Shown piece by piece: positions 1-64,000 of a DNA stretch of 64,000 nt; the stretch's first letter is position 1; each line of letters begins with the position of its first letter. Origin of the DNA: Phycisphaerae bacterium (GTDB taxonomy: Bacteria > Planctomycetota > Phycisphaerae > UBA1845). The position numbers were made by a program, and so were the translations under genes. The DNA lies in the NCBI GenBank assembly GCA_029260215.1, contig JAJDDQ010000064.1:35053-99052 (forward strand), read 5' to 3'. The notes under the pieces are model-generated. The model searched no databases. It saw only the letters and a list, made by a program, of their open reading frames with translations, and was not told where the DNA came from.

Positions 1-318
1 CGACAATGCTCACCGTTCCCGGTGCGGCTGAACCGACGCGTGTGAAGAATGCACTCATCGTTGATCGAATCAAACTCATGCTCCGCTTGAACCGTGATTG
101 TATCACGGATAACGTCTCGCGGGGCGCGTTCTGTTCCGGGTTCGTGACAGTTTAGGCGGAGCTGGAAATCTGATACTTGGAGCGGCTGGTACGGGCGAAG
201 AAGCGTGTAACGCGTTCGTGGCTTGGCCGCTCCAATACTGTCGCGGTTCTGATAAGCTGCAATCGCCCCGCCGGAAGTGTCATGGGCCCTTCCATTCCTG
301 ACTGCGGACGCTTAGCCA

Positions 319-1317
319 ATGCCCGAAGAAGAACACAATGACAATTGGTTCGACCAGACGCGCATGCCGTTCGGCGATCATCTGGAAGAGTTGCGTACCT
401 GTCTGATTCGTGCGCTGCTGGGTGTGGCGGTCACGACGGTTCTCTCGCTGATTTTCGCCAAGAAGATCCTCGAATTCATCCTCGCGCCCGCGATCATCGT
501 CCTGCACGCCCACGGCGAACGGGCGGAGCTGCAAGCGCTCAGCCCGCAGGAACCGTTTCTGCTCTATCTGAAAACCGGATTTTTCAGCGGACTGATCTTG
601 GCTATGCCGTGGGTGATGATCCAGGCGTGGAGTTTCATCGGCTCGGGACTGTATGAGAGGGAGCAGCGTTTTGCGCGGAGGTTCGCACCGGTGTCCGTGT
701 TGCTGTTCGCGACGGGTGTGGCGTTTATGTTCTTCATCGTGCTGCCGATCGTGCTGAACTTCTTCGTGACGTTCAGCCAGGGGTTTGAGCAGCCGAGCTT
801 TGAGAAACGCGGGCTGGTGGGTCTGATCGTCGGGGATTCTGAAACACCGGAAGCGCCCGATACCGAGCCGAACGGGCTGCGCGTTGCGATTCTGGATCAC
901 AACCCCGACGACGCAGCCGAGGGAAGTTTCTGGATCAATATTGTTCAGCGATCGCTCAACTTGCAAACGCCCGCCGGGATATGGTACGTGCCGCTCGAAC
1001 GGCTGGATCGTGCGCGCTCGGTCAGCAGCCAATACGGTCTACAATTTTTCGTCACGTTCGCATTTACATTGGCGCTGGGGTTCGGTATTGCGTTTGAGTT
1101 GCCTGTGCTGGTCGTTTTTCTGGCGGCGACGGGCCTTGTTTCGACTGAAGACATGGCCCGTGCGCGCCGGTTCGTGATTTTCGGTATCGTCATCGCGTCG
1201 GCCATCCTGACGCCGCCGGACATCATCAGCCAGTTGCTGCTCGCACTGCCGATGATCGTGCTCTTTGAGGCTGGCCTGCGCGTGGGCAAGCGCTTCGAGC
1301 ACAACCGCGAAACGTGA
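319..1317 (+). CDS. tatC: Sec-independent (twin-arginine) protein translocase subunit TatC, with enlarged periplasmic loop
   Basis: N-terminal MPFGDHLEELR motif, multiple TM helices, conserved FELPVLVVFLAATGLVS C-terminal region; ~90 aa extra between TM segments. Confidence 0.95.
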   Translation: MPEEEHNDNWFDQTRMPFGDHLEELRTCLIRALLGVAVTTVLSLIFAKKILEFILAPAIIVLHAHGERAELQALSPQEPFLLYLKTGFFSGLILAMPWVMIQAWSFIGSGLYEREQRFARRFAPVSVLLFATGVAFMFFIVLPIVLNFFVTFSQGFEQPSFEKRGLVGLIVGDSETPEAPDTEPNGLRVAILDHNPDDAAEGSFWINIVQRSLNLQTPAGIWYVPLERLDRARSVSSQYGLQFFVTFAFTLALGFGIAFELPVLVVFLAATGLVSTEDMARARRFVIFGIVIASAILTPPDIISQLLLALPMIVLFEAGLRVGKRFEHNRET

Positions 1318-1320
1318 TTC

Positions 1321-3609
1321 ATGGCGAAGCGGTCGGACAATACCGGGCGACTTTGGACCGAAGAAGGCGATCTGCGCACCGGTCCGGTGGCCACCGTTGC
1401 GCTCGTCGGCCCGTTCGATCGACAGTACTCCTACTACATTCCCGACAAGCTGGCTGACCGGATTTCACTCGGCCAGCGTGTGACGATTCTGCTCGGTCGA
1501 AAAGGTAGAGCTGTCCACGGATTCTGCCTGTCCGTCGATATGCGTCCGTGGGACAACACGCTGCGACCGATCGAAGACGTTACCGATTCGCAATCATTCC
1601 TCACCGCAGACCTTATTGAATTAGGCCGGTGGATTGCCGAATACTACGCCTGCCCGCTCGGGCGCGCGTTGGCGTCCCTCGTACCCGATTCAGTGCGGAA
1701 GCAAAGCGGATACGTGCAGACCGAGATCGTTCGTCTGTCCGCACCGGCGGATCAAATCCTGGCGGAGCACCCACGTCTAGGCCCGAAACAACGGGTGCTG
1801 TTGCAGGCGATATCCGAACTGGGCAAGCCAGTCGAATCGACACACATCATGGAAAAGTCCGGCGTCTCACGGGCGGTGCTGCGCAGTGCGATCCTCAAGG
1901 GATGGCTCATTTCCGAACGTACGCGGCAGCCGCGCCCCGCGCCGGTTTTCGATCGTGCGCGGGACGAGCCGGACTTCGACTTGAATGTAGATCAGTCGGC
2001 TGCGTTGGAAAAAACGCGAAGTATGATCGATTCGGGGGCGTTTTGTGTGGCTTTGCTGTTCGGCGTCAGCGGGAGTGGCAAGACGGAGGTCTACGTTCAC
2101 GCGATGCGTCACGCACTGGCGGCGGGCAGGCAAGTCATCATGCTGGTGCCGGAAATCGCCCTGACCACACAGCTCGTGCATCGGTTGACCTCGCGTTTCG
2201 ACCGGGTGGCCGTCGTGCATAGTGGGTTGACCGGCGTGGAGCGTTCGCTGACATGGGCCGCAATTCGGTCGGGCGAGAAGCGGGTCGTGATCGGCACGCG
2301 CAGCGCGGTGTTCGCACCCTGTACGAATCTCGGCTTGATCGTGGTGGATGAGGAGCAGGAGACGAGCTACAAGAACCTGCGCGCCCCGCGATTCCACGTG
2401 CGCGACGTGGCCATCAAGCGGGGCCAGCAACTCAACATCCCCGTACTGCTTGGCAGCGCGACGCCGTCGATCGAGACGTGGCAAAACTGCAAAAGTCTGC
2501 CGCATTTCACGCGTATCGACCTGCCCCACCGGGTGCGTAATTTGCCGATGCCGAGGGTCGTCGTGGTGGACATGAACGACGAATATCAGGAAAAAACCGG
2601 CTTGCGCCTGCTGTCGCAGGTAACGATTCGCCATCTGGGTGAATCCCTCGAACGCGGCGAGCAGGCTGTTCTGCTGATGAACCGCCGGGGGTACGCCAAT
2701 TGGCTTCGCTGTGCGTCCTGCAAGCTGCGCATCAACTGCCCAGACTGTGACGCGGCGATGGTGTTGCACGCCGCACGCAACGAAATGGTCTGCCACCACT
2801 GCGGTCGTCGCACGGCTGTGCCGCGTGTGTGTCCGGACCCGTCGTGCGGAGGTCGCCTGATCGGGCACGGCGGCGGGACGCAACGTGTTGAAGAGCGGCT
2901 GGCCCGGATATTTCCCGACGCGCGCATCGCCCGAGCGGACAGCGACGCGATGCGCAACGAAAGCACCTACCGCAAACTGATCGCCGGATTTGAAGCGCGC
3001 GAGATCGACTGCATCGTCGGGACGCAGATGATCGCCAAGGGGCTGGACTTTCCGTTCGTTTCGTTTGTGGGTGTTATCGGGGCTGACGCGATCGCGGTCG
3101 CCTCCGATTTTCGCGCTAACGAGCGCTTGTTCCAACTCGTCACACAAGTCGCAGGGCGAGCCGGTCGGTCGCGCGACGCGGGGCTGGTGGTCGTGCAAAC
3201 GTCCTCGCCGGATGCGTCCGCACTTCGTTACGCCGTTCGCCACGATTATGTCGCGTTCGCCAAGGAAGAACTGGCGATCCGACAACACACAGGCATGCCG
3301 CCCTTTTCACGCATGACGCGCATCGTAACCGCCGACGCGAACGAAATGCGGGCGTGCGACGAAGCCGGCGCCGTCGTTGAACGATCCGGAACAGCCATCG
3401 CAAAATTGGAGCTGCCGCACGCGAACGCCTTCGGTCCGGAACCCTGCGCCGTCGCCCGGGTCCGAGGCCGATATCGATACGAAGTTCTCCTGCGCACCGA
3501 CACCGCCCGCTCGATGAAGCGGCTGCTGGACGAGCTTCGCGGCGCGGGTATTGAGAGGTGCAAAGCACAATCGATCATGATCGATGTGGACCCGGTCTCG
3601 TTCACGTGA
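1321..3609 (+). CDS. priA: Primosomal protein N' (replication restart helicase PriA)
   Basis: Walker A GVSGSGKTEVY, VVDEEQETSYK (DEEH-like), Zn-binding CASCKLRINCPDC...CHHCG, GTQMIAKGLDFPFV. Confidence 0.96.
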   Translation: MAKRSDNTGRLWTEEGDLRTGPVATVALVGPFDRQYSYYIPDKLADRISLGQRVTILLGRKGRAVHGFCLSVDMRPWDNTLRPIEDVTDSQSFLTADLIELGRWIAEYYACPLGRALASLVPDSVRKQSGYVQTEIVRLSAPADQILAEHPRLGPKQRVLLQAISELGKPVESTHIMEKSGVSRAVLRSAILKGWLISERTRQPRPAPVFDRARDEPDFDLNVDQSAALEKTRSMIDSGAFCVALLFGVSGSGKTEVYVHAMRHALAAGRQVIMLVPEIALTTQLVHRLTSRFDRVAVVHSGLTGVERSLTWAAIRSGEKRVVIGTRSAVFAPCTNLGLIVVDEEQETSYKNLRAPRFHVRDVAIKRGQQLNIPVLLGSATPSIETWQNCKSLPHFTRIDLPHRVRNLPMPRVVVVDMNDEYQEKTGLRLLSQVTIRHLGESLERGEQAVLLMNRRGYANWLRCASCKLRINCPDCDAAMVLHAARNEMVCHHCGRRTAVPRVCPDPSCGGRLIGHGGGTQRVEERLARIFPDARIARADSDAMRNESTYRKLIAGFEAREIDCIVGTQMIAKGLDFPFVSFVGVIGADAIAVASDFRANERLFQLVTQVAGRAGRSRDAGLVVVQTSSPDASALRYAVRHDYVAFAKEELAIRQHTGMPPFSRMTRIVTADANEMRACDEAGAVVERSGTAIAKLELPHANAFGPEPCAVARVRGRYRYEVLLRTDTARSMKRLLDELRGAGIERCKAQSIMIDVDPVSFT

Positions 3610-3821
3610 CAATCGCCATGTTTCGCCAGGGCGTCAACGGTAAACCATTGCGTGGTATATAGTTATGGCTTCAAATGCAAGAAAGCATCGTACACAAAAA
3701 ACCACCTGCCAGCACTATTGAGGCGGATTTCGCTCAATTCGCGTCAAGTTTCACGGCGGGGCGCGTCGATACCCACGCAACGTCGGAAGGATACCGACAT
3801 ACGATGCAAGGAGACGGTGAC

Positions 3822-4388
3822 ATGGAGGTCCGAACTCTCGCAGATCAACGTAAGGTGGCCGTCGCACGCCGACGTCCGGCGGGGCGTTTTCAACTTCTCG
3901 AAGTTCCCGCCGACGGTGATGGCGACCACGGCCCCGTCGAAGGGCCTTTCCCCGATGAACTGCGTTTGGAGCTGACCACTCCCGTGGGCCAGCTTGTGAA
4001 CTGGTTTGACGATGCATGGTGGCTGGAGACGCTGCGTCGCTGGAAGGACAAGACGCTGGCGATTCACGTGCTCCCCTCGCCCGATGCGTTGTTTCACCCG
4101 TGTGTTCTTCACGAACTGGAAATGGTTCGGCGTGTTCAAGCCCCGTGGAAGCTTATAGGCCACTGCTACCGGTCGGATGTCGCCCATCCGATGCTGGTAC
4201 AGCGATTGGCGATCAATCCGTACGACGACATTCGCATCATCGACGCGGACAGGCCGGCCACCGATGCCTACGAAGTTCGACCGTCGCGGATGAGCTTTGT
4301 GGAATTGTACGAGCAGGTTCGCACGACGCAGTCGGCTGAGCGGAGCGATGGGCCGCTGTTGACGCGAGCGCCGGCGAATCGCGTTTGA
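3822..4388 (+). CDS. Hypothetical protein
   Basis: ORF with AAGGAGA Shine-Dalgarno 8 nt upstream of ATG at 3822 (shorter than the ORF-track start at 3675). Confidence 0.65.
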   Translation: MEVRTLADQRKVAVARRRPAGRFQLLEVPADGDGDHGPVEGPFPDELRLELTTPVGQLVNWFDDAWWLETLRRWKDKTLAIHVLPSPDALFHPCVLHELEMVRRVQAPWKLIGHCYRSDVAHPMLVQRLAINPYDDIRIIDADRPATDAYEVRPSRMSFVELYEQVRTTQSAERSDGPLLTRAPANRV

Positions 4389-4402
4389 GACAGGCGTACC
4401 GC

Positions 4403-4421
4403 ACCGGTTGAAAACCGGTGC
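4403..4421. repeat. REP-like palindrome CACCGGTT-GAA-AACCGGTG
   Basis: Perfect 8-bp arms; reverse complement of the palindrome at 56057-56075, including flanking TGTGG. Confidence 0.8.
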
Positions 4422-4453
4422 CACACCGACACCGACAGCCTATGTTCATCAGC

Positions 4454-4528
4454 AATCTGCTGGGCAACGATCTTCAAGACAACAATCTGCCGGACAACGA
4501 TTTTCTGGACAACAATCTGTCAGACTTC
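4454..4528 (+). repeat. 5 x 15-bp tandem minisatellite; in one frame reads as pentapeptide-like repeats (NLLGN DLQDN NLPDN DFLDN NLSDF)
   Basis: aatctgctgggcaac gatcttcaagacaac aatctgccggacaac gattttctggacaac aatctgtcagacttc. Confidence 0.8.
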
Positions 4529-4537
4529 GACAGTCCG

Positions 4538-7500
4538 CTACGCAACGGCGGTGCGATCGCCATCGTCGTCGAACTTCACACTCACGCGCGTTGACACGCC
4601 CGGCTCCTGCATGGTCACTCCGTAGAGATGGTCCGCGATGGCCATCGTGCGTTTGGAGTGGGTGACGAGCAGGAACTGCGATTGATCGAGGAACTCCTGA
4701 ATGATGTGGTTGAAGCGTTCGTTGTTGGCTTCGTCGAGCGCGGCGTCCACCTCGTCCAGCAGGGCGAGCGGGGACGGTCGCGAGCGGAAGATGCCCATGA
4801 GCAGCGCGATGGCGGTCATGGTCTTCTCACCGCCGGACATCAGCGAAATGCGCTGAAGATCCTTGCCGGGGGGCTTGGCGAGTATTTCGATACCGGATTC
4901 CAGAACGTCGTCCGGGTTTTCGAGGATGATGTCGGCCTTTCCGCCGCCGAACAGCTTGCGGAAGATGTCTTTGAAATTATCCCGGATGACGCAGAAGGAG
5001 GCTTCGAAACGCTCCTTGCACTCCAAGTCCAAGCGGCCGATCAGCTCCTCAAGCTGGAGCTTCGAGTTGTCGAGATCGTCTCGCTGAGTGGTGAGAAATC
5101 CCTGACGCTCCTCAAGCTCCGTCTGTTCGGTGATGGCGTCCAGGTTCACGTTGCCCAGGCGTGAGATTCTGTCACGCAGCTCGGCGATCTCAGCCTCAAC
5201 TTCCTCCCAATTTTGCTCGGCGTGATCGTATTCCGCGTACTGGTCCGCCAGATCGATTTCCAGTTCCTCGCGAATGCGTGCGACCAGTTCATCGCGACGC
5301 ACGCGCGACTCCTGCTCGTGCATCTGGAGGTTGTGCAATTGCGATTCAACCTCTTCGAGATTGCTACGCAGCGACCGCATTTTGGCGGCTAACTCCTCCG
5401 ACTCGACACGGACCATTTCGCGACGACGGCGTAGCTGAATGACGGCTGCCTCCAGACGTTCCGACGTGGCGGCGAGTTCGTCCAATTCCTCCTGCGCGAC
5501 CAGGATGGCCTCCTCGGATTCCTCGATACGTCGCCCGCCATCGACGCGCTCGTGCTCGGCGGCTTCGATCGCTTCCGAAGCCGACAGGATGCCGTGTCGC
5601 AGATGATTCATCCCGTCGGCCAACGATGCACGCCGGGTGCCGAGCTTGCCGAGCGTAACGCGCAATTCGGTCAATTCGCAGCGGACGCGCTCACGCTCCT
5701 CGGTTAGTTTCGCGAGATTTTCGCTGTGGGCGGTGACGGCCTGCTCGCGCTCTTCGTTTTTGGCGTCAAGCTCGCCGGCGGATGCGTCGCGCTCGGTGGC
5801 GAGGCGGTTGGCCTCCTCGATTTGCGTCTCGATCATGGCCACTTCGCCCGCGATGAGCGGCTGCTCGTCCGTCAAACGGCACACCGATTCGTTCACACTT
5901 TGCAGTGCGGTGGCGGCTTCGACGCGCGCGTTGCCCGCTTCCGCGAGGGCGGTGCGCAAGTCCTCCTGCACGTCGCGCAAATGAGAGGCCTCCGCATTCG
6001 CACGACTCAGTTCGTCGTCCAGCGAACGTGCGCGTTCTTCGATTGCTTCCAACTCTGCACCGAGCGCGCGACGCTCGCTCTTGCGACTGATCAACCCGGC
6101 GCGACTGCTCGAAGGGCCGAGCGATACGGAACCAGTCGGCTCGACAACCTCGCCGGCGAGCGTGACGAAACGACGGCTGCCCGACTCGGCGGCGGACATG
6201 GTCAACGCATCGTCCAACGTCCGCACAACAATCGTGCGGCCCAGCAGATTTCGAACCAGATAGCCGTACTCCTCGCGGCAGCGCACGAGACCGGACGCGA
6301 CGGACACGAAGCCGGGGTGATCGCCGAATTCGTGTTCGTTGATGACAGCCGGAAGACGATCCAGACAGATCGCGTTCACGCGGCCGGGCAGATTCTCAAA
6401 CAATTCGCGACGGGCCAGGAACGTGCGACTGTCCGCAAGCACGAGGTATTGGTCGAGGTCGCCGATGGCAGCTTCAATAACCGACGCGTGCCGGTGGTCG
6501 GCTTCGAACAGATCGCTGACCATTCCGTGAATCGACGACAGAGTTTCATCGTCGGGTCGGGCTGCCTTCATTTCCAGCAGGGCGCGAACGCCCGCACCGA
6601 CGCCCTCCATCTTGCGCTCAAGCTCAGCCAACACCTGCAACTTCGACCCGACCGCGCTGCGCTCTTCCTTGGCAGTTCCGAGCGCCTCAGCCAACTCGCC
6701 CCGCCTTGCTTCGACGTTTTGAGCTTCGGCCCGCTTTTGCTGCAACCGCCCAGTTTCATCTTCGATGAGCCGTTCGATCTCGACGGACCGCGCATCCAGC
6801 TTGGACTTTCTGCGCAGGTGCTCCTCCAGTTCGGCACGAATGATCGCGTCGCGCTCGTCGAGGCGGGTTTGTGTGGCTTTGAGATTCTCGCTTTGCGTGT
6901 TTAATTGCGTGATCTCGTTGCGCAACTGCGTCGAGCGGCGCATGAGATCGACAAGCCCTTCCTTTTCATCGTCCAGCAACGCGCGAACCTCGGTCACGTT
7001 GCGATCAAGCTCCTGGTCGCGCGCGGTCAGATCGCGAGCACGGGCGTCACCTTCGTGCGTTTCCTTCTGAAGTACCTCAGCCTGTTCGTGCAGAGCAGCC
7101 AGTTGCGTTTCGTACTCCGTCTTTTGCGCGCCGAGGGTGGCCACTCGTTCGTCGACTCGGGAGAGGGACGCACAGTGTTCCTCGATTCGCTGTTTGGCTG
7201 ACGCGACGCGCTCCTCGTGGGCGGCGATGTCAGCCCGGACGCGCACCGCCGACTGCTCCGTCGTTGACAGTTCCTCGGTAATGCGATCGACCGATTCGAC
7301 CAACCGGGAAGCGTCGGCTTCGCCCTGACTGATGTGCGTGCGCAGCGAGGTCGATTCATCACCGGCTTCGTGCGCCTGGGTTTCGGACTGCTGAATAGCC
7401 AAGGTCAGCCGATGGTATTCCGCCAGCGAAAAGCTCGAACGCAATTCGCGCAGGCGGGCTTCGTAAGTCTGGAAGTTCCTAGCTTTACCCGCTTGAAGCT

Positions 7501-8116
7501 TAACGCTCCGCAAGCGCTTCTCGACTTCCTCGACGATATCCTCGACGCGCAGAAGGTTCTGATCGGTGCGATCCAGCTTTCGCTGGGCTTCACGCTTGCG
7601 CGCCTTGTATCGACCGATGCCGGCTGCTTCCTCGAAAATAGCCCGCCGCTCGGTCGAGGAGGCGGTAAGCAGCCCGTCGACGCGACCTTGCTCGATAATG
7701 GAGTAGGTGTCCGCACCAACGCCGGTGTCGAGGAACATCTCGCGGATATCCTTGAGACGCGAAGAGGATTCGTTGACGAGGTATTCGCTCTCACCGCTGC
7801 GGTACAACTTGCGTGTGATGCACACCTCGTCGGCGTCGAGTGGCAACGTGTGGTCGGCGTTGTCGAAGAAAAGATCGACACGTGCGAGGCTGCTGCTCTT
7901 GCGCGTGGTCGAGCCGTTGAAGATCATGTCGGTCATCTGCCGCCCGCGCAGAGACTTGGCGGACTGCTCGCCCAAGACCCATTTGAACGCATCGATGACG
8001 TTGCTCTTGCCGCAGCCGTTGGGGCCTACGATGCAGGTCACGCCGCGGGCGAATTCAAAATCCACGCGATCGGCAAAACTCTTGAATCCCTGAATGGATA
8101 TGCGTTTCAGGTACAT
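4538..8116 (-). CDS. smc: Chromosome segregation protein SMC
   Basis: MYLKRISIQGFKSFAD...GPNGCGKSNVIDAFKWVLGEQS, coiled coils, hinge, C-terminal LMSGGEKTMTAIALL...LLDEVDAALDEAN; start moved to MYLKR (8116). Confidence 0.97.
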   Translation of the reverse strand: MYLKRISIQGFKSFADRVDFEFARGVTCIVGPNGCGKSNVIDAFKWVLGEQSAKSLRGRQMTDMIFNGSTTRKSSSLARVDLFFDNADHTLPLDADEVCITRKLYRSGESEYLVNESSSRLKDIREMFLDTGVGADTYSIIEQGRVDGLLTASSTERRAIFEEAAGIGRYKARKREAQRKLDRTDQNLLRVEDIVEEVEKRLRSVKLQAGKARNFQTYEARLRELRSSFSLAEYHRLTLAIQQSETQAHEAGDESTSLRTHISQGEADASRLVESVDRITEELSTTEQSAVRVRADIAAHEERVASAKQRIEEHCASLSRVDERVATLGAQKTEYETQLAALHEQAEVLQKETHEGDARARDLTARDQELDRNVTEVRALLDDEKEGLVDLMRRSTQLRNEITQLNTQSENLKATQTRLDERDAIIRAELEEHLRRKSKLDARSVEIERLIEDETGRLQQKRAEAQNVEARRGELAEALGTAKEERSAVGSKLQVLAELERKMEGVGAGVRALLEMKAARPDDETLSSIHGMVSDLFEADHRHASVIEAAIGDLDQYLVLADSRTFLARRELFENLPGRVNAICLDRLPAVINEHEFGDHPGFVSVASGLVRCREEYGYLVRNLLGRTIVVRTLDDALTMSAAESGSRRFVTLAGEVVEPTGSVSLGPSSSRAGLISRKSERRALGAELEAIEERARSLDDELSRANAEASHLRDVQEDLRTALAEAGNARVEAATALQSVNESVCRLTDEQPLIAGEVAMIETQIEEANRLATERDASAGELDAKNEEREQAVTAHSENLAKLTEERERVRCELTELRVTLGKLGTRRASLADGMNHLRHGILSASEAIEAAEHERVDGGRRIEESEEAILVAQEELDELAATSERLEAAVIQLRRRREMVRVESEELAAKMRSLRSNLEEVESQLHNLQMHEQESRVRRDELVARIREELEIDLADQYAEYDHAEQNWEEVEAEIAELRDRISRLGNVNLDAITEQTELEERQGFLTTQRDDLDNSKLQLEELIGRLDLECKERFEASFCVIRDNFKDIFRKLFGGGKADIILENPDDVLESGIEILAKPPGKDLQRISLMSGGEKTMTAIALLMGIFRSRPSPLALLDEVDAALDEANNERFNHIIQEFLDQSQFLLVTHSKRTMAIADHLYGVTMQEPGVSTRVSVKFDDDGDRTAVA

Positions 8117-8775
8117 GTGAAGCTGGCACCTCCGTGGTACGGCTGACCTCCGCACAGGTCCGTTGCGCGGACGGAATCCGGAATACGCGTCGGATTCTTC
8201 GTGGCGGTCGGCTGAGGGTACCACAGCCAAGGTTCACGTTCAACGAGTTTTGTCCTCTGCATGCAGTGTAACAAGTGTTCGATAGCCGCGAACAGGCCTC
8301 ACTTCCGCCGGCGTTTCGCACCAGAACACGAGCAATTGACAGGCCGCCTGAACCGGTAGTTCACAACGCATCCGCCAAGGTCGAGACCGCTCAATCGGGG
8401 AGTATGCGGGGCGATGCCGACCAATGGGGGTTGGGCGTTGGGCAACCGCATGATGTCATGTCGGGGGTGTGAAAAGATCGCTCTGGCAAATGATCCAACC
8501 GCGTGTTTGAGACGGACATCACGCAAGACCCGATCGGGCTGCTTTTTCACGCGGAAAACGATGCGGATCGTTCAAGCTCCTTGCTGGCTGACGTCGGCGG
8601 CTCGTACGGGGTCATCACACCCGTTCGCCGTCCCGAGGTACATCGCCGGTGCCCTGATCGTCAAATAACGGGCGTTGGGCCGCACAATTGACAGATAAAT
8701 TGGCGCTTTATCGCACCGGAGGGGATAGAATCGGAGGCCATCAGGACAAACTTTGCCGATCTTGAGGTGTGTAAC

Positions 8776-9399
8776 ATGTCTACCAAGCGCGAAAACGGCA
8801 ACGAGCAGCGAGTCGTGACCGACGAAATGGTCGCGGAAGTTTACGGTGATCTGCGACGCATCGCGAAGCTCTACTTCAATCGTCAGCCTTGCGGATTCAC
8901 GCTTCAACCGACGGACCTGGTGAACGAAGCCTACCTTCACCTGGCTGAACACAGCCACGAGGATTGGAAGGACTCGGCCCACTTTCGCGCGATCGCCACG
9001 CGCAAAATCTGGCAGGTGCTGGTGGATCATCATCGCAAGCGTCACAGTCAGAAACGCGGCGGACCGGGGCTGAATCGATCCGCCGCGACCGTCGCGGACG
9101 GGCCGACGGACGATGCGGGATCGGCTGCGGTTCGGCGGCGGGTTCCTCTGGAATCCGTGCCTGTCGAGTGGTGCGACCGATCGGTTGACCTGCTTGATCT
9201 GGCAGACGCGCTGGAAGCGTTGGCGGCTGAGAGCGAGCGTTACAGTCGGGTGGTCATGTTGCATTGGTTCGGCGGTATGAAATACGCGGATGTGGCGCTG
9301 TGTCTGGGGGTCAGTGCGAGCACGGTGGAGAAGAATTTCCGCCACGCACTGGCGCGGATGAACCGCTGGTTGGAAAGTGAAAAGGGCGATGTCCACTAG
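8776..9399 (+). CDS. ECF-family RNA polymerase sigma factor (planctomycete-type, Sigma70_ECF)
   Basis: LQPTDLVNEAYLHLAEHSHEDWKDSAHFRAIATRKIWQVLVDHHRKR...; region 4-like YADVALCLGVSASTVEKNFRHALARM; GAGGTG SD upstream. Confidence 0.92.
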   Translation: MSTKRENGNEQRVVTDEMVAEVYGDLRRIAKLYFNRQPCGFTLQPTDLVNEAYLHLAEHSHEDWKDSAHFRAIATRKIWQVLVDHHRKRHSQKRGGPGLNRSAATVADGPTDDAGSAAVRRRVPLESVPVEWCDRSVDLLDLADALEALAAESERYSRVVMLHWFGGMKYADVALCLGVSASTVEKNFRHALARMNRWLESEKGDVH

Positions 9400-10630
9400 C
9401 CATCTTGAACATGTTGGAGCCGTTCTGGAGCGCGTTCTGGTGGCAAGCCCCGACGAACGCGCGGGGCTGATCGATCGCATCTGCGGCCAGAACACAGCCC
9501 TGCGACACGACATAGAATCACTGCTTCCCTACTACGAATCGGCTGACGGTGTTGAACCCCGGCGGGTCGGCGGGACGACGCTTGGTCTGCGCAGCATCAC
9601 GCATCTCGCGCTGGAGGGCGGAAAACTCTCGGAACAGGACGACGGCGATAATTGGCCTGAGCCGCCGTTCTCGATCGGTTTCTATCGCGTCGTGGGGAAG
9701 CTGGGCGAAGGCGGAATGGGCATGGTTTATCGGGCTGTGCATCCGACGCTGCATTGTTCGGTGGCGATCAAGGTTGTCGGGCGCGATCTGTTCTCCGAGG
9801 AGGATTACTGGCGATTTGCGGCTGAGATGGAAATTCACCGGCAACTGCGTCATCCAGGCATCGCCCGTATGATTCACAGTGGTGAATTCGAGTGGCTTGA
9901 CGAGCGTGAAGCACCGCGCGCCGCGCACACGCGACCGTACATCGTGGTCGAATACATCGACGGCGAGACGTTGACCAAGCATGCCAACGAACGCGGGCTG
10001 GATGCGTGGTCGCGGTTGAAACTTCTGCTGCCGGTGTGTGAAGCCGTCGATCACGCACACCGGCGGGGTATTGTTCATTGCGATCTCAAGCCGGACAACA
10101 TTCTGGTGGATTCAGCCGGGAATCCGAAGGTTCTTGACTTCGGCATTGCGCGGATGCCCGATTTTCAGTCCACGCGGCTGTCCAAGGATCGCCAGAGATT
10201 CATCGGGTCACGCGCCTACGCAAGCCCGGAGCAGCAAACCGGGCACAATGAGCGGGTGACACCGCGCAGCGATGTCTACGCCCTCGCCATCGTGGCCTAT
10301 GAACTATTTTCCGGCGAACGGCCCGAGCGATGCAAGGGGCTGGTTGTTCTCAATAAGCGCACGTTTCTTGCGAACGCTTCGGATACACACGATCGCGACT
10401 TCAGACACGAGGTTTTCGAAGTGCTGGCGGCCGCCCTGCGCTTGCGGCGGGGGTTGTCCTTTGCGACGGCGGGCGCGTTTGGGGAAGCGCTGGACAAGAT
10501 ATTGCGCTCGGGCGGCGAACGCGGACACGATACGAAAAAGAAGGACTCAGCCGACACGCGCACGATCGCCGGGGCGCTTCAAGCGGTGCTGCGCACGCGC
10601 ATCAACTTCGGCCTGCGATTTCGCCATTGA
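9389..10630 (+). CDS. Serine/threonine protein kinase
   Basis: VGKLGEGGMGMVYRA, VAIKVV, HRRGIVHCDLKPDNILVD, KVLDFGIAR; 11-bp overlap with upstream sigma factor. Confidence 0.94.
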   Translation: MSTSHLEHVGAVLERVLVASPDERAGLIDRICGQNTALRHDIESLLPYYESADGVEPRRVGGTTLGLRSITHLALEGGKLSEQDDGDNWPEPPFSIGFYRVVGKLGEGGMGMVYRAVHPTLHCSVAIKVVGRDLFSEEDYWRFAAEMEIHRQLRHPGIARMIHSGEFEWLDEREAPRAAHTRPYIVVEYIDGETLTKHANERGLDAWSRLKLLLPVCEAVDHAHRRGIVHCDLKPDNILVDSAGNPKVLDFGIARMPDFQSTRLSKDRQRFIGSRAYASPEQQTGHNERVTPRSDVYALAIVAYELFSGERPERCKGLVVLNKRTFLANASDTHDRDFRHEVFEVLAAALRLRRGLSFATAGAFGEALDKILRSGGERGHDTKKKDSADTRTIAGALQAVLRTRINFGLRFRH

Positions 10631-10644
10631 GCGCAGTCGGGCGG

Positions 10645-11139
10645 CTACGATTTGACGTCGAGGTTTTGTCCTGATGCGCCCGCGCCGGCGGATTGTCCTT
10701 CGGTGGATGTCTGCACGGCGTAGGAGGATTGCACGAGCGTCGATTGCTGCTGAATCTGAACCACGTTTGTGGCGGAAAAGAGCGTGAACTGCCCCTGTCT
10801 GCCCATTGTATTGAGACCCGCGACCAGCCCGCCAAGCTCGGCGGCGCGCGACTGCGATGCGTCCTCACCACGAGAAAGCAGGGCTTCGAGAATAATCATC
10901 GCCAGGATCATGCGCAGTTGCTGATCCGCAGCCATCTCAGGCCCGAACGAAGCCAGCAGAGTGTCTACCTGCGTCTGTACCTGAATAGCGGTATCGCTAA
11001 TTCCGGACGCGCCCTGCATCATGGCTTGCGAAATGCCTTCTACAGCCGAGCCTCGCGCGGGCGGTTGGCTGATTGCGGTGGCGTAGCCGGCGGTGCTTGT
11101 GCTGCTCATACCTGCGGTGCTGATGCGCATTGTTTCCAT
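10645..11139 (-). CDS. Hypothetical protein
   Basis: ORF with start METMRIS at 11139 and purine-rich RBS (AGGAAGGGG). Confidence 0.7.
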   Translation of the reverse strand: METMRISTAGMSSTSTAGYATAISQPPARGSAVEGISQAMMQGASGISDTAIQVQTQVDTLLASFGPEMAADQQLRMILAMIILEALLSRGEDASQSRAAELGGLVAGLNTMGRQGQFTLFSATNVVQIQQQSTLVQSSYAVQTSTEGQSAGAGASGQNLDVKS

Positions 11140-11507
11140 AGGTTTCCCCTTCCTCGCGGTTCGGTTGTGTATCAGGTCGTTCGCAAGGACGAGGCCTGCG
11201 GCGTGTGCGACGGTCGATTTGCTCACAAGTAACGCGGTGAGTCGCACTTACGATCACAGGGGGGTGTTGACGGTTAGCGTGATTGGCGGCGAGATGTTGA
11301 TCTGACGCAACGTTCATGTTGCCAAAAAACGACCCGAAAGCGGGACGGTGCGAGAGGCTGCCGGTGTCACGATTTTCTTGACAACGGGACACCGTCCCAT
11401 ATTATTTTGGTCGCGCCGGGGTCGGGGCTTGGGGAATTCGTGATTCAGCCCGACCGCAATGATCGCAGCGCGACTACGAGCATTCTACACCGAGGCAGGC
11501 TGCAAAT

Positions 11508-12386
11508 TTGGTTAACGCAATTCCACGTAAACGAGTCTGTCTGCACTCTCCCGCCAAGATCAACTTGAGCCTCGAGGTTCTCCGCCGGCGTGAGGACGGT
11601 TTTCACGAAATACGGTCCGTCGCGCGTGGGATCGATCTGCACGACACGCTGAGCATCGAAGCGACTGGCGACCGGGAATTGACGCTCACCTGTAATGTGG
11701 ATGACCTGCCGACCGACGAACGCAACCTGATTGTCCAAGCTTGGCGCGCGCTGGCTGATTCGCAGGGCGCGTCGATTTCTTTGGACAAGCGCATTCCGAT
11801 CGGAGCGGGGTTGGGCGGGGGCAGTTCCAATGCAGCGGCTGCCCTGCTCGCGATGAACGACTTGTTCGCGATGGGCTGTTCATTGGATGAACTGGCTCGG
11901 ATCGGCTCGAAGATCGGTTCGGACGTCGCGTTGTTTTTTCACCTGCCTGCGGTACGGTTGTCTGGGCGTGGCGAGTGCGTGGAACCGATCGCGTTGTCGT
12001 GGAGCGGGTTCGTGCTGCTGGCGTACGCTGAGCGACCGGTTTCGACAGCGTGTGTCTACGCAGCCTGGAAACTCGCGGACCGGCGTGCGGATGTGGACAT
12101 GAACGCTTTGACGGAAGCACGGTTGGCTGACACCTTGGCGGAGCTTTGCAGCAACGATTTGGAACCGGCTGTCTGTCGTGTGGCACCGTGGGCGGGGGAA
12201 TTATGGGAAAGGGTCGGCGCACACATGCCGAGGCCTGCGCGTATTTCGGGCGCGGGTGGGACGGTTTTTGCGTTGTTCGACGACCGTCTTGAGGCTGAGT
12301 ATTTTCGTGACAAACTAAAGGACGACACCAGGCGTGTTGAGACGGACATCGTCCCCACGCTCGCGCATTCACTGACACTGGATTAA
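11508..12386 (+). CDS. ispE: 4-(cytidine 5'-diphospho)-2-C-methyl-D-erythritol kinase
   Basis: SPAKINLSLEVLRRREDGFHEI, IPIGAGLGGGSSNAAAALLAMN, GSDVALFF. Confidence 0.96.
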   Translation: MVNAIPRKRVCLHSPAKINLSLEVLRRREDGFHEIRSVARGIDLHDTLSIEATGDRELTLTCNVDDLPTDERNLIVQAWRALADSQGASISLDKRIPIGAGLGGGSSNAAAALLAMNDLFAMGCSLDELARIGSKIGSDVALFFHLPAVRLSGRGECVEPIALSWSGFVLLAYAERPVSTACVYAAWKLADRRADVDMNALTEARLADTLAELCSNDLEPAVCRVAPWAGELWERVGAHMPRPARISGAGGTVFALFDDRLEAEYFRDKLKDDTRRVETDIVPTLAHSLTLD

Positions 12387-12398
12387 GGACACACACTC

Positions 12399-13517
12399 AT
12401 GGATATTTCGGAAGTACGCGTCAAGCTGATACAGAACCCCACGGACCGATTGAAAGCTTTTTGCTCGGTCACTTTCGACGAGGACTTCGTCGTCCGCGAC
12501 ATCAAGATTATTGAAGGCACGACGGGTATTTTTGTGGCGATGCCTTCGCGCAAGCTGACCGACCACTGCCCGAAATGCAACTCCAAAAACCACCTGCGTG
12601 CCCGCCACTGCAACGAGTGCGGCGGATCGCTTCCGCCGGAGCGTGTGCGTCGTGACGACGCGGGCCGGCGAAAGCTGCACGCGGACATCGCCCACCCGAT
12701 CAACTCCCCGTGTCGCCAGACGCTGCAAGAGCGTGTGGTGGAGGCGTTTCAGGCAGAGCTTCAAGCCTCCGAAAAGCCGGACTACAAACCCCAGTTCGAT
12801 GAAGACTACGAGGATCGATTCGAAGAACCGGAACCGGAATCGAATTCGGATTCGGATTCGGATTCGGAATTCGACGTGGTGGAAGACAGTTTGGACGGCG
12901 TCACCGGTTTCAAGTCCAACGCTTTCGAGGAGACCGACGAAATCGAAGAGTCCGATGACTTTGACAACGCCGAGGCAGAGGAAAAAACGGTCGAGTCTTC
13001 CGACGAATACGGCCAAATGATCGCGGACCTGAAACGCGACGCGGAAGCACGTCGCGGGTCGGACGGCGGGGGTGGTGGTGGTCGACGCGGTGCCAACCAT
13101 CGCGACGCGGGGAAGCCGCGCCTTGGCGAGGAACAGCGACCTGCGGAACCCGACACCCGTGACCAGCGTGACACCAGAGGAGATCGCACCGGAACGGAAC
13201 GAGGTCGTAAGCCAAGGGATTCAAAACCGCGTCCCGAACCCAGGGCGGAATCGAAGCCCGATCGCAAACCGGAGCCGAAACCCGAGCCCAGGCGGCAACC
13301 GGAGCCGCCGCGCGAGTTGGTCACAACGCCGGTCCAGGCTCAAGACTCCAATGAGGAAACCGCTTTCGGGATCGGCATCGATGAGCCGGTGAAACGGAAG
13401 AGTACGCGTGAGGCTGCCCCACCGGCACCCCCGGTCAAGACCCCGCCGGCTGAACCGGTGAAGACCGAGTCGCACGGCTTCGATGACGACGATGATTTCG
13501 GTGCGGGGTTGGCGTAG
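12399..13517 (+). CDS. spoVG: SpoVG-family regulator with zinc-ribbon insertion and long disordered acidic/proline-rich C-terminal tail
   Basis: [46 protein letters not shown] ... [23 protein letters not shown] matches SpoVG halves; CPKC-N10-CNEC inserted between. Confidence 0.88.
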
Positions 13518-13747
13518 CGGTACGGAAGGCGAAGGACGAAGTAAATCGCGGCATACGGGCTGTGTCTCGGCGCGCCCGATTGGGCGTTTTCGAGACGACT
13601 TGCGCAGTGTCACACATGAACTGATGGGTAATTCGAACCACGACGGTGCGTGCGGAAACAGGCGTAATAGACGGTTATCGTAGTCCACTGCTTCCTTACG
13701 GGCGCGGCTCTGTTCGTCTTTTCATATCGAACAATGTCTGACAAAGG

Positions 13748-14185
13748 TTAGCGTGTGCCTTCGACCAGGTATTCGTGCAGATACTCTATCGTGCGCTGTT
13801 GCTCGCGCTGTTCGAGTGCGACGATGTCACCGATGGAGACGATGCCGACCAGCTTGCTCTCGCTGACCACGGGCAAATGGCGGATGCGCTTTTCGGTCAT
13901 CACGCCGCGACACTCCGCCACCGTTGAATCAGGGTGACAACACGCGACGGGCGAGGTCATGACGGCGGCAACTTTAGTCGTTTGGGGATTCTGACTCTCG
14001 GCCACCACGCGACACATGATGTCTCGCTCGGTGAAGATTCCGACTACTTTCTGATCGCGTGTGACGACCAAGGCGCCGATGCGGCGGACGTTCATGCGCT
14101 TGGCAGCGTCGATCACAAGATCGCCTTCGCGTACGTTGGCAACTTCCCCGGTCTTGCGTGCGAGAATGTCTTTGACGGTCGGCAT
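13748..14185 (-). CDS. CBS-domain pair protein
   Basis: MPTVKDILARK...RRIGALVVTRDQKVVGIFTERDIM...RHLPVVSESKLVGIVSIGDIV. Confidence 0.9.
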   Translation of the reverse strand: MPTVKDILARKTGEVANVREGDLVIDAAKRMNVRRIGALVVTRDQKVVGIFTERDIMCRVVAESQNPQTTKVAAVMTSPVACCHPDSTVAECRGVMTEKRIRHLPVVSESKLVGIVSIGDIVALEQREQQRTIEYLHEYLVEGTR

Positions 14186-14245
14186 GACATGCATCCTTTC
14201 GAATGGTAAACCTTCGCCCGGACAATCAGAACGCGACGCCGCCCG

Positions 14246-15280
14246 TCAGTCAATGCCTTTTTCCGCAAGCCAGCGTTCGGCATCGATGGCGGCTTTGCAT
14301 CCCATCCCCGCAGCGGTGACGGCTTGTCGATACACGTGGTCGGCGACATCGCCGGCGGTGAAGACGCCTTCGACGCTGGTGAAGGACCGTCCGGGGTCGG
14401 TCAACTTAACGTAGCCCGCACTGTCGAGGTCGAGTTGCCCGTTGAGAAACTGGGTAATTGGCGTGTGGCCTATGGCGAGAAACAGCCCGTGGATCGGGAT
14501 TTCGCGTTCCGCCCCGTTCTGGGTGTCCTTCAGCCGAACGCCCGATATCTTCTCATCACCGAGCACATCGATGACGGTCGTGTTCCACAGAACTTCGAGC
14601 TTTGGATTGTCGAGGGCGCGCTGCTGCATGATTTTGCTGGCGCGCAGCTCGTTACGCCGGTGGATGAGGTAGACCTTGCTTGCGAACTTGGTCAGATAGC
14701 TGGCTTCCTCGATGGCGGAATCGCCGCCACCGACGACGGCTAATTCCGTGTCGCGAAACATGGGCAGAGCGCCGTCGCAAACGGCGCAGGCACTGACGCC
14801 GCCCCCGGTTTGTGCCAAACGCTGCTCGTTTTCCAGGTTGAGCCAATTGGCCTTCGCGCCGGTCGCGATGATGACCGCCTGGGCCTGACATTCGTAACCG
14901 CCGTCGCCGACAATGTTGAAAGGTCTCTTGGAGAGGTCGAGTTCGCGGGCATTTTGGAAAATTTGATAGAGCGTGTCGTTGCTCAGTTGGTCCAGCGTTT
15001 TGACGCCGTCGTCGGTGACGACGCGCGTGCCGAAGCGCATGGCCTGCTGATAGAAAAGCTGCATCATTTCGGGGCCCATAATACCCTTTGGAAAGCCGGG
15101 GTAGTTTTCGACGTCGGTGGTGAGCATGAGCTGCCCGCCTGGGACGAGGTCTTTGCCTTCGCCGCGACCGGGGAAAACGAGCGGGTTGAGATTCGCCCGG
15201 GCTGCGTAGATGGCTGCGGTCCAGCCGGCTGGTCCTGACCCTACGATGACGAGTTTTTCAATAGTGCTGTTGCCTGACAT
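14246..15280 (-). CDS. trxB: Thioredoxin-disulfide reductase
   Basis: [60 protein letters not shown]. Confidence 0.95.
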
Positions 15281-15442
15281 GCGGTTGATTGCTCCGATTG
15301 ACTGAACCCATGATTGTCGTGCCGCGTAAGCTCATCATAGTCTCCGTCACGATGCGTTGGCAACCTGAAGCGATGCGACGGCTTGATTGACCGGTGTGAT
15401 GGGTACGACTAGACTCGCGCGAACCTTAGAGGATCCTGCCCC

Positions 15443-16423
15443 ATGAGTATCGGCCCCTGCAAACACGTCATTGTTCCGGCAGTTCTATGCGCGTTGCTCG
15501 GCAGCGGGTGCGAATCGACATCGGATCACGCGTTCAATACCGGTCCGATTCAACAGGAGCGTACGGACTGGCAGGATGGGCCGGCGAAGGGCACGCGCAT
15601 TCGCACGGATCATTTTGACATTTACACGACGATGGACGATCCGCAGTTCGTCGATTTCCTCCCGGGATACCTGGAATCGAGCTACTTGTTTTTTGCGTCG
15701 CTGCTCCCGCAGGGCGACTCAAACGAGTCGGGCAGAATGCAGACATTCATTCTGGGCAACCGCCTCGAATGGGAAAAATTCGTGCGCAAGCGGTTTCCGA
15801 GCCGGTACGCAACGTACCGCCGAATCACTGCTGGCGGTTTTTCCGAAGGCAATACGTGTGTGGTGTACAACATCGGCAGGTCGGCTACTTTGAGTGTCTT
15901 AGCCCATGAAGGCCTGCATCAATATGTCGCTGGCGCATTTTCAGAGCCGCTGCCCGCGTGGTTGAACGAGGGTTTGGCGACCTATTGCGAATCGGTCGAG
16001 TTTCGCAAATCCGTACCGCATTTCACGCCGCAGCGAAACTCGTTTCGTACGAACCACCTGCGTGCTGCCTGTTCAGCCGGCGACTTGATCTCGCTGCGCG
16101 ATCTGCTCGCCACCAATGCGGGCAAAGTGATCGCAGGGAACAAGTCCACGAATACAGCCACCTACTACGCTCAGGCATGGTCGCTTGTCGTGTTTCTGCA
16201 ACATGGAAAAGGCGGAAAATACGCGGGCGGATTCCGCCGAATGCTGAAAGATATCGCGAACGGCACCATTCGTATCGAAGCACAGGCCGCCCGCGTGACG
16301 GCTGAGAAACCGTCGGAAACAAGCTACGGCGAATCGGTATTCCTGGCCTACTTCACCGACGATCTGGAACGCTTCGAGGCGGAGCTTTATCAGTTCATTC
16401 GGAAGACGTGCTGGGGAAATTGA
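15443..16423 (+). CDS. DUF1570-like putative lipoprotein with HExxH-type motif
   Basis: Lipobox-like LLGSGC; LAHEGLHQYVAGAFSEPLPAWLNEGLATYCES. Confidence 0.8.
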   Translation: MSIGPCKHVIVPAVLCALLGSGCESTSDHAFNTGPIQQERTDWQDGPAKGTRIRTDHFDIYTTMDDPQFVDFLPGYLESSYLFFASLLPQGDSNESGRMQTFILGNRLEWEKFVRKRFPSRYATYRRITAGGFSEGNTCVVYNIGRSATLSVLAHEGLHQYVAGAFSEPLPAWLNEGLATYCESVEFRKSVPHFTPQRNSFRTNHLRAACSAGDLISLRDLLATNAGKVIAGNKSTNTATYYAQAWSLVVFLQHGKGGKYAGGFRRMLKDIANGTIRIEAQAARVTAEKPSETSYGESVFLAYFTDDLERFEAELYQFIRKTCWGN

Positions 16424-16435
16424 TCCGCAACAACG

Positions 16436-17479
16436 CTACAGGATCAGCATGGCGTCTCCGTAGCTGAAAAAGCGATATCGCGATTCGATCGCATAAGCGT
16501 ACGCCCGTCGCGTCAAGTCCTCTCCCGCAAAGGCCATCACCAACGCTAGAAGCGTGCTCTTGGGAAGATGGAAATTCGTGAGCAAGACGTCCACGGCGCG
16601 AAAGGTGAAACCGGGCGTGATGAAAATGTTCGTCCAACCGTCGCCGGGGCTTGGATGCCCTGTCTCAGCCGCCCGGGATTCAAGCACGCGTACGACGGTG
16701 GTTCCGACGGCTATGACTTTGCGACCGATTTTTCGGGTTGATTCGATACGGGCGGCGGTTTGTGCGGGCAGATCATACCACTCGGCGTGCATGACATGCT
16801 CGCTGAGCGCTTCGGTTTTGATCGGTGCGAACGTACCCAGCCCGACGTGAAGCGTGACGAATGCGGTTTCGATTTCCCGTCGCCGCACGTCGGCCAACAG
16901 CTTCTCCGAAAAATGGAGTGAGGCTGTCGGCGCTGCCACGGCGCCGGGGCTGGATGCGAAAAGCGTTTGATATCGCTCCCAATCTTGCGTGTCGCGAGCG
17001 TCCGATTGGCGATGGATGTATGGCGGGAGCGGCGTATCGCCGGCGCGTTCAAGCAACGCCTCGGTCGAAACCTCCGCGTGCAATTTCGCCCGCCAGCGGC
17101 CGCCTGCTTCCTTTTGGAGCAGTTCGAGCGATGCATCGGGTGCTCGCTCGAAATGGAGACGCTCGCCGACTTTGATGCGTCCCTTTCCCTGAAGCATGAC
17201 CTCCCACATTCCAACGCCGGTTTCGCGAAGAAACAGCCCTTCGATACGCCCGCCGGTCGTGCGACGGGTTACGATGCGCGCCGGCACAACGCGCGTATCG
17301 TTCAGGACCATCAAATCGTGCGGCGCGAAAAACTCGGGAAGATGGGTCATTGTGGCATCGGTCAGGGTGTTGCGGGCACGATCGACGACGAGCAGACGCG
17401 AGGCGTCGCGCTCTGGGAGCGGGTGCTGGGCGATCAGCTCCTCGGGCAGCCTATAATCAAGATTTTCGGTCTGAATCAT
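16436..17479 (-). CDS. queA: S-adenosylmethionine:tRNA ribosyltransferase-isomerase
   Basis: LDYRLPEELIAQHPLPERDASRLLVV, NDTRVVPARI, ASLHFS, HVGLGTFAPI, NFHLPKSTLLALVMAFAG. Confidence 0.96.
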   Translation of the reverse strand: MIQTENLDYRLPEELIAQHPLPERDASRLLVVDRARNTLTDATMTHLPEFFAPHDLMVLNDTRVVPARIVTRRTTGGRIEGLFLRETGVGMWEVMLQGKGRIKVGERLHFERAPDASLELLQKEAGGRWRAKLHAEVSTEALLERAGDTPLPPYIHRQSDARDTQDWERYQTLFASSPGAVAAPTASLHFSEKLLADVRRREIETAFVTLHVGLGTFAPIKTEALSEHVMHAEWYDLPAQTAARIESTRKIGRKVIAVGTTVVRVLESRAAETGHPSPGDGWTNIFITPGFTFRAVDVLLTNFHLPKSTLLALVMAFAGEDLTRRAYAYAIESRYRFFSYGDAMLIL

Positions 17480-17737
17480 TTCGTCCGCTTGTGTGCTTTT
17501 TCCGCCTCGTATGACCGCGACCGTGTTGATCGGCTGCCACATCCGGATCAGACCGAACGGGCGTGCCCACCGATCCTCGTCATCCCCGCAGACACGCGAA
17601 AGCCTGAAACCACGGTGATTTACGCGACCATCGCGCTCGGCTGGGCCGCTAACTTACCGGCTCGGCCGCGATCGTGCCAAGTCGGATGAGTTGGAACGTG
17701 CTCTTTCAGTCGGTTTGCGTGAATCCTGGAGAACCTC

Positions 17738-18082
17738 ATGATCCGTAGAATCCAACCGATCCTCGGCGGCAGCCTCATGGTGGCGCGGGTGGTTCTGGTG
17801 CGTCGCAATCCCAAGCTGGGCAGGCTGGGCGTGACGGCGTCCCTGCTGGCGGAGCGTTTGCGTACGCGGCATCTGTTGCGTCTGTGCGGGCCCTGCACAT
17901 CGCCGGTAGAGACCGAAACACTGGTTCCGGTGCCCATGCCGTACCTTTTCGAAAATGTAGAGCAGATCGACCGAATCTGGCCTTCGGAGCGTCCGCCCGA
18001 GCGTGAGAATTACGGCGTTGATCCGAACCAGCCTCGTGACATAGAATTTGTTGTGGGGCGTCTGCTGGACTTCCGCGTTTGA
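17738..18082 (+). CDS. Hypothetical protein
   Basis: ORF with GGAG Shine-Dalgarno upstream of ATG; no family recognised. Confidence 0.55.
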   Translation: MIRRIQPILGGSLMVARVVLVRRNPKLGRLGVTASLLAERLRTRHLLRLCGPCTSPVETETLVPVPMPYLFENVEQIDRIWPSERPPERENYGVDPNQPRDIEFVVGRLLDFRV

Positions 18083-18129
18083 GACGGGGTGGTGGGGGTG
18101 GCGGATGGGCCGACTTGGGGGTGAGCGTG

Positions 18130-18327
18130 ATGAACACGCAGGGTCATTTTGCACATTTGTACGCTACCGAGGTGGCATCGCTTTCACGCGAGGAAGTCAC
18201 GTCGCGGTTGATGAGCTTTCCGTCGCGTACGCATCTGGATTTCACGGAAGATTTCCTGGAATCGCACACGCTGGACGCGCTTCGCCACATGCTGCTGTCG
18301 GCGATGCTGCACCTCTCCCCGCCTTGA
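18130..18327 (+). CDS. Small hypothetical protein (MNTQGHFAHLYATEVASLSREEV...)
   Basis: Short ORF between hypothetical gene and LpxL-like gene on same strand; start inferred. Confidence 0.45.
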   Translation: MNTQGHFAHLYATEVASLSREEVTSRLMSFPSRTHLDFTEDFLESHTLDALRHMLLSAMLHLSPP

Positions 18328-18406
18328 CCTTGATCCGATCCAGTTGGTTTTCGCATCGTTCGGTCGCGGTGGAGCGCATCGGCTCGCTGCGGTAGGATGG
18401 CGGTGC

Positions 18407-19354
18407 ATGAAGACCCGCAACGCTTTCGTTGACCGTTTACAGTATTACGCGCTCCGCTGGGTCGCGTTTCTGCTGCGAATGTTTCCCATCGATGTCAATC
18501 TGCGCACCGGGCGATGGCTGGGCACGCTGTGGTGGAAGTTCAGCCCCCGCCACCGTGAACGCACACAAAAACACCTCAAAATGGCGTACGGAGACGAGAT
18601 GTCGGACGCTGACATCGAAGCGATGTCGCTGGAAGTCTGCCGGCATTGGGCGATGTACGCCGTGGAGTTTCTCTGCGCGATTCAGCTTCTGGACGAATGG
18701 AATTGGCCTCGGTATGTGCGACTCAACAATCTGGAGGAGGCCGTCGAAACTCTGGTGGACGACCAGCGGGCGCTGCTGCTGACCGGTCACTACGGCAATT
18801 TTGAGTTGACTGCCTACGTGCTGGCTGCCATCGGATTCAACATGACGGCCATCATGCGTCCGCTGGACAATCCGCACATCAACAACTACGTCGTTCGCGA
18901 GCGCACGCGAAAGGGGCTGTCGCTTCTGAACAAGAAGAACGTTACCGCGGAGACGGAGACGATTCTGAACAACCGGGGTGCCATCGGGCTGGTGGCGGAT
19001 CAGGACGCGGGTCGAAAAGGAGTTTTTGTCGATTTTTTCGGCATCAAAGCCTCAACCTATAAGTCGATCGCTCTATTAGCCATGCAGCACGAGGTGCCGA
19101 TTATGGTCGGCTACGCTCGCCGGATAGGCTGTCGATTTCAGTACGAAGTGGGCATCAACCGGATCATCCGCCCGGAAGAATGGCGCGATCGAGACGATCC
19201 GATGCAATGGATTACGCAAGAATACACAACCGCGATCGAGCGATTCGTCCGCGCAGCGCCGGAACAATACCTTTGGCTTCACCGTCGATGGAAGAGTCGG
19301 CCCCACGCTGAACGCAAAGCGGCGGAACGAATGAAAGCGTCCGCGTCGTCATGA
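18407..19354 (+). CDS. Lysophospholipid/lipid A acyltransferase family (LpxL/HtrB-like)
   Basis: LLTGHYGNFELTAYVLAAIGFNMTAIMRPLDNPHINNYV...GLVADQDAGRKGVFVDFFG...YLWLHRRWKSRP. Confidence 0.92.
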   Translation: MKTRNAFVDRLQYYALRWVAFLLRMFPIDVNLRTGRWLGTLWWKFSPRHRERTQKHLKMAYGDEMSDADIEAMSLEVCRHWAMYAVEFLCAIQLLDEWNWPRYVRLNNLEEAVETLVDDQRALLLTGHYGNFELTAYVLAAIGFNMTAIMRPLDNPHINNYVVRERTRKGLSLLNKKNVTAETETILNNRGAIGLVADQDAGRKGVFVDFFGIKASTYKSIALLAMQHEVPIMVGYARRIGCRFQYEVGINRIIRPEEWRDRDDPMQWITQEYTTAIERFVRAAPEQYLWLHRRWKSRPHAERKAAERMKASASS

Positions 19355-19468
19355 CGATGGTGTTCTGCACGACACCCGTTTCTTAACCCGTGCCACACGA
19401 ACTGCCGGTGGGTCGATCGTGGTGGGCGAATACGATAGACTCGTGTTACCACCACTGGATAGAAACGC

Positions 19469-20521
19469 ATGATGGCTGACCCTTTTGACCACGGCGACTT
19501 GTCGCCGGACAACAACAACGAAGACGATACACCGGAAAATCGCGTCGTCACGCTGGACATTCGGCGGCAGCACGACAAACGGCTGGACCGGTTCCTGCGT
19601 GACCGGTTTCCGCGCATGTCGCGGGCTATGCTTCAGAAACTTATCAAGGACGGCGGTATTACGGTCAACGGCCTGCCGACCAAAGCGAGCTACGAGCCGC
19701 ACAAGGGTGATGTCGTCGAGGTGATCCTGCCCGCTCCGCCGCCGACGGATGTCGTCCCGGAAGACATTCCACTCGACATTGTCTACGAAGACGCACAGAT
19801 GATGGCGGTCAACAAGCAGACCGGCATCGTCTGTCACCCCGCGCGGTATGGCCAAACAGGCACGTTGGTCAACGGGCTGACGTTTTATTCCAACACGCTG
19901 AGCAAGGGCGGCGATGCGTTCAGGCCTGGGATTGTGCATCGGCTGGACAAGAACACGACCGGGGTCATGCTGATCGCCAAGTGCGACGAAGCCCACTGGC
20001 GGCTGTCCCTGCAATTTGAGCGGCGTACGATTCACAAGACATACCTCGCGGTGGTCGAAGGGAGAGTCAGCCTCGACGGCGACGTGATCGACAAGCCGAT
20101 CGCCGCGCACCCGGAGATGGGCGTGCGTCAGACGGTGGCGGATCGAAACCTGCCGCAAAAGGCGCTCAATTTCAAAAACGCGGTGACGTATTACGAAGTG
20201 GTGGAACGATTCGAGGGCTACACGCTGGTGCGCATGCACCCCAAGACCGGCAGAACGCACCAACTTCGCGTGCATATGACCAGCATAGGCCATCCGATGG
20301 TCGGCGACACGATGTACAGCGGGCATCTGGTGAGCGAGCACGATATTGCGGGTACGGGTTCGACCGATCCGCTGATTCAGTTTCAGTGCTTGCACGCGAT
20401 GCAAATCGAGTTTCTGCACCCGATCAAGGAAACCCCCATGAAACTCGAAGCGCCCGTGCCGGAGCAGTTTCAGCGTATTGTCGATCTGTTACGCAGCCAT
20501 CGCGCGTTGAAGAAGAGATGA
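19469..20521 (+). CDS. RluA-family 23S rRNA pseudouridine synthase with S4 domain
   Basis: S4-like RLDRFLRDRFPRMSRAMLQKLIKDGGITVNG; RPGIVHRLDKNTTGVMLIAK; KTGRTHQLRVHMTSIGHPMVGD. Confidence 0.95.
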   Translation: MMADPFDHGDLSPDNNNEDDTPENRVVTLDIRRQHDKRLDRFLRDRFPRMSRAMLQKLIKDGGITVNGLPTKASYEPHKGDVVEVILPAPPPTDVVPEDIPLDIVYEDAQMMAVNKQTGIVCHPARYGQTGTLVNGLTFYSNTLSKGGDAFRPGIVHRLDKNTTGVMLIAKCDEAHWRLSLQFERRTIHKTYLAVVEGRVSLDGDVIDKPIAAHPEMGVRQTVADRNLPQKALNFKNAVTYYEVVERFEGYTLVRMHPKTGRTHQLRVHMTSIGHPMVGDTMYSGHLVSEHDIAGTGSTDPLIQFQCLHAMQIEFLHPIKETPMKLEAPVPEQFQRIVDLLRSHRALKKR

Positions 20522-20784
20522 CCTCAACCGCTTGCGATGGCGGATGGCGTTGAGCACTGTTGGGGTGAGGAGGAAGACCGACCTGATCCCACTCTGATCC
20601 GAAACAGAAAACCAAGCGTCGCGACTTCCGGAAATCGTTCGTGCTCGAATCGGTCGAAAAACCGAAATCGCTCTTGACGCTCTCGGTGCGTGGTTCGCCC
20701 CCAATCGATCGACCGCAAAACAAATCGGGAAACCGCCACGACCGCAGACTCGACGAGCAGTGGCATGCGTGGATGCGTCTCGAG

Positions 20785-21264
20785 TTATCCGCGAGCCTCA
20801 ATTGCCTTCGTGACTTTAAGGATCTCATTCAGCATGCGTGTTACTTGGCCTTGGAGCCAGTCACTATCGAGTCGCTGCATGAGCATGACCTCCACATTGT
20901 TGTTCTTGTCGGCATTGGAGAACTTGATGATGTATGGCGGGAATATTCCATCCTTAAGCAGGATTCGCCCGTGAGCAATGGCATCGCGGAGATCGGCGAC
21001 ACCCGTGTCAACGTGGAATTCACGCCGCGGAACCGCATTATTATACTTCACAATGGTTCGTCTGAGTGAATCAAAGTTAGTTACTGCGTCTGCAGGAACT
21101 TTATCTCCCACGGACAACAACAACGGGTCGATACCGGCCGGAACATCATTTCTGGGGGTTGCGGTTGCCCCAGCTAGGAAAAACTTCATTGCTGTTTCGA
21201 GCGACAGCAAATTCATGATCGTTTTTCCAAGGAGGTCGGGGAATTTATCATTTGCGTCTTCCAT
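20785..21264 (-). CDS. Hypothetical protein
   Basis: 159-aa ORF, plausible helical protein; opposite-strand ORF less protein-like. Confidence 0.6.
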   Translation of the reverse strand: MEDANDKFPDLLGKTIMNLLSLETAMKFFLAGATATPRNDVPAGIDPLLLSVGDKVPADAVTNFDSLRRTIVKYNNAVPRREFHVDTGVADLRDAIAHGRILLKDGIFPPYIIKFSNADKNNNVEVMLMQRLDSDWLQGQVTRMLNEILKVTKAIEARG

Positions 21265-21384
21265 GCCATCGTCTCTTTCTTAGGGTTTCGCGCTCTCGTA
21301 TTTGTCTCGCTCAGACTGGCCGTTCGGTTCGCCTGTTTCCGATCGGATGGCGAGCGACGGTACACTGGACTTTGGTCCGGATGG

Positions 21385-22503
21385 CTACTTTGGGACTTTG
21401 AAGTCTTTGGAGAGGGTGCCGACGGGGGTTTTGGTGCCCACGCGAATCATGCCGTCTCGCTCGAATTTTGCGAAGAGGCGCTGGATGGTTTCGAGCATGT
21501 CGGTCAGCCGCTGCATGGACAGGACGAAGGATTCGTAAGCGCGCGGGTCGCGGAAGATCATGCCAGCTGTTCCTTCCCCGTGCTCGACGGCCTGTGCGAG
21601 GCGGGCGAGCGACGAGGTCAGCAGGGAGATGTTTTCGAGTACCGGTCCGATGTCTTCGGCGATGCGATTGACGGCGATGTTGGCATTGTCGACGCCCGAT
21701 TCGACCTTGAGGCTGATGCGTCTGAGGTCGGTGCGCAGGTCGCCCGTGATGTTGCTGATATTCTCAAGAGACTGCCGGCCGTCGATGCTCATCTGCTTGA
21801 CGTTGTTGAAGACTTCGAGCCAGCCGGCTTTGACCTGCGGATCGCCGAATGTGTCGTTGAATGTCTTGAGTGCGTGGTCGAAGCGTTCGATGACGGTGGA
21901 CAGGTTGGCGGTGATGCGGCGGGCTTCGTCGATGGGGTTGTCGACCTGATCGACTGTGTGCAGTTCGAAGAGGACGTGCAGGTCTTTGGCGACGGGGGTC
22001 AGTGCTTCGACGAAGTTTCCGAACTGGTTGACGGATCGTTCGACGGAATCGATCAGTGTCTCCGGGATCATTTTGTCGAAAACGCTGCCCATCGTGCCGA
22101 TGATTTCCTCGCCTCTTGGGAGCGGCGGCGCGTCTCGGTCTTCGATGACTTTGAGATCGATACGCCCCAGACCGATGCCGAAGCCCGCAGGCTGGACGAA
22201 CGCCCAGGCGCTGCTGGGGATTTCGTATTCGGCGTCGATTTTCCCGATGATGCGTGCGCCAGCGTCGGGGTGTTTGATGTCTTTGAAGCCGATGCCCTTG
22301 ACCCTTCCAATCTGCACGCCGTTGAGGAAGATGGCTGTCCCTTCGCCGATGCCGTACGGTTCCTTGATGGCGATGCGCAGTTCGTAGCCTTCACGACCCA
22401 GCCAGGCCGGCAGCTCGCCGAATGACGACAAAAGCCAGCAGAGGCTGGCCAACCCGAGGATCAGAAAGAGTCCGACGATGGCGTTTCGGCGTGTCTCGTG
22501 CAT
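21385..22503 (-). CDS. mlaD: MlaD/MCE-domain protein (lipid transport)
   Basis: N-terminal TM then YELRIAIKEPYGIGEGTAIFLNGVQIGRVKGI; follows ATPase and permease genes. Confidence 0.9.
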   Translation of the reverse strand: MHETRRNAIVGLFLILGLASLCWLLSSFGELPAWLGREGYELRIAIKEPYGIGEGTAIFLNGVQIGRVKGIGFKDIKHPDAGARIIGKIDAEYEIPSSAWAFVQPAGFGIGLGRIDLKVIEDRDAPPLPRGEEIIGTMGSVFDKMIPETLIDSVERSVNQFGNFVEALTPVAKDLHVLFELHTVDQVDNPIDEARRITANLSTVIERFDHALKTFNDTFGDPQVKAGWLEVFNNVKQMSIDGRQSLENISNITGDLRTDLRRISLKVESGVDNANIAVNRIAEDIGPVLENISLLTSSLARLAQAVEHGEGTAGMIFRDPRAYESFVLSMQRLTDMLETIQRLFAKFERDGMIRVGTKTPVGTLSKDFKVPK

Positions 22504-22505
22504 GT

Positions 22506-23315
22506 CTATCGTTCTCCCAGGCTTCTCAGGTCTTCTTCGTCGGCTCGTCCTTCGATGAATCGTCGCACGCGTTCGTCGCCGCTGTTGCGGATTTCCTCGC
22601 ACGTACCGTCGAAAATGAATTTTCCACCGTGCAGCATAATGATGCGGTCGGCGATCTTGAACGCGCTGGCCATGTCGTGCGTGACGACGAGGCTGGTGAC
22701 GTTCATCTCACGTTTGAGCTTGATGATGAGTTCGTTGATAACGTCTGCCCGAACGGGGTCAAGGCCTGTGGTCGGTTCGTCGTAGAGCATGACGGCTGGG
22801 TCGAGTGCGATGGCCCGGGCGAGTGCGACGCGTTTTTTCTGTCCGCCGGACAGTTGGGCGGGCATTTGGTTGTCAATGCCGGTCAGGCCGACCATGCGGA
22901 GTTTGTCGCGGACAATGCGGTCGATTTCGCTGCGCGGCTTGGACGTGCGCTCGACGAGGGGGAAGGCGACGTTGGCGGCTACGCTCAGCGAATCGAACAA
23001 GGCGCTCAGTTGAAACAGGAATCCGAAATCGCGACGTACGTCGGCCATTCTGCGATCGGAAAGTGTGTCGGTGCGTTGGTCTTTGTAGAAGACGCTGCCT
23101 GAGTCGGGTTTGAGCAGGCCTATGACGTGCTTGAGCAGCACGCTCTTGCCCATACCGGATTCGCCGATGATGACGTTGGTCTGCCCGGCGTACAGTTCGA
23201 GGTCCACATTGTCCAGCACGCAGAGTGACCCGAACCGTTTGGAAACGCGCTGAAGCCTGATGACGGCGCGGTCGGCGGCAGGGTCGATCGGTTTTGTCTC
23301 CGTCACGTTGAGCAT
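22506..23315 (-). CDS. mlaF: ABC transporter ATP-binding protein (MlaF-like)
   Basis: IIGESGMGKSVLLKHVIGLLKPDSG, LSGGQKKRVALARAIALDPAVMLYDEPTTGLDP. Confidence 0.95.
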   Translation of the reverse strand: MLNVTETKPIDPAADRAVIRLQRVSKRFGSLCVLDNVDLELYAGQTNVIIGESGMGKSVLLKHVIGLLKPDSGSVFYKDQRTDTLSDRRMADVRRDFGFLFQLSALFDSLSVAANVAFPLVERTSKPRSEIDRIVRDKLRMVGLTGIDNQMPAQLSGGQKKRVALARAIALDPAVMLYDEPTTGLDPVRADVINELIIKLKREMNVTSLVVTHDMASAFKIADRIIMLHGGKFIFDGTCEEIRNSGDERVRRFIEGRADEEDLRSLGER

Positions 23316-23321
23316 GGCGTG

Positions 23322-24143
23322 TTAGAGGAGCGGCTTGAATCCCCACATGGCTTTGTAGATATCCTGCAACGCGCGGAGGATGAAGAAATCCGTGATGAGC
23401 ACGACGATGAAGCTGGTGACGAAAGCGCTGGTGCAGGCCCGTCCGACGCCCTCAGCGCCTGCGCGGCAGTGAAACCCTTTGTAGCAGGATATGAGCGCGA
23501 TCGATCCGCCGAAAACGACGCTCTTGGCCAACCCGCTGAACAAGTCCCAACGTTCGATGGCGTCGGCGGTGTAGAATGCGTACGGCTCGGACGGAACGCC
23601 TTCGATGATGACGGCTACGAACCATCCGCCGAATGCGCCCGCAATGTCGCAGTAGAGCGTGAGGACGGGGGCCAGGAGCAGGCACGCGACGAAACGCGGG
23701 ACGACGAGATAACGAATCGGGTTGGCACCCATAGCGCGGAGTGCGTCGAGTTGTTCGGTGACGTTCATCGTGCCGAGTTCTGCGGTGAGCGCTCCGCCCA
23801 CGCGACCGGCAAGCATGACGCCCGCAAGGACCGGGCCTAACTCGCTGACCAGGGAGAGATTCACCAGCACGCCCATGCGTTCTTCGAGGCCGGCGGCACG
23901 GAGTTGTGCGACCGCCTGAGCAGCGAGGACGAGTCCGACGAACAGGCCTGTGATGAGCATGACGGGCACGGATCGGACACCGACGCGGAGGAACTGCGGC
24001 ATAAGCCGCTGCCAGTCACGCCAATGGACTGCGGACGATGGCAGGAAGGCTGCGGTCGCGCCGACGAATCGCCAGAAGCTTCCAAACCCCGCCATTGCTT
24101 TGATGGCACCGCCGCCGATGTTCGCGAGAAAGGCAACTATCAT
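23322..24143 (-). CDS. mlaE: MlaE-family ABC transporter permease
   Basis: GLVLAAQAVAQLRAAGLEERMGVLVNLSLVSELGPVLAGVMLAGRVGGALTAELGTMNVTEQLDALRAMGANPIRYLVVPR. Confidence 0.95.
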   Translation of the reverse strand: MIVAFLANIGGGAIKAMAGFGSFWRFVGATAAFLPSSAVHWRDWQRLMPQFLRVGVRSVPVMLITGLFVGLVLAAQAVAQLRAAGLEERMGVLVNLSLVSELGPVLAGVMLAGRVGGALTAELGTMNVTEQLDALRAMGANPIRYLVVPRFVACLLLAPVLTLYCDIAGAFGGWFVAVIIEGVPSEPYAFYTADAIERWDLFSGLAKSVVFGGSIALISCYKGFHCRAGAEGVGRACTSAFVTSFIVVLITDFFILRALQDIYKAMWGFKPLL

Positions 24144-24331
24144 AGATGAGCCGCGTTGGGTTTCGGGTTCAAATCAGCGTCAACGGGTTTTAGCCTGCGC
24201 GTGCGAGAGTGTCAACGAATACGCGCGGACGAAGCGTTTCGGACACCCGACGGCGTTTCGCATGCTTCAAGAGGGCGTTTGTGGGGGCGCTGTGCGTGAC
24301 AGCGGGGTGGCGGTTGTGTAGTTTCGCTGCG

Positions 24332-25096
24332 ATGGGCAGCATGGTTACCGTTGTGGTTCCGGTTTTTCGCGAGGCGCCGAATATCGAGCCTCTCACGCGA
24401 CGGTTGTTCGACGCGCTGGACGGCCAATTCGAAGCTGAGTTGATCTTCGTCGACGACGATTCGCAAGACGGCAGCGAAAAGGTCGTTGAACGATTGGCCG
24501 GCGAGTATCCGGTGCGGATTCTGGTGCGTCGGTCCGAGCGCGGTTTGGCGTCGGCGGTGTTGCACGGATTCGCCCACGCCAAGGGCGACGTGTTCGTGGT
24601 TATGGACGGCGATTTGCAGCATCCCCCGGCGCTCGTGCCGGAATTGGTGCGGATCGTTGCGAATCGGGAGGCGGAGATAGCCGTTGGTTCGCGTTACGTC
24701 TCGGGCGGGCGCATTGCGGGGCGATGGAGCACGTACCGATGGCTGAACAGCATCGCAGCCACATTGCTGGCCAGGCCTCTGGTTTCCCTGCGTGATCCGA
24801 TGAGCGGTTTCTGCGCGCTGCGTCGTGAAATTTGGGAGCGGGCTGATCGTCTGAGTCCGGTGGGGTACAAGATCGTACTCGAACTGATTGTCAAATCGCG
24901 CTGTCGCGATGTGGTCGAGGTGCCCATGCAATTCGAGCAGCGTCAAGCCGGCGAGAGCAAACTGACCTGGCGGGAGCGGTGGCTTTACCTTCTGCACCTT
25001 TTGAGACTGTATCGCTTTCGATACGGATACGTCCTCGTCGCGGGCGTCATCATCGCACTGACGGCGTCTTGCTGGCTGGCAGCCTCGCGCGGCTAA
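24332..25096 (+). CDS. Family 2 glycosyltransferase (dolichol-phosphate mannosyltransferase-like) with C-terminal TM helix
   Basis: VTVVVPVFREAPNIEPLTRRLF...ELIFVDDDSQDGSEKVVERL...VVMDGDLQHPP. Confidence 0.92.
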   Translation: MGSMVTVVVPVFREAPNIEPLTRRLFDALDGQFEAELIFVDDDSQDGSEKVVERLAGEYPVRILVRRSERGLASAVLHGFAHAKGDVFVVMDGDLQHPPALVPELVRIVANREAEIAVGSRYVSGGRIAGRWSTYRWLNSIAATLLARPLVSLRDPMSGFCALRREIWERADRLSPVGYKIVLELIVKSRCRDVVEVPMQFEQRQAGESKLTWRERWLYLLHLLRLYRFRYGYVLVAGVIIALTASCWLAASRG

Positions 25097-25794
25097 TGCG
25101 TTGACACGAGTTATTCGGTGGGCGGCATCTGTGAACGATTCCCCGTCAAGTGGGGTGTGCGATGGCCCGAGCATCGGGGGTAGGCGCGGTCGCGACTCCC
25201 AGCGGCCTGTTTCACAAGAAGTGGCACGCGCCAAGGCGATCTGAAACTGACATGACCGTGTTAATCGGTGGCTGTAATCCAAGTCCCACCAAGTGAGGGA
25301 ATACGCTCACGCGCGATCAAGAGCATGCGCGGTGCTGACACAAATCCGCGGTCCACTCGGTCTTTTCCGTCCGATACACTGTGGATCGTCGTACTTCACC
25401 TCTCCATTCATGAAGCGTCGACCTATGATGACCGACCCAATTGAGACGGGTATAGCAGCACTTCAAGCGCTAACACCGATCGGTCGTTGCGGATGACGTG
25501 GGCGCGTGACGAGCCTCGCATGCGGAACGCAGGCAATTGGAAGCGACCTCGAATCGGGTCCAGGAAACGGCGTGCGCTGTGGATCGCCGTTGCTTGATCT
25601 GGATGTAAACCTGGAACTGGCAGGGCGTGTTCGCGGATCGGAGTTGTGGAAGGAACAGCGTAGCCGGGCGAAGAAGGATGTGCGTCAGATTACGAGATCA
25701 TTGGTGCGAATCACCGAAGGGCTTGCGACGCGGCGATTCATCGAGCCAAGGGCGCGACAGACGCTTCAAACGGTCAAGGAAAGGGAGTGAGCGA

Positions 25795-26886
25795 ATGCAA
25801 CGACATTGGCAATACAGGCGGTCGGTGATGTTGTTGGCGCTGGCGTTTGTGATGTCGCCCTTCTGTAGCGTGGTGGTTGCCCAGGAGGAGGCGGTTGCGC
25901 ACCGTCCGGCGACCGGTCTCCGTTCAGGCGCTATGTCCATCGTAGCGAGGGATGGCGAAATCACGCCCCCCGACGTATTCGCACACGTCGCCCTTCTGAG
26001 AGGCGAGGTAGAGTTGATCCGGTCCTATTTGGGCAAACCGACACACACACAATCGAGGATCGACGTGAGTGGCGTAGCGCCGCGCGAGGTCTTCTTCCAA
26101 GCACAGACGCTATTTCGAAAGGCAGACAGTCTGTGTTTCGATATCGTACGGACGCGAGGAACGCTGCCCGAGACGCCCAATGGCGAGATACTTCTCTCAC
26201 ACGTCTGGGCAGTCGTAGATGCTGCATTGGAACGCATTCGATTGGTAAAGGCGAAACTCGCAATCACTACTCAAGCCCGCCGACACACTCCGGACGCGGA
26301 GCATGGCCCGACAGACGTCTTCCGCAGCATTGTACATGCCAATCGTCAGTTAGACATCTTGCCGGACCACGAACGATCACTCGGTGAGCTGTTTCAACAA
26401 ATCACCGTAGGCGTGAGCTACGCGTCTCGTCTGCTCAGTCGCTTTCCCGATGCGGAAAGGATACCGGCAGCGCCTCCATTTGAGCCTGACGCGGACCTTC
26501 AGGACGTACACGACCGACTCCTGGATTGTTTCACGCGACTACGAGCGATTGCCACGCATTCAGGGCTTGAGATGATGAGCTTCTCTTCGATTTCATCGGG
26601 CAAGGAAATACACAGTTCAGGTGAGTTGTATGACATCGCTACCCTGGTCGTGTCCGAAGCAGCCTACCTGCACGCGATGCTCAAGGACATCAGGCCGCCG
26701 CACCCGGTTCACGCCCCGGGCGACAAGTATGTGGCACAAGTGTACGAGCGAGCCGGGATCCTCGTGATTCAATTGGAACAACTTCATCGATTCGCCAACG
26801 AGAATCCAAACTGGTTGAATCTCAGCCAAAACCAACCCCTGGCGAAATCCCATCCAAAGGGGAGGTCGGTGCTGACAGATGAGTGA
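25795..26886 (+). CDS. Exported all-helical hypothetical protein, first gene of a sensor-kinase locus
   Basis: AAGGAAAGGGAG RBS; signal peptide MQRHWQYRRSVMLLALAFVMSPFCSVVVAQ; overlaps next ORF by 8 bp. Confidence 0.75.
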   Translation: MQRHWQYRRSVMLLALAFVMSPFCSVVVAQEEAVAHRPATGLRSGAMSIVARDGEITPPDVFAHVALLRGEVELIRSYLGKPTHTQSRIDVSGVAPREVFFQAQTLFRKADSLCFDIVRTRGTLPETPNGEILLSHVWAVVDAALERIRLVKAKLAITTQARRHTPDAEHGPTDVFRSIVHANRQLDILPDHERSLGELFQQITVGVSYASRLLSRFPDAERIPAAPPFEPDADLQDVHDRLLDCFTRLRAIATHSGLEMMSFSSISSGKEIHSSGELYDIATLVVSEAAYLHAMLKDIRPPHPVHAPGDKYVAQVYERAGILVIQLEQLHRFANENPNWLNLSQNQPLAKSHPKGRSVLTDE

Positions 26887-27460
26887 TCCACAAGTGCGTA
26901 ATCCGCAATCTGAACAGTCGAAGTGGATAAGAGGCGACGGGCTGCGGGCGAAGCTGCTGCGGTCTCACTTGGCGATCGCCTTGCTGGGTATGGGCATGCT
27001 CGGTACTGCGCTGGTCACTGAGTTGTCGATGCGCTCGACGGGCGTGCAGATAGCTGAGCAGGACGAACCACTCGCTTGGCACTCGATGCGGGCACTGACC
27101 GGTCTGCAGCGTTCCCTTGCAGGGCTGCGCGGGTGGATGGCGCTAGGAGAGAAATCGTTCATTGATGAGCGAATTATGGCGTGGGCAGACGAGATTGAGC
27201 CATCGCTCGAGGTGCTCGAAGTGTTGAGTCGTGCGGCAGCGGACCCAGAGCACGCGCGACAGGTGCAGCGTTTGCGAGAGATCTTGCGGGATCTGAAGGA
27301 GACGCAGTGGTGGATTGAAGACGTTGCTCAAACCCCCGGAAATTTGCCCGCGCACGTGATCTTGATCCGAGACCTTGAACCCATCGGTCGTACCATTGAA
27401 TCCGCGATAACCGCGTTGTTTGAATCGGAAAAGGATGGCGTCCTCGGGGCCCAATGCTAA
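26879..27460 (+). CDS. Sensor histidine kinase, N-terminal (TM + helical sensor) portion, ended by in-frame TAA at 27458-27460
   Basis: TM helix LLRSHLAIALLGMGMLGTALVTEL; same reading frame continues past TAA into the kinase ORF. Confidence 0.7.
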   Translation: MSDPQVRNPQSEQSKWIRGDGLRAKLLRSHLAIALLGMGMLGTALVTELSMRSTGVQIAEQDEPLAWHSMRALTGLQRSLAGLRGWMALGEKSFIDERIMAWADEIEPSLEVLEVLSRAAADPEHARQVQRLREILRDLKETQWWIEDVAQTPGNLPAHVILIRDLEPIGRTIESAITALFESEKDGVLGAQC

Positions 27461-27526
27461 TCGATACTGGGACGGGTAGCGGACTTACGGTTTTCGTTCG
27501 CGATTTGCCGGAAAACGCTGCATGAG

Positions 27527-29716
27527 TTGGTGTTCAGCGGCGAAACGTCGTTGCGGCAGAGAATGCGTCATGACTTGGATATCGTGCGTGACGGTGTAAA
27601 CAGTATAACCGCTAAAGCGAATGTCTTGGCGCCGCACCAACAGGATTTGCTGACCGACATTAGAAACCAGTTTCCGCATTATATGGCATTCTGCGAAGCC
27701 GTGATCGCCATTCCAGAGAGCGAATGGAACGTCGGCAGGTATTTGCTGGCCACGCAGGCGGTGCCTCTCGCCGCAGAAGCCACGCGTGTCCTTGAAGGGA
27801 TTACCGTATTTTACAACAGTTCCGTCGAGCGTGCCAGCGCGGAATTGGTTGCTACGAGCGATGTTGGTGCTGTAACGCTGGTACTGATGCTCGTAGCGAT
27901 GGCGGTGACGGCCACAGTCTTGTCCGTCCGTGGCGCCCGGCGCGTCACGCAGCCGATCACGGTTCTGGTTCAGGCTACGCAGCAGTTGGCAGCGGGGCGT
28001 TTGAGCGAGGACATCGCGTTGCTGGATTCGGAGGAACTTGCACGGCTTGCGATTGCCTTCAATGAAATGCGGAGAACGCTGCAATTTAATGAAAAGGCCT
28101 TGCACGAGAGCGAGGAACGGATGCGGGCGATCGTAAATACGGCCGCGGACGGGATCATCACCATCGACGAGAAAGGAGTCCTTGAATCGTTCAACGCTGC
28201 GGCGGAGAAGATGTTCGGTTATTCGGAATCTGAAGTGGTCGGCAAGAATGTTAGCCTCTTGACGCCTGCTCCCTATCGCGAGGAGCACGACATGTATCTT
28301 CAGCGCTATCGCGAAACCGGAGTTAAAACGATACTTGGTGGCTATCGCGAATTGATCGGGAAGCGAAAGGACGGCTCCACATTCCCGCTGGACCTGTGTG
28401 CGAGTGAAGTCCACATTGGTGACAGCCGCATATTCACGGGCATCGTGCGCGACATCACCAAGCGGAAGCAAGCGGAGTCTGTTCTGAAGCGATTCCGGCT
28501 CGCGATTGACGCGTCCGCCGACGCGGTTTTCCTGATCGACCGGGAAACGATGCGATTCGTGGATGCGAGTAAATCCGCCTGCGAGAGTCTCGGGTACTCC
28601 TACGATGAGTTGCTCAGTATGGGCCCCCACGACATAAAACCGGAATTCACCAGAGAGCGACTGGCCGCTAAGTTCGACGAGATTATCACCAAGAAAGTGT
28701 CGGTGGGTGTGCTTGAGACAGTTCATCGCCGGAAGGACGGGACGGATTTTCCAGCAGAGGTGATGATACAGTCCGCTTCGGTTGAGCGGCGAACGATCAT
28801 GGTCGCTGCGGTTCGCGACATCACCGAGCGTAAGTGGGCGGACCAGCAACTGGATCAGTTGCACAAGGAAGTGGTTGACGCTTCGCGCAAGGCGGGGATG
28901 GCGGAGATCGCCACCGGTGTCCTTCACAACGTCGGCAATGTGCTCAACAGCGTCAATGTCTCGGCGACTCTTGTGTCCGACAAGATGCGCAGGTCGAAGG
29001 TTTCGAGCCTGGCCAAGGTCACCGGATTGATGCGCGAACATACACACGATCTGGGAGCATTTATCACCGAAGACGAGCAAGGTAAGAAACTACCTGCCTA
29101 TCTCGACAAGCTGGCCGAGCATCTGGACGCGGAGCAAAGCTCCATGATGGGCGAACTGCAAGAACTCACGAAGAACATCGATCACATTAAGAAGATCGTC
29201 AGCGCGCAGCAGTCGCACGCCGGCGCGTTCGGCGTCGAGGAGACGGCATCGATCGCGGAAGTGGTGGATGATGCCCTAAAGGTGAACATGACTTCGTTTG
29301 AGCGGCATGGAATCGACATAGTTCGCGATTACGCGGAACTGCCTCCAATCACCCTCGACAAGCAGAAGCTGCTGCAAATCATGGTGAACCTGGAGCAGAA
29401 CGCAAAGCAAGCCGTCCGCGATTGCGACTGCCGGGACAAGCGCCTGACGCTGCGCATCGCGAGCCACGGGGACGACATGGTGCGTATTGAAGTCATCGAT
29501 AATGGGATGGGTATCGCCGCCGAAAACATGGCCAAGATTTTCTCGCATGGATTCACGACCAAAGAAAACGGGCACGGCTTTGGCCTGCATAGTGCAGCAT
29601 TGGCCGCGAAGAAGATGGGCGGATCCCTGAGCGTTCACAGCGACGGACCGGGCACGGGGGCCACTTTCACGCTCGATCTTCCTCTTAAACAGGCAGAGAC
29701 GAAAGTAACTGTATGA
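27527..29716 (+). CDS. Sensor histidine kinase, HAMP-PAS-PAS-HATPase portion
   Basis: HAMP VTQPITVLVQATQQLAAGRLSEDIALLDSEELARLAIAFNEM; two PAS domains; ATGVLHNVGNVLNSVNV; NMVNLEQNAKQAV-type N box; DNGMGIAAENMAKIFSHGFTTKENGHGFGLH. Confidence 0.9.
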   Translation: MVFSGETSLRQRMRHDLDIVRDGVNSITAKANVLAPHQQDLLTDIRNQFPHYMAFCEAVIAIPESEWNVGRYLLATQAVPLAAEATRVLEGITVFYNSSVERASAELVATSDVGAVTLVLMLVAMAVTATVLSVRGARRVTQPITVLVQATQQLAAGRLSEDIALLDSEELARLAIAFNEMRRTLQFNEKALHESEERMRAIVNTAADGIITIDEKGVLESFNAAAEKMFGYSESEVVGKNVSLLTPAPYREEHDMYLQRYRETGVKTILGGYRELIGKRKDGSTFPLDLCASEVHIGDSRIFTGIVRDITKRKQAESVLKRFRLAIDASADAVFLIDRETMRFVDASKSACESLGYSYDELLSMGPHDIKPEFTRERLAAKFDEIITKKVSVGVLETVHRRKDGTDFPAEVMIQSASVERRTIMVAAVRDITERKWADQQLDQLHKEVVDASRKAGMAEIATGVLHNVGNVLNSVNVSATLVSDKMRRSKVSSLAKVTGLMREHTHDLGAFITEDEQGKKLPAYLDKLAEHLDAEQSSMMGELQELTKNIDHIKKIVSAQQSHAGAFGVEETASIAEVVDDALKVNMTSFERHGIDIVRDYAELPPITLDKQKLLQIMVNLEQNAKQAVRDCDCRDKRLTLRIASHGDDMVRIEVIDNGMGIAAENMAKIFSHGFTTKENGHGFGLHSAALAAKKMGGSLSVHSDGPGTGATFTLDLPLKQAETKVTV

Positions 29717-29862
29717 ACGAGCGCAGGACTTATCGCAATCGACGCATTCTCATCGTGGATGATAACGAGTCGATCCACGCGGATTTTCCGAAAATCGTCG
29801 TCGGTAGTTTCGTCGCCGCTGCGACGATTGCGCCAAGAAACCCATTGTTCGAGGTGAACTGA
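29713..29862 (+). pseudogene. Truncated response-regulator receiver start (49 aa, MNERRTYRNRRILIVDDNESIHADFPKIV...)
   Basis: ATG overlaps kinase stop (ATGA); first ~30 aa align with RRILVVDDNQAIHDDFRKVL of the next gene, then diverge and terminate. Confidence 0.75.
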
Positions 29863-29929
29863 TCCGGAAGGTTTCCGCTTCGGTATCGAATAACCGCAAA
29901 GACAACACTGCGACCCTTGTAGGAGTATT

Positions 29930-30769
29930 ATGAAGATGGATATGAATGCAGTGAACCATAGGCGCATATTGGTCGTGGACGACAACCAGGCGATTCACGA
30001 CGATTTCCGAAAAGTTCTGGCAGTCGAGAGTAGCGCTGAGGCGCTCGAGGAGGATGTGGCTGCCCTCTTTGGTGGCACCGCGGTTACGTCATGCACCGAA
30101 GGCTTCGAGATCGACTCGGCGCATCAGGGACAGGAGGCGATCGACATGGTTTACGAGTCGTTGCGCGAGGAACGGCTCTATGCTGTCGCCTTCATCGATA
30201 TGCGCATGCCACCCGGCATGGATGGTATTGAGACGATTGGGAAACTTTGGGAGCTGGATCCATTTCTGCAAATCGTAATATGCACAGCCTATTCCGACTA
30301 CTCATGGCATGAGGTGATCGAGAAACTCGGATCAAGCGATCGGCTACTGATTCTCAAGAAACCGTTTGACAACATCGAAGTGCGCCAGCTGGCAGAGACG
30401 CTCACGGAGAAATGGAAACTCTCGGTCAAACAGTGGATCGACGTCCAGACCATGAAGAACTTGATTCGAACCAAGACAAGAGAACTCGACGATGCCCAAT
30501 CCGCCCTCGTTTCGGTTCAAGCAATGACGGATACGGTGAATCAGTTGAATTCCGATTGTCTACCGTCCGCCTGTGATGAGATTCGCGCGAAGTTGCAGAC
30601 CGTCGCATCCGGTGCAGCCCGGCTTCTCGATGAGACCCTGCCTGATTCCGAACAGCGCGCTGTGGCCTCGGCGATTGCTCAGGACGCTAGTCAGGGACTC
30701 CGCGTTTTTGATCACATTCTTGATGTTTCACGCGACCATATCAGAAAGGCGGCATTGGGAATCACCTGA
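29930..30769 (+). CDS. Response regulator (REC domain plus uncharacterised helical C-terminal region)
   Basis: ILVVDDNQAIHDDF...AFIDMRMPPGMDGIETI...ICTAYSD...ILKKPFD. Confidence 0.92.
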   Translation: MKMDMNAVNHRRILVVDDNQAIHDDFRKVLAVESSAEALEEDVAALFGGTAVTSCTEGFEIDSAHQGQEAIDMVYESLREERLYAVAFIDMRMPPGMDGIETIGKLWELDPFLQIVICTAYSDYSWHEVIEKLGSSDRLLILKKPFDNIEVRQLAETLTEKWKLSVKQWIDVQTMKNLIRTKTRELDDAQSALVSVQAMTDTVNQLNSDCLPSACDEIRAKLQTVASGAARLLDETLPDSEQRAVASAIAQDASQGLRVFDHILDVSRDHIRKAALGIT

Positions 30770-30857
30770 ACCAGTACACGTTCTCGGTAGGCTACGTACC
30801 AGCCCATGTGCCCGAAACTGCGTGAAACGAAGCTTTGGAAACCGAATTCGCCGCGTC

Positions 30858-30885
30858 TTGGCCAAGTGGTTTCTCCGGGTATAAT
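30858..30885 (+). promoter_or_regulatory. Candidate sigma70-type promoter for tRNA-Gly (TTGGCC-N16-TATAAT)
   Basis: Perfect TATAAT at 30880-30885, TTGGCC at 30858-30863; ~85 bp upstream of tRNA. Confidence 0.5.
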
Positions 30886-30969
30886 GCCCTCATGCAACTG
30901 GTCCAGCATATTGTACCGGCGTCCTTAGGTTGCGCAAGGAATCGGTGTCAAGTTGTGCAAGACCGCGTT

Positions 30970-31042
30970 GCGGGCGTAGCTCAATTGGTAGAGCATCAGC
31001 CTTCCAAGCTGAATGTTGACGGTTCGAGTCCGTTCGCCCGCT
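30970..31042 (+). tRNA. tRNA-Gly (anticodon TCC)
   Basis: GCGGGCG/CGCCCGC acceptor, D loop GCTCAATTGGTAGAGC, anticodon arm TCAGC-CTTCCAA-GCTGA, T arm GGTTCGAGTCC. Confidence 0.96.
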
Positions 31043-31078
31043 TTTGACGATAACTTCTTTCCCGAACGCTACTTAGCG

Positions 31079-31198
31079 TGCCTGACTGGTATTGGCGGCG
31101 GGCCATGCACGGTTGGCGGCGAGGCGTTTGATTTTGACTCCGATCTCGACGTTGATCTGATCGACTTCGCGGGGTTTCGGAACTCGCTTGGCAGATAA
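31079..31198 (+). pseudogene. Orphan C-terminal dockerin-like EF-hand fragment (CLTGIGGGPCTVGGEAFDFDSDLDVDLIDFAGFRNSLGR*)
   Basis: Matches the C-terminal EF-hand ends of other exported proteins in the window; no upstream portion, and the ORF opens inside the tRNA. Confidence 0.65.
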
Positions 31199-31264
31199 AG
31201 CGGTTTCGCTCAACATATCGCAACTTCGTTTTCGTGAAATGCCCTTGGATGCCGGTACGTCCGC

Positions 31265-31280
31265 GCGGACTGAAGTCCGC
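31265..31280. repeat. Palindrome GCGGACT-GA-AGTCCGC (REP-like)
   Basis: Perfect 7-bp arms in an intergenic region. Confidence 0.6.
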
Positions 31281-31438
31281 CGTTCATTGCTCCGCGATTG
31301 GGGATTGAGACGGGGAGGTAAAGCTGCTTTGCAGAAAAAGCCGCGTTACGTCCCCACGGCCGTTTGACGTCACACCGAAGACGCGAGATCGTACGGGGTG
31401 AGCGGTGCGTATGCGAAACACTTAAGGAACTTTAGTTA

Positions 31439-32239
31439 ATGGTTGCGTGCAACAAGACATGCCAGCAGATATTTTTCGCCATGACAATCGCGGCGGGATG
31501 TTGTTTTCTGACGACCGGCTGCGCGCCGGGGGCGAAGAACGAAGTGATCGTGATGGGCATGATTCACGGTCGCCATCGGACGAGTAAGCTCTACAGCGTC
31601 GCGCGGGTCAAATCATTCATGCGGGCCGTCGATCCCGATTTCATCCTTTGCGAGATTCCGCCGGACCGCCTGGAGACAGCTCTTCGCGAATTCGACGAGA
31701 CCGGAAAGATTGACGAACCGCGTGTGAAGCGATTCCCCGAATACGTTGAGGCTATGTTTCCCCTGCATCGCGAGATGCATTTTGAAATCGTACCCTGTGC
31801 AGCCTGGACGAAAGCGATGTCGGACGATCGCCGGGAGAAGCTCGCCCGGTTCAAGGAAACGCGACCGGAGGACTGGGCTGAGATGAATCGCGCAGAATCG
31901 CAGGCTGACGAGCAGTTACGGAAAGAGCGTCTCGACGAAGACCCACTGGGAATACACACGGAGCGGTACGACGAGATCACAGCCCGCGGGCTTGAGCCGT
32001 ACAACCGGCTGTTCAACGATGCGCTCGGGGCGGGCGGCTGGGACAACATCAACGCCGCACATTACGCACTCATCACCGCCTCGCTCGACGGCCACAAGGG
32101 GGAGGGCAAACGGTTTCTGATCACGTTCGGAGCTGGCCACAAAAGGTGGTTCCTGGACAAATTGCGTCAGCGCGACGACATCACGCTGCGTAATCTGCGC
32201 GAATTCTCAAGCCAAGGGTCTGCCCGAGAAACAGATTGA
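31439..32239 (+). CDS. Putative lipoprotein, possibly TraB/GumN-like
   Basis: Lipobox-like LTTGC; VMGMIHGRHRTSKLYS, LCEIPPDRLETAL; family assignment tentative. Confidence 0.6.
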   Translation: MVACNKTCQQIFFAMTIAAGCCFLTTGCAPGAKNEVIVMGMIHGRHRTSKLYSVARVKSFMRAVDPDFILCEIPPDRLETALREFDETGKIDEPRVKRFPEYVEAMFPLHREMHFEIVPCAAWTKAMSDDRREKLARFKETRPEDWAEMNRAESQADEQLRKERLDEDPLGIHTERYDEITARGLEPYNRLFNDALGAGGWDNINAAHYALITASLDGHKGEGKRFLITFGAGHKRWFLDKLRQRDDITLRNLREFSSQGSARETD

Positions 32240-32495
32240 GCCAACGGCAACACCGCCCCTGATTCCAGCGTTTTTTTCAGTTCAAGAGACTCCGCCGTTC
32301 ACAAATGAGAGGCCGGTGGCGAGGTTGGTGTAAAGTCTGGCCTGAGTCAATCCTGGTGGAATAGTTGCGGCTGCACTTTGGGTTTCGGCTGGTTTTGTCG
32401 AGGTAGGGGAGATTCTCGATCACGTTCGGACACGAAATCCTGTATTATGGACGCTGGCTGCGTAGGGTCGTGGCGATGAACACAGGAGGGGAACT

Positions 32496-33377
32496 ATGTG
32501 TGGGCGAAACGCGCGTTTGGCTGCGATTCTGTCGGTTGGGTTATTGTCCTTTGGCGTCTTGCCGGCGATAGGCGACGAGGTGGTCCTCACGTCCGTTAAG
32601 GATACAACGCTCTACGAGGACGCTTCAGCCACCAGCAACGGATCGGGCATACTTTTCTTCATCGGCAAGACCGCCGCCGCCGCCGGTTTCAAGGTACGCC
32701 GCGGATTGCTTAAATTCGATCCAACCGCCGGTATTCCAGCCGGCTCCAAAATCGACAACGTCGAGCTTGAGGTGGAGGTGTACGCAACGGCGCCGTCGTC
32801 GGGCACCAGGCTCGCGTCGGTGCATCGCGTTCTTGCCGATTGGGGCGAAGCCGGTTCCGAGGGTTTGGGGACCGGAGCACCTGCGCAGACCGGTGATGCG
32901 ACCTGGAAATTCCGCTTTTTCGACACGATTCAATGGGCCACGCAGGGCGGAGATTTCGTACCCCTGCGCAGCGCATCGGTCTCGATGGGCCTGCCGGGCG
33001 ACTACGTGTTCGCCTCGACGCCCGAGTTGATCGCCGACGTGCAGTTTTGGCTTGACCAGCCCGACAGCAATTTCGGCTGGATCATGATCGGTGACGAGGT
33101 CGCCACGCAGGTTGCTCGTGGGCTTGGCACGCGCGAGATCGCCGCACCCAACGGAGTGCCGATGCTTCGCGTCACGTTCACGCCGCCGGCGACGCTTCCG
33201 GGGGACTGCGACGACGACAGGGATGTCGATCTCGTCGATTTCACGGCCATCCGAAACTGTCAGACAGGCCCCTCGGGCGGACCTGTGCCACCGGCATGCA
33301 TCTGCGTTGATTTCGACGGCGACGAGGATGTCGATCGCGCGGATCAGCAGGCATTTCAAATCGCTTTCGGGCAATAG
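32496..33377 (+). CDS. Exported DNRLRE-like domain protein with C-terminal dockerin-like EF-hand pair
   Basis: Signal peptide; SVKDTTLYEDASATSNGSG...RRGLLKFD; GDCDDDRDVDLVDFTAIRNC...VDFDGDEDVDRADQQAFQIAFG. Confidence 0.82.
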   Translation: MCGRNARLAAILSVGLLSFGVLPAIGDEVVLTSVKDTTLYEDASATSNGSGILFFIGKTAAAAGFKVRRGLLKFDPTAGIPAGSKIDNVELEVEVYATAPSSGTRLASVHRVLADWGEAGSEGLGTGAPAQTGDATWKFRFFDTIQWATQGGDFVPLRSASVSMGLPGDYVFASTPELIADVQFWLDQPDSNFGWIMIGDEVATQVARGLGTREIAAPNGVPMLRVTFTPPATLPGDCDDDRDVDLVDFTAIRNCQTGPSGGPVPPACICVDFDGDEDVDRADQQAFQIAFGQ

Positions 33378-33512
33378 CACCGGGCATCGCTGGCGTGCTC
33401 GCATCGGGTACGCGCGTCCAGTTGGCGCTCGCGCTCGGTTCACTCTTGAATCGACGGATAATTACGATCCGAGGCGACGAGAGAGGATGTGGGCGTAATG
33501 CGCGTTATTCGC

Positions 33513-33548
33513 GGTCCCCCGCTCCCTTACGGTCCCCCGCTCCCTTAC
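33513..33548. repeat. Tandem duplication of 18-bp unit GGTCCCCCGCTCCCTTAC (2 copies)
   Basis: Two identical adjacent copies followed by a partial third unit. Confidence 0.85.
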
Positions 33549-33647
33549 GGTCGTGGCTCTGATTCGTCTCTTGACGTTGAATGATGGATGACAAGGCACT
33601 GGGTTATCGGGCTTCGCGTTTTATTGTGGGATTTCTCGGACTCGGAC

Positions 33648-33676
33648 TTGATTTTGGCGGAACGTCCGCGTATAGT
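33648..33676 (+). promoter_or_regulatory. Candidate sigma70 promoter TTGATT-N17-TATAGT for the ncRNA
   Basis: -35 TTGATT 33648-33653, -10 TATAGT 33671-33676, 17-nt spacer. Confidence 0.6.
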
Positions 33677-33683
33677 GAATCGG

Positions 33684-34029
33684 ACGGGAGATTGAGGGGA
33701 GAGTACTGAGTAGCCTTGCGGGAGAGATCGAGGCTTCACCCCTGTGTCAGTGCTAGCCCTTTTTGGTAATAGAATTTTGATACCGTATCCACGGGTTTAA
33801 CAGCCTGCGGCTGTCTGTGTCTTTGGTGTCGTGGTTTCGGGCGATCGAGAGAGAGAGCCTTCGCCCGAAGCGCGTTTTGAGAGAGAGAGTTTCGCAGAGG
33901 GATTGAGAGATTTACCGAGAGAGAGAGAACGGTTCTTCGGAGCCGTCTTTCGGTACCAAAGACATCCAAGCCTGGGTCGAAGGGGCAGTGTCCGGCTGAG
34001 AGAGCGCGAACACTGCTCCTTTGCTTTTT
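33684..34029 (+). ncRNA. Predicted structured non-coding RNA with repeated GAGAGA-containing loops
   Basis: Promoter upstream; helices 33702-33708/33748-33754, 33712-33716/33731-33735, 33789-33793/33830-33834, 33800-33805/33809-33814, 33836-33844/33861-33869, 33929-33935/33940-33946 (UUCG loop); terminator at 3' end; no credible CDS. Confidence 0.7.
33982..34029 (+). terminator. Intrinsic terminator (10-bp stem GGGGCAGTGT/ACACTGCTCC then TTTGCTTTTT)
   Basis: Stem 33982-33991/34010-34019 with one G-U pair, T-rich tail oriented for + strand. Confidence 0.85.
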
Positions 34030-34056
34030 ACCTATGTTGGCGAGACTTTGCGGGCG

Positions 34057-35328
34057 TTAATCCTGCTCCGGCAAGCGGCGAATGTCCGCACCAACAGCCG
34101 TCAACTTTTCCTCGATACGTTCATATCCGCGATCAATATGGTAAGCACGGCGGACGCGGGTTTGGCCCTTTGCGATCAAGCCCGCCAGAATCAAAGCAGC
34201 CGATGCGCGAAGATCTGAGGCCATCACCGGCGCACCGATCAGTCGCCTCACGCCGTGGATAATAACCGTTCCCCCTTCACGACGAAGATTGGCACCCATG
34301 CGGTTCAGCTCAGCCATGTGCAGGAAACGGTCGGGAAAGATTTTCTCAACGATGATGCTGTTGCCGTCGGCCAGGCAAAGGAGCGCCATGGTCTGGGCTT
34401 GGAGGTCCGTCGGGAATCCGGGGTAGGGTTGCGTGGTCAGCTCGACCGGTTCGAGTCGCCTTGAGGAGGACACGGCGATGCCCTTCTCGCCTCGTTCGAT
34501 ATTCACGCCGACACGACGCAACCGATCGACCACGGCGATGAGATGTTCAAGGCGACCACCGTGCAGTTCAAGCTCGCCGTTGGTGATGGCGGCTGCGATC
34601 ATGAACGTTCCGGTCTCGATGCGGTCCGGGATGACCGTGTGTTCGCAACCGGAGATTTTCGTCACGCCGTCAATCACCATGCGGGGTGTGCCGTGGCCCG
34701 AGATGCGCGCACCGCATGCGTTCAGGAAGTCGGCCAAGTCGGTAATCTCAGGCTCGCACGCCGCCGATTCAATGACGGTGCGCCCTTCAGCCAACACAGC
34801 CGCCATCATAACGTTGGCGGTTCCGGTTACGGATGATCCGAAAGCACCTCCGAGGAACATCTCCGTGCCGCGCAGTTTCTTGGCGCGCAGCATCATGTCG
34901 CCGCCGATTAACTCCGAATCCGCCCCGAGCGATTCGAGGCCTTGAACATGCAGGCCGACGGGTCGCACGCCGATCGCACATCCGCCGGGCATGGCGACCT
35001 GTGCGCGTTTCCGTTTCGCGAGCAAAGGCCCCATCACGCAGACGCTGGCCCGCATCTTGCTCACCAATTCGTACTCGGCGTGGCAGTTCATTTCGTCTTC
35101 CACGCGCACATGCAGGGAACCGTCTTCCTTCCGCTCCGACATTACGCCCAACCGCTGCAACAGTGTCAACATCGAGCGCACGTCGGCCAAGTCGGGCACG
35201 TTGTGCAGGACGACTTCGTCCTCACACAGGATGCAGGCAGCCAGAATCGGCAGGGCTGCGTTTTTGGCACCGCTGATCTGAACCGTGCCTTTGAGTCGGC
35301 TGCCGCCCGCTATTTCAAATAGTTCCAC
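34057..35328 (-). CDS. murA: UDP-N-acetylglucosamine 1-carboxyvinyltransferase
   Basis: GGSRLKGTVQISGAKNAALPILAACIL...GCAIGVRPVGLHVQGLESLGAD...YPGFPTDLQAQTMAL. Confidence 0.97.
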   Translation of the reverse strand: MELFEIAGGSRLKGTVQISGAKNAALPILAACILCEDEVVLHNVPDLADVRSMLTLLQRLGVMSERKEDGSLHVRVEDEMNCHAEYELVSKMRASVCVMGPLLAKRKRAQVAMPGGCAIGVRPVGLHVQGLESLGADSELIGGDMMLRAKKLRGTEMFLGGAFGSSVTGTANVMMAAVLAEGRTVIESAACEPEITDLADFLNACGARISGHGTPRMVIDGVTKISGCEHTVIPDRIETGTFMIAAAITNGELELHGGRLEHLIAVVDRLRRVGVNIERGEKGIAVSSSRRLEPVELTTQPYPGFPTDLQAQTMALLCLADGNSIIVEKIFPDRFLHMAELNRMGANLRREGGTVIIHGVRRLIGAPVMASDLRASAALILAGLIAKGQTRVRRAYHIDRGYERIEEKLTAVGADIRRLPEQD

Positions 35329-35447
35329 GTTATCCCATCCTCTGAGAAGAGAGTTGCCAATCGGCTGACCCCGACATCCGTGTCAGAGTTTTTTGAAGAC
35401 CAAATTCCTGCCGCGCCGACACCGCCTGTGACTCAGCTTGGCCTATC

Positions 35448-36353
35448 CTAACACAACTTGGCGAATTGCAGCACACGCTCGTGCGGATCGTTCGGAGCGC
35501 TGTGCGTGCCGACGTGCTCAAACGCACGCTCCGCACAGAATACACCCACGACCGCCTCGCCTTGCCCCGCACCGATTTCGACCAGAACACAACCGTCCTC
35601 AGCCAACATACCGGGAGCACCGGCAGTGATCGCCCGGTAGAAATCAAGCCCGTCCTCGCCGGGTGTCAGGGCGTCTTTCGGTTCGAAATCGCGCACGTTG
35701 GCATCCAGCGTAGCCCATTCCGCTTCCGGAATGTAGGGCGGATTAGACACGATGAGGTCAAAACCCCCGTCGGGCAGGCAGTCAGCCGGCAACGCGAGCA
35801 TGTCGGCTTCGACGAATCGAACACGGTCAGCCATTCCGTGTTTTTCCGCGTTGGCGCGGGCGATTTCCAGGGCGGCCGACGAGCGATCCGTCGCGACACA
35901 CGAGGACTTCGGCAAGTGCTTGAGCACGGTGATGGCGACGCAGCCACTTCCCGTGCCGAGATCGAGAAAGCATATTTCGGCTTCACGCCCGCGTCCGAAT
36001 GCAATCGCCTGCTCAGCCAGCGTCTCCGTCTCCGGCCGGGGGATGAGTACGCCGGGCGCGACGTCGAAATCGAGCGAGTAGAACTCCTTGTGCCCGACGA
36101 GGTAGGCGATCGGTGCGTGCTTGGCGGCTTTGCGGACGGAATCCCGGAACACCGCGAGTTCTTTTTCCGCTGGCGACTCGTCGAATCGTGTGTAGAGGCG
36201 AATGCGTTCGCAGGCCATCGCGTGGGCGAGCAGGATTTCCGCAGCCAGGCGAGGTTCGTCCACGTTGCAGCGCGTGAAGTGCTCGTGTGTCCAGGTCAGC
36301 AGCCGGCCAACCGTCCAATTTTCCGGACTCGCCGGCGTCGATTCGTCACCCAT
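35448..36353 (-). CDS. prmC: Peptide chain release factor N5-glutamine methyltransferase
   Basis: YLVGHKEFYSLDFDVAPGVLIPRPETE, LDLGTGSGCVAI, DLIVSNPPYIPEAEW. Confidence 0.95.
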   Translation of the reverse strand: MGDESTPASPENWTVGRLLTWTHEHFTRCNVDEPRLAAEILLAHAMACERIRLYTRFDESPAEKELAVFRDSVRKAAKHAPIAYLVGHKEFYSLDFDVAPGVLIPRPETETLAEQAIAFGRGREAEICFLDLGTGSGCVAITVLKHLPKSSCVATDRSSAALEIARANAEKHGMADRVRFVEADMLALPADCLPDGGFDLIVSNPPYIPEAEWATLDANVRDFEPKDALTPGEDGLDFYRAITAGAPGMLAEDGCVLVEIGAGQGEAVVGVFCAERAFEHVGTHSAPNDPHERVLQFAKLC

Positions 36354-36519
36354 ACCCGCGAGTTATATCCAAGGTGGACCGATTTGCGAAGAACCCGGTG
36401 CCCGGATGCGCGTTGGTTGGGGTGTGATTGAAATTGCGTCGGCTCCCGCTTAGACTACCTCGACTCAACGAAGGCCGTTCAGCCGACCGCGTTCGGTGGT
36501 GCGATGGCCTTGGTATTAT

Positions 36520-36593
36520 GGTGGGCGTAGCTCAGTTGGTGGAGCACCAGGTTGTGGTCCTGGGGGTCGCGGGTTCAAGTCCCGTCGTCCACC
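36520..36593 (+). tRNA. tRNA-His (anticodon GTG, including G-1)
   Basis: GTGGGCG/CGTCCAC acceptor, anticodon arm CCAGG-TTGTGGT-CCTGG, T arm GCGGGTTCAAGTCCCGT, G-1:C73. Confidence 0.95.
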
Positions 36594-36798
36594 CTTGCTC
36601 TGATTTGTAATTTTCTTGGCTGGACCAACCGGCGTCCGAGTCCCGGTTGCGCAGCCGGTTTGCGCACCAATACCCGCCCGCCGGTCGCATTCCACAGCCA
36701 ACCGGACTCGTAAGTGAGGCTTGCCGACGCGATCAGGATTCGGATGAGTCGGTGGTCGAGAATTCGGGGAGTGGCAGGGGCGAACGAGTCGCTCACGA

Positions 36799-37485
36799 TT
36801 ACGTCGCGGGCTTGACCTCTTGCGCTTTGCCTTCCTCCACGAGCGAGTTGATCGATTCGACGAGTTGGTAGATTTCGGTCCAGGATTGGCCTTGATTGCG
36901 CTGTTTCTTCGCCCATTCGACAGCTCGATCCCGATGCCGCGCAATTCTCTCGTACGCCGCTTGTGCCTTATGGCGCGGGAAATCCTCTTGAAATTCGCGC
37001 TTCCAAACTTCATGGAGTCGCTTAAGCACCGCATCGCAGTTTGCGAACAATGTCCCGGTGTCCTCCAAGTGAAGCAACGTCCACACCTCGTAACACGGGT
37101 TTGAGAGCGCGACTTTCACCTCACCCTTTTTGCCACGTTTCTTTTCGCTCTCTCCGTGCGATACATTCGTTTCGCAATCAATGATCGCCCAGACTTCATC
37201 GCGGTCAGTCTCGTCGTGCTGATCGCTTTTCTCTTTGGATGAGAGATTTGCACGTTTTCCTAGAGCTAGGTCGAGCGCTTCGTTCCCTGCTCCCTTCACG
37301 TTTATCTTGACGTATCGACTGACCTTCTTCTTCAAGAGTTCGAAATACTTCGGTGCCGTCTCTGCATCGTCGAAATAGACCCACACGACCGGAAGCGTCG
37401 CTTTGAAACCGTAAGCTCTCTGCCGGGCACGTCCTCGCGTTGACGCCTTCCTGTCCCGTCGCTTGTTTTCGCGTTTGTGGTTCAA
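36799..37485 (-). CDS. rloB: RloB-like (Toprim-related) protein, partner of upstream AAA ATPase
   Basis: ETAPKYFELL, DEVWAIIDCE, SNPCYEVWTLLHLEDTG are RloB-family landmarks; TTG start overlaps ATPase stop (TTGA). Confidence 0.8.
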   Translation of the reverse strand: MNHKRENKRRDRKASTRGRARQRAYGFKATLPVVWVYFDDAETAPKYFELLKKKVSRYVKINVKGAGNEALDLALGKRANLSSKEKSDQHDETDRDEVWAIIDCETNVSHGESEKKRGKKGEVKVALSNPCYEVWTLLHLEDTGTLFANCDAVLKRLHEVWKREFQEDFPRHKAQAAYERIARHRDRAVEWAKKQRNQGQSWTEIYQLVESINSLVEEGKAQEVKPAT

Positions 37486-38750
37486 TCATCAATACCAAGG
37501 GGGCCGAGCGAAGGTAGCGCACCGTAACGTCCTTGCAAATATCGCCGCCGAAGGTTCAGGTTGTTACGCTCTTTGAAATCCGCGACGGAATACAACCGCG
37601 CCGCGCCGTCCGCGTCCTTCTCCGTCAAGTAAATTTGATCGCGACGCAGAACGGCGTCCCTCGCTTCACCATCGATGAGCGCATTTTCATGCGTGGCGAA
37701 AATGAGCTGCCCGCGAACACGATCCATCGGGCATTCGTTCAATTCGCGGAGCAGCGTTTCGAGCAACTGCGGATGCAGCGACGCGCCCAGTTCGTCCACG
37801 AAGTATGCGCGTACTGTGTCGCCATGCGTTAAGTCGTGAATGATCGGTGCCAACTCGATGAACCTGCGCGTGCCAACGGATTCAGACCAGTAGTCGATTT
37901 TCCTGGTCCCGGCTGGGCCGTGATGAAAGAGTGACAACTTGTATCCCTCAGCCCGACGGCGTCCCGTTAACACATCGGCAAGATCGGAAGCGTTCGGCTT
38001 GGCAACGGCCTCCACGTCATAGTGCGACACACCGAAATCAGCATTGGCGATCCACGAAGACAGCCATGCACCAAAGCCGTCAGGATCCTTGTGCGCCCAT
38101 TCGGCAGGCGCGTTTTCTGTACGGTAACGGACGAGTGGAGACGTGATGTTGAGCAAGAGGTTTTGCAATCCGACGGCCAGTTTTTTCGCCAGTGACGGCG
38201 CCAGGCTATCTGCCAGAGCAAGAAGAAGAGCGTTGGGTCGGAACTTTTGTTTTAGAATTTTGAATTGCCGTTGGCTGGTCCACGTTCCCGTTACCGATTG
38301 ACCATGACGTTCAAAGAGTACAGATTCTCCCTTGCCTGAGACCTGAACAAGACTTTCACTGATGAATTGAGTAGCGTCGAACTCGACTTTGTATTCATAT
38401 TCGCGCCGATCCACGACGGCTCGAAGGCCAAGCATGACGGGCGATTTCGGTCCGTTGTCATCGAGCAAGAATGGGTTGTAAGAATCGATCGGGGCGTCCG
38501 AGCTTGAGAACATAGTGAACCACATTAGTCTCGCCAGTTCCGCAGCGGCCAGCAAAACCGTCGATTTGCCCGAAGCGTTGGGGCCGTAGATGCCGACGGT
38601 GCGGAGAAGTCGTAGCGGCTTTTCCTCGCCTTCGACCTCGACCTCGACGATTCCCTTGTCGCTGTCGGGATCGATGTCGGTAGCCAGCATGGACAGCCGA
38701 AACTCATCACGAAAGCACCTGAAATTGCGTCCGAAAAACTCGATCAGCAT
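37482..38750 (-). CDS. AAA_15/21-type ATP-binding protein (RloA/AbiLi/AriA-like)
   Basis: LRTVGIYGPNASGKSTVLLAAAELARL Walker A; FVDELGASLHPQLLETLLREL; LIFATHENALID. Confidence 0.87.
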   Translation of the reverse strand: MLIEFFGRNFRCFRDEFRLSMLATDIDPDSDKGIVEVEVEGEEKPLRLLRTVGIYGPNASGKSTVLLAAAELARLMWFTMFSSSDAPIDSYNPFLLDDNGPKSPVMLGLRAVVDRREYEYKVEFDATQFISESLVQVSGKGESVLFERHGQSVTGTWTSQRQFKILKQKFRPNALLLALADSLAPSLAKKLAVGLQNLLLNITSPLVRYRTENAPAEWAHKDPDGFGAWLSSWIANADFGVSHYDVEAVAKPNASDLADVLTGRRRAEGYKLSLFHHGPAGTRKIDYWSESVGTRRFIELAPIIHDLTHGDTVRAYFVDELGASLHPQLLETLLRELNECPMDRVRGQLIFATHENALIDGEARDAVLRRDQIYLTEKDADGAARLYSVADFKERNNLNLRRRYLQGRYGALPSLGPLGIDD

Positions 38751-38767
38751 GGGTCAAACCTCGCATG

Positions 38768-38784
38768 GCGCAGAAAATCTGCGC
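38768..38784. promoter_or_regulatory. Palindrome GCGCAGAAAATCTGCGC (operator/hairpin candidate) upstream of the RloA-like gene
   Basis: 7-bp arms GCGCAGA/TCTGCGC with AAA centre; second copy in inverted orientation at 38851-38867. Confidence 0.7.
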
Positions 38785-38850
38785 ACCTGTGATAACATAC
38801 CATCAAATCGGCCATCCGGATGCAGGGAAACAAGTTGAAATCGACATTTT

Positions 38851-38867
38851 GCGCAGATTTTCTGCGC
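38851..38867. promoter_or_regulatory. Palindrome GCGCAGATTTTCTGCGC, exact reverse complement of 38768-38784
   Basis: Direct reading; centre-to-centre distance 83 bp. Confidence 0.7.
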
Positions 38868-38911
38868 AAGACACCCAATCGAACGACAACGATGGCAGCC
38901 AACCCAATCGA

Positions 38912-38943
38912 AAAGGCCCGCGGAGCCAACGCCACGGGCCTTT
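38912..38943. terminator. Hairpin terminator AAAGGCCCG...CGGGCCTTT (probably bidirectional)
   Basis: Perfect 9-bp stem, 14-nt loop, between genes 39008-39466(-) and 37482-38750(-). Confidence 0.7.
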
Positions 38944-39007
38944 GTTGTAATTAGGTTTTTGTCAGGGCCTTGGCGGATGACGAACTCAAACGGGAGCAGG
39001 TCAGGAG

Positions 39008-39466
39008 CTAAAGCGAAATCCAGATCGAAAAGTCGATCAGATCTATCGCCCCGTCGTTGTTCAAGTCGGTGCATCGGCATTGGCCTACGGGCGCGCTGCC
39101 GAAGCAAAGCTGGAAGATGCCGAAGTCGACCAAACTGACGATGTCGTCGCCGTCGAAATCACCGGGTTGCAAGGGGCAATCCGGGGCTTGCAGACAGACG
39201 ATTCCGCCGAAGGTGGCCGTTACATCGTTGTTCTGCGTTTGGCCCACCAGCGGCTGGCCGAACATTACGAACGAGCCGTTGTCGAGGCGAGCACCGGCGG
39301 CGTCGAAGGTGAAGCAATCGTGTCCGCCGGTACCACCAAACTCGGACGAGTAAGCCGTTGCGGATTGCCCGTTTTCATCGGAAATGTACGCCATTCCAAC
39401 GGTCGAGGCTCCGAGCAACACAGCCAGCCAGATGCGACGATGGGTTATTGATTTATGTCCGATCAT
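39008..39466 (-). CDS. Exported protein with dockerin-like EF-hand pair
   Basis: Signal-like N-terminus; GDFDGDDIVSLVDFGIFQLCFG...DLNNDGAIDLIDFSIWIS. Confidence 0.72.
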   Translation of the reverse strand: MIGHKSITHRRIWLAVLLGASTVGMAYISDENGQSATAYSSEFGGTGGHDCFTFDAAGARLDNGSFVMFGQPLVGQTQNNDVTATFGGIVCLQAPDCPLQPGDFDGDDIVSLVDFGIFQLCFGSAPVGQCRCTDLNNDGAIDLIDFSIWISL

Positions 39467-39468
39467 GA

Positions 39469-40623
39469 TTATTCACCAGTCCCGCCGGGGCTGTCGCAAG
39501 CTCCAATAGAGGCGGAAAAATAGGAGTCCATTTCGGCGTGGAAACCGGGTGACAGCGTGATGCGGTCACCGGCTCGTATGGAAACACCGCTGAATGCGGC
39601 GGCTACAAAGTCGCTGTTGGGGTTGCCCATCGTGTCGGTCACCTGGCGGTAGAAAACGGATCCTTCCGGGATCGTCCCCAGGAGTTGCGATGTGTCTGTC
39701 GGGCATTGATCGTCGCAGGGGCCTGCTGTGGCGGAGGTGCCCGGGCTTGGAAAGCCGACCTGGCAGAATACCACGATTCGATTCTGCCGATTGACGTCGT
39801 CCGACCCGTCGTTGTCGACGTCGTCCGTGATGCCGTCGCCGGTAAGGAACCCCGTGCCCGTAAACCAGTCCGCCACCGTGGCGGGTGGGTTTTCCGGATC
39901 GTCCAACGCGTTGTTCGGGGCCAGCTCGACGAAGTTGGGGACCGCTCCCTCGAAGTGAACGTGCGGGCCGGAAGCAAAACCGACATCACCCTCGATGCCG
40001 AGGGGGGTGCCCGCACTCACGAACTCGCCCACGAATCGGCCTGCGCCTGGATTGCCGTTGTTGTCCGTGCCCTGTCCGATGGTGTTGAACAACATGTGCG
40101 TGTACTTCGTCCATTCGCCGTTGGGGTGTTCCATCCAGACCAGATTGTTCGGCCCGCTCAGGCATGTTCCCGCACCGGGGCAGTTGCCGCCATTGCTCTC
40201 AAAGTTGCGCTCGCAGCAATTCGTGCTCGCGCTTGTGTTCCCCCCGCAGGCCATCATTTGGGCTTGCTGATTCTCCTGACTGGTCGTAGTGCCGTCGCCA
40301 TCGCAGTCGTTGTTCGATCCGCAGGCGTTTGGACACCATGTGTCGTTGTTCTCCACAAGGATGCGTATCCAGCCGGCGGCAGCAGCCACAATGACTGTCG
40401 GAGCTCCCGCGCCGGTCATGTCCACGCGGTTCAGTGTGGTGGGGTGGTTCAGGTAATTGTTCGAGAATGATACGGTCGTACCGTCCGCAAAGGGCAGACG
40501 GTAGACGCCCTTGGTCACGGGGATCGGCTGGGAATCCTGAGCCTGGGCTGTATCCGTCGCAAAATGGCACGACAGAGCAAGCGCGACGAGGCTTACGATC
40601 CGATTGGAATTGTACGCGCGCAT
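39469..40623 (-). CDS. Exported M23-peptidase-like protein (GPHVHFE) with C-terminal AGDRITLSPGFHAEMDSYFSASIG motif
   Basis: Signal peptide; GIEGDVGFASGPHVHFEG; C-terminal motif resembles Bacteroidetes-style adhesion/sorting-proximal domain. Confidence 0.72.
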   Translation of the reverse strand: MRAYNSNRIVSLVALALSCHFATDTAQAQDSQPIPVTKGVYRLPFADGTTVSFSNNYLNHPTTLNRVDMTGAGAPTVIVAAAAGWIRILVENNDTWCPNACGSNNDCDGDGTTTSQENQQAQMMACGGNTSASTNCCERNFESNGGNCPGAGTCLSGPNNLVWMEHPNGEWTKYTHMLFNTIGQGTDNNGNPGAGRFVGEFVSAGTPLGIEGDVGFASGPHVHFEGAVPNFVELAPNNALDDPENPPATVADWFTGTGFLTGDGITDDVDNDGSDDVNRQNRIVVFCQVGFPSPGTSATAGPCDDQCPTDTSQLLGTIPEGSVFYRQVTDTMGNPNSDFVAAAFSGVSIRAGDRITLSPGFHAEMDSYFSASIGACDSPGGTGE

Positions 40624-42455
40624 TACTTCGCTCCCTGGTGGCCGGTGGCGGGCTGGTTCGACTGGTCGCGGAGTCGCGCGTTTTCCATCTCGAGCGAGTT
40701 GAGACGCTTGTCCATTTTGATCAGATGCAGCGTCAGCTCCTCGACCTTTTGAAGCAGCTTCGATTCCATCTCACCCACGCCGACGCCGTGCTCGGACACC
40801 TCCTTGGCTGATGGGATGTCGGGCAGGTGGCCATGCTTGGCGATGTGGGCTTCCACCTGCTCCAGGGAGCGCAGTTTGTAGTCCGGTTTGAACACAAAAT
40901 CCGACCAGCCGGTGTCCACGACGATCTCTTTGGCGCGCACCCTGCCGTTGACCGCCAAGCGGAAGTTGCCCGGGGTCTGCGTGCCGATACCAACGCTGTT
41001 TGTAGCCCGGTCGATCACGAGCACGTTGGTGTTGGTCCCGCTCAGTTTGGTGCCGATCAGGAGTTTATTGGTTGCGCCGTTCCACCAGAAATACGCTCCG
41101 CCGTCAAAGTTTCCGTTCGCGTTCTCGAGAAGCTCAAGACGGGCAGCATTGGCGGAGTTGGTTCCCGTGTCGTCCCGAATTTGCATAGACGGATCGTTGC
41201 CCTGAACAACGAGTTCGTGATTGGGTTGTGTCGTGCCGATCCCGACGTTCCCGCCCGAGGTGATGGTCATGCGATCCGAATTGTTCGTACCGAGGATTAG
41301 AGAGTCTCCGAATTCCTGCATGATCTCGAGGCTGTTGTCGCCGTCACGAAATCCAACCCGGGCGGCTACCGCGCCGCCATCCTGGCGCATGACCAGTCTC
41401 GCGTTTTGATCTTCACCGATGTTGTTTGTGTCGGCATCGAGGATCAGGTCGATTCCTCCGAGAGAAGCCAGGTGCAACAGGCTTTGCGGGTTTGTATGTC
41501 CGATGCCGACATTGCCGCCGCCGGCGGCGATCGTCACTTCTTCCGACGAAATCGCGTTCAGGCCAAGACGGCTGGTCGTCGAATCGATCCGTGCGCCAGT
41601 GCCTCCGAAGGACAGATTGGCGTTGTTGGCACCGTCATGCAGAATGAGGAAGCCCCCGGTCTCCGTAGCGATAAGTCTGCTTCTTAAAGCCCCGTTGGTA
41701 TCAAACATTGTCAACGAGCTGCCGGTACCAGCGCGGGCTGTCAGATTCACCGTTCTCAAATTGTTGGTTGCGTTGTAAAGCAGGAGCTGACCGTAAGAGC
41801 CACCCTTGAACGGAAGCGACCGAAGCCAAGCATCCCGCAGGCCGTCCGCACCGTTGACTTGGACCCATTTTTGGCTGCCGTCAATACTGACGCCGATTGG
41901 GTGGCTTGCTGTCGAAGGGTCGAAAAGTTCGATGGTGCTGAGAGGCCCGTCAATCGCGACGTTGGGCATCGCCACACCACCAAACACACGCAGCGAACCA
42001 GCCGTGGTCGTGTCCCCAAGATCGACGTTGTCGGTCAGTTCTTGATTCTCGACGCGGTCAACGCGGAAGGCGTACGGCACGACGCCGAACGGAATTCGCG
42101 GCGACAGTTCATCGCCGATCGGATCGTCGTCCACATCGTCCACGGTTATTCCGACCCAAACCGTCGTGCCGGTGAAGATGGCCGGGTCCAGCGGGCCGAC
42201 GCGCGCAGCCATCACGCCGTTGACGGTGACGACATTGACGTCAAGAACACTGCCGACGATCTCAATCGATTTCGGATCGTCGTAAAAGTAGAAGTCTATA
42301 CGATGCGAAATGTCGGCCACGGCATCACCGTTGGCGTCGGTGAGTCGCGCCTGGACGCTGATCTCGCGAGAGGTCGCGTCCAGAATCTGAGCATTGGAAA
42401 TCGCAGCGCACACCGCGATCGCCACAACGGGCAAGGCAAGGCATTTTACGAACAT
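40623..42455 (-). CDS. Exported tail-fibre-like protein with NVGIGTT-type repeats and C-terminal coiled coil
   Basis: GNVGIGHTNPQSLLHL, GNVGIGTTQPNHELVVQG, SVGIGTQTPGNFRLAVNG; VEAHIAKHGHLPDIPSAKEVSEHGVGVGEMESKLLQKVEELTLHLI. Confidence 0.78.
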   Translation of the reverse strand: MFVKCLALPVVAIAVCAAISNAQILDATSREISVQARLTDANGDAVADISHRIDFYFYDDPKSIEIVGSVLDVNVVTVNGVMAARVGPLDPAIFTGTTVWVGITVDDVDDDPIGDELSPRIPFGVVPYAFRVDRVENQELTDNVDLGDTTTAGSLRVFGGVAMPNVAIDGPLSTIELFDPSTASHPIGVSIDGSQKWVQVNGADGLRDAWLRSLPFKGGSYGQLLLYNATNNLRTVNLTARAGTGSSLTMFDTNGALRSRLIATETGGFLILHDGANNANLSFGGTGARIDSTTSRLGLNAISSEEVTIAAGGGNVGIGHTNPQSLLHLASLGGIDLILDADTNNIGEDQNARLVMRQDGGAVAARVGFRDGDNSLEIMQEFGDSLILGTNNSDRMTITSGGNVGIGTTQPNHELVVQGNDPSMQIRDDTGTNSANAARLELLENANGNFDGGAYFWWNGATNKLLIGTKLSGTNTNVLVIDRATNSVGIGTQTPGNFRLAVNGRVRAKEIVVDTGWSDFVFKPDYKLRSLEQVEAHIAKHGHLPDIPSAKEVSEHGVGVGEMESKLLQKVEELTLHLIKMDKRLNSLEMENARLRDQSNQPATGHQGAK

Positions 42456-42900
42456 TTGCTAGTCTCCCTATTTGTGTGGTTCTCCGCCGAAAACAGAACC
42501 GTGTATTCGTGAGTTACGTCGATCCGAAACTTGGCCAAGCGGTTGTCGTCGTGTTTACGCTCAACTGTTTTCCCAAGGGGAGGGGGCGAGAATGGAATGC
42601 AGGCGAACCGACACCTGCGCACTCGTACCGCGTCCAGGATGCACGCGATGAAATTCAACCACCGTGCGCACCGAAAGCCGACCAATGGTCGCGGTCGCTC
42701 CGTTCAGCGCCGCCGCCCGATCTGCCACCTTCGCGGTCAAGTTTCACCCGAAATTCTAAAGACAACCCCGTAGCCCTGTCGCCCATGCTAGGGGCTCCGC
42801 GTCCGAGAATCCAGTTTATTTTCACAAGGAATATGTCCGTTTTCCGAGCGATGCGCCGACAGAATCAGCCATACCGGCGTCAGGGCACGACGCAAAAAGC

Positions 42901-42933
42901 AAAAAGCCCGCGGTGTGGGTCCGCGGGCTTTTT
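42901..42933. terminator. Terminator hairpin AAAAAGCCCGCGG-tgtgggt-CCGCGGGCTTTTT downstream of sppA
   Basis: Perfect 13-bp inverted repeat with A/T ends, 37 bp beyond sppA stop. Confidence 0.88.
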
Positions 42934-42969
42934 GCGATTGTGTGGTTGTTGGGTTGTCGCCCGGTTGGT

Positions 42970-44817
42970 TCAGCGAATGACGAACTCAAACGGCAGCATG
43001 GTGATCACACCTTCCTTGTGGATCAGTTCCAGCCGGGTGAGGGCCTGGGTCAGCGCCGCCGCCCGTGCGGGCTCCATTTGCCGGAGCAGGGGCAGAACCA
43101 TATCCATCAAAGCTGATTGCCGACTGAACAATGTCGTTTGCGTGCGTACGGTCAGGTCTGTGGGTCTTTTGCCTTCGCCGGACAATTCCTGAAAAATCGT
43201 CTGGAAGAAATCCTTCGGCTCGGGCACGACGCGTACGTCGTAGTCGCTGATTTTCGCCTGACGAGCCGCGAATTCGATGGCATCGTGAAAGCCGCCGATT
43301 TTGTCCACCAAACCGTTTTCGACGGCTTGCTTGCCGGTGAAAACACGTCCGCTGGCCAGCTTGTCAATTGGCTTGCTCAGCTTGTCGCCACGGCAGGCGG
43401 TGACGTGGCCTTTGAAAATGTCGTAAATTTCGCTCATCCAATCGTGGATTTTGGTTCGCTGACGCTCGCTGAAGGGTTCGAGCGTGTTCATGATGTCGGC
43501 GTTCGCACCGCGTGCATGCGGTACCCAATCCACACCGAGCTTGTTCCACAGACCGGCGGTAACGATCTTTCCACCGACCACGCCAATGGAACCGGTGATC
43601 GTGGTCTCGTCCGCGAAGATCATATCCGCGCCCATAGCCACGTAGTACCCGCCGCTGGCTGCGACGTTCCCCATCGACACGATGAGCGGCTTCTTAGCTT
43701 GAACCTTCTTTGCGGCGCGGAGGATAATCTCGCTGGCCAAGGCAGAGCCGCCGGGCGAGTTGACGCGGAGGACGACGGCTTTGATCGATTTGTCGGTCTC
43801 AGCCTCACGCAGGGCGCGTTCAATATCGCCGCTGAACGCCCCGCTGGACCCACCAAAGGGCGACGGCTCACCAAAGCCGGTCACGATCGCACCGTCTACA
43901 TAGACAATGCCGACCGCCGGCGCTGAGTTCTTCTTTTTTCCACCGCCGAACATGTCACCGAAGATGGAGAACATGGCGAACGGGTTGGAGAAATCCATCT
44001 TGGGGCCGTCTTTTACGGCGTAGCGATTGTCGATTTCAACATCGTCGCCGTAGATGGCATTGATTTCGTCGATGAATTCGTCGCGATATTTCACCGAATC
44101 GATCAGCCCCAGCTCAAGCGCCTTCTCAGCCGAGTAGGGACCGTTGTCGATGATCTTGCGTACTTTGTCGGACGACATGCCGCGCGCGTCGGCGACCATG
44201 TCGACGATGCTGCCGTACAGGCCGTCGAGAAGCCAGTCGATGTTTTCCTGAGCGGCTTCACTGGGGCCGGAGCGGTAGAAAGTTTCGCCGGCGGACTTGT
44301 AGTCGCCGATGTGAACGATGTCCGCCTCGCACCCAATCTTGGTCAGCATGTGCTTGAGGTACATTCCCTCCGCGTAGAAACCGTTGAGCCAGACGTCGGC
44401 CGTCGGCACGATACTCAAGTCCGTCGCAGCCGATGCGAGCGCGTACAAACCGGTGTTCAGCGAATCAACGTGAACGAAGACGCGTTTGTCGATGGCTTTG
44501 AACTTCTTCAACTCGTCGCGCAGTTCCTCCAGTTGTGCAGACCCCAAGCCGATGCTCGACATGGTCAACACAATCGCTCGGACATCATCATCCTTGCGTG
44601 CTTTGGCCAGCCGTTCGAGCGTGCGTTTGAGCGACGGTGCCTTCCCGCCAGACAAGCCGAAGGGGTCTTCGCGAGGTGTTTCACTCATCGCACCTGAAAG
44701 ATGAAAATGAGCGATCTTTTTCCGCTCAGACTTGTCAAACTGCGCTGACGCAGCAATGGGGAACATAACAGCGACCGCCAACGCGACGGACCAACTTCTG
44801 ACGACAACTTTGGACAT
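42970..44817 (-). CDS. sppA: Signal peptide peptidase SppA (long type)
   Basis: VVLRVNSPGGSALASEIILRA, PLIVSMGNVAASGGYYVAMGADMIFADETTITGSIGVV. Confidence 0.94.
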   Translation of the reverse strand: MSKVVVRSWSVALAVAVMFPIAASAQFDKSERKKIAHFHLSGAMSETPREDPFGLSGGKAPSLKRTLERLAKARKDDDVRAIVLTMSSIGLGSAQLEELRDELKKFKAIDKRVFVHVDSLNTGLYALASAATDLSIVPTADVWLNGFYAEGMYLKHMLTKIGCEADIVHIGDYKSAGETFYRSGPSEAAQENIDWLLDGLYGSIVDMVADARGMSSDKVRKIIDNGPYSAEKALELGLIDSVKYRDEFIDEINAIYGDDVEIDNRYAVKDGPKMDFSNPFAMFSIFGDMFGGGKKKNSAPAVGIVYVDGAIVTGFGEPSPFGGSSGAFSGDIERALREAETDKSIKAVVLRVNSPGGSALASEIILRAAKKVQAKKPLIVSMGNVAASGGYYVAMGADMIFADETTITGSIGVVGGKIVTAGLWNKLGVDWVPHARGANADIMNTLEPFSERQRTKIHDWMSEIYDIFKGHVTACRGDKLSKPIDKLASGRVFTGKQAVENGLVDKIGGFHDAIEFAARQAKISDYDVRVVPEPKDFFQTIFQELSGEGKRPTDLTVRTQTTLFSRQSALMDMVLPLLRQMEPARAAALTQALTRLELIHKEGVITMLPFEFVIR

Positions 44818-45075
44818 TTGGGAACCTCCGAATTCTCGCAAGCAAATCTAAGCGACCACGCTATTCCGAATACCAGTCTACATCGTCATCGGCTCGTCGT
44901 CGCCCATTCGCACGGTATTCGACAAGACCGGACAGGTATGTGCCTGCCGCGACGAAAAGGGACGATTTCAGAGGATCATTGCAATCGGACACCTGATCGC
45001 GCTACAATCGTCCGAAAGTACCTTCGATGTCGCGGTGGCTTGCGGCCTTCGATCGTCGGCGCGGAGAAATGACAA

Positions 45076-48000
45076 ATGCATCGTCTTGCTGGGCTTGCAC
45101 TCACAGCAGCCACCGTCGTTTGGGTATCCCCTGTCCGGGGCGTCCCGAACGTTCAGGCGGAGGGCTTGGATTCTATTTTTACGGTCAGTTCCCACCCGGG
45201 CGAGAGCCTGGTGGTCAAAAGCGATCTCAATCGCCTGCGACGGTATACCGGTGGCGAGAAGCCTCGCGTGGCGGGATTCCCGCTTTCGCGCGACGTTTCG
45301 GTCGATCTGGAGTTGCAGCGTTTGCGCGTGGCTGCCCCCAACGCCCGATTCGTTCTCGGCAGGCGGAATGGGCCTGACGTTGCGATTGAATACAACCCCG
45401 ATCGCGTGGTGATGTTCAGGGGTAAGGTCTCGGGAGAGGCGGACTCGAGCGTCTTCGTCGCGTTCGGTCCCGACTTTGCTACAGGACGCATCAAGACTTC
45501 AGCCAATGGTGGAACGTACCAGATTTCCAATTCGTTGCTGGGCGGTGCGAAGCTGCCTTCCGGTTCGTTCACGGTTTACGAGCCGACTGGTTCAGGTGTC
45601 GGGCAGCCGCCGGTCACGTTTTGCGGAACGGATACGTCGGGCGTGGTCATGCAGGAAGGGCCTCTCATCGTCGGCGATTCCGTACCGTCGAAATTGAAAC
45701 ACATCGAAATCGCGATCGATTCGGACTACGAGTATTTCGAGCTGTTCGGGAATCTCGAATCGGCGCTCGATTACACGCTCGCGCTCTACGGCGTGATGAG
45801 CGATATCTACATACGCGATGTGAACGCGCGTCTCGAACTGGTATTCATACGATTGTGGGATAATGCGGACGACCTCTTCAACGAGCCGGACCCGTTCTCG
45901 CCGTTTCGAAGCCAATGGAGTGCCAACATGGACAACGTCGATCGCGACGTGGCCCAACTGCTCACCGGGCGACGAAATCTGCCCTACGGCGGCGTGGCGC
46001 AACTCAACGGCCTGTGTACCAACCGCGCATACTCTGTCGCGGGTTACCTGCTCGGCTCGTTTCCCAGCCCGGATCGCCCGAGCCACGCGCACTGGGACAT
46101 CATCGTCACCGCGCACGAGTTAGGCCACAATTGCAATACGACGCACACGCACAGCTACTTTCCACAGATCGACAATTGCGCCGGCGGTGAAATCACGCGC
46201 AGCTCGATCATGAGTTACTGCCACCTGAATCCGGGTGGGAACGGAAACGTGGATCTGCGTTTTCATGCTCGCGTGCAAACTGTGATGCAGTCGTACATCA
46301 ACGGTGCCGCCTGCGTGGATGTCGATTGCAATCAGAACAGCATTCTCGACACCCTGGATATACTCAATCTCAGCAGCGCCGATGAGAACGACAACAACAT
46401 TCCCGACGAATGCGAGGACTGCAACGATAACGGCCTCATTGACATCGAAGAAATTCTGGCTGCCGGCATATTGGACGTGGATTTCAACGGTGTGCCCGAT
46501 AGTTGCCAAGCCGACTGCAACAGCAACGGTCGGCCTGATGCTACAGATGTCATGCTCGGATTCAGCCCGGACGTTGAGGGCAATCTCGTGCCCGATGAGT
46601 GCGCCCCCGATTGCGACGGCAATGGTGTTGGAGATTATTTCGAGATTCTGGACGACATGTCGCGAGACATCGACCGCAACGCCGTTCTTGACACCTGCCA
46701 GGACTGCGACGGCGACGGCTTGAACGATTTCGATACGCTGAACGGTCGGGGCAACATCTGGATCGCGGGCTTTTTCCGCATCGCCGAGTTTCACGGCGCG
46801 AGTGGTGTTCTCGTTAGATCGAGCGCTTCTGGCCAACTGAATTTTTCGAGTCGGATGCTGATCGATGGAACAGGGCGTGTACTCGTGGGCGATAGCATCG
46901 GCGGGCAGGGTCGCATCGCGGCGTTTGATCGCGACGGCCAACCGCTGAGCGATTTAGTCCCAACGAGCACGAGCGATCTCGGGCTGCCGGGGGGCATCAT
47001 CTTCGGACCTGGCGGGCACATCCTCATCGTCGATTCATCGACAAATCGTGTGCTCGAATTCGACAGCGAGACCGGTGCATTTCGGCGGGTGGTGGTCGCT
47101 TCGGGCGCGGGTGGACTGTTCACCGCACGCGACCTCGCAATCAGCCCAGCCGGTGAAATCCTCGTGACGAATCAGCTTTCCAGCCGAATCAGGCGATACG
47201 ATTTCGAATCCGGGGCGTACCTGGGCGAATTCTTCGCTCCGGGAACGCGCCAGCCGCTGCGCATCGACGGCGGCATGGTCTTCAAACCCGACGGCAACCT
47301 TTTGGTAGCCAGCAATGGTGATCGCGCAATCCTCGAATACCACGGGCAAAGCGGGGAGTTTCTTCGCGTGTTTACGCGCAGCGGCGGTGGCGGCGGGTTC
47401 TGGGAGCTGAATAATCCCAATGCAATTCGTATCGGCCCGGACGGGAATGTCTACGTTCTCGATTCTGGCGGCAACCTGCTACTGCAGAAATATGACGTCC
47501 GTACGGGGTTCTTCCTTCGCTCCTATTTCATCCTGCCGCAAGGCAACGTGTTTTCACCAAACGGGTTCGACTTCATGCCCGACGAGATCGATATCGATTG
47601 CAACCTGAACTTCCTCCAGGATGATTGTGACATCGCCTCGGGACTGTCGCGCGACATCAACAATAATTCGAGGCCGGACGAGTGCGAAACGCTCGGCGAC
47701 AACGACAACGACGGTGACATCGATCTCGACGACTACGTCGCGTTCAGGAACTGCGTCGGCGGACCGGGTCAGAGCGTCTCACCCGAATGCACCGAGGCTG
47801 ACATCGACAACGACAATGACGTGGACTTGATCGACTTTGGCCTGTTCGCGACGACGTTCACCGGAAGCTGCTCTATCGATTTTGTCATACAGCCGGACGA
47901 CGCGACCGTCTGCTTCGGCGACTCCGCAACAATGTCGGTTGAAGTGAATACAGCCAACGCATCCATTCAGTGGTTTCACGATGGTCAGCTCGTCGCGGGT

Positions 48001-48645
48001 GCGAACGGGCCGACGCTCCTGGTCGAGCCGGTCACGGCGCTCGCGATGGGCCGATACAGTGCGACAGCATCGACATCGTGCCGTTCCGTACAATCGTCGA
48101 CGGCTGAGCTGCTTCTGTTCACGCCTCCGACCATTACGACGCAACCGCTGAACGAAACGACCTGTCTCGGCGGCAGCGCTTCATTCACAGCGGCAGCGGC
48201 CGGTCACGGGCCATTCCAGTATCAGTGGCGACTCGACGGTGCGGACATACCGGGGGCAACCGCGCCCACGCTCATGATCGCAAACGTCCTTGCCGGGAAT
48301 ATCGGATTCTACAGTTGCCGCACTACCGATGCCTGCGGACTCAGTACAACGTCCAACGCAGCAGAGTTGGTTAGCGAGGAGGCAGCCTTCTACCTTCAAC
48401 CGACCGACGAGAGCCTCTGCCTCGGCGAATTGCTGTTCCTGGTCGCCAGCGCGAATGGATCCGATGCCTATCAATGGTTCAAAGACGGCGAACCGATCGC
48501 AGGCGCCACGTCGTTCTTCATCGTAACCGAGAACGTGACCGAAGAGGCTGCCGGCGTCTATTGGGTCGTGGCATCGAACGAGTGCAATGACACCGTGTCC
48601 GAAACGGCGGAGGTCGAAATCGTTACGTGTCCGGGCAGCCCTTAG
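45076..48645 (+). CDS. Large exported multidomain metalloprotease (HExxHxxxxxH) with EF-hand repeats, beta-propeller-like and Ig-like domains
   Basis: IIVTAHELGHNCNTTHTHSY; DCNDNG/DCDGNG repeats; GPDGNVYVLDS-type propeller; GDNDNDGDIDLDDYVAFRNC dockerin-like; three Ig-like repeats (TCLGGSASFTAAAAGHGPFQYQW...). Confidence 0.85.
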   Translation: MHRLAGLALTAATVVWVSPVRGVPNVQAEGLDSIFTVSSHPGESLVVKSDLNRLRRYTGGEKPRVAGFPLSRDVSVDLELQRLRVAAPNARFVLGRRNGPDVAIEYNPDRVVMFRGKVSGEADSSVFVAFGPDFATGRIKTSANGGTYQISNSLLGGAKLPSGSFTVYEPTGSGVGQPPVTFCGTDTSGVVMQEGPLIVGDSVPSKLKHIEIAIDSDYEYFELFGNLESALDYTLALYGVMSDIYIRDVNARLELVFIRLWDNADDLFNEPDPFSPFRSQWSANMDNVDRDVAQLLTGRRNLPYGGVAQLNGLCTNRAYSVAGYLLGSFPSPDRPSHAHWDIIVTAHELGHNCNTTHTHSYFPQIDNCAGGEITRSSIMSYCHLNPGGNGNVDLRFHARVQTVMQSYINGAACVDVDCNQNSILDTLDILNLSSADENDNNIPDECEDCNDNGLIDIEEILAAGILDVDFNGVPDSCQADCNSNGRPDATDVMLGFSPDVEGNLVPDECAPDCDGNGVGDYFEILDDMSRDIDRNAVLDTCQDCDGDGLNDFDTLNGRGNIWIAGFFRIAEFHGASGVLVRSSASGQLNFSSRMLIDGTGRVLVGDSIGGQGRIAAFDRDGQPLSDLVPTSTSDLGLPGGIIFGPGGHILIVDSSTNRVLEFDSETGAFRRVVVASGAGGLFTARDLAISPAGEILVTNQLSSRIRRYDFESGAYLGEFFAPGTRQPLRIDGGMVFKPDGNLLVASNGDRAILEYHGQSGEFLRVFTRSGGGGGFWELNNPNAIRIGPDGNVYVLDSGGNLLLQKYDVRTGFFLRSYFILPQGNVFSPNGFDFMPDEIDIDCNLNFLQDDCDIASGLSRDINNNSRPDECETLGDNDNDGDIDLDDYVAFRNCVGGPGQSVSPECTEADIDNDNDVDLIDFGLFATTFTGSCSIDFVIQPDDATVCFGDSATMSVEVNTANASIQWFHDGQLVAGANGPTLLVEPVTALAMGRYSATASTSCRSVQSSTAELLLFTPPTITTQPLNETTCLGGSASFTAAAAGHGPFQYQWRLDGADIPGATAPTLMIANVLAGNIGFYSCRTTDACGLSTTSNAAELVSEEAAFYLQPTDESLCLGELLFLVASANGSDAYQWFKDGEPIAGATSFFIVTENVTEEAAGVYWVVASNECNDTVSETAEVEIVTCPGSP

Positions 48646-49453
48646 AACGGCGCGCGGCACCACGGCCCAGTGCGTACAACGCAATCGCACCAGTCAGCAT
48701 GACCGCGGCCGCGGCACGTTGAAAAACCTCGACCGCAGCGAAACGAGGCGGCACCGTCGTCCATTGTCGAAGCAGGACCAAGCCAACGATCATAATTGCA
48801 AGGCAACCGAGAGACTTGAAACGCCCCATGCCCATGCGCAAAGTCAGCAGCCAGTAGGCCGCGATGACAATAATCTCCCGACCCAGCGGAAACACGGACA
48901 AGCCAAAGGCGAACGCGCGCGGCAGACGAAACAGATTCCTCCACGCGATGCGGACTTCCTCGCCTTTCGTTTCGATGATTTTCGGCGAGCGGCCGGGCGA
49001 CATCGTCTCGCCTTGATCGGTGCGCACCCACACGTGCGTACCATCGGTCACAAGATCCGCCTGAAAACCGAAACCGCGCAACATGGAGGCCGCCACCACA
49101 GCCCGACCGTCGCAATCTTCCCGGCCCGCAAGAATCGTCTCATCGACGGAGGGCATGTAGTCCGCAACGCCCCATGTGTCCCAATCCCAGGCGTAGGGCA
49201 CTTTTCGATAGACAAATGTCTCGACCAGCTTCAACGCATCCGGGCCGGCGTCTGCTTGTTTCATGCTCGGGCGCAGTTCCGCCATCCACGGTCGCAGCAA
49301 GACAGCCTCGGGATCGATCAAGTCGTTCGGCGCTCGCCAGTGTTGAATGTTCCACCACAAATAACGCGGATCAGGGTAACAAACCAACAACACAACGATC
49401 GCCATCAACGCGATCTTGATCGGTACCCGCCGCGTCCAATGGCTGTCCTGCAT
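48623..49453 (-). CDS. Membrane protein with transglutaminase-like cysteine protease domain
   Basis: REDCDGRAVVAASMLRGFGFQADLVTDGTHVWVRT; several TM helices; start placed at MQDSHWTRR. Confidence 0.7.
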   Translation of the reverse strand: MQDSHWTRRVPIKIALMAIVVLLVCYPDPRYLWWNIQHWRAPNDLIDPEAVLLRPWMAELRPSMKQADAGPDALKLVETFVYRKVPYAWDWDTWGVADYMPSVDETILAGREDCDGRAVVAASMLRGFGFQADLVTDGTHVWVRTDQGETMSPGRSPKIIETKGEEVRIAWRNLFRLPRAFAFGLSVFPLGREIIVIAAYWLLTLRMGMGRFKSLGCLAIMIVGLVLLRQWTTVPPRFAAVEVFQRAAAAVMLTGAIALYALGRGAARRSKGCPDT

Positions 49454-49598
49454 GGTCCGCCAATATCGAAACAACAAGAACACCTCCCCAAGTGAATATG
49501 CAATCTGCTTTCGTCCCGGTGGCAGCGAGCGCCCGCACGCACGATAATCCCCGGCATGCACGAACCCAAGCTGACACTCGAAACGCTCGCGGACACTT

Positions 49599-49699
49599 GT
49601 GTATCCCATTCCGGGTGCCACGGTCTGACGCAGTCAGGCCGTGGCGTTTCACGACCCTCACGGCCTGCACTACAAATCGCCTCCCGCTTGGGATACACC
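49599..49699. repeat. Nested inverted-repeat element: outer GTGTATCCCA...TGGGATACAC, inner 13-bp hairpin GCCACGGTCTGAC-gca-GTCAGGCCGTGGC
   Basis: Outer arms 49599-49608/49690-49699; inner arms 49617-49629/49633-49645 (one G-U). Confidence 0.75.
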
Positions 49700-49988
49700 C
49701 CACTGTTGCGGGTGCATGACACTTCCGGCGGGGCGATTGCAGCCCATCAGAACCGCGACACTGAACGCGCCCAATGCGGAAGCGTGAAGGGAGCGGCCGG
49801 ATAATAAACAGCGCCAAGCACCACTCCCCTACCCCGATACGAGATTTGAGAGTCCGCTGAAACTGTCATGTACCTTGCCGTTGCCTCTGACAGGTTCTCA
49901 GCTTGATTGTTTCACACCGGCTCGATAGGATGCCGCGCGAACAGAGTAACCCAATCAATCAATTCGTGCGAAGGAAAGATTCAATACC

Positions 49989-50522
49989 ATGCGTACCGTA
50001 TTTACAACCTCATGCGTGATCCTGGCCTGCTACCTCTCGGGCTGCATCGGCGTCCCCGGCGATATGAACGACAACGCGATGAACGACAACGGTGCGAATG
50101 ACAACGGCGATGCACGGCCGACAACGTTCGCAGCCACGCTGACCGGCGGAGCACAGGTGCCGGCCATCGAGTCGGACGCGAGCGGATCAGCCACATTCGA
50201 CGTCGACGAGACCACCGGCATCATCAGCTACCGCATCGACGTTGCCAACGGAACGGGCATCGTGCAAGCCCACATCCACATCGGCGCAAGCGATGAGAAC
50301 GGCCCTGTCGTCGCGTTCCTGTTCGGAGCGGCCGACCCCGCTGTCGATGTCGATGGCGAACTGATCGAAGGCTCGCTGACAGCCGATGACTTGATCAATG
50401 ATCTCGACGGCGCACCGCTCAGCGATCTGGTGGACGCCCTCATCGCGGGCAACGCTTACGTCAACGTGCATAGCGAAGCCAACGCTTCCGGCGAAGTACG
50501 CGGACAAATCGCAGCCAACTAA
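49989..50522 (+). CDS. CHRD-domain lipoprotein
   Basis: Lipobox LSGC; FAATLTGGAQVPAIESDASGSATF...GIVQAHIHIGASDENGPVVAFLF...ANASGEVRGQI. Confidence 0.88.
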   Translation: MRTVFTTSCVILACYLSGCIGVPGDMNDNAMNDNGANDNGDARPTTFAATLTGGAQVPAIESDASGSATFDVDETTGIISYRIDVANGTGIVQAHIHIGASDENGPVVAFLFGAADPAVDVDGELIEGSLTADDLINDLDGAPLSDLVDALIAGNAYVNVHSEANASGEVRGQIAAN

Positions 50523-50545
50523 AACAAAGAACGCGCCCAACACCG

Positions 50546-51256
50546 ATGAATCTGAAGCGCGTCGCGCGTGAGTTGGTCAAGGAACTGGCTGCGCTGGAAT
50601 TCCAGCAGCCTGTCACGCACGTGTACAACCCGCTCGTCTACGCGCGGAAGCCCTACGAAAAATACATCGACCTCTATGGTCAGGGCACGGGGCGGGCGAT
50701 CCTGTTCGGGATGAATCCGGGGCCTTGGGGCATGGCCCAGACCGGCGTACCCTTTGGCGAGGTCGAACACGTTCGGGATTGGCTGGGTGTTTGCGAAAAA
50801 GTCGGCAAGCCCGATTGCGAACACATCAAACGGCCCGTCCTCGGATTCGACTGCCCGCGCAGCGAAGTGAGCGGCCGGCGCGTCTGGAGCTGGGCGCGGG
50901 AATCGTTCAAAACGCCCAGCCGGTTCTTCGCAAAGTTCTTCGTCGCGAATTACTGCCCGCTCGCGTTCTTGGAATCGACGGGCCGAAACCGCACGCCGGA
51001 CAAGCTGCCAGCCGCCGAGCGCGAGCCGCTTTTTGCATGCTGCGACCGGGCGATGCAGCGCACGGTGGAAACGCTCGAACCGTCCTGCATCGTCGGCATC
51101 GGTGCGTTCGCCGAGTCGCGCGCCCGGGCAGTCGTCGGGCAATGGGACATCCCCATCCACCGCATCCTCCACCCCAGCCCCGCCAGCCCAGCCGCCAACA
51201 AGGGATGGGCCGCGGCTGCAACCAAACAGTTGCAAGAAGCCGGCATTCTCACGTGA
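50546..51256 (+). CDS. SMUG1-family uracil-DNA glycosylase
   Basis: AILFGMNPGPWGMAQTGVPFGEV...FVANYCPLAFLESTGRNRTPDKL...HPSPASPAANKGW. Confidence 0.88.
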   Translation: MNLKRVARELVKELAALEFQQPVTHVYNPLVYARKPYEKYIDLYGQGTGRAILFGMNPGPWGMAQTGVPFGEVEHVRDWLGVCEKVGKPDCEHIKRPVLGFDCPRSEVSGRRVWSWARESFKTPSRFFAKFFVANYCPLAFLESTGRNRTPDKLPAAEREPLFACCDRAMQRTVETLEPSCIVGIGAFAESRARAVVGQWDIPIHRILHPSPASPAANKGWAAAATKQLQEAGILT

Positions 51257-51425
51257 GACAAGAAGCTCGCGTGAGCGCAGACTCATCTCAACATCGACAC
51301 GGCAGTCAATCCACGGTCCGCGCGTGGGCAATCCTCAACATTCCACGGATTCCGTATTTTGAACTTCAACGACACGTGCGCTGCGGTATACTCGGGGTTT
51401 GGATTTCGATCCACGGGAGCTACAC

Positions 51426-53351
51426 ATGGGCCAACAGGAAGTCGACAGCGCATCGAACCCCGAGCAACTGCGGCGGTTCATGAAATCCCTGCTGAACGAC
51501 TTGCGCGCACTCGAAGAGATCATCGCGCAGGGCATGGTCGAAACGGGCGTGCGCCGCATCGGGTGCGAGCAGGAAGTTTTCCTCATCGACAACAGTTGGC
51601 GGCCCATGCCGGTCGCGATGGAAGTCCTGCGCAAAATCGACGCGCCGGAGTACACGACAGAGTTAGGCCGATTCAATCTCGAATTCAACCTGCCCCCGCT
51701 GGCGTTTCAGAGTGACTGCCTGTCGCAACTCGAAAACCTGTTGAACGATCATCTCCGCCGCCTTCAGCGGGCAGCCAGCCATTGCGGAGCCTATGTTCTT
51801 CTCGCTGGCGTCCTGCCGACGCTGCGAAAAACCGATCTCGAACTCGAAAACATGACGCCCCTGCCGCGTTACTTCGCCCTCAACAACGCTCTCAAACGTT
51901 TGCGCGGCGGTGCTTTCGAGTTTCATCTCGCGGGCACGGACGAACTCATCGTCAAACACGACAACGTGCTCATCGAAGCCTGCAACACAAGCTGCCAGAT
52001 GCATTTCCAAGTCGGCCCTGAAGAATTCGCACGCCTGTACAACATCGCTCAGGTCGTGACCGCGCCCACGCTGGCGGCAGCGGCTAACTCACCGATTCTG
52101 TTCGGGCAACGCTTGTGGCACGAAACGCGCATCGCTCTGTTTCAACAGGCGATCGACACGCGAAGCCCAGGGCACCATGTCGAGGAACGCAGCGCCCGCG
52201 TCAGCTTCGGCAACGACTGGGTGAAGGATTCCGTTCTGGAAATTTTCCGCGAAGACATCGCACGTTTTCGCGTGGTGATGGCCCACGAGCTGGACGGCGA
52301 TCCGTTCGACGCGATCAAGCAGGGTCGTGCCCCCACGTTGAAAGCGTTACAGCTTCACAATGGAACGGTCTATCGCTGGAATCGCCCTTGCTACGGCGTG
52401 TGCGATGGGAAGCCGCACCTGCGCATTGAGAACCGCACATTCCCCGCCGGCCCCACAGCCGTAGACGAAGTCGCCAACGCCGCCTTCTGGTTCGGCCTGA
52501 TGGGCGGCATCGCTGAAGAATACGAGGACGTCACGCAGGCCATCGAATTCGACACCGCCAAGCTCAATTTCATCTCGGCTGCCCGCACCGGGCTGGATGC
52601 GCAACTCGTCTGGCTAGACGGCAAAAAATACACAGCCCAGAAGCTGATCTGCGAAAAACTTCTGCCCGTCGCACAACGTGGTCTGGAGCTGCATCAAATC
52701 AACACCGAAGATATCGAACGATTCCTCGGCATTATCGAAAAACGCACCACGTCGGGTACAAACGGAGCCGCCTGGCTGCTAAGGTCGATCGGTGGGCTGA
52801 AGGGACAGGGCACGCCCGGCGAGCGGTTGGCGTCGCTGACGGCCGCAACATTCGTGCGTCAGCAGGAGGGCAACCCGGTCCACGAATGGCCGCCGGCGAG
52901 GCTTGAGGAAGCGGGCGGCTGGCGAAAAAACTTCGTGCGCGTCGAGCAGTACATGACTACCGACCTCTTCACCGTCCACACGGACGAGGTCATCGACCTG
53001 GTGGCCAACCTCATGGACTGGCGGCACATCCGCCACGTGCCGGTCGAGGATGACGACCATCGCGTCGTCGGGCTGGTTTCTTATCGGTCCCTCCTGCGCC
53101 TGCTCGCTCGAAACGTTCCACACGGCGACGACGCCCCGGTGTGCGTAAGTTCCATCATGCAGCGCGACCCGATCACCGTCGCACCCGAAACACCCACACT
53201 GGAAGCCATTGACCTGATGCGCCGAAACCGTGTAGCGTGTCTTCCCGTGGTGAAGGACGGGCGGCTCGTCGGAATCGTCACCGAGCACGATTTTCTGGAG
53301 TTGGCCGCCGACCTTGTGGAATCCTACCTGAGGGGAACGGAATCGGCGTGA
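51426..53351 (+). CDS. Glutamate-cysteine ligase (GCS2)-like protein fused to C-terminal CBS-domain pair
   Basis: IGCEQEVFLID, FNLEFNLPP, FQVGPEEFARLYNIAQ, HLRIENRTFPAGPT; then YMTTDLFTVHTDEVIDLVANLMDWRHIRHVPV...GIVTEHDFLEL. Confidence 0.85.
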   Translation: MGQQEVDSASNPEQLRRFMKSLLNDLRALEEIIAQGMVETGVRRIGCEQEVFLIDNSWRPMPVAMEVLRKIDAPEYTTELGRFNLEFNLPPLAFQSDCLSQLENLLNDHLRRLQRAASHCGAYVLLAGVLPTLRKTDLELENMTPLPRYFALNNALKRLRGGAFEFHLAGTDELIVKHDNVLIEACNTSCQMHFQVGPEEFARLYNIAQVVTAPTLAAAANSPILFGQRLWHETRIALFQQAIDTRSPGHHVEERSARVSFGNDWVKDSVLEIFREDIARFRVVMAHELDGDPFDAIKQGRAPTLKALQLHNGTVYRWNRPCYGVCDGKPHLRIENRTFPAGPTAVDEVANAAFWFGLMGGIAEEYEDVTQAIEFDTAKLNFISAARTGLDAQLVWLDGKKYTAQKLICEKLLPVAQRGLELHQINTEDIERFLGIIEKRTTSGTNGAAWLLRSIGGLKGQGTPGERLASLTAATFVRQQEGNPVHEWPPARLEEAGGWRKNFVRVEQYMTTDLFTVHTDEVIDLVANLMDWRHIRHVPVEDDDHRVVGLVSYRSLLRLLARNVPHGDDAPVCVSSIMQRDPITVAPETPTLEAIDLMRRNRVACLPVVKDGRLVGIVTEHDFLELAADLVESYLRGTESA

Positions 53352-54544
53352 CGACGGGCCTGGAGGAAGTTGAAAAAACCACCGAAACGCGTTTCCAACG
53401 AAAGCTTTGTGACTTCGGAGACCGCGAAGTCGGGCCAACCGTCGTGTGCGTCGGCAGCCTGCACGGAAACGAACCCGCCGGCGTGCTGGCACTCGAGCGC
53501 GTCGCCCGTCGCATCAACAGTCTGAATCCGCACGTTCGTGGGCAATTCGTCGGGTTGGCCGGCAATCTGGAAGCGATTCACCGGCACACGCGCTACGTCG
53601 ATTACGATCTCAACCGCAATTGGACACCGCAATTCAACGACCGTCTGCGCGCAAACAGCACGCACGAATTCACCGCCGTCGAGGAGCGTGAACAATTCGA
53701 GTTGGTCGAAGCGCTCGACGAGGTTTTCGCATCCGCCAGAGGCCAGGTGTACTTCATCGACCTGCACACGACCTCGGGCGTCGGGCCGCCGTTCGTCGTG
53801 CTCAGCGACACACTGCACAACCGTAAGCTGGCGATGCATTTCCCCGTGCCCGTCGTATTAGGGCTTGAAGAGCGCATCGGCGGCACGCTGCCTGGCTACG
53901 TAAGCGACTTGGGCCACATCACAATGGGCTTTGAAGCAGGCCAACACGACGAACCTGCCTCGGTCGATATTGCCGAGGCCGCCGTCTGGACAGCGCTGCT
54001 GACCGCAGGGAGCATCGACCCTGCCGACGTCCCCGAAGCGTCACACTTTCGACAGAAACTGGCAGACGCTGCCAAGGGTCAGCCGAAGATCGTCGAGATT
54101 CGTCACGGGCACCATTGTCGCCCTGAAGACGACTACACCATGTTGCCCGGATTCTTCAACTTCCAGCCGATCGCCAAGGGAACAATCCTCGCACGCGACC
54201 GAACGGGAGACATCGTCGCACCGGTCTCGGGTCGCATGCTTCTTCCGCTTTATCAGCCGCAGGGTTCGGACGGGTACTTCCTCGTCCGACCGGTGCGCAA
54301 GATATGGCTCACCTTGTCGGCGATCTTGCGCCGGCTTCGCGCGGACGCATTAGCCCCTTTGCTCTTCGGAATACGCAAGCATCCGGACATTCCCAACGCG
54401 TTGCTGGTCAATCCGCGCGTCGCCCGCTGGTTCGCCGTCGAAGCCTTACACCTGCTCGGTTACCGCAGGCAGAATCGCGACGGCACGCCATACGTTTTCC
54501 TGCGACGCGAACCCTCTTCAGTCCGAACCAGTCACCATCGCTGA
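53348..54544 (+). CDS. Succinylglutamate desuccinylase/aspartoacylase-family hydrolase
   Basis: GSLHGNEPAGVLAL, VDYDLNRNW, YFIDLHTTSGVGPPFVVL, FEAGQHDEP; GTG start overlapping upstream stop (GTGA). Confidence 0.9.
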   Translation: MTTGLEEVEKTTETRFQRKLCDFGDREVGPTVVCVGSLHGNEPAGVLALERVARRINSLNPHVRGQFVGLAGNLEAIHRHTRYVDYDLNRNWTPQFNDRLRANSTHEFTAVEEREQFELVEALDEVFASARGQVYFIDLHTTSGVGPPFVVLSDTLHNRKLAMHFPVPVVLGLEERIGGTLPGYVSDLGHITMGFEAGQHDEPASVDIAEAAVWTALLTAGSIDPADVPEASHFRQKLADAAKGQPKIVEIRHGHHCRPEDDYTMLPGFFNFQPIAKGTILARDRTGDIVAPVSGRMLLPLYQPQGSDGYFLVRPVRKIWLTLSAILRRLRADALAPLLFGIRKHPDIPNALLVNPRVARWFAVEALHLLGYRRQNRDGTPYVFLRREPSSVRTSHHR

Positions 54545-54667
54545 TGCGATCACCGTGCGGCGGCAGCCGTTCATATCTTTTGAAAGTCAGTGCTTTACCG
54601 TCGCGCCGGGCGTTCGTACCATCACGCATGCGTCGGAATGGGAACACCAAACAGGGAGGCGTGCGGC

Positions 54668-54961
54668 ATGGCCGAAAAACTGTCGGATCAACAGGTTGCC
54701 GAATGTCTGAGCGAGTTGAACGGATGGACACTGACGCGCGCGGGGCAGTCCAATGCAATCACCAAGACGTTCGATCAAGCCGGATTCCTCGCGGGGCTTG
54801 GGTTCGTGACCCGCATCGCGGTTCTGGCAGAACAAGCCGACCATCACCCCGACGTGCTGCTAACCTATCCACGCGTATGCGTCACATTGACCACACACGA
54901 CGCGGGCGGCGTTTCGCAGAAGGACTTCAGTCTGGCCGCCCAAATTGACACTTTGACTTGA
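54668..54961 (+). CDS. Pterin-4a-carbinolamine dehydratase
   Basis: LSELNGWTL, KTFDQAGFLAGLGFVTRIAVLAEQADHHPDVLLTYPRVCVTLTTHDAGGVSQKD. Confidence 0.94.
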   Translation: MAEKLSDQQVAECLSELNGWTLTRAGQSNAITKTFDQAGFLAGLGFVTRIAVLAEQADHHPDVLLTYPRVCVTLTTHDAGGVSQKDFSLAAQIDTLT

Positions 54962-54970
54962 GAACTCGCC

Positions 54971-55987
54971 ATGACCAAAGAAACCACGCCCAGAACGGAC
55001 TCGACGAGCGAAGCGGAAGAAAACACGACCGAACAACCCAAGAAAATCGAGCGCGTGTTCGTTACCGGCGCCACCGGATTCGTCGGGCGACACGTCGTCC
55101 GCGAACTCGTTCTCCGAGGCTACATCCCCGTTTGCCTCGTGCGCTCGCGTGCGCAGTTGGCTAGTGCCACCCGTGATCTCGACCAGCAACGCATCACCAG
55201 CGTCGCGGGGCGACTCACCGACGTCGGCGCATTGCACGCCGCCGCCGAGCAATCCGACGCAGCCATCCATCTTGTCGGCATCATCCTTGAGAACAGGTTG
55301 AAAGGCCAAACCTTCGATCGCGTTCACCGACTGGGCACGACGGCTGTCGTGAACGCGGTGCGGGAGGCCGGCATCCGTCGCCATATCAACATGAGCGCGC
55401 TCGGCTCGCGACCCAACGCGGTGGCCGACTACCACAGAACAAAGTACGCAGCCGAGGAATGCGTGTGGGACAGCGGGTTGGATTGGACCATTTTTCGCCC
55501 GAGCATCATCCACGGGCACGACGGCGAATTCATGCAATTGATGAAAACGTTCGCGTGCAGCCTGATCCCACCGATCATGCCCTACTTCGGCACGGGCGAC
55601 AATCGTCTGCAACCCGTCTCGGTTAAAGACGTTGCCTATTGCTTCGTCGAAGCACTGCGTCGGGACGCGACGATCAGCCAAACCTATTCGCTCGGCGGCC
55701 CGCGACCCTATTCGTGGAAGGAAATGTACGCCCTCTGCCGCCGCCTGATCCCCGGTGCGAAGCGCTGGAAGCCAATGGTATCCCAACCCGTGCCCATCGC
55801 GAAGATGCTGGCGATGACGGTCATGAAAACACCCTTCGTACCACCCAATCTCAAGTTCAACATCGGACAAGTGCAGATGTCCCAGGAGGACAGCGTCTGC
55901 GCAATCGAGCCGGTTGAAGAAGCTTTTGACATCAAGCTCCGTGATTTCGAGTCCGAGTTGGCTCGATATGCACCGCTCATCCGGTAG
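54971..55987 (+). CDS. NAD(P)-dependent epimerase / NDUFA9-like SDR protein
   Basis: RVFVTGATGFVGRHVVRELVLRGY...INMSALGSRPNAVADYHRTKYAAEECV. Confidence 0.93.
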   Translation: MTKETTPRTDSTSEAEENTTEQPKKIERVFVTGATGFVGRHVVRELVLRGYIPVCLVRSRAQLASATRDLDQQRITSVAGRLTDVGALHAAAEQSDAAIHLVGIILENRLKGQTFDRVHRLGTTAVVNAVREAGIRRHINMSALGSRPNAVADYHRTKYAAEECVWDSGLDWTIFRPSIIHGHDGEFMQLMKTFACSLIPPIMPYFGTGDNRLQPVSVKDVAYCFVEALRRDATISQTYSLGGPRPYSWKEMYALCRRLIPGAKRWKPMVSQPVPIAKMLAMTVMKTPFVPPNLKFNIGQVQMSQEDSVCAIEPVEEAFDIKLRDFESELARYAPLIR

Positions 55988-56030
55988 CAGGCCGTTGAAG
56001 AACATGGAATCTCTGTGTGGCTCGATATTT

Positions 56031-56171
56031 CTACATGGCACAGGTTTCCTGTGTGGCACCGGTTTTCAACCGGTGTGAGCGGAGGCCTTCTACATGGCTC
56101 AGATTTCCTGTGTGGCACCGGTTTGCAACCGGTGTGAGCAGAAGCGTTCCATGTGACACAGGTTTCCTGAC
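56031..56171. repeat. 59-bp tandem repeat (2 full copies plus partial third) built from two palindromes CACAGG-TTT-CCTGTG and CACCGGTT-N3-AACCGGTG
   Basis: Copy 1 56031-56089, copy 2 56090-56148, partial 56149-56171. Confidence 0.88.
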
Positions 56172-56337
56172 CGGCAAAAACTCAAGTTGGAAACCCACGC
56201 CACAATTTTTCAACGGTCCGTTAAGGCGGACGCTGTAGAAACATTCCACGAATAACCGCTACAACACTCGAAAAACCCGACCGATCCATGCTACAATGCC
56301 GCCCGGAAAAGCGCACCCAAACAAGAGAGGAAAAACC

Positions 56338-57171
56338 ATGCGTGCAGCCTGCATCGCAACATTACTGCTAACCGCACCCGTCCTAGCCGGCGGGGCCACG
56401 AATATCATGCTCACCATCGACCCCGCACAATCAACAGCCGACTTCGTGCTGTGTGCCGTGGGAAACTGTGATTCGGATGCGTCCACAATCGCCGGTCAAG
56501 TCGTTATCGACCTCGACGACACAGCCGCCCCTTCGAGCATCTCGCTGCGCGATTACGATTTCCTGCTCACCGAAGACCTCAGCTTCAACATCAACTTCCT
56601 CATCGGCGCCATCGACATCAGCACGACGGGCCTCGAACTCATGTACCCATCGCCCGGGCTGGCATTCGGACCCACGGCGATCAACGGCGAAAACATGTTC
56701 ACATTCTTCGACGTGCCAGCGGCTGCGAACGGCAACGCTGCCTACACCGCGACCGGGCTGGCCTGCACACTCATCGAAGCCAACGGCCTGTCATGCACCG
56801 ACGCATTCATCCTTGATGAGCTTGGCGAGCAAACTGCCGACTCGATCGTAGGCATCGTCGCCATCGACGGTAACAACGTAGCCGTCGTACTCGCCGCCTC
56901 AATAACCCTGCCGATCGTGCCCGACGACCCCGACCTTGCGCAGCTTCAATTCCAGGGAACAATCGTCGCCTTCGGCCAACTGCCGGTTACGGTTCCCGGC
57001 GATTTCGACGACGACGGCGACGCAGACTTGTTCGATTACAACGCCTACCTTGACTGCGAAACCGGCCCAGGCGGTGCCCTCGTCGAGGGTTGCGAGACCT
57101 TCGATTTCGATCAGGACAACGACGTTGACGTTTCCGACTTCGCCGTGTTTCAATTCGTTTTTACGGGTTGA
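56338..57171 (+). CDS. Exported protein with C-terminal dockerin-like EF-hand pair
   Basis: AAGAGAGG RBS; signal peptide MRAACIATLLLTAPVLAGG; GDFDDDGDADLFDYNAYLDC...FDFDQDNDVDVSDFAVFQFVFTG. Confidence 0.82.
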   Translation: MRAACIATLLLTAPVLAGGATNIMLTIDPAQSTADFVLCAVGNCDSDASTIAGQVVIDLDDTAAPSSISLRDYDFLLTEDLSFNINFLIGAIDISTTGLELMYPSPGLAFGPTAINGENMFTFFDVPAAANGNAAYTATGLACTLIEANGLSCTDAFILDELGEQTADSIVGIVAIDGNNVAVVLAASITLPIVPDDPDLAQLQFQGTIVAFGQLPVTVPGDFDDDGDADLFDYNAYLDCETGPGGALVEGCETFDFDQDNDVDVSDFAVFQFVFTG

Positions 57172-57209
57172 GTAGCGCGCCGTCGGAAGTGTCGCGAACC
57201 CGTACGGTC

Positions 57210-58799
57210 CTACCGAATGAACATGAACTCGCGGGTGTTAATCAGCGCCCAGTGCAAATCGGACCACCCTGCCTCCGAGTCGGCAGCGTCCACCGCCCAC
57301 CGCTTTTCCCGCGCAGACGGCTCGCGACCGAGCGTGTGCATGAAAAGCCGCTCCACCGCCCGAGCATGCCCAACACCGCCGGTCAGCCAGATGCGCACCG
57401 GGTGCGTTTCGTGCATACGCACCGCGCGATTGAGAAAACCACCGTTGAGCAGCGCAAGTGCCTGCTGAATCGTGGCATCGGTCACACGCTCGCTGATCGT
57501 CTGACGATCATGACAGCCGAGCGTATTGAGAAACGAACCCGCACGCGGCGGATAACGGCGCTCGATCGCCGGGGTATCGCGACGTCGGCCCGACATCGTC
57601 AGCCCGCTGCTGACCAGAACCGAGTCGTGCAACTGCTCAGCCGTCATGCGGCGCAGGCCCATCCGCTCGAAAAAGCGCCCACGCTCCGGCACCTCCGCAG
57701 GCCGGCGACCTCCGTAGCTCGCCAACTGGTACGTCCGTGAATTGCAGATCAGCCGGATGATGTGCTTCAGGTCATATCCGTGCTCGATGAACTCCACCGC
57801 CAGCCAATCCAACAGTGCGGCGTGCGACGGCGGATTCTCCACGCTGAACGCATCGGGCGGATGCACAATGCCTTCGCCGAACAATTTCGCCCACACGCGG
57901 TTCACCGCCACACGCGCGAAATAGGGGTTCTGCCGTTGCGTGACCAGGTCAGCCAACCCCGCCCGCCCGCGTCCGGCAAACGATTTCGCCCCGGTCATGA
58001 ATCGACCGTCACCCGGACCGCCGTCGAAGACCTCGAAAACGGGCCTTGTTACAACATTGTTGCCGACCTGAACTTCCTCGCTCGCCACGCGCCGTGTCCG
58101 TACGTCGCCGACGAAGTCGCGCATGCCATTGTAATCGTCCTGCTTCCACGGCTCGAACGGGTGATCGTGACATTGAGCGCACTTCAGTTGCACGCCGAGG
58201 AACACCTGCGTAATGCCAATGGTCAGCTCGTCAGCGTCCGCCCGGCTGCGCAGCGCGAACATCACCCCCGGATCGTCGTAGACCGTCCCGCTGGCTGCGA
58301 TCATTTCGCGCACCCATTGATCGTAAGGCTTGTTTTCGCGCAGTGAATTGCGAATGTAATCGCGGAACGCGAACGGCTTGGCACCGCGAATGTTGGTCAC
58401 CTCGCGAAGCAGGTCGCCCCAGACCGTCGACCAATGGTCCGCGTAGCGCGTCGACGCCAAGAGAGTGTCAACCAGCTTCTCGCGACGGTTGACGCTTGTG
58501 TCCCGAAATGAGCGAAGCTGCCCCTCGGTCGGAATGACGCCCGCGATATCGAGGTACACCCGCCGGGCGAATTCCATATCCCCAGTCAGATTCGCCGGCG
58601 TGATGCCCAGGTCAACCCACCCCGCAGCAATGAAATTGTCAATTTCATTGTTAGTCCTGCGACGAACTTTCGGCACGCTCGGCTGTTCGAGCGGTAGCGG
58701 ATCGATGATCTTCCGCCCCGTTCCGCCCGCGTAGGGTTCGGGCGCAGCCACCGCCGAACGCCCAGCCACACCCCCCACAAACGCGGCTGCCAGAACCAT
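57210..58799 (-). CDS. DUF1549/DUF1553 planctomycete protein (start uncertain)
   Basis: RRVYLDIAGVIPTEGQLRSF, QVFLGVQLKCAQCHDHPFEPWKQDDY, NRVWAKLFGEGIVHPPDAFSVENPPSHAALLDWLA. Confidence 0.92.
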   Translation of the reverse strand: MVLAAAFVGGVAGRSAVAAPEPYAGGTGRKIIDPLPLEQPSVPKVRRRTNNEIDNFIAAGWVDLGITPANLTGDMEFARRVYLDIAGVIPTEGQLRSFRDTSVNRREKLVDTLLASTRYADHWSTVWGDLLREVTNIRGAKPFAFRDYIRNSLRENKPYDQWVREMIAASGTVYDDPGVMFALRSRADADELTIGITQVFLGVQLKCAQCHDHPFEPWKQDDYNGMRDFVGDVRTRRVASEEVQVGNNVVTRPVFEVFDGGPGDGRFMTGAKSFAGRGRAGLADLVTQRQNPYFARVAVNRVWAKLFGEGIVHPPDAFSVENPPSHAALLDWLAVEFIEHGYDLKHIIRLICNSRTYQLASYGGRRPAEVPERGRFFERMGLRRMTAEQLHDSVLVSSGLTMSGRRRDTPAIERRYPPRAGSFLNTLGCHDRQTISERVTDATIQQALALLNGGFLNRAVRMHETHPVRIWLTGGVGHARAVERLFMHTLGREPSAREKRWAVDAADSEAGWSDLHWALINTREFMFIR

Positions 58800-58845
58800 C
58801 GCGACGGAAAACAAACAGCCAGCCGATAAGCCCAGGACTTCCGTG

Positions 58846-59085
58846 CTAGCCGGCTTTACCGCAGCATTGCTTGAACTTTTTCCCACTACCGCAGGAGCAG
58901 GGATCGTTGCGTCCGGGTTTCTTGTCCACATGGATCGGCTCCACCGGAGGCGGCAGTTCCGGGTCGTCCTCGCCGGGTAGCTGCTTCTTGTACTCCGCCT
59001 CACGGTTTTCCCGTGAGTGAAAGCGATCATCGTTCGATTTATTGTTCACGTTCGTCCTATCTCCTGTTCGTTCGACAGCCCACAA
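58846..59085 (-). CDS. Small SEC-C-motif zinc-binding protein
   Basis: C-terminal [24 protein letters not shown]. Confidence 0.82.
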
Positions 59086-59296
59086 TCAACGCTTCTCGAC
59101 CCATCCTATCCGATTCTCGCGAGGTTTTCGCGGGCGCAAATTCGATCCGTTCGCCGATTATACAGATCGGCGATGGGGTGACACAACTTGCCTGACGCGA
59201 ATTCGCGGATGCAGCTTGCAGGATTTGCGCGTATTCTCTCGCCGGGAAAAGCTCAACCAGCCGCGGGGGCTGGTTCGATCGAATACGGAGCGACCA

Positions 59297-60289
59297 TTGA
59301 TCTCGCCCAGGAAACGCTTGGCTGCATCGTTGGCCGTCGTCATCGGCGTCTACATCACCGGTGCGATCGGCTATTACATTATCGAAGGATGTTCGCTCTT
59401 CGACGCCTTCTACCTGTGTACGATCACCCTTTCGACCGTGGGCTATGGCGAAACCATCGAATTGGACCGGGCTGGCCGGATTTGGACCATCGTCATCATC
59501 ACCTTCGGGCTGGTCGTTGTCTCCTTCGCGTTTACATCCCTGGTCAGCCTGAGTGTCAGCGGCGATATCCGCGAGATGATGGGGAGGAAAAAAATGCAGG
59601 CCAAAATTCGGAATCTCAAAAACCACGTGATTTTTTGCGGCTATGGACGAATGGGCCTGCTCACGGTCGAGCACCTGAGACGGCAAGCCGTCGAATGCGT
59701 CGTGATCGAGCGCGACGCGGAGGTGTGCCCCAAACTGGCTGATCTGGACATCCCATTCGTACAAGGCGATGCGACCGAGGAGGAAGTGCTCATCTCAGCA
59801 GGGCTGATCAATTGCAGAGCGCTGGTAGCCGCCCTCCCCGGAGACGCCGAAAACGTGTACGTCACGCTCACCGCCCGCGGGCTGAAACCGGACTTGTTCA
59901 TCATCGCCCGCGCGGAACAGTCGACCGCCGAACCCAAGCTCCGTCGCGCCGGGGCAACGCGCGTCATCTGCCCCCAGATCGTGGGCGCTACCAAGGTCTC
60001 CAACATCCTCACGCGACCCCACGTCACCGATTTTTTCGAGATGGCCGCCGAAGGCATTGAACTGGAATTGGACGAATTCATCATCGAAGAACACTCCAGT
60101 CTGTGCGACCGATCGCTGCGCGACGCGCCCATCCGCGAAGTAGCCGGCGCGACCGTGGTGGCCATCAAACTTGCGGACGGCGAAACCATCTACCAGCCCT
60201 CGCCCGACCAAAAACTGTCCGCCGGCGACGTGCTCATCATGATAGGCCGAGCCGGAGTCTCCAATCGCCTGCGCGATCTCCAAGCCTGA
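59297..60289 (+). CDS. Potassium channel protein with TrkA-N/TrkA-C (RCK) domains
   Basis: Two TM helices flanking TLSTVGYGE selectivity filter; VIFCGYGRMGLLTVEHL Rossmann fold; DVLIMIGRA; start codon (TTG) inferred. Confidence 0.88.
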   Translation: MISPRKRLAASLAVVIGVYITGAIGYYIIEGCSLFDAFYLCTITLSTVGYGETIELDRAGRIWTIVIITFGLVVVSFAFTSLVSLSVSGDIREMMGRKKMQAKIRNLKNHVIFCGYGRMGLLTVEHLRRQAVECVVIERDAEVCPKLADLDIPFVQGDATEEEVLISAGLINCRALVAALPGDAENVYVTLTARGLKPDLFIIARAEQSTAEPKLRRAGATRVICPQIVGATKVSNILTRPHVTDFFEMAAEGIELELDEFIIEEHSSLCDRSLRDAPIREVAGATVVAIKLADGETIYQPSPDQKLSAGDVLIMIGRAGVSNRLRDLQA

Positions 60290-60490
60290 AAATGTGTCCC
60301 GGAAATCGCCGCTACCTCCGGAAAATCGCGTTTCCAGTCCCCAATAGCGGTTTTTCGAGCAAAAAGGTATTTCCCGCTATCATAGATTCCTCAGAAGAGA
60401 TGTTTTGTGAGCGTCAACCGTTGAGAACGGGCGGTTCCGGGCCGATAATGCAGTAACCATTAAATGGCCCGTTCGGGCGGAGGTAGAAGG

Positions 60491-62314
60491 ATGTGTGGAA
60501 TTGTAGGATACGTCGGGAATCGACCGGCGTTGCCGATCCTGATCGAGGGTCTCAAACGGCTGGAATACCGAGGGTACGACTCCGCAGGGGTCGCGTTCGC
60601 CGGGGCTGACGGCGTAACCGTAACCAAGAGCAAGGGCCGAATATCCGTCCTGGAACACGTTCTCGACTATTCCGAGGACGCCACCACCGGTATAGGCCAC
60701 ACGCGTTGGGCCACCCACGGTGCCCCCAACGACCTCAACGCACACCCCCACTTGGACTCCGCAGGCCAACTAGCGCTTGTTCACAACGGCATCATCGAGA
60801 ACTACGCAGCCCTCCGACAATACCTGACCTCTCTGGGCGTCGAGTTCAAGACCGATACGGACACGGAGGTGCTGGTCCAACTGATTTCCAAGTTGTACGA
60901 GGGCGACCTCGAACAATCGGTAAAAAAGGCGCTCAAAGAAGTTCGCGGGACGTTCGGCATCGCCGTGGTTTCGTCACACGAACCCGGCGTCATCGTGGCA
61001 GCCCGAAGCGGCAGCCCGTTGCTGGTGGGCGTGGGTGACGGCGAGTATATCCTGGCCTCCGACGCCAGCGCCATCCTGGCACACACGAAACAGGTCATCT
61101 ACCTGGAAGACAACGAAGTGGTGCGCGTGTGCAAGGACGGCATCCGCACCACAACGATCGACAACGTGCCCGTCACCAAGGAGATCGAGGAGATCGAGTG
61201 GACGCTCGAACAGATCGAACTGGGCGGCTACGAGCACTTCATGCTCAAGGAAATCTTCGAACAGCCCGCCGCACTGCGCAACTGCATGCGAGGCCGAATC
61301 ATTTCGTCGGAAGGCACGGTGCATTTGGGCGGCATCGCCGACGTGTCGCGCGAGCTGACCCGGGCCAAGCGCATCATTCTGACCGCGTGCGGAACAGCCT
61401 GGCATGCCGGTCTGGTGGGCGAATATCTGTTTGAAGACCTGGTACGCGTGCCGACGGAAGTCGAGTACGCCAGCGAATTCCGTTATCGCAATCCGATCAT
61501 CGAGGACGGCACGATCGTGCTGGCCATATCGCAAAGCGGCGAAACGTCGGACACATCCGCAGCACTCAGAGAAGCCAAGCAGCGCGGAGCGTTGGCGCTC
61601 GGCGTGGTGAACGTTGTAGGCTCGTCCATCGCACGCGCCACCGACGCGGGCGTATTCCTGCACGTCGGCCCCGAGATTGGCGTAGCCAGCACGAAAGCAT
61701 TCAGCGGACAGGTCGCGGTGCTGGCGATGTTGGCCTGCTACATGGGCAGGCGGCGGCACATGTCGCAGGGCGCTGCCGCCGAGTTCCTCGAAGCGCTCGA
61801 ACGCATTCCAGATCAGATATCGTCGATCCTCGAGCAGAACGATGCGTGCAAAGCTGTCGCGGAAGCCAACATCAATCAGGACAACTGGCTTTACCTCGGT
61901 CGCGGGTATCAGTACCCCGTCGCGCTCGAAGGCGCGTTGAAGCTCAAGGAAATCAGCTACATCCACGCAGAGGGCTTGCCCGCAGCCGAAATGAAACACG
62001 GGCCTATCGCGCTGATCACAGACGACATGCCGGTCGTATTCATCGCGACCAAAGGCACGCAGTATGCAAAGATCATCGGCAACATCGAAGAGGTCCGCTC
62101 ACGCGGCGGGCGGGTTATCGCGGTGGCCACCGAAGGCGACACGCAAATCGAGAAGCTAGCCGACTCCGTCATTCACGTTCCCGACACGCTCGAACCGCTT
62201 CAGCCGCTGCTCTCGGTCGTGCCGCTACAGTTGATTGCCTACCACGCAGCCGTCCTCCGAGACTGCAACGTGGACAAACCCCGCAACCTGGCCAAGAGCG
62301 TGACAGTGGAGTAG
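60491..62314 (+). CDS. glmS: Glutamine-fructose-6-phosphate aminotransferase (isomerizing)
   Basis: MCGIVGYVGNRPALPILIEGLKRLEYRGYDSAG; GHTRWATHGAP; SQSGETSDTSAALREA; KPRNLAKSVTVE C-terminus. Confidence 0.98.
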   Translation: MCGIVGYVGNRPALPILIEGLKRLEYRGYDSAGVAFAGADGVTVTKSKGRISVLEHVLDYSEDATTGIGHTRWATHGAPNDLNAHPHLDSAGQLALVHNGIIENYAALRQYLTSLGVEFKTDTDTEVLVQLISKLYEGDLEQSVKKALKEVRGTFGIAVVSSHEPGVIVAARSGSPLLVGVGDGEYILASDASAILAHTKQVIYLEDNEVVRVCKDGIRTTTIDNVPVTKEIEEIEWTLEQIELGGYEHFMLKEIFEQPAALRNCMRGRIISSEGTVHLGGIADVSRELTRAKRIILTACGTAWHAGLVGEYLFEDLVRVPTEVEYASEFRYRNPIIEDGTIVLAISQSGETSDTSAALREAKQRGALALGVVNVVGSSIARATDAGVFLHVGPEIGVASTKAFSGQVAVLAMLACYMGRRRHMSQGAAAEFLEALERIPDQISSILEQNDACKAVAEANINQDNWLYLGRGYQYPVALEGALKLKEISYIHAEGLPAAEMKHGPIALITDDMPVVFIATKGTQYAKIIGNIEEVRSRGGRVIAVATEGDTQIEKLADSVIHVPDTLEPLQPLLSVVPLQLIAYHAAVLRDCNVDKPRNLAKSVTVE

Positions 62315-62429
62315 GCCGGAGGTGGCCGATCGAGATTGATGAAGCTACGATACGGTTACTGAGTATCGGAAGCGGGGCGGTTGTCGCCCTCGATTGCCCG
62401 CGAGCCAGCGAAACGGAGGATTGACACCG

Positions 62430-63287
62430 ATGACAAAGCCGGAAACAGAACAAAACGTTCGTGAGACCGTCCGTGCGGGGTATGCACGAATCGCGATTGG
62501 CGGCGACCAGCCACAGGCCGACGGCGGCTGCTGTGGGTCCGGTGTTTCATGCTGTGGCGGCGAGACCGGCATCGCCGAACGCGTTGGTTACTCAGCCGAC
62601 GAATTGAAAGTACTGCCCGACGGAGCCGACATGGGGCTGTCCTGCGGCAATCCGACCGCGATCGCGTCGCTCAAAGCTGGCGAAGTCGTCCTCGATCTCG
62701 GCAGCGGCGGCGGGTTCGACTGCTTCATCGCCGGCCCAAAAGTAGGCCCGACGGGGCGAGTCATTGGCGTGGACATGACACCCGAAATGCTCGGCAAAGC
62801 CCGCCGCAACACAGCTTCCTATCGCGACCATTCCGGTTTGGACAACGTGGAGTTTCGCCTCGGCGAAATCGAACACATTCCCGTCGGCGACGGCAGCGTG
62901 GATGTCCTAATCTCCAATTGTGTCCTGAACCTCTCACCGGACAAGCCGCAGGTCTGGCGCGAAATCGCCCGTGTCCTCAAGCCCGGCGGCCGCGTCGCCG
63001 TCTCGGACCTCGCTCTGCTGCGACCCCTGCCGGGTGAAGTTCGCGAATCCGTGGAAGCTTTGATCGGCTGCATCGCCGGTGCGGTGCTTGTCAGCGAAAC
63101 GGAGCAACTGATGCTCGACGCCGGTTTGAGTGACATAGTTCTGACACAGAAACCCAGCTACGTCGAAGCATTGGGCCAAATGCAGGATCCATTGTATCGC
63201 ACGTTGACCGAAGCGTTGCCGGACGAAACGAAGCTCGCGGATTTCATCACCAGCCTCGACATCGCCGCGCAAAAGCCGTCGTCTTGA
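62430..63287 (+). CDS. arsM: Arsenite S-adenosylmethionine methyltransferase
   Basis: YARIA...CCGSGVSCCGG, SADELKVLPDGADMGLSCGNPTAIASLKAGEVVLDLGSGGGFDCFIA, ISNCVLNLSPDKPQVWREIARVLKPGGRVAVSDL; GGAGG RBS. Confidence 0.94.
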   Translation: MTKPETEQNVRETVRAGYARIAIGGDQPQADGGCCGSGVSCCGGETGIAERVGYSADELKVLPDGADMGLSCGNPTAIASLKAGEVVLDLGSGGGFDCFIAGPKVGPTGRVIGVDMTPEMLGKARRNTASYRDHSGLDNVEFRLGEIEHIPVGDGSVDVLISNCVLNLSPDKPQVWREIARVLKPGGRVAVSDLALLRPLPGEVRESVEALIGCIAGAVLVSETEQLMLDAGLSDIVLTQKPSYVEALGQMQDPLYRTLTEALPDETKLADFITSLDIAAQKPSS

Positions 63288-63305
63288 AACGCGCCTCTTG
63301 AGCCG

Positions 63306-63722
63306 TTACTTATCGATCGAGATGTGCTTGTTGTCGGACTCGTCTTTGTCTGTCATGGAGTAGCCTTTTTCCTGGCGCGCGTGGTTGACCTTCAGCTTCT
63401 GAAGATAAAGATTGCGAACATCCTCCGCGTTCAGGCCGACGCACATCGCCATGCTGATCCAGAAAAAGAGCAGGTCGATAACCTCCACGCGGGCGTTTTG
63501 CAGATCGTGGATTTCGAACCGCCGCCCATCCTTGGCCTCAGCGCACCAGTGCTTCCAGAACGTGCAGTCGCGCAGCTCTTCCAGCTCGTTGCTCGCGGCT
63601 GCGATGTAGTCATTAAGCCACTGGCCCGCCTTGGCAGAATCGAAATGATCGTGCAGCGACTTTGTATCGATGCCGATGCGATCGTTCAACTCCGCCTGTA
63701 GCTTGAACATCTCTTCCAACAC
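63306..63722 (-). CDS. Dimeric (all-alpha, MazG-like) dUTPase-family protein
   Basis: MFKLQAELNDRIG...WLNDYIAAASNELEELRDCTFWKHW...ARVEVIDLLFFWISMAMCVGL; GTG start with AGGAAG RBS. Confidence 0.8.
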   Translation of the reverse strand: MLEEMFKLQAELNDRIGIDTKSLHDHFDSAKAGQWLNDYIAAASNELEELRDCTFWKHWCAEAKDGRRFEIHDLQNARVEVIDLLFFWISMAMCVGLNAEDVRNLYLQKLKVNHARQEKGYSMTDKDESDNKHISIDK

Positions 63723-64000
63723 AGTGTGCTTCCTTTCAGATGACCTCCGGTTTGGCAACCATGCGGCGAACCACTCATCCTACGTCTGACCATGCGAAAC
63801 CGCAACGAAAGGCCTGGTCGGGTGCATCCCAAAACGGGCGGCCATTCGTGATGAATGGTGGCATCTATGAGCGAGTCTCCGTCAAGAGGGTTGCGGGAAG
63901 AATTCGGGATCTTTCCAAGCATCTATTCGGCATCGCCACCAGGGTGTGCCATTTAACGATTTCGAGCCAGCCCCATTCACGGTCGCGGCGTCTTGTCTTG

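What the first reader, a model, noticed from the sequence alone, without database searches (positions are those of the whole stretch)
36799..38750. RloA/RloB-like ATPase-Toprim pair: candidate anti-phage module
An AAA_15/21-type ATPase is translationally coupled (TTGA overlap) to an RloB-family protein. ATPase + Toprim/RloB pairs of this architecture are related to abortive-infection systems (AbiL, PARIS AriA/AriB, OLD-like). RloB proteins as I recall them carry a CEGEKTEPNYF-type motif, whereas this one reads YFDDAETAPKYF. Several acidic catalytic positions thus look changed, suggesting divergent chemistry or inactivation. It sits next to tRNA-His.
Basis: partly seen in the sequence, partly recalled or inferred. 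Interest (0 to 1): 0.62.

Follow-up and report, generated by a model that had tools for sequence, protein, structure and literature searches.

The report
Planctomycete RloA/RloB module with paired operators
This is a two-gene ATPase plus nuclease-like module of the AbiL (RloA/RloB) antiphage type, belonging to a planctomycete branch in which the nuclease's metal-binding residues have been rearranged, not lost, and whose promoter is flanked by two near-identical palindromes about eight DNA turns apart that look like a dedicated regulatory switch.

Summary
The pair is real: RloA (37482-38750, minus strand; Rad50/PtuA-like ABC ATPase, PADLOC AbiLi, E=6e-69) and RloB (36799-37485, minus strand; Pfam RloB, PADLOC AbiLii), overlapping at TTGA. 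It is an AbiL-type module; phage defence is inferred from this.

The odd motif YFDDAETAPKYF is not decay. A 9-member Planctomycetota clade shares it (DD...[T/A]A, with DxE replacing DxD). In 72 RloB proteins the acid at position 40 appears exactly where the acid at 44 is lost (12/12 versus 0/60, two origins). The metal ligands therefore look moved or swapped, not absent.

They are the only exact copies in the 4.97-Mb genome. Most clade members share the pair (82-84 bp apart in 8; between-site sequence at chance identity). Searching 114 genomes of the order with the pair pattern hit five, all next to rloA, one a new member with the same DD/TA/DxE RloB. Rlo pairs outside the clade lack it. I read it as a dedicated, probably autoregulatory, DNA-looping operator pair. 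No activity was measured.

The parts
37482..38750 (-). rloA: ABC/Rad50-like ATPase, 422 aa; Walker A GPNASGKS, signature ESVGT, Walker B/D-loop FVDELGASLHP, switch His in FATHE
   Evidence: PADLOC AbiLi 6.1e-69; AAA_21 1.4e-25; G56 N58 G61 K62, G293, D319 E320, H326, H354 invariant in 72 relatives; AlphaFold pLDDT 92.8; Foldseek to Rad50, PtuA (Septu), OLD
36799..37485 (-). rloB: RloB/AbiLii-family Toprim-like protein, 228 aa, TTG start overlapping the rloA stop
   Evidence: Pfam RloB 1.2e-21; PADLOC AbiLii 1.4e-16; AlphaFold pLDDT 88.8, four beta-alpha units then a helical domain
37342..37377 (-). motif I YFDDAETAPKYF (residues 37-48): D39 D40 and A44 in place of E39 G40 and E44
37171..37179 (-). 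motif II D103-C-E105 (DxE in place of the usual DxD)
   Evidence: D103 invariant in 89 sequences; E105 in all clade members
37087..37089 (-). E133 in SNPCYEVW, invariant in all 89 RloB sequences; candidate metal-B ligand
   Evidence: metal-B role by analogy with E508 of Bp OLD (PMC6755086)
38768..38784 (.). proximal palindrome GCGCAGAAAATCTGCGC, 34 to 18 bases upstream of the rloA start codon
38851..38867 (.). distal palindrome GCGCAGATTTTCTGCGC, exactly 83 bp from the proximal one
38794..38811 (-). promoter-like stretch CCGAT-N7-TATGTT between the palindromes; a CGAT 22-23 nt before the proximal palindrome recurs in most clade members
   Evidence: by-eye alignment; the sigma-70 scan found nothing, so this is inference

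Best explanation
It is an AbiL-type (RloA/RloB) defence module. By analogy with PARIS and AbiL, the Rad50-like ATPase RloA probably senses infection and holds or releases RloB, a Toprim-like two-metal nuclease that then stops growth by cutting RNA or DNA (inferred). In this planctomycete clade the metal site is rebuilt: E39->D with D105->E at the metal-A triad, and the metal-B acid shifted from 44 to 40, so RloB is predicted to be active with altered geometry (inferred from conservation). Expression is controlled by two matching palindromes, one just inside or downstream of the promoter and one about 83 bp (about 8 helical turns) upstream. A dimeric protein, most simply RloA or RloB itself, could bridge them and repress the operon by looping (site pair and spacing shown; binding, looping and binder identity inferred).
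For: Family assignments. RloA adjacent to RloB in nearly all ~100 loci; six of the seven exceptions start within about 210 bp of a contig end. ATPase motifs intact; RloA fold like PtuA/Rad50/OLD. Clade of 10 RloA sequences with 100% SH-aLRT support, all Planctomycetota. D39 D40, A44 and DxE in all nine RloB clade members sampled, including one found through the DNA element alone. D40 with no acid at 44 in 12/12 versus 0/60, two origins; D39 always with E105, 10/10. Bp OLD: E400, D455, D457 serve metal A; E404, T506, E508 serve metal B (PMC6755086). Palindromes: only two exact sites in the genome. Spacing 82-84 bp in eight members while the between-site sequence is at chance identity, 0.28 versus 0.25 shuffled. 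Pair pattern in 5/114 genomes of the order, reversed control 0/114, all five beside rloA. Eight rloA outside the clade examined in the order have at most 8/12 matches, including a second rloA in genome G365, whose clade copy has the pair. Only rloA and rloB are shared among clade flanks, apart from frames antisense to them and one unrelated long frame in two loci.
Against: No activity was measured. No significant fold match to a solved Toprim. Distal palindrome missing in L026 and G018 and degenerate in L025, so looping is not needed in every member. G014 has doubled sites about 87 bp apart. No DNA-binding domain was identified in RloA or RloB; the binder could be an unlinked host factor. L. 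lactis AbiLii was not toxic in E. coli, though F. nucleatum AbiLii was, and AbiLi did not neutralise it (PMC3985639), so the antitoxin picture is uncertain. The ligand swap rests on two evolutionary events, too few for a test. The relatives are mostly draft metagenome-assembled genomes.
Confidence: 0.55

Rival explanations
1. Catalytically dead RloB: the clade lost nuclease activity and RloB now acts as a binding or regulatory subunit, perhaps binding the palindromes as a repressor.
For: The Toprim-defining Glu and the second conserved Glu are both replaced; the N-terminus is basic; the palindromes are clade-specific.
Against: D103, E133 and surrounding residues stay invariant; E105 and D40 keep the acid count; the deep-branching members G014 and G018 have the palindromes but retain E39 and DxD, so the operator predates the D39/E105 change.
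Confidence: 0.2
2. The palindromes are bound by a host transcription factor encoded elsewhere (for example a BrxR/WYL-like or stress regulator), not by RloA/RloB.
For: Defence loci are often controlled by such factors binding inverted repeats (PMC9122601); no DNA-binding domain was identified in RloA or RloB.
Against: Only two exact sites in the genome, both at rloA; the single one-mismatch site lies inside a long open frame; no regulator gene recurs next to the module.
Confidence: 0.3
3. The palindromes act as RNA hairpins (leader control) and not as DNA sites.
For: The proximal palindrome may lie in the 5' leader and folds as a 7-bp hairpin.
Against: The fold of the leader is no better than shuffles (z -0.8); the distal copy lies upstream of the likely promoter; precise spacing without sequence conservation fits DNA better.
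Confidence: 0.08
4. Not defence but a housekeeping or stress role, as proposed for the archaeal OLD-family ATPase Cran1.
For: An OLD-family ATPase was reported with a cell-cycle role (PMC12796447, abstract); the window copy lies among ordinary genes.
Against: Patchy distribution (4/60 relatives; 13/294 in the phylum); some clade members lie beside DNA methyltransferases or a HepT-like gene.
Confidence: 0.12

Closest known systems
AbiL (AbiLi/AbiLii) of Lactococcus lactis
   Same: Two-gene operon; RloA matches AbiLi (6e-69) and RloB matches AbiLii (1.4e-16) in PADLOC; published work places AbiLii in the RloB family (PMC10440598)
   Different: Motif-I and motif-II acids replaced; paired palindromic operator (whether L. 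lactis abiL has one was not examined); phenotype untested here
RloA/RloB (R-linked ORFs of type I restriction loci)
   Same: Same gene pair and RloB Pfam family
   Different: No restriction-modification genes among the neighbours examined in the window (34.0-49.6 kb)
PARIS (AriA/AriB)
   Same: ABC ATPase partnered with a Toprim nuclease in separate genes; RloA weakly similar to AriA
   Different: RloB did not match AriB models; trigger and tRNA target unknown here
Septu PtuA, retron ATPases, OLD and Gabija GajA
   Same: RloA fold or profile similarity
   Different: Toprim-like part is a separate short protein; no HNH partner or helicase neighbour seen next to it
BrxR and AbiEi operators
   Same: Palindromes or inverted repeats in promoters of defence operons (PMC9122601; PMC7319586, abstract)
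   Different: Here two matching palindromes are about 83 bp apart around the promoter, with no linked regulator gene

Membership tests
AbiL / RloA-RloB pair | AAA_21-type ATPase with intact Walker A/B, signature and switch residues | tested here: met
AbiL / RloA-RloB pair | RloB-domain (PF13707/AbiLii) partner directly downstream and coupled | tested here: met
AbiL / RloA-RloB pair | Abortive-infection phenotype against phage | not testable with these tools
   needs plaque assays
Canonical RloB motif | CEGxxTEPxYF motif I (acids at 39 and 44) | tested here: not met
   D39 D40 A44 instead; outside the clade and L028, E44 is present in 79/81 and E39 in 65/81
Toprim superfamily | Invariant Glu in the first loop plus DxD | tested here: not met
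   literal residues are Asp and DxE; acidic equivalents present at the same positions
Toprim superfamily | Toprim fold | tested here: inconclusive
   model shows four beta-alpha units with acids after strands 1 and 3, but Foldseek found no significant solved match; the viral library matched only an RloB-like protein
PARIS | AriB-type partner | tested here: not met
   only AbiLii matched RloB in PADLOC
Type I RM-linked rlo genes | Embedded in an hsd locus | tested here: not met
   neighbours are MurA, PrmC, a weak M23 peptidase match, an S49 peptidase and proteins without Pfam matches
Looping operator pair | Two copies of one palindrome at fixed helical spacing around a promoter | tested here: met
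   82-84 bp in eight members; the promoter position itself is inferred
Looping operator pair | A protein that binds and bridges both sites | not testable with these tools
   needs EMSA and reporter assays

The most novel reading that the evidence does not exclude
A distinct AbiL subtype in which the RloB active site has been rebuilt (D39/D40 with DxE) and the Rad50-like ATPase RloA, or RloB, directly binds two palindromes eight DNA turns apart, so that the infection sensor doubles as a looping repressor and sensing is coupled to derepression of the module.
Probability: 0.25. Interest if true: 0.75.

Novelty: new variant of a known kind. Interest (0 to 1): 0.5.

Why it matters
How AbiL/RloAB modules are kept quiet and triggered is unclear: in one published test AbiLi did not behave as an antitoxin (PMC3985639). 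A dedicated, rigidly spaced operator pair that travels with one branch of the family offers a directly testable switch and a DNA handle that by itself recovered the module, including split and new copies, in draft genomes. The repositioned metal ligands are a natural test of which Toprim acids are really needed, and a caution against calling such proteins dead from motif mismatch alone.

Tried and rejected
Pseudogene or decay: rejected, open frames and clade-wide conserved residues. Integration at tRNA-His: no tRNA-derived repeat or integrase found nearby. Global regulon: only two exact sites genome-wide; at up to 3 mismatches 253 versus 105 for the reversed control (a palindrome and its reversal are not a perfect control), but sites with 0-1 mismatch number only three and the one-mismatch site is inside a long open frame. 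Solved homologue of RloB: none by sequence or fold. Plasmid, phage and viral carriage of close relatives: only distant matches. The loose pair pattern in viral contigs gave eight matches without the consensus pair and without rloA. The phylum-wide scan gave one other loose GC-rich match with no rloA. Paired perfect palindromes upstream of rloA outside the clade: none found. NCBIfam gave no useful match. Independent-pairs test on the ligand swap: too few events.

Full report
OBSERVATION. RloA is 37482-38750 and RloB 36799-37485, both on the minus strand, overlapping by TTGA; a TGA lies in frame directly before the RloB TTG, so that TTG is the earliest possible start. tRNA-His is at 36521-36594. 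RloB scores 78 bits against Pfam RloB (cut-off 31.5) and RloA scores AAA_21 at 1.4e-25. PADLOC assigns AbiLi (6.1e-69) and AbiLii (1.4e-16), with AriA a more distant match for RloA. The genome holds one RloB.

RELATIVES. RloB is patchy: 4 of 60 relatives and 13 of 294 genomes of the phylum. A scan of 84,980 species genomes kept 80 loci. RloA lies directly upstream of RloB in nearly all of about 100 loci; six of the seven exceptions begin within about 210 bases of a contig end, the seventh (L098) shows no RloA. The window pair falls in a tight Planctomycetota clade in which complete RloA proteins match at E of 1e-98 to 1e-134, against about 1e-18 to 1e-40 for all others. The RloA tree gives the clade 100% SH-aLRT support (10 rows; 9 without G014, 99%).

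ACTIVE SITE. In 89 aligned RloB proteins Y47, D103, E133 and W135 are invariant. Outside the clade and L028, E44 is present in 79 of 81 and E39 in 65 of 81. Clade members have D39, D40 and A44, with E105 in place of D105; the ninth member, found through its operator, has the same set. Across 72 proteins with states on the tree, D40 and loss of the acid at 44 go together without exception (12/12 and 60/60), with two origins (this clade and L079/L088), and D39 is always accompanied by E105 (10/10). A further deep-branching member, G018, reads CEDDKSAPAYF with DxD, like G014. Two origins are too few for a significance test. In Bp OLD, E400, D455 and D457 serve metal A and E404, T506 and E508 serve metal B (PMC6755086). 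If RloB is built alike, position 39 and the motif-II acids are metal-A ligands and position 44 or 40 a metal-B ligand, so the clade has swapped Glu/Asp at metal A and moved the metal-B acid. That is an inference. The AlphaFold model (pLDDT 88.8) shows four beta-alpha units followed by a helical domain, with the motifs after strands 1 and 3 and at the fourth helix, but no solved structure matched significantly. The Toprim assignment therefore leans on published HHpred work (PMC10440598) and on topology.

ATPase. Walker A, signature glycine, Walker B DE, D-loop His and switch His are invariant in 72 relatives. The model (pLDDT 92.8) matches Rad50, PtuA of Septu, retron ATPases and OLD; profile search adds AriA.

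OPERATOR PAIR. Upstream of rloA lie GCGCAGAAAATCTGCGC (38768-38784) and GCGCAGATTTTCTGCGC (38851-38867), 83 bp apart. Within two mismatches they are the only sites in the window (0.08 expected), and they are the only exact GCGCAG-N5-CTGCGC sites in the 4.97-Mb genome. Seven other clade members have the pair at 83, 83, 83, 83, 82, 84 and 84 bp, L025 among them with slightly degenerate sites; L026 lacks the distal copy, and G014 has doubled sites about 87 bp apart. Five spacers of equal length are no more alike than shuffled ones (0.28 versus 0.25), so the distance is kept and the sequence is not. A search of 114 genomes of the order with the pair pattern hit five; the reversed pattern hit none. 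All five are beside rloA. In G047 the hit supplied the front part of an rloA split between contigs, in G014 the rloA of an RloB cut off at a contig end, and in G365 a new clade member. Conversely, all six clade-type rloA in the order have at least one palindrome of this kind upstream, while eight rloA outside the clade have at most 8 of 12 matching bases, including a second rloA in G365 itself. Upstream regions of other Rlo pairs lack any repeated perfect palindrome. Among the clade flanks the only open frames shared, apart from frames antisense to the pair and one unrelated long frame in L023/L024, are rloA and rloB, so the binder is most simply one of them. A -10-like hexamer lies just before the proximal site in several members and CGAT 22-23 nt before it in most (by eye); the sigma-70 scan found nothing, so the promoter position is inferred.

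CONTEXT. MurA-PrmC is a conserved block, with tRNA-His beside it in several relatives, and the DNA beyond differs from genome to genome. The window neighbours are ordinary genes. Some clade members sit near a type III methyltransferase (L021), a DrmMII-like methyltransferase (L026) or a HepT-like gene (L022). This fits a mobile defence module but does not prove it.

MECHANISM. Shown: gene pair, coupling, intact ATPase motifs, clade-wide acid rearrangement, operator pair with fixed spacing and module specificity. Inferred: RloB is an active two-metal nuclease released or activated through RloA on infection, and the operator is bound cooperatively, probably by looping, by RloA or RloB. F. nucleatum AbiLii is toxic in E. 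coli and its AbiLi did not relieve that (PMC3985639), so control at the promoter would fill a gap, but nothing here measures it.

Noticed in passing
window 38973-38998 and 42973-42998: A 26-bp stretch encoding the C-terminus (LPFEFVIR) of the S49 peptidase gene (42970-44841) recurs at 92% identity exactly 4,000 bp away, between rloA and the 39-42 kb gene block; each copy lies near a GC-rich hairpin (about 38.91-38.94 and 42.90-42.94 kb). It may mark the edges of an inserted or duplicated cassette.
   Followed up: partly
L079, L088: RloB proteins from a Pirellulales MAG and a Myxococcota MAG independently show the D40/no-E44 arrangement (TEDTH[SA]P..YF).
   Followed up: partly
L037, L047, L050, L067, L076, L084 and other actinobacterial loci: Actinobacterial RloB proteins replace the motif-I Glu by Cys, Asn or Gly (CCG, TNG, IGA) while keeping E44, so the Toprim glutamate is not invariant in this family.
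   Followed up: no
L003/L022 (G047): A HepT-like RNase gene lies directly downstream of the clade RloB.
   Followed up: no
L159 and L144 (G365): One genome carries two RloA/RloB pairs, one of the clade with the palindrome pair and one ordinary CEG-type without it.
   Followed up: yes
window 45076-48645: 1189-aa protein with reprolysin-like metallopeptidase, NHL and Ig-like domains, a large secreted-type protein.
   Followed up: no
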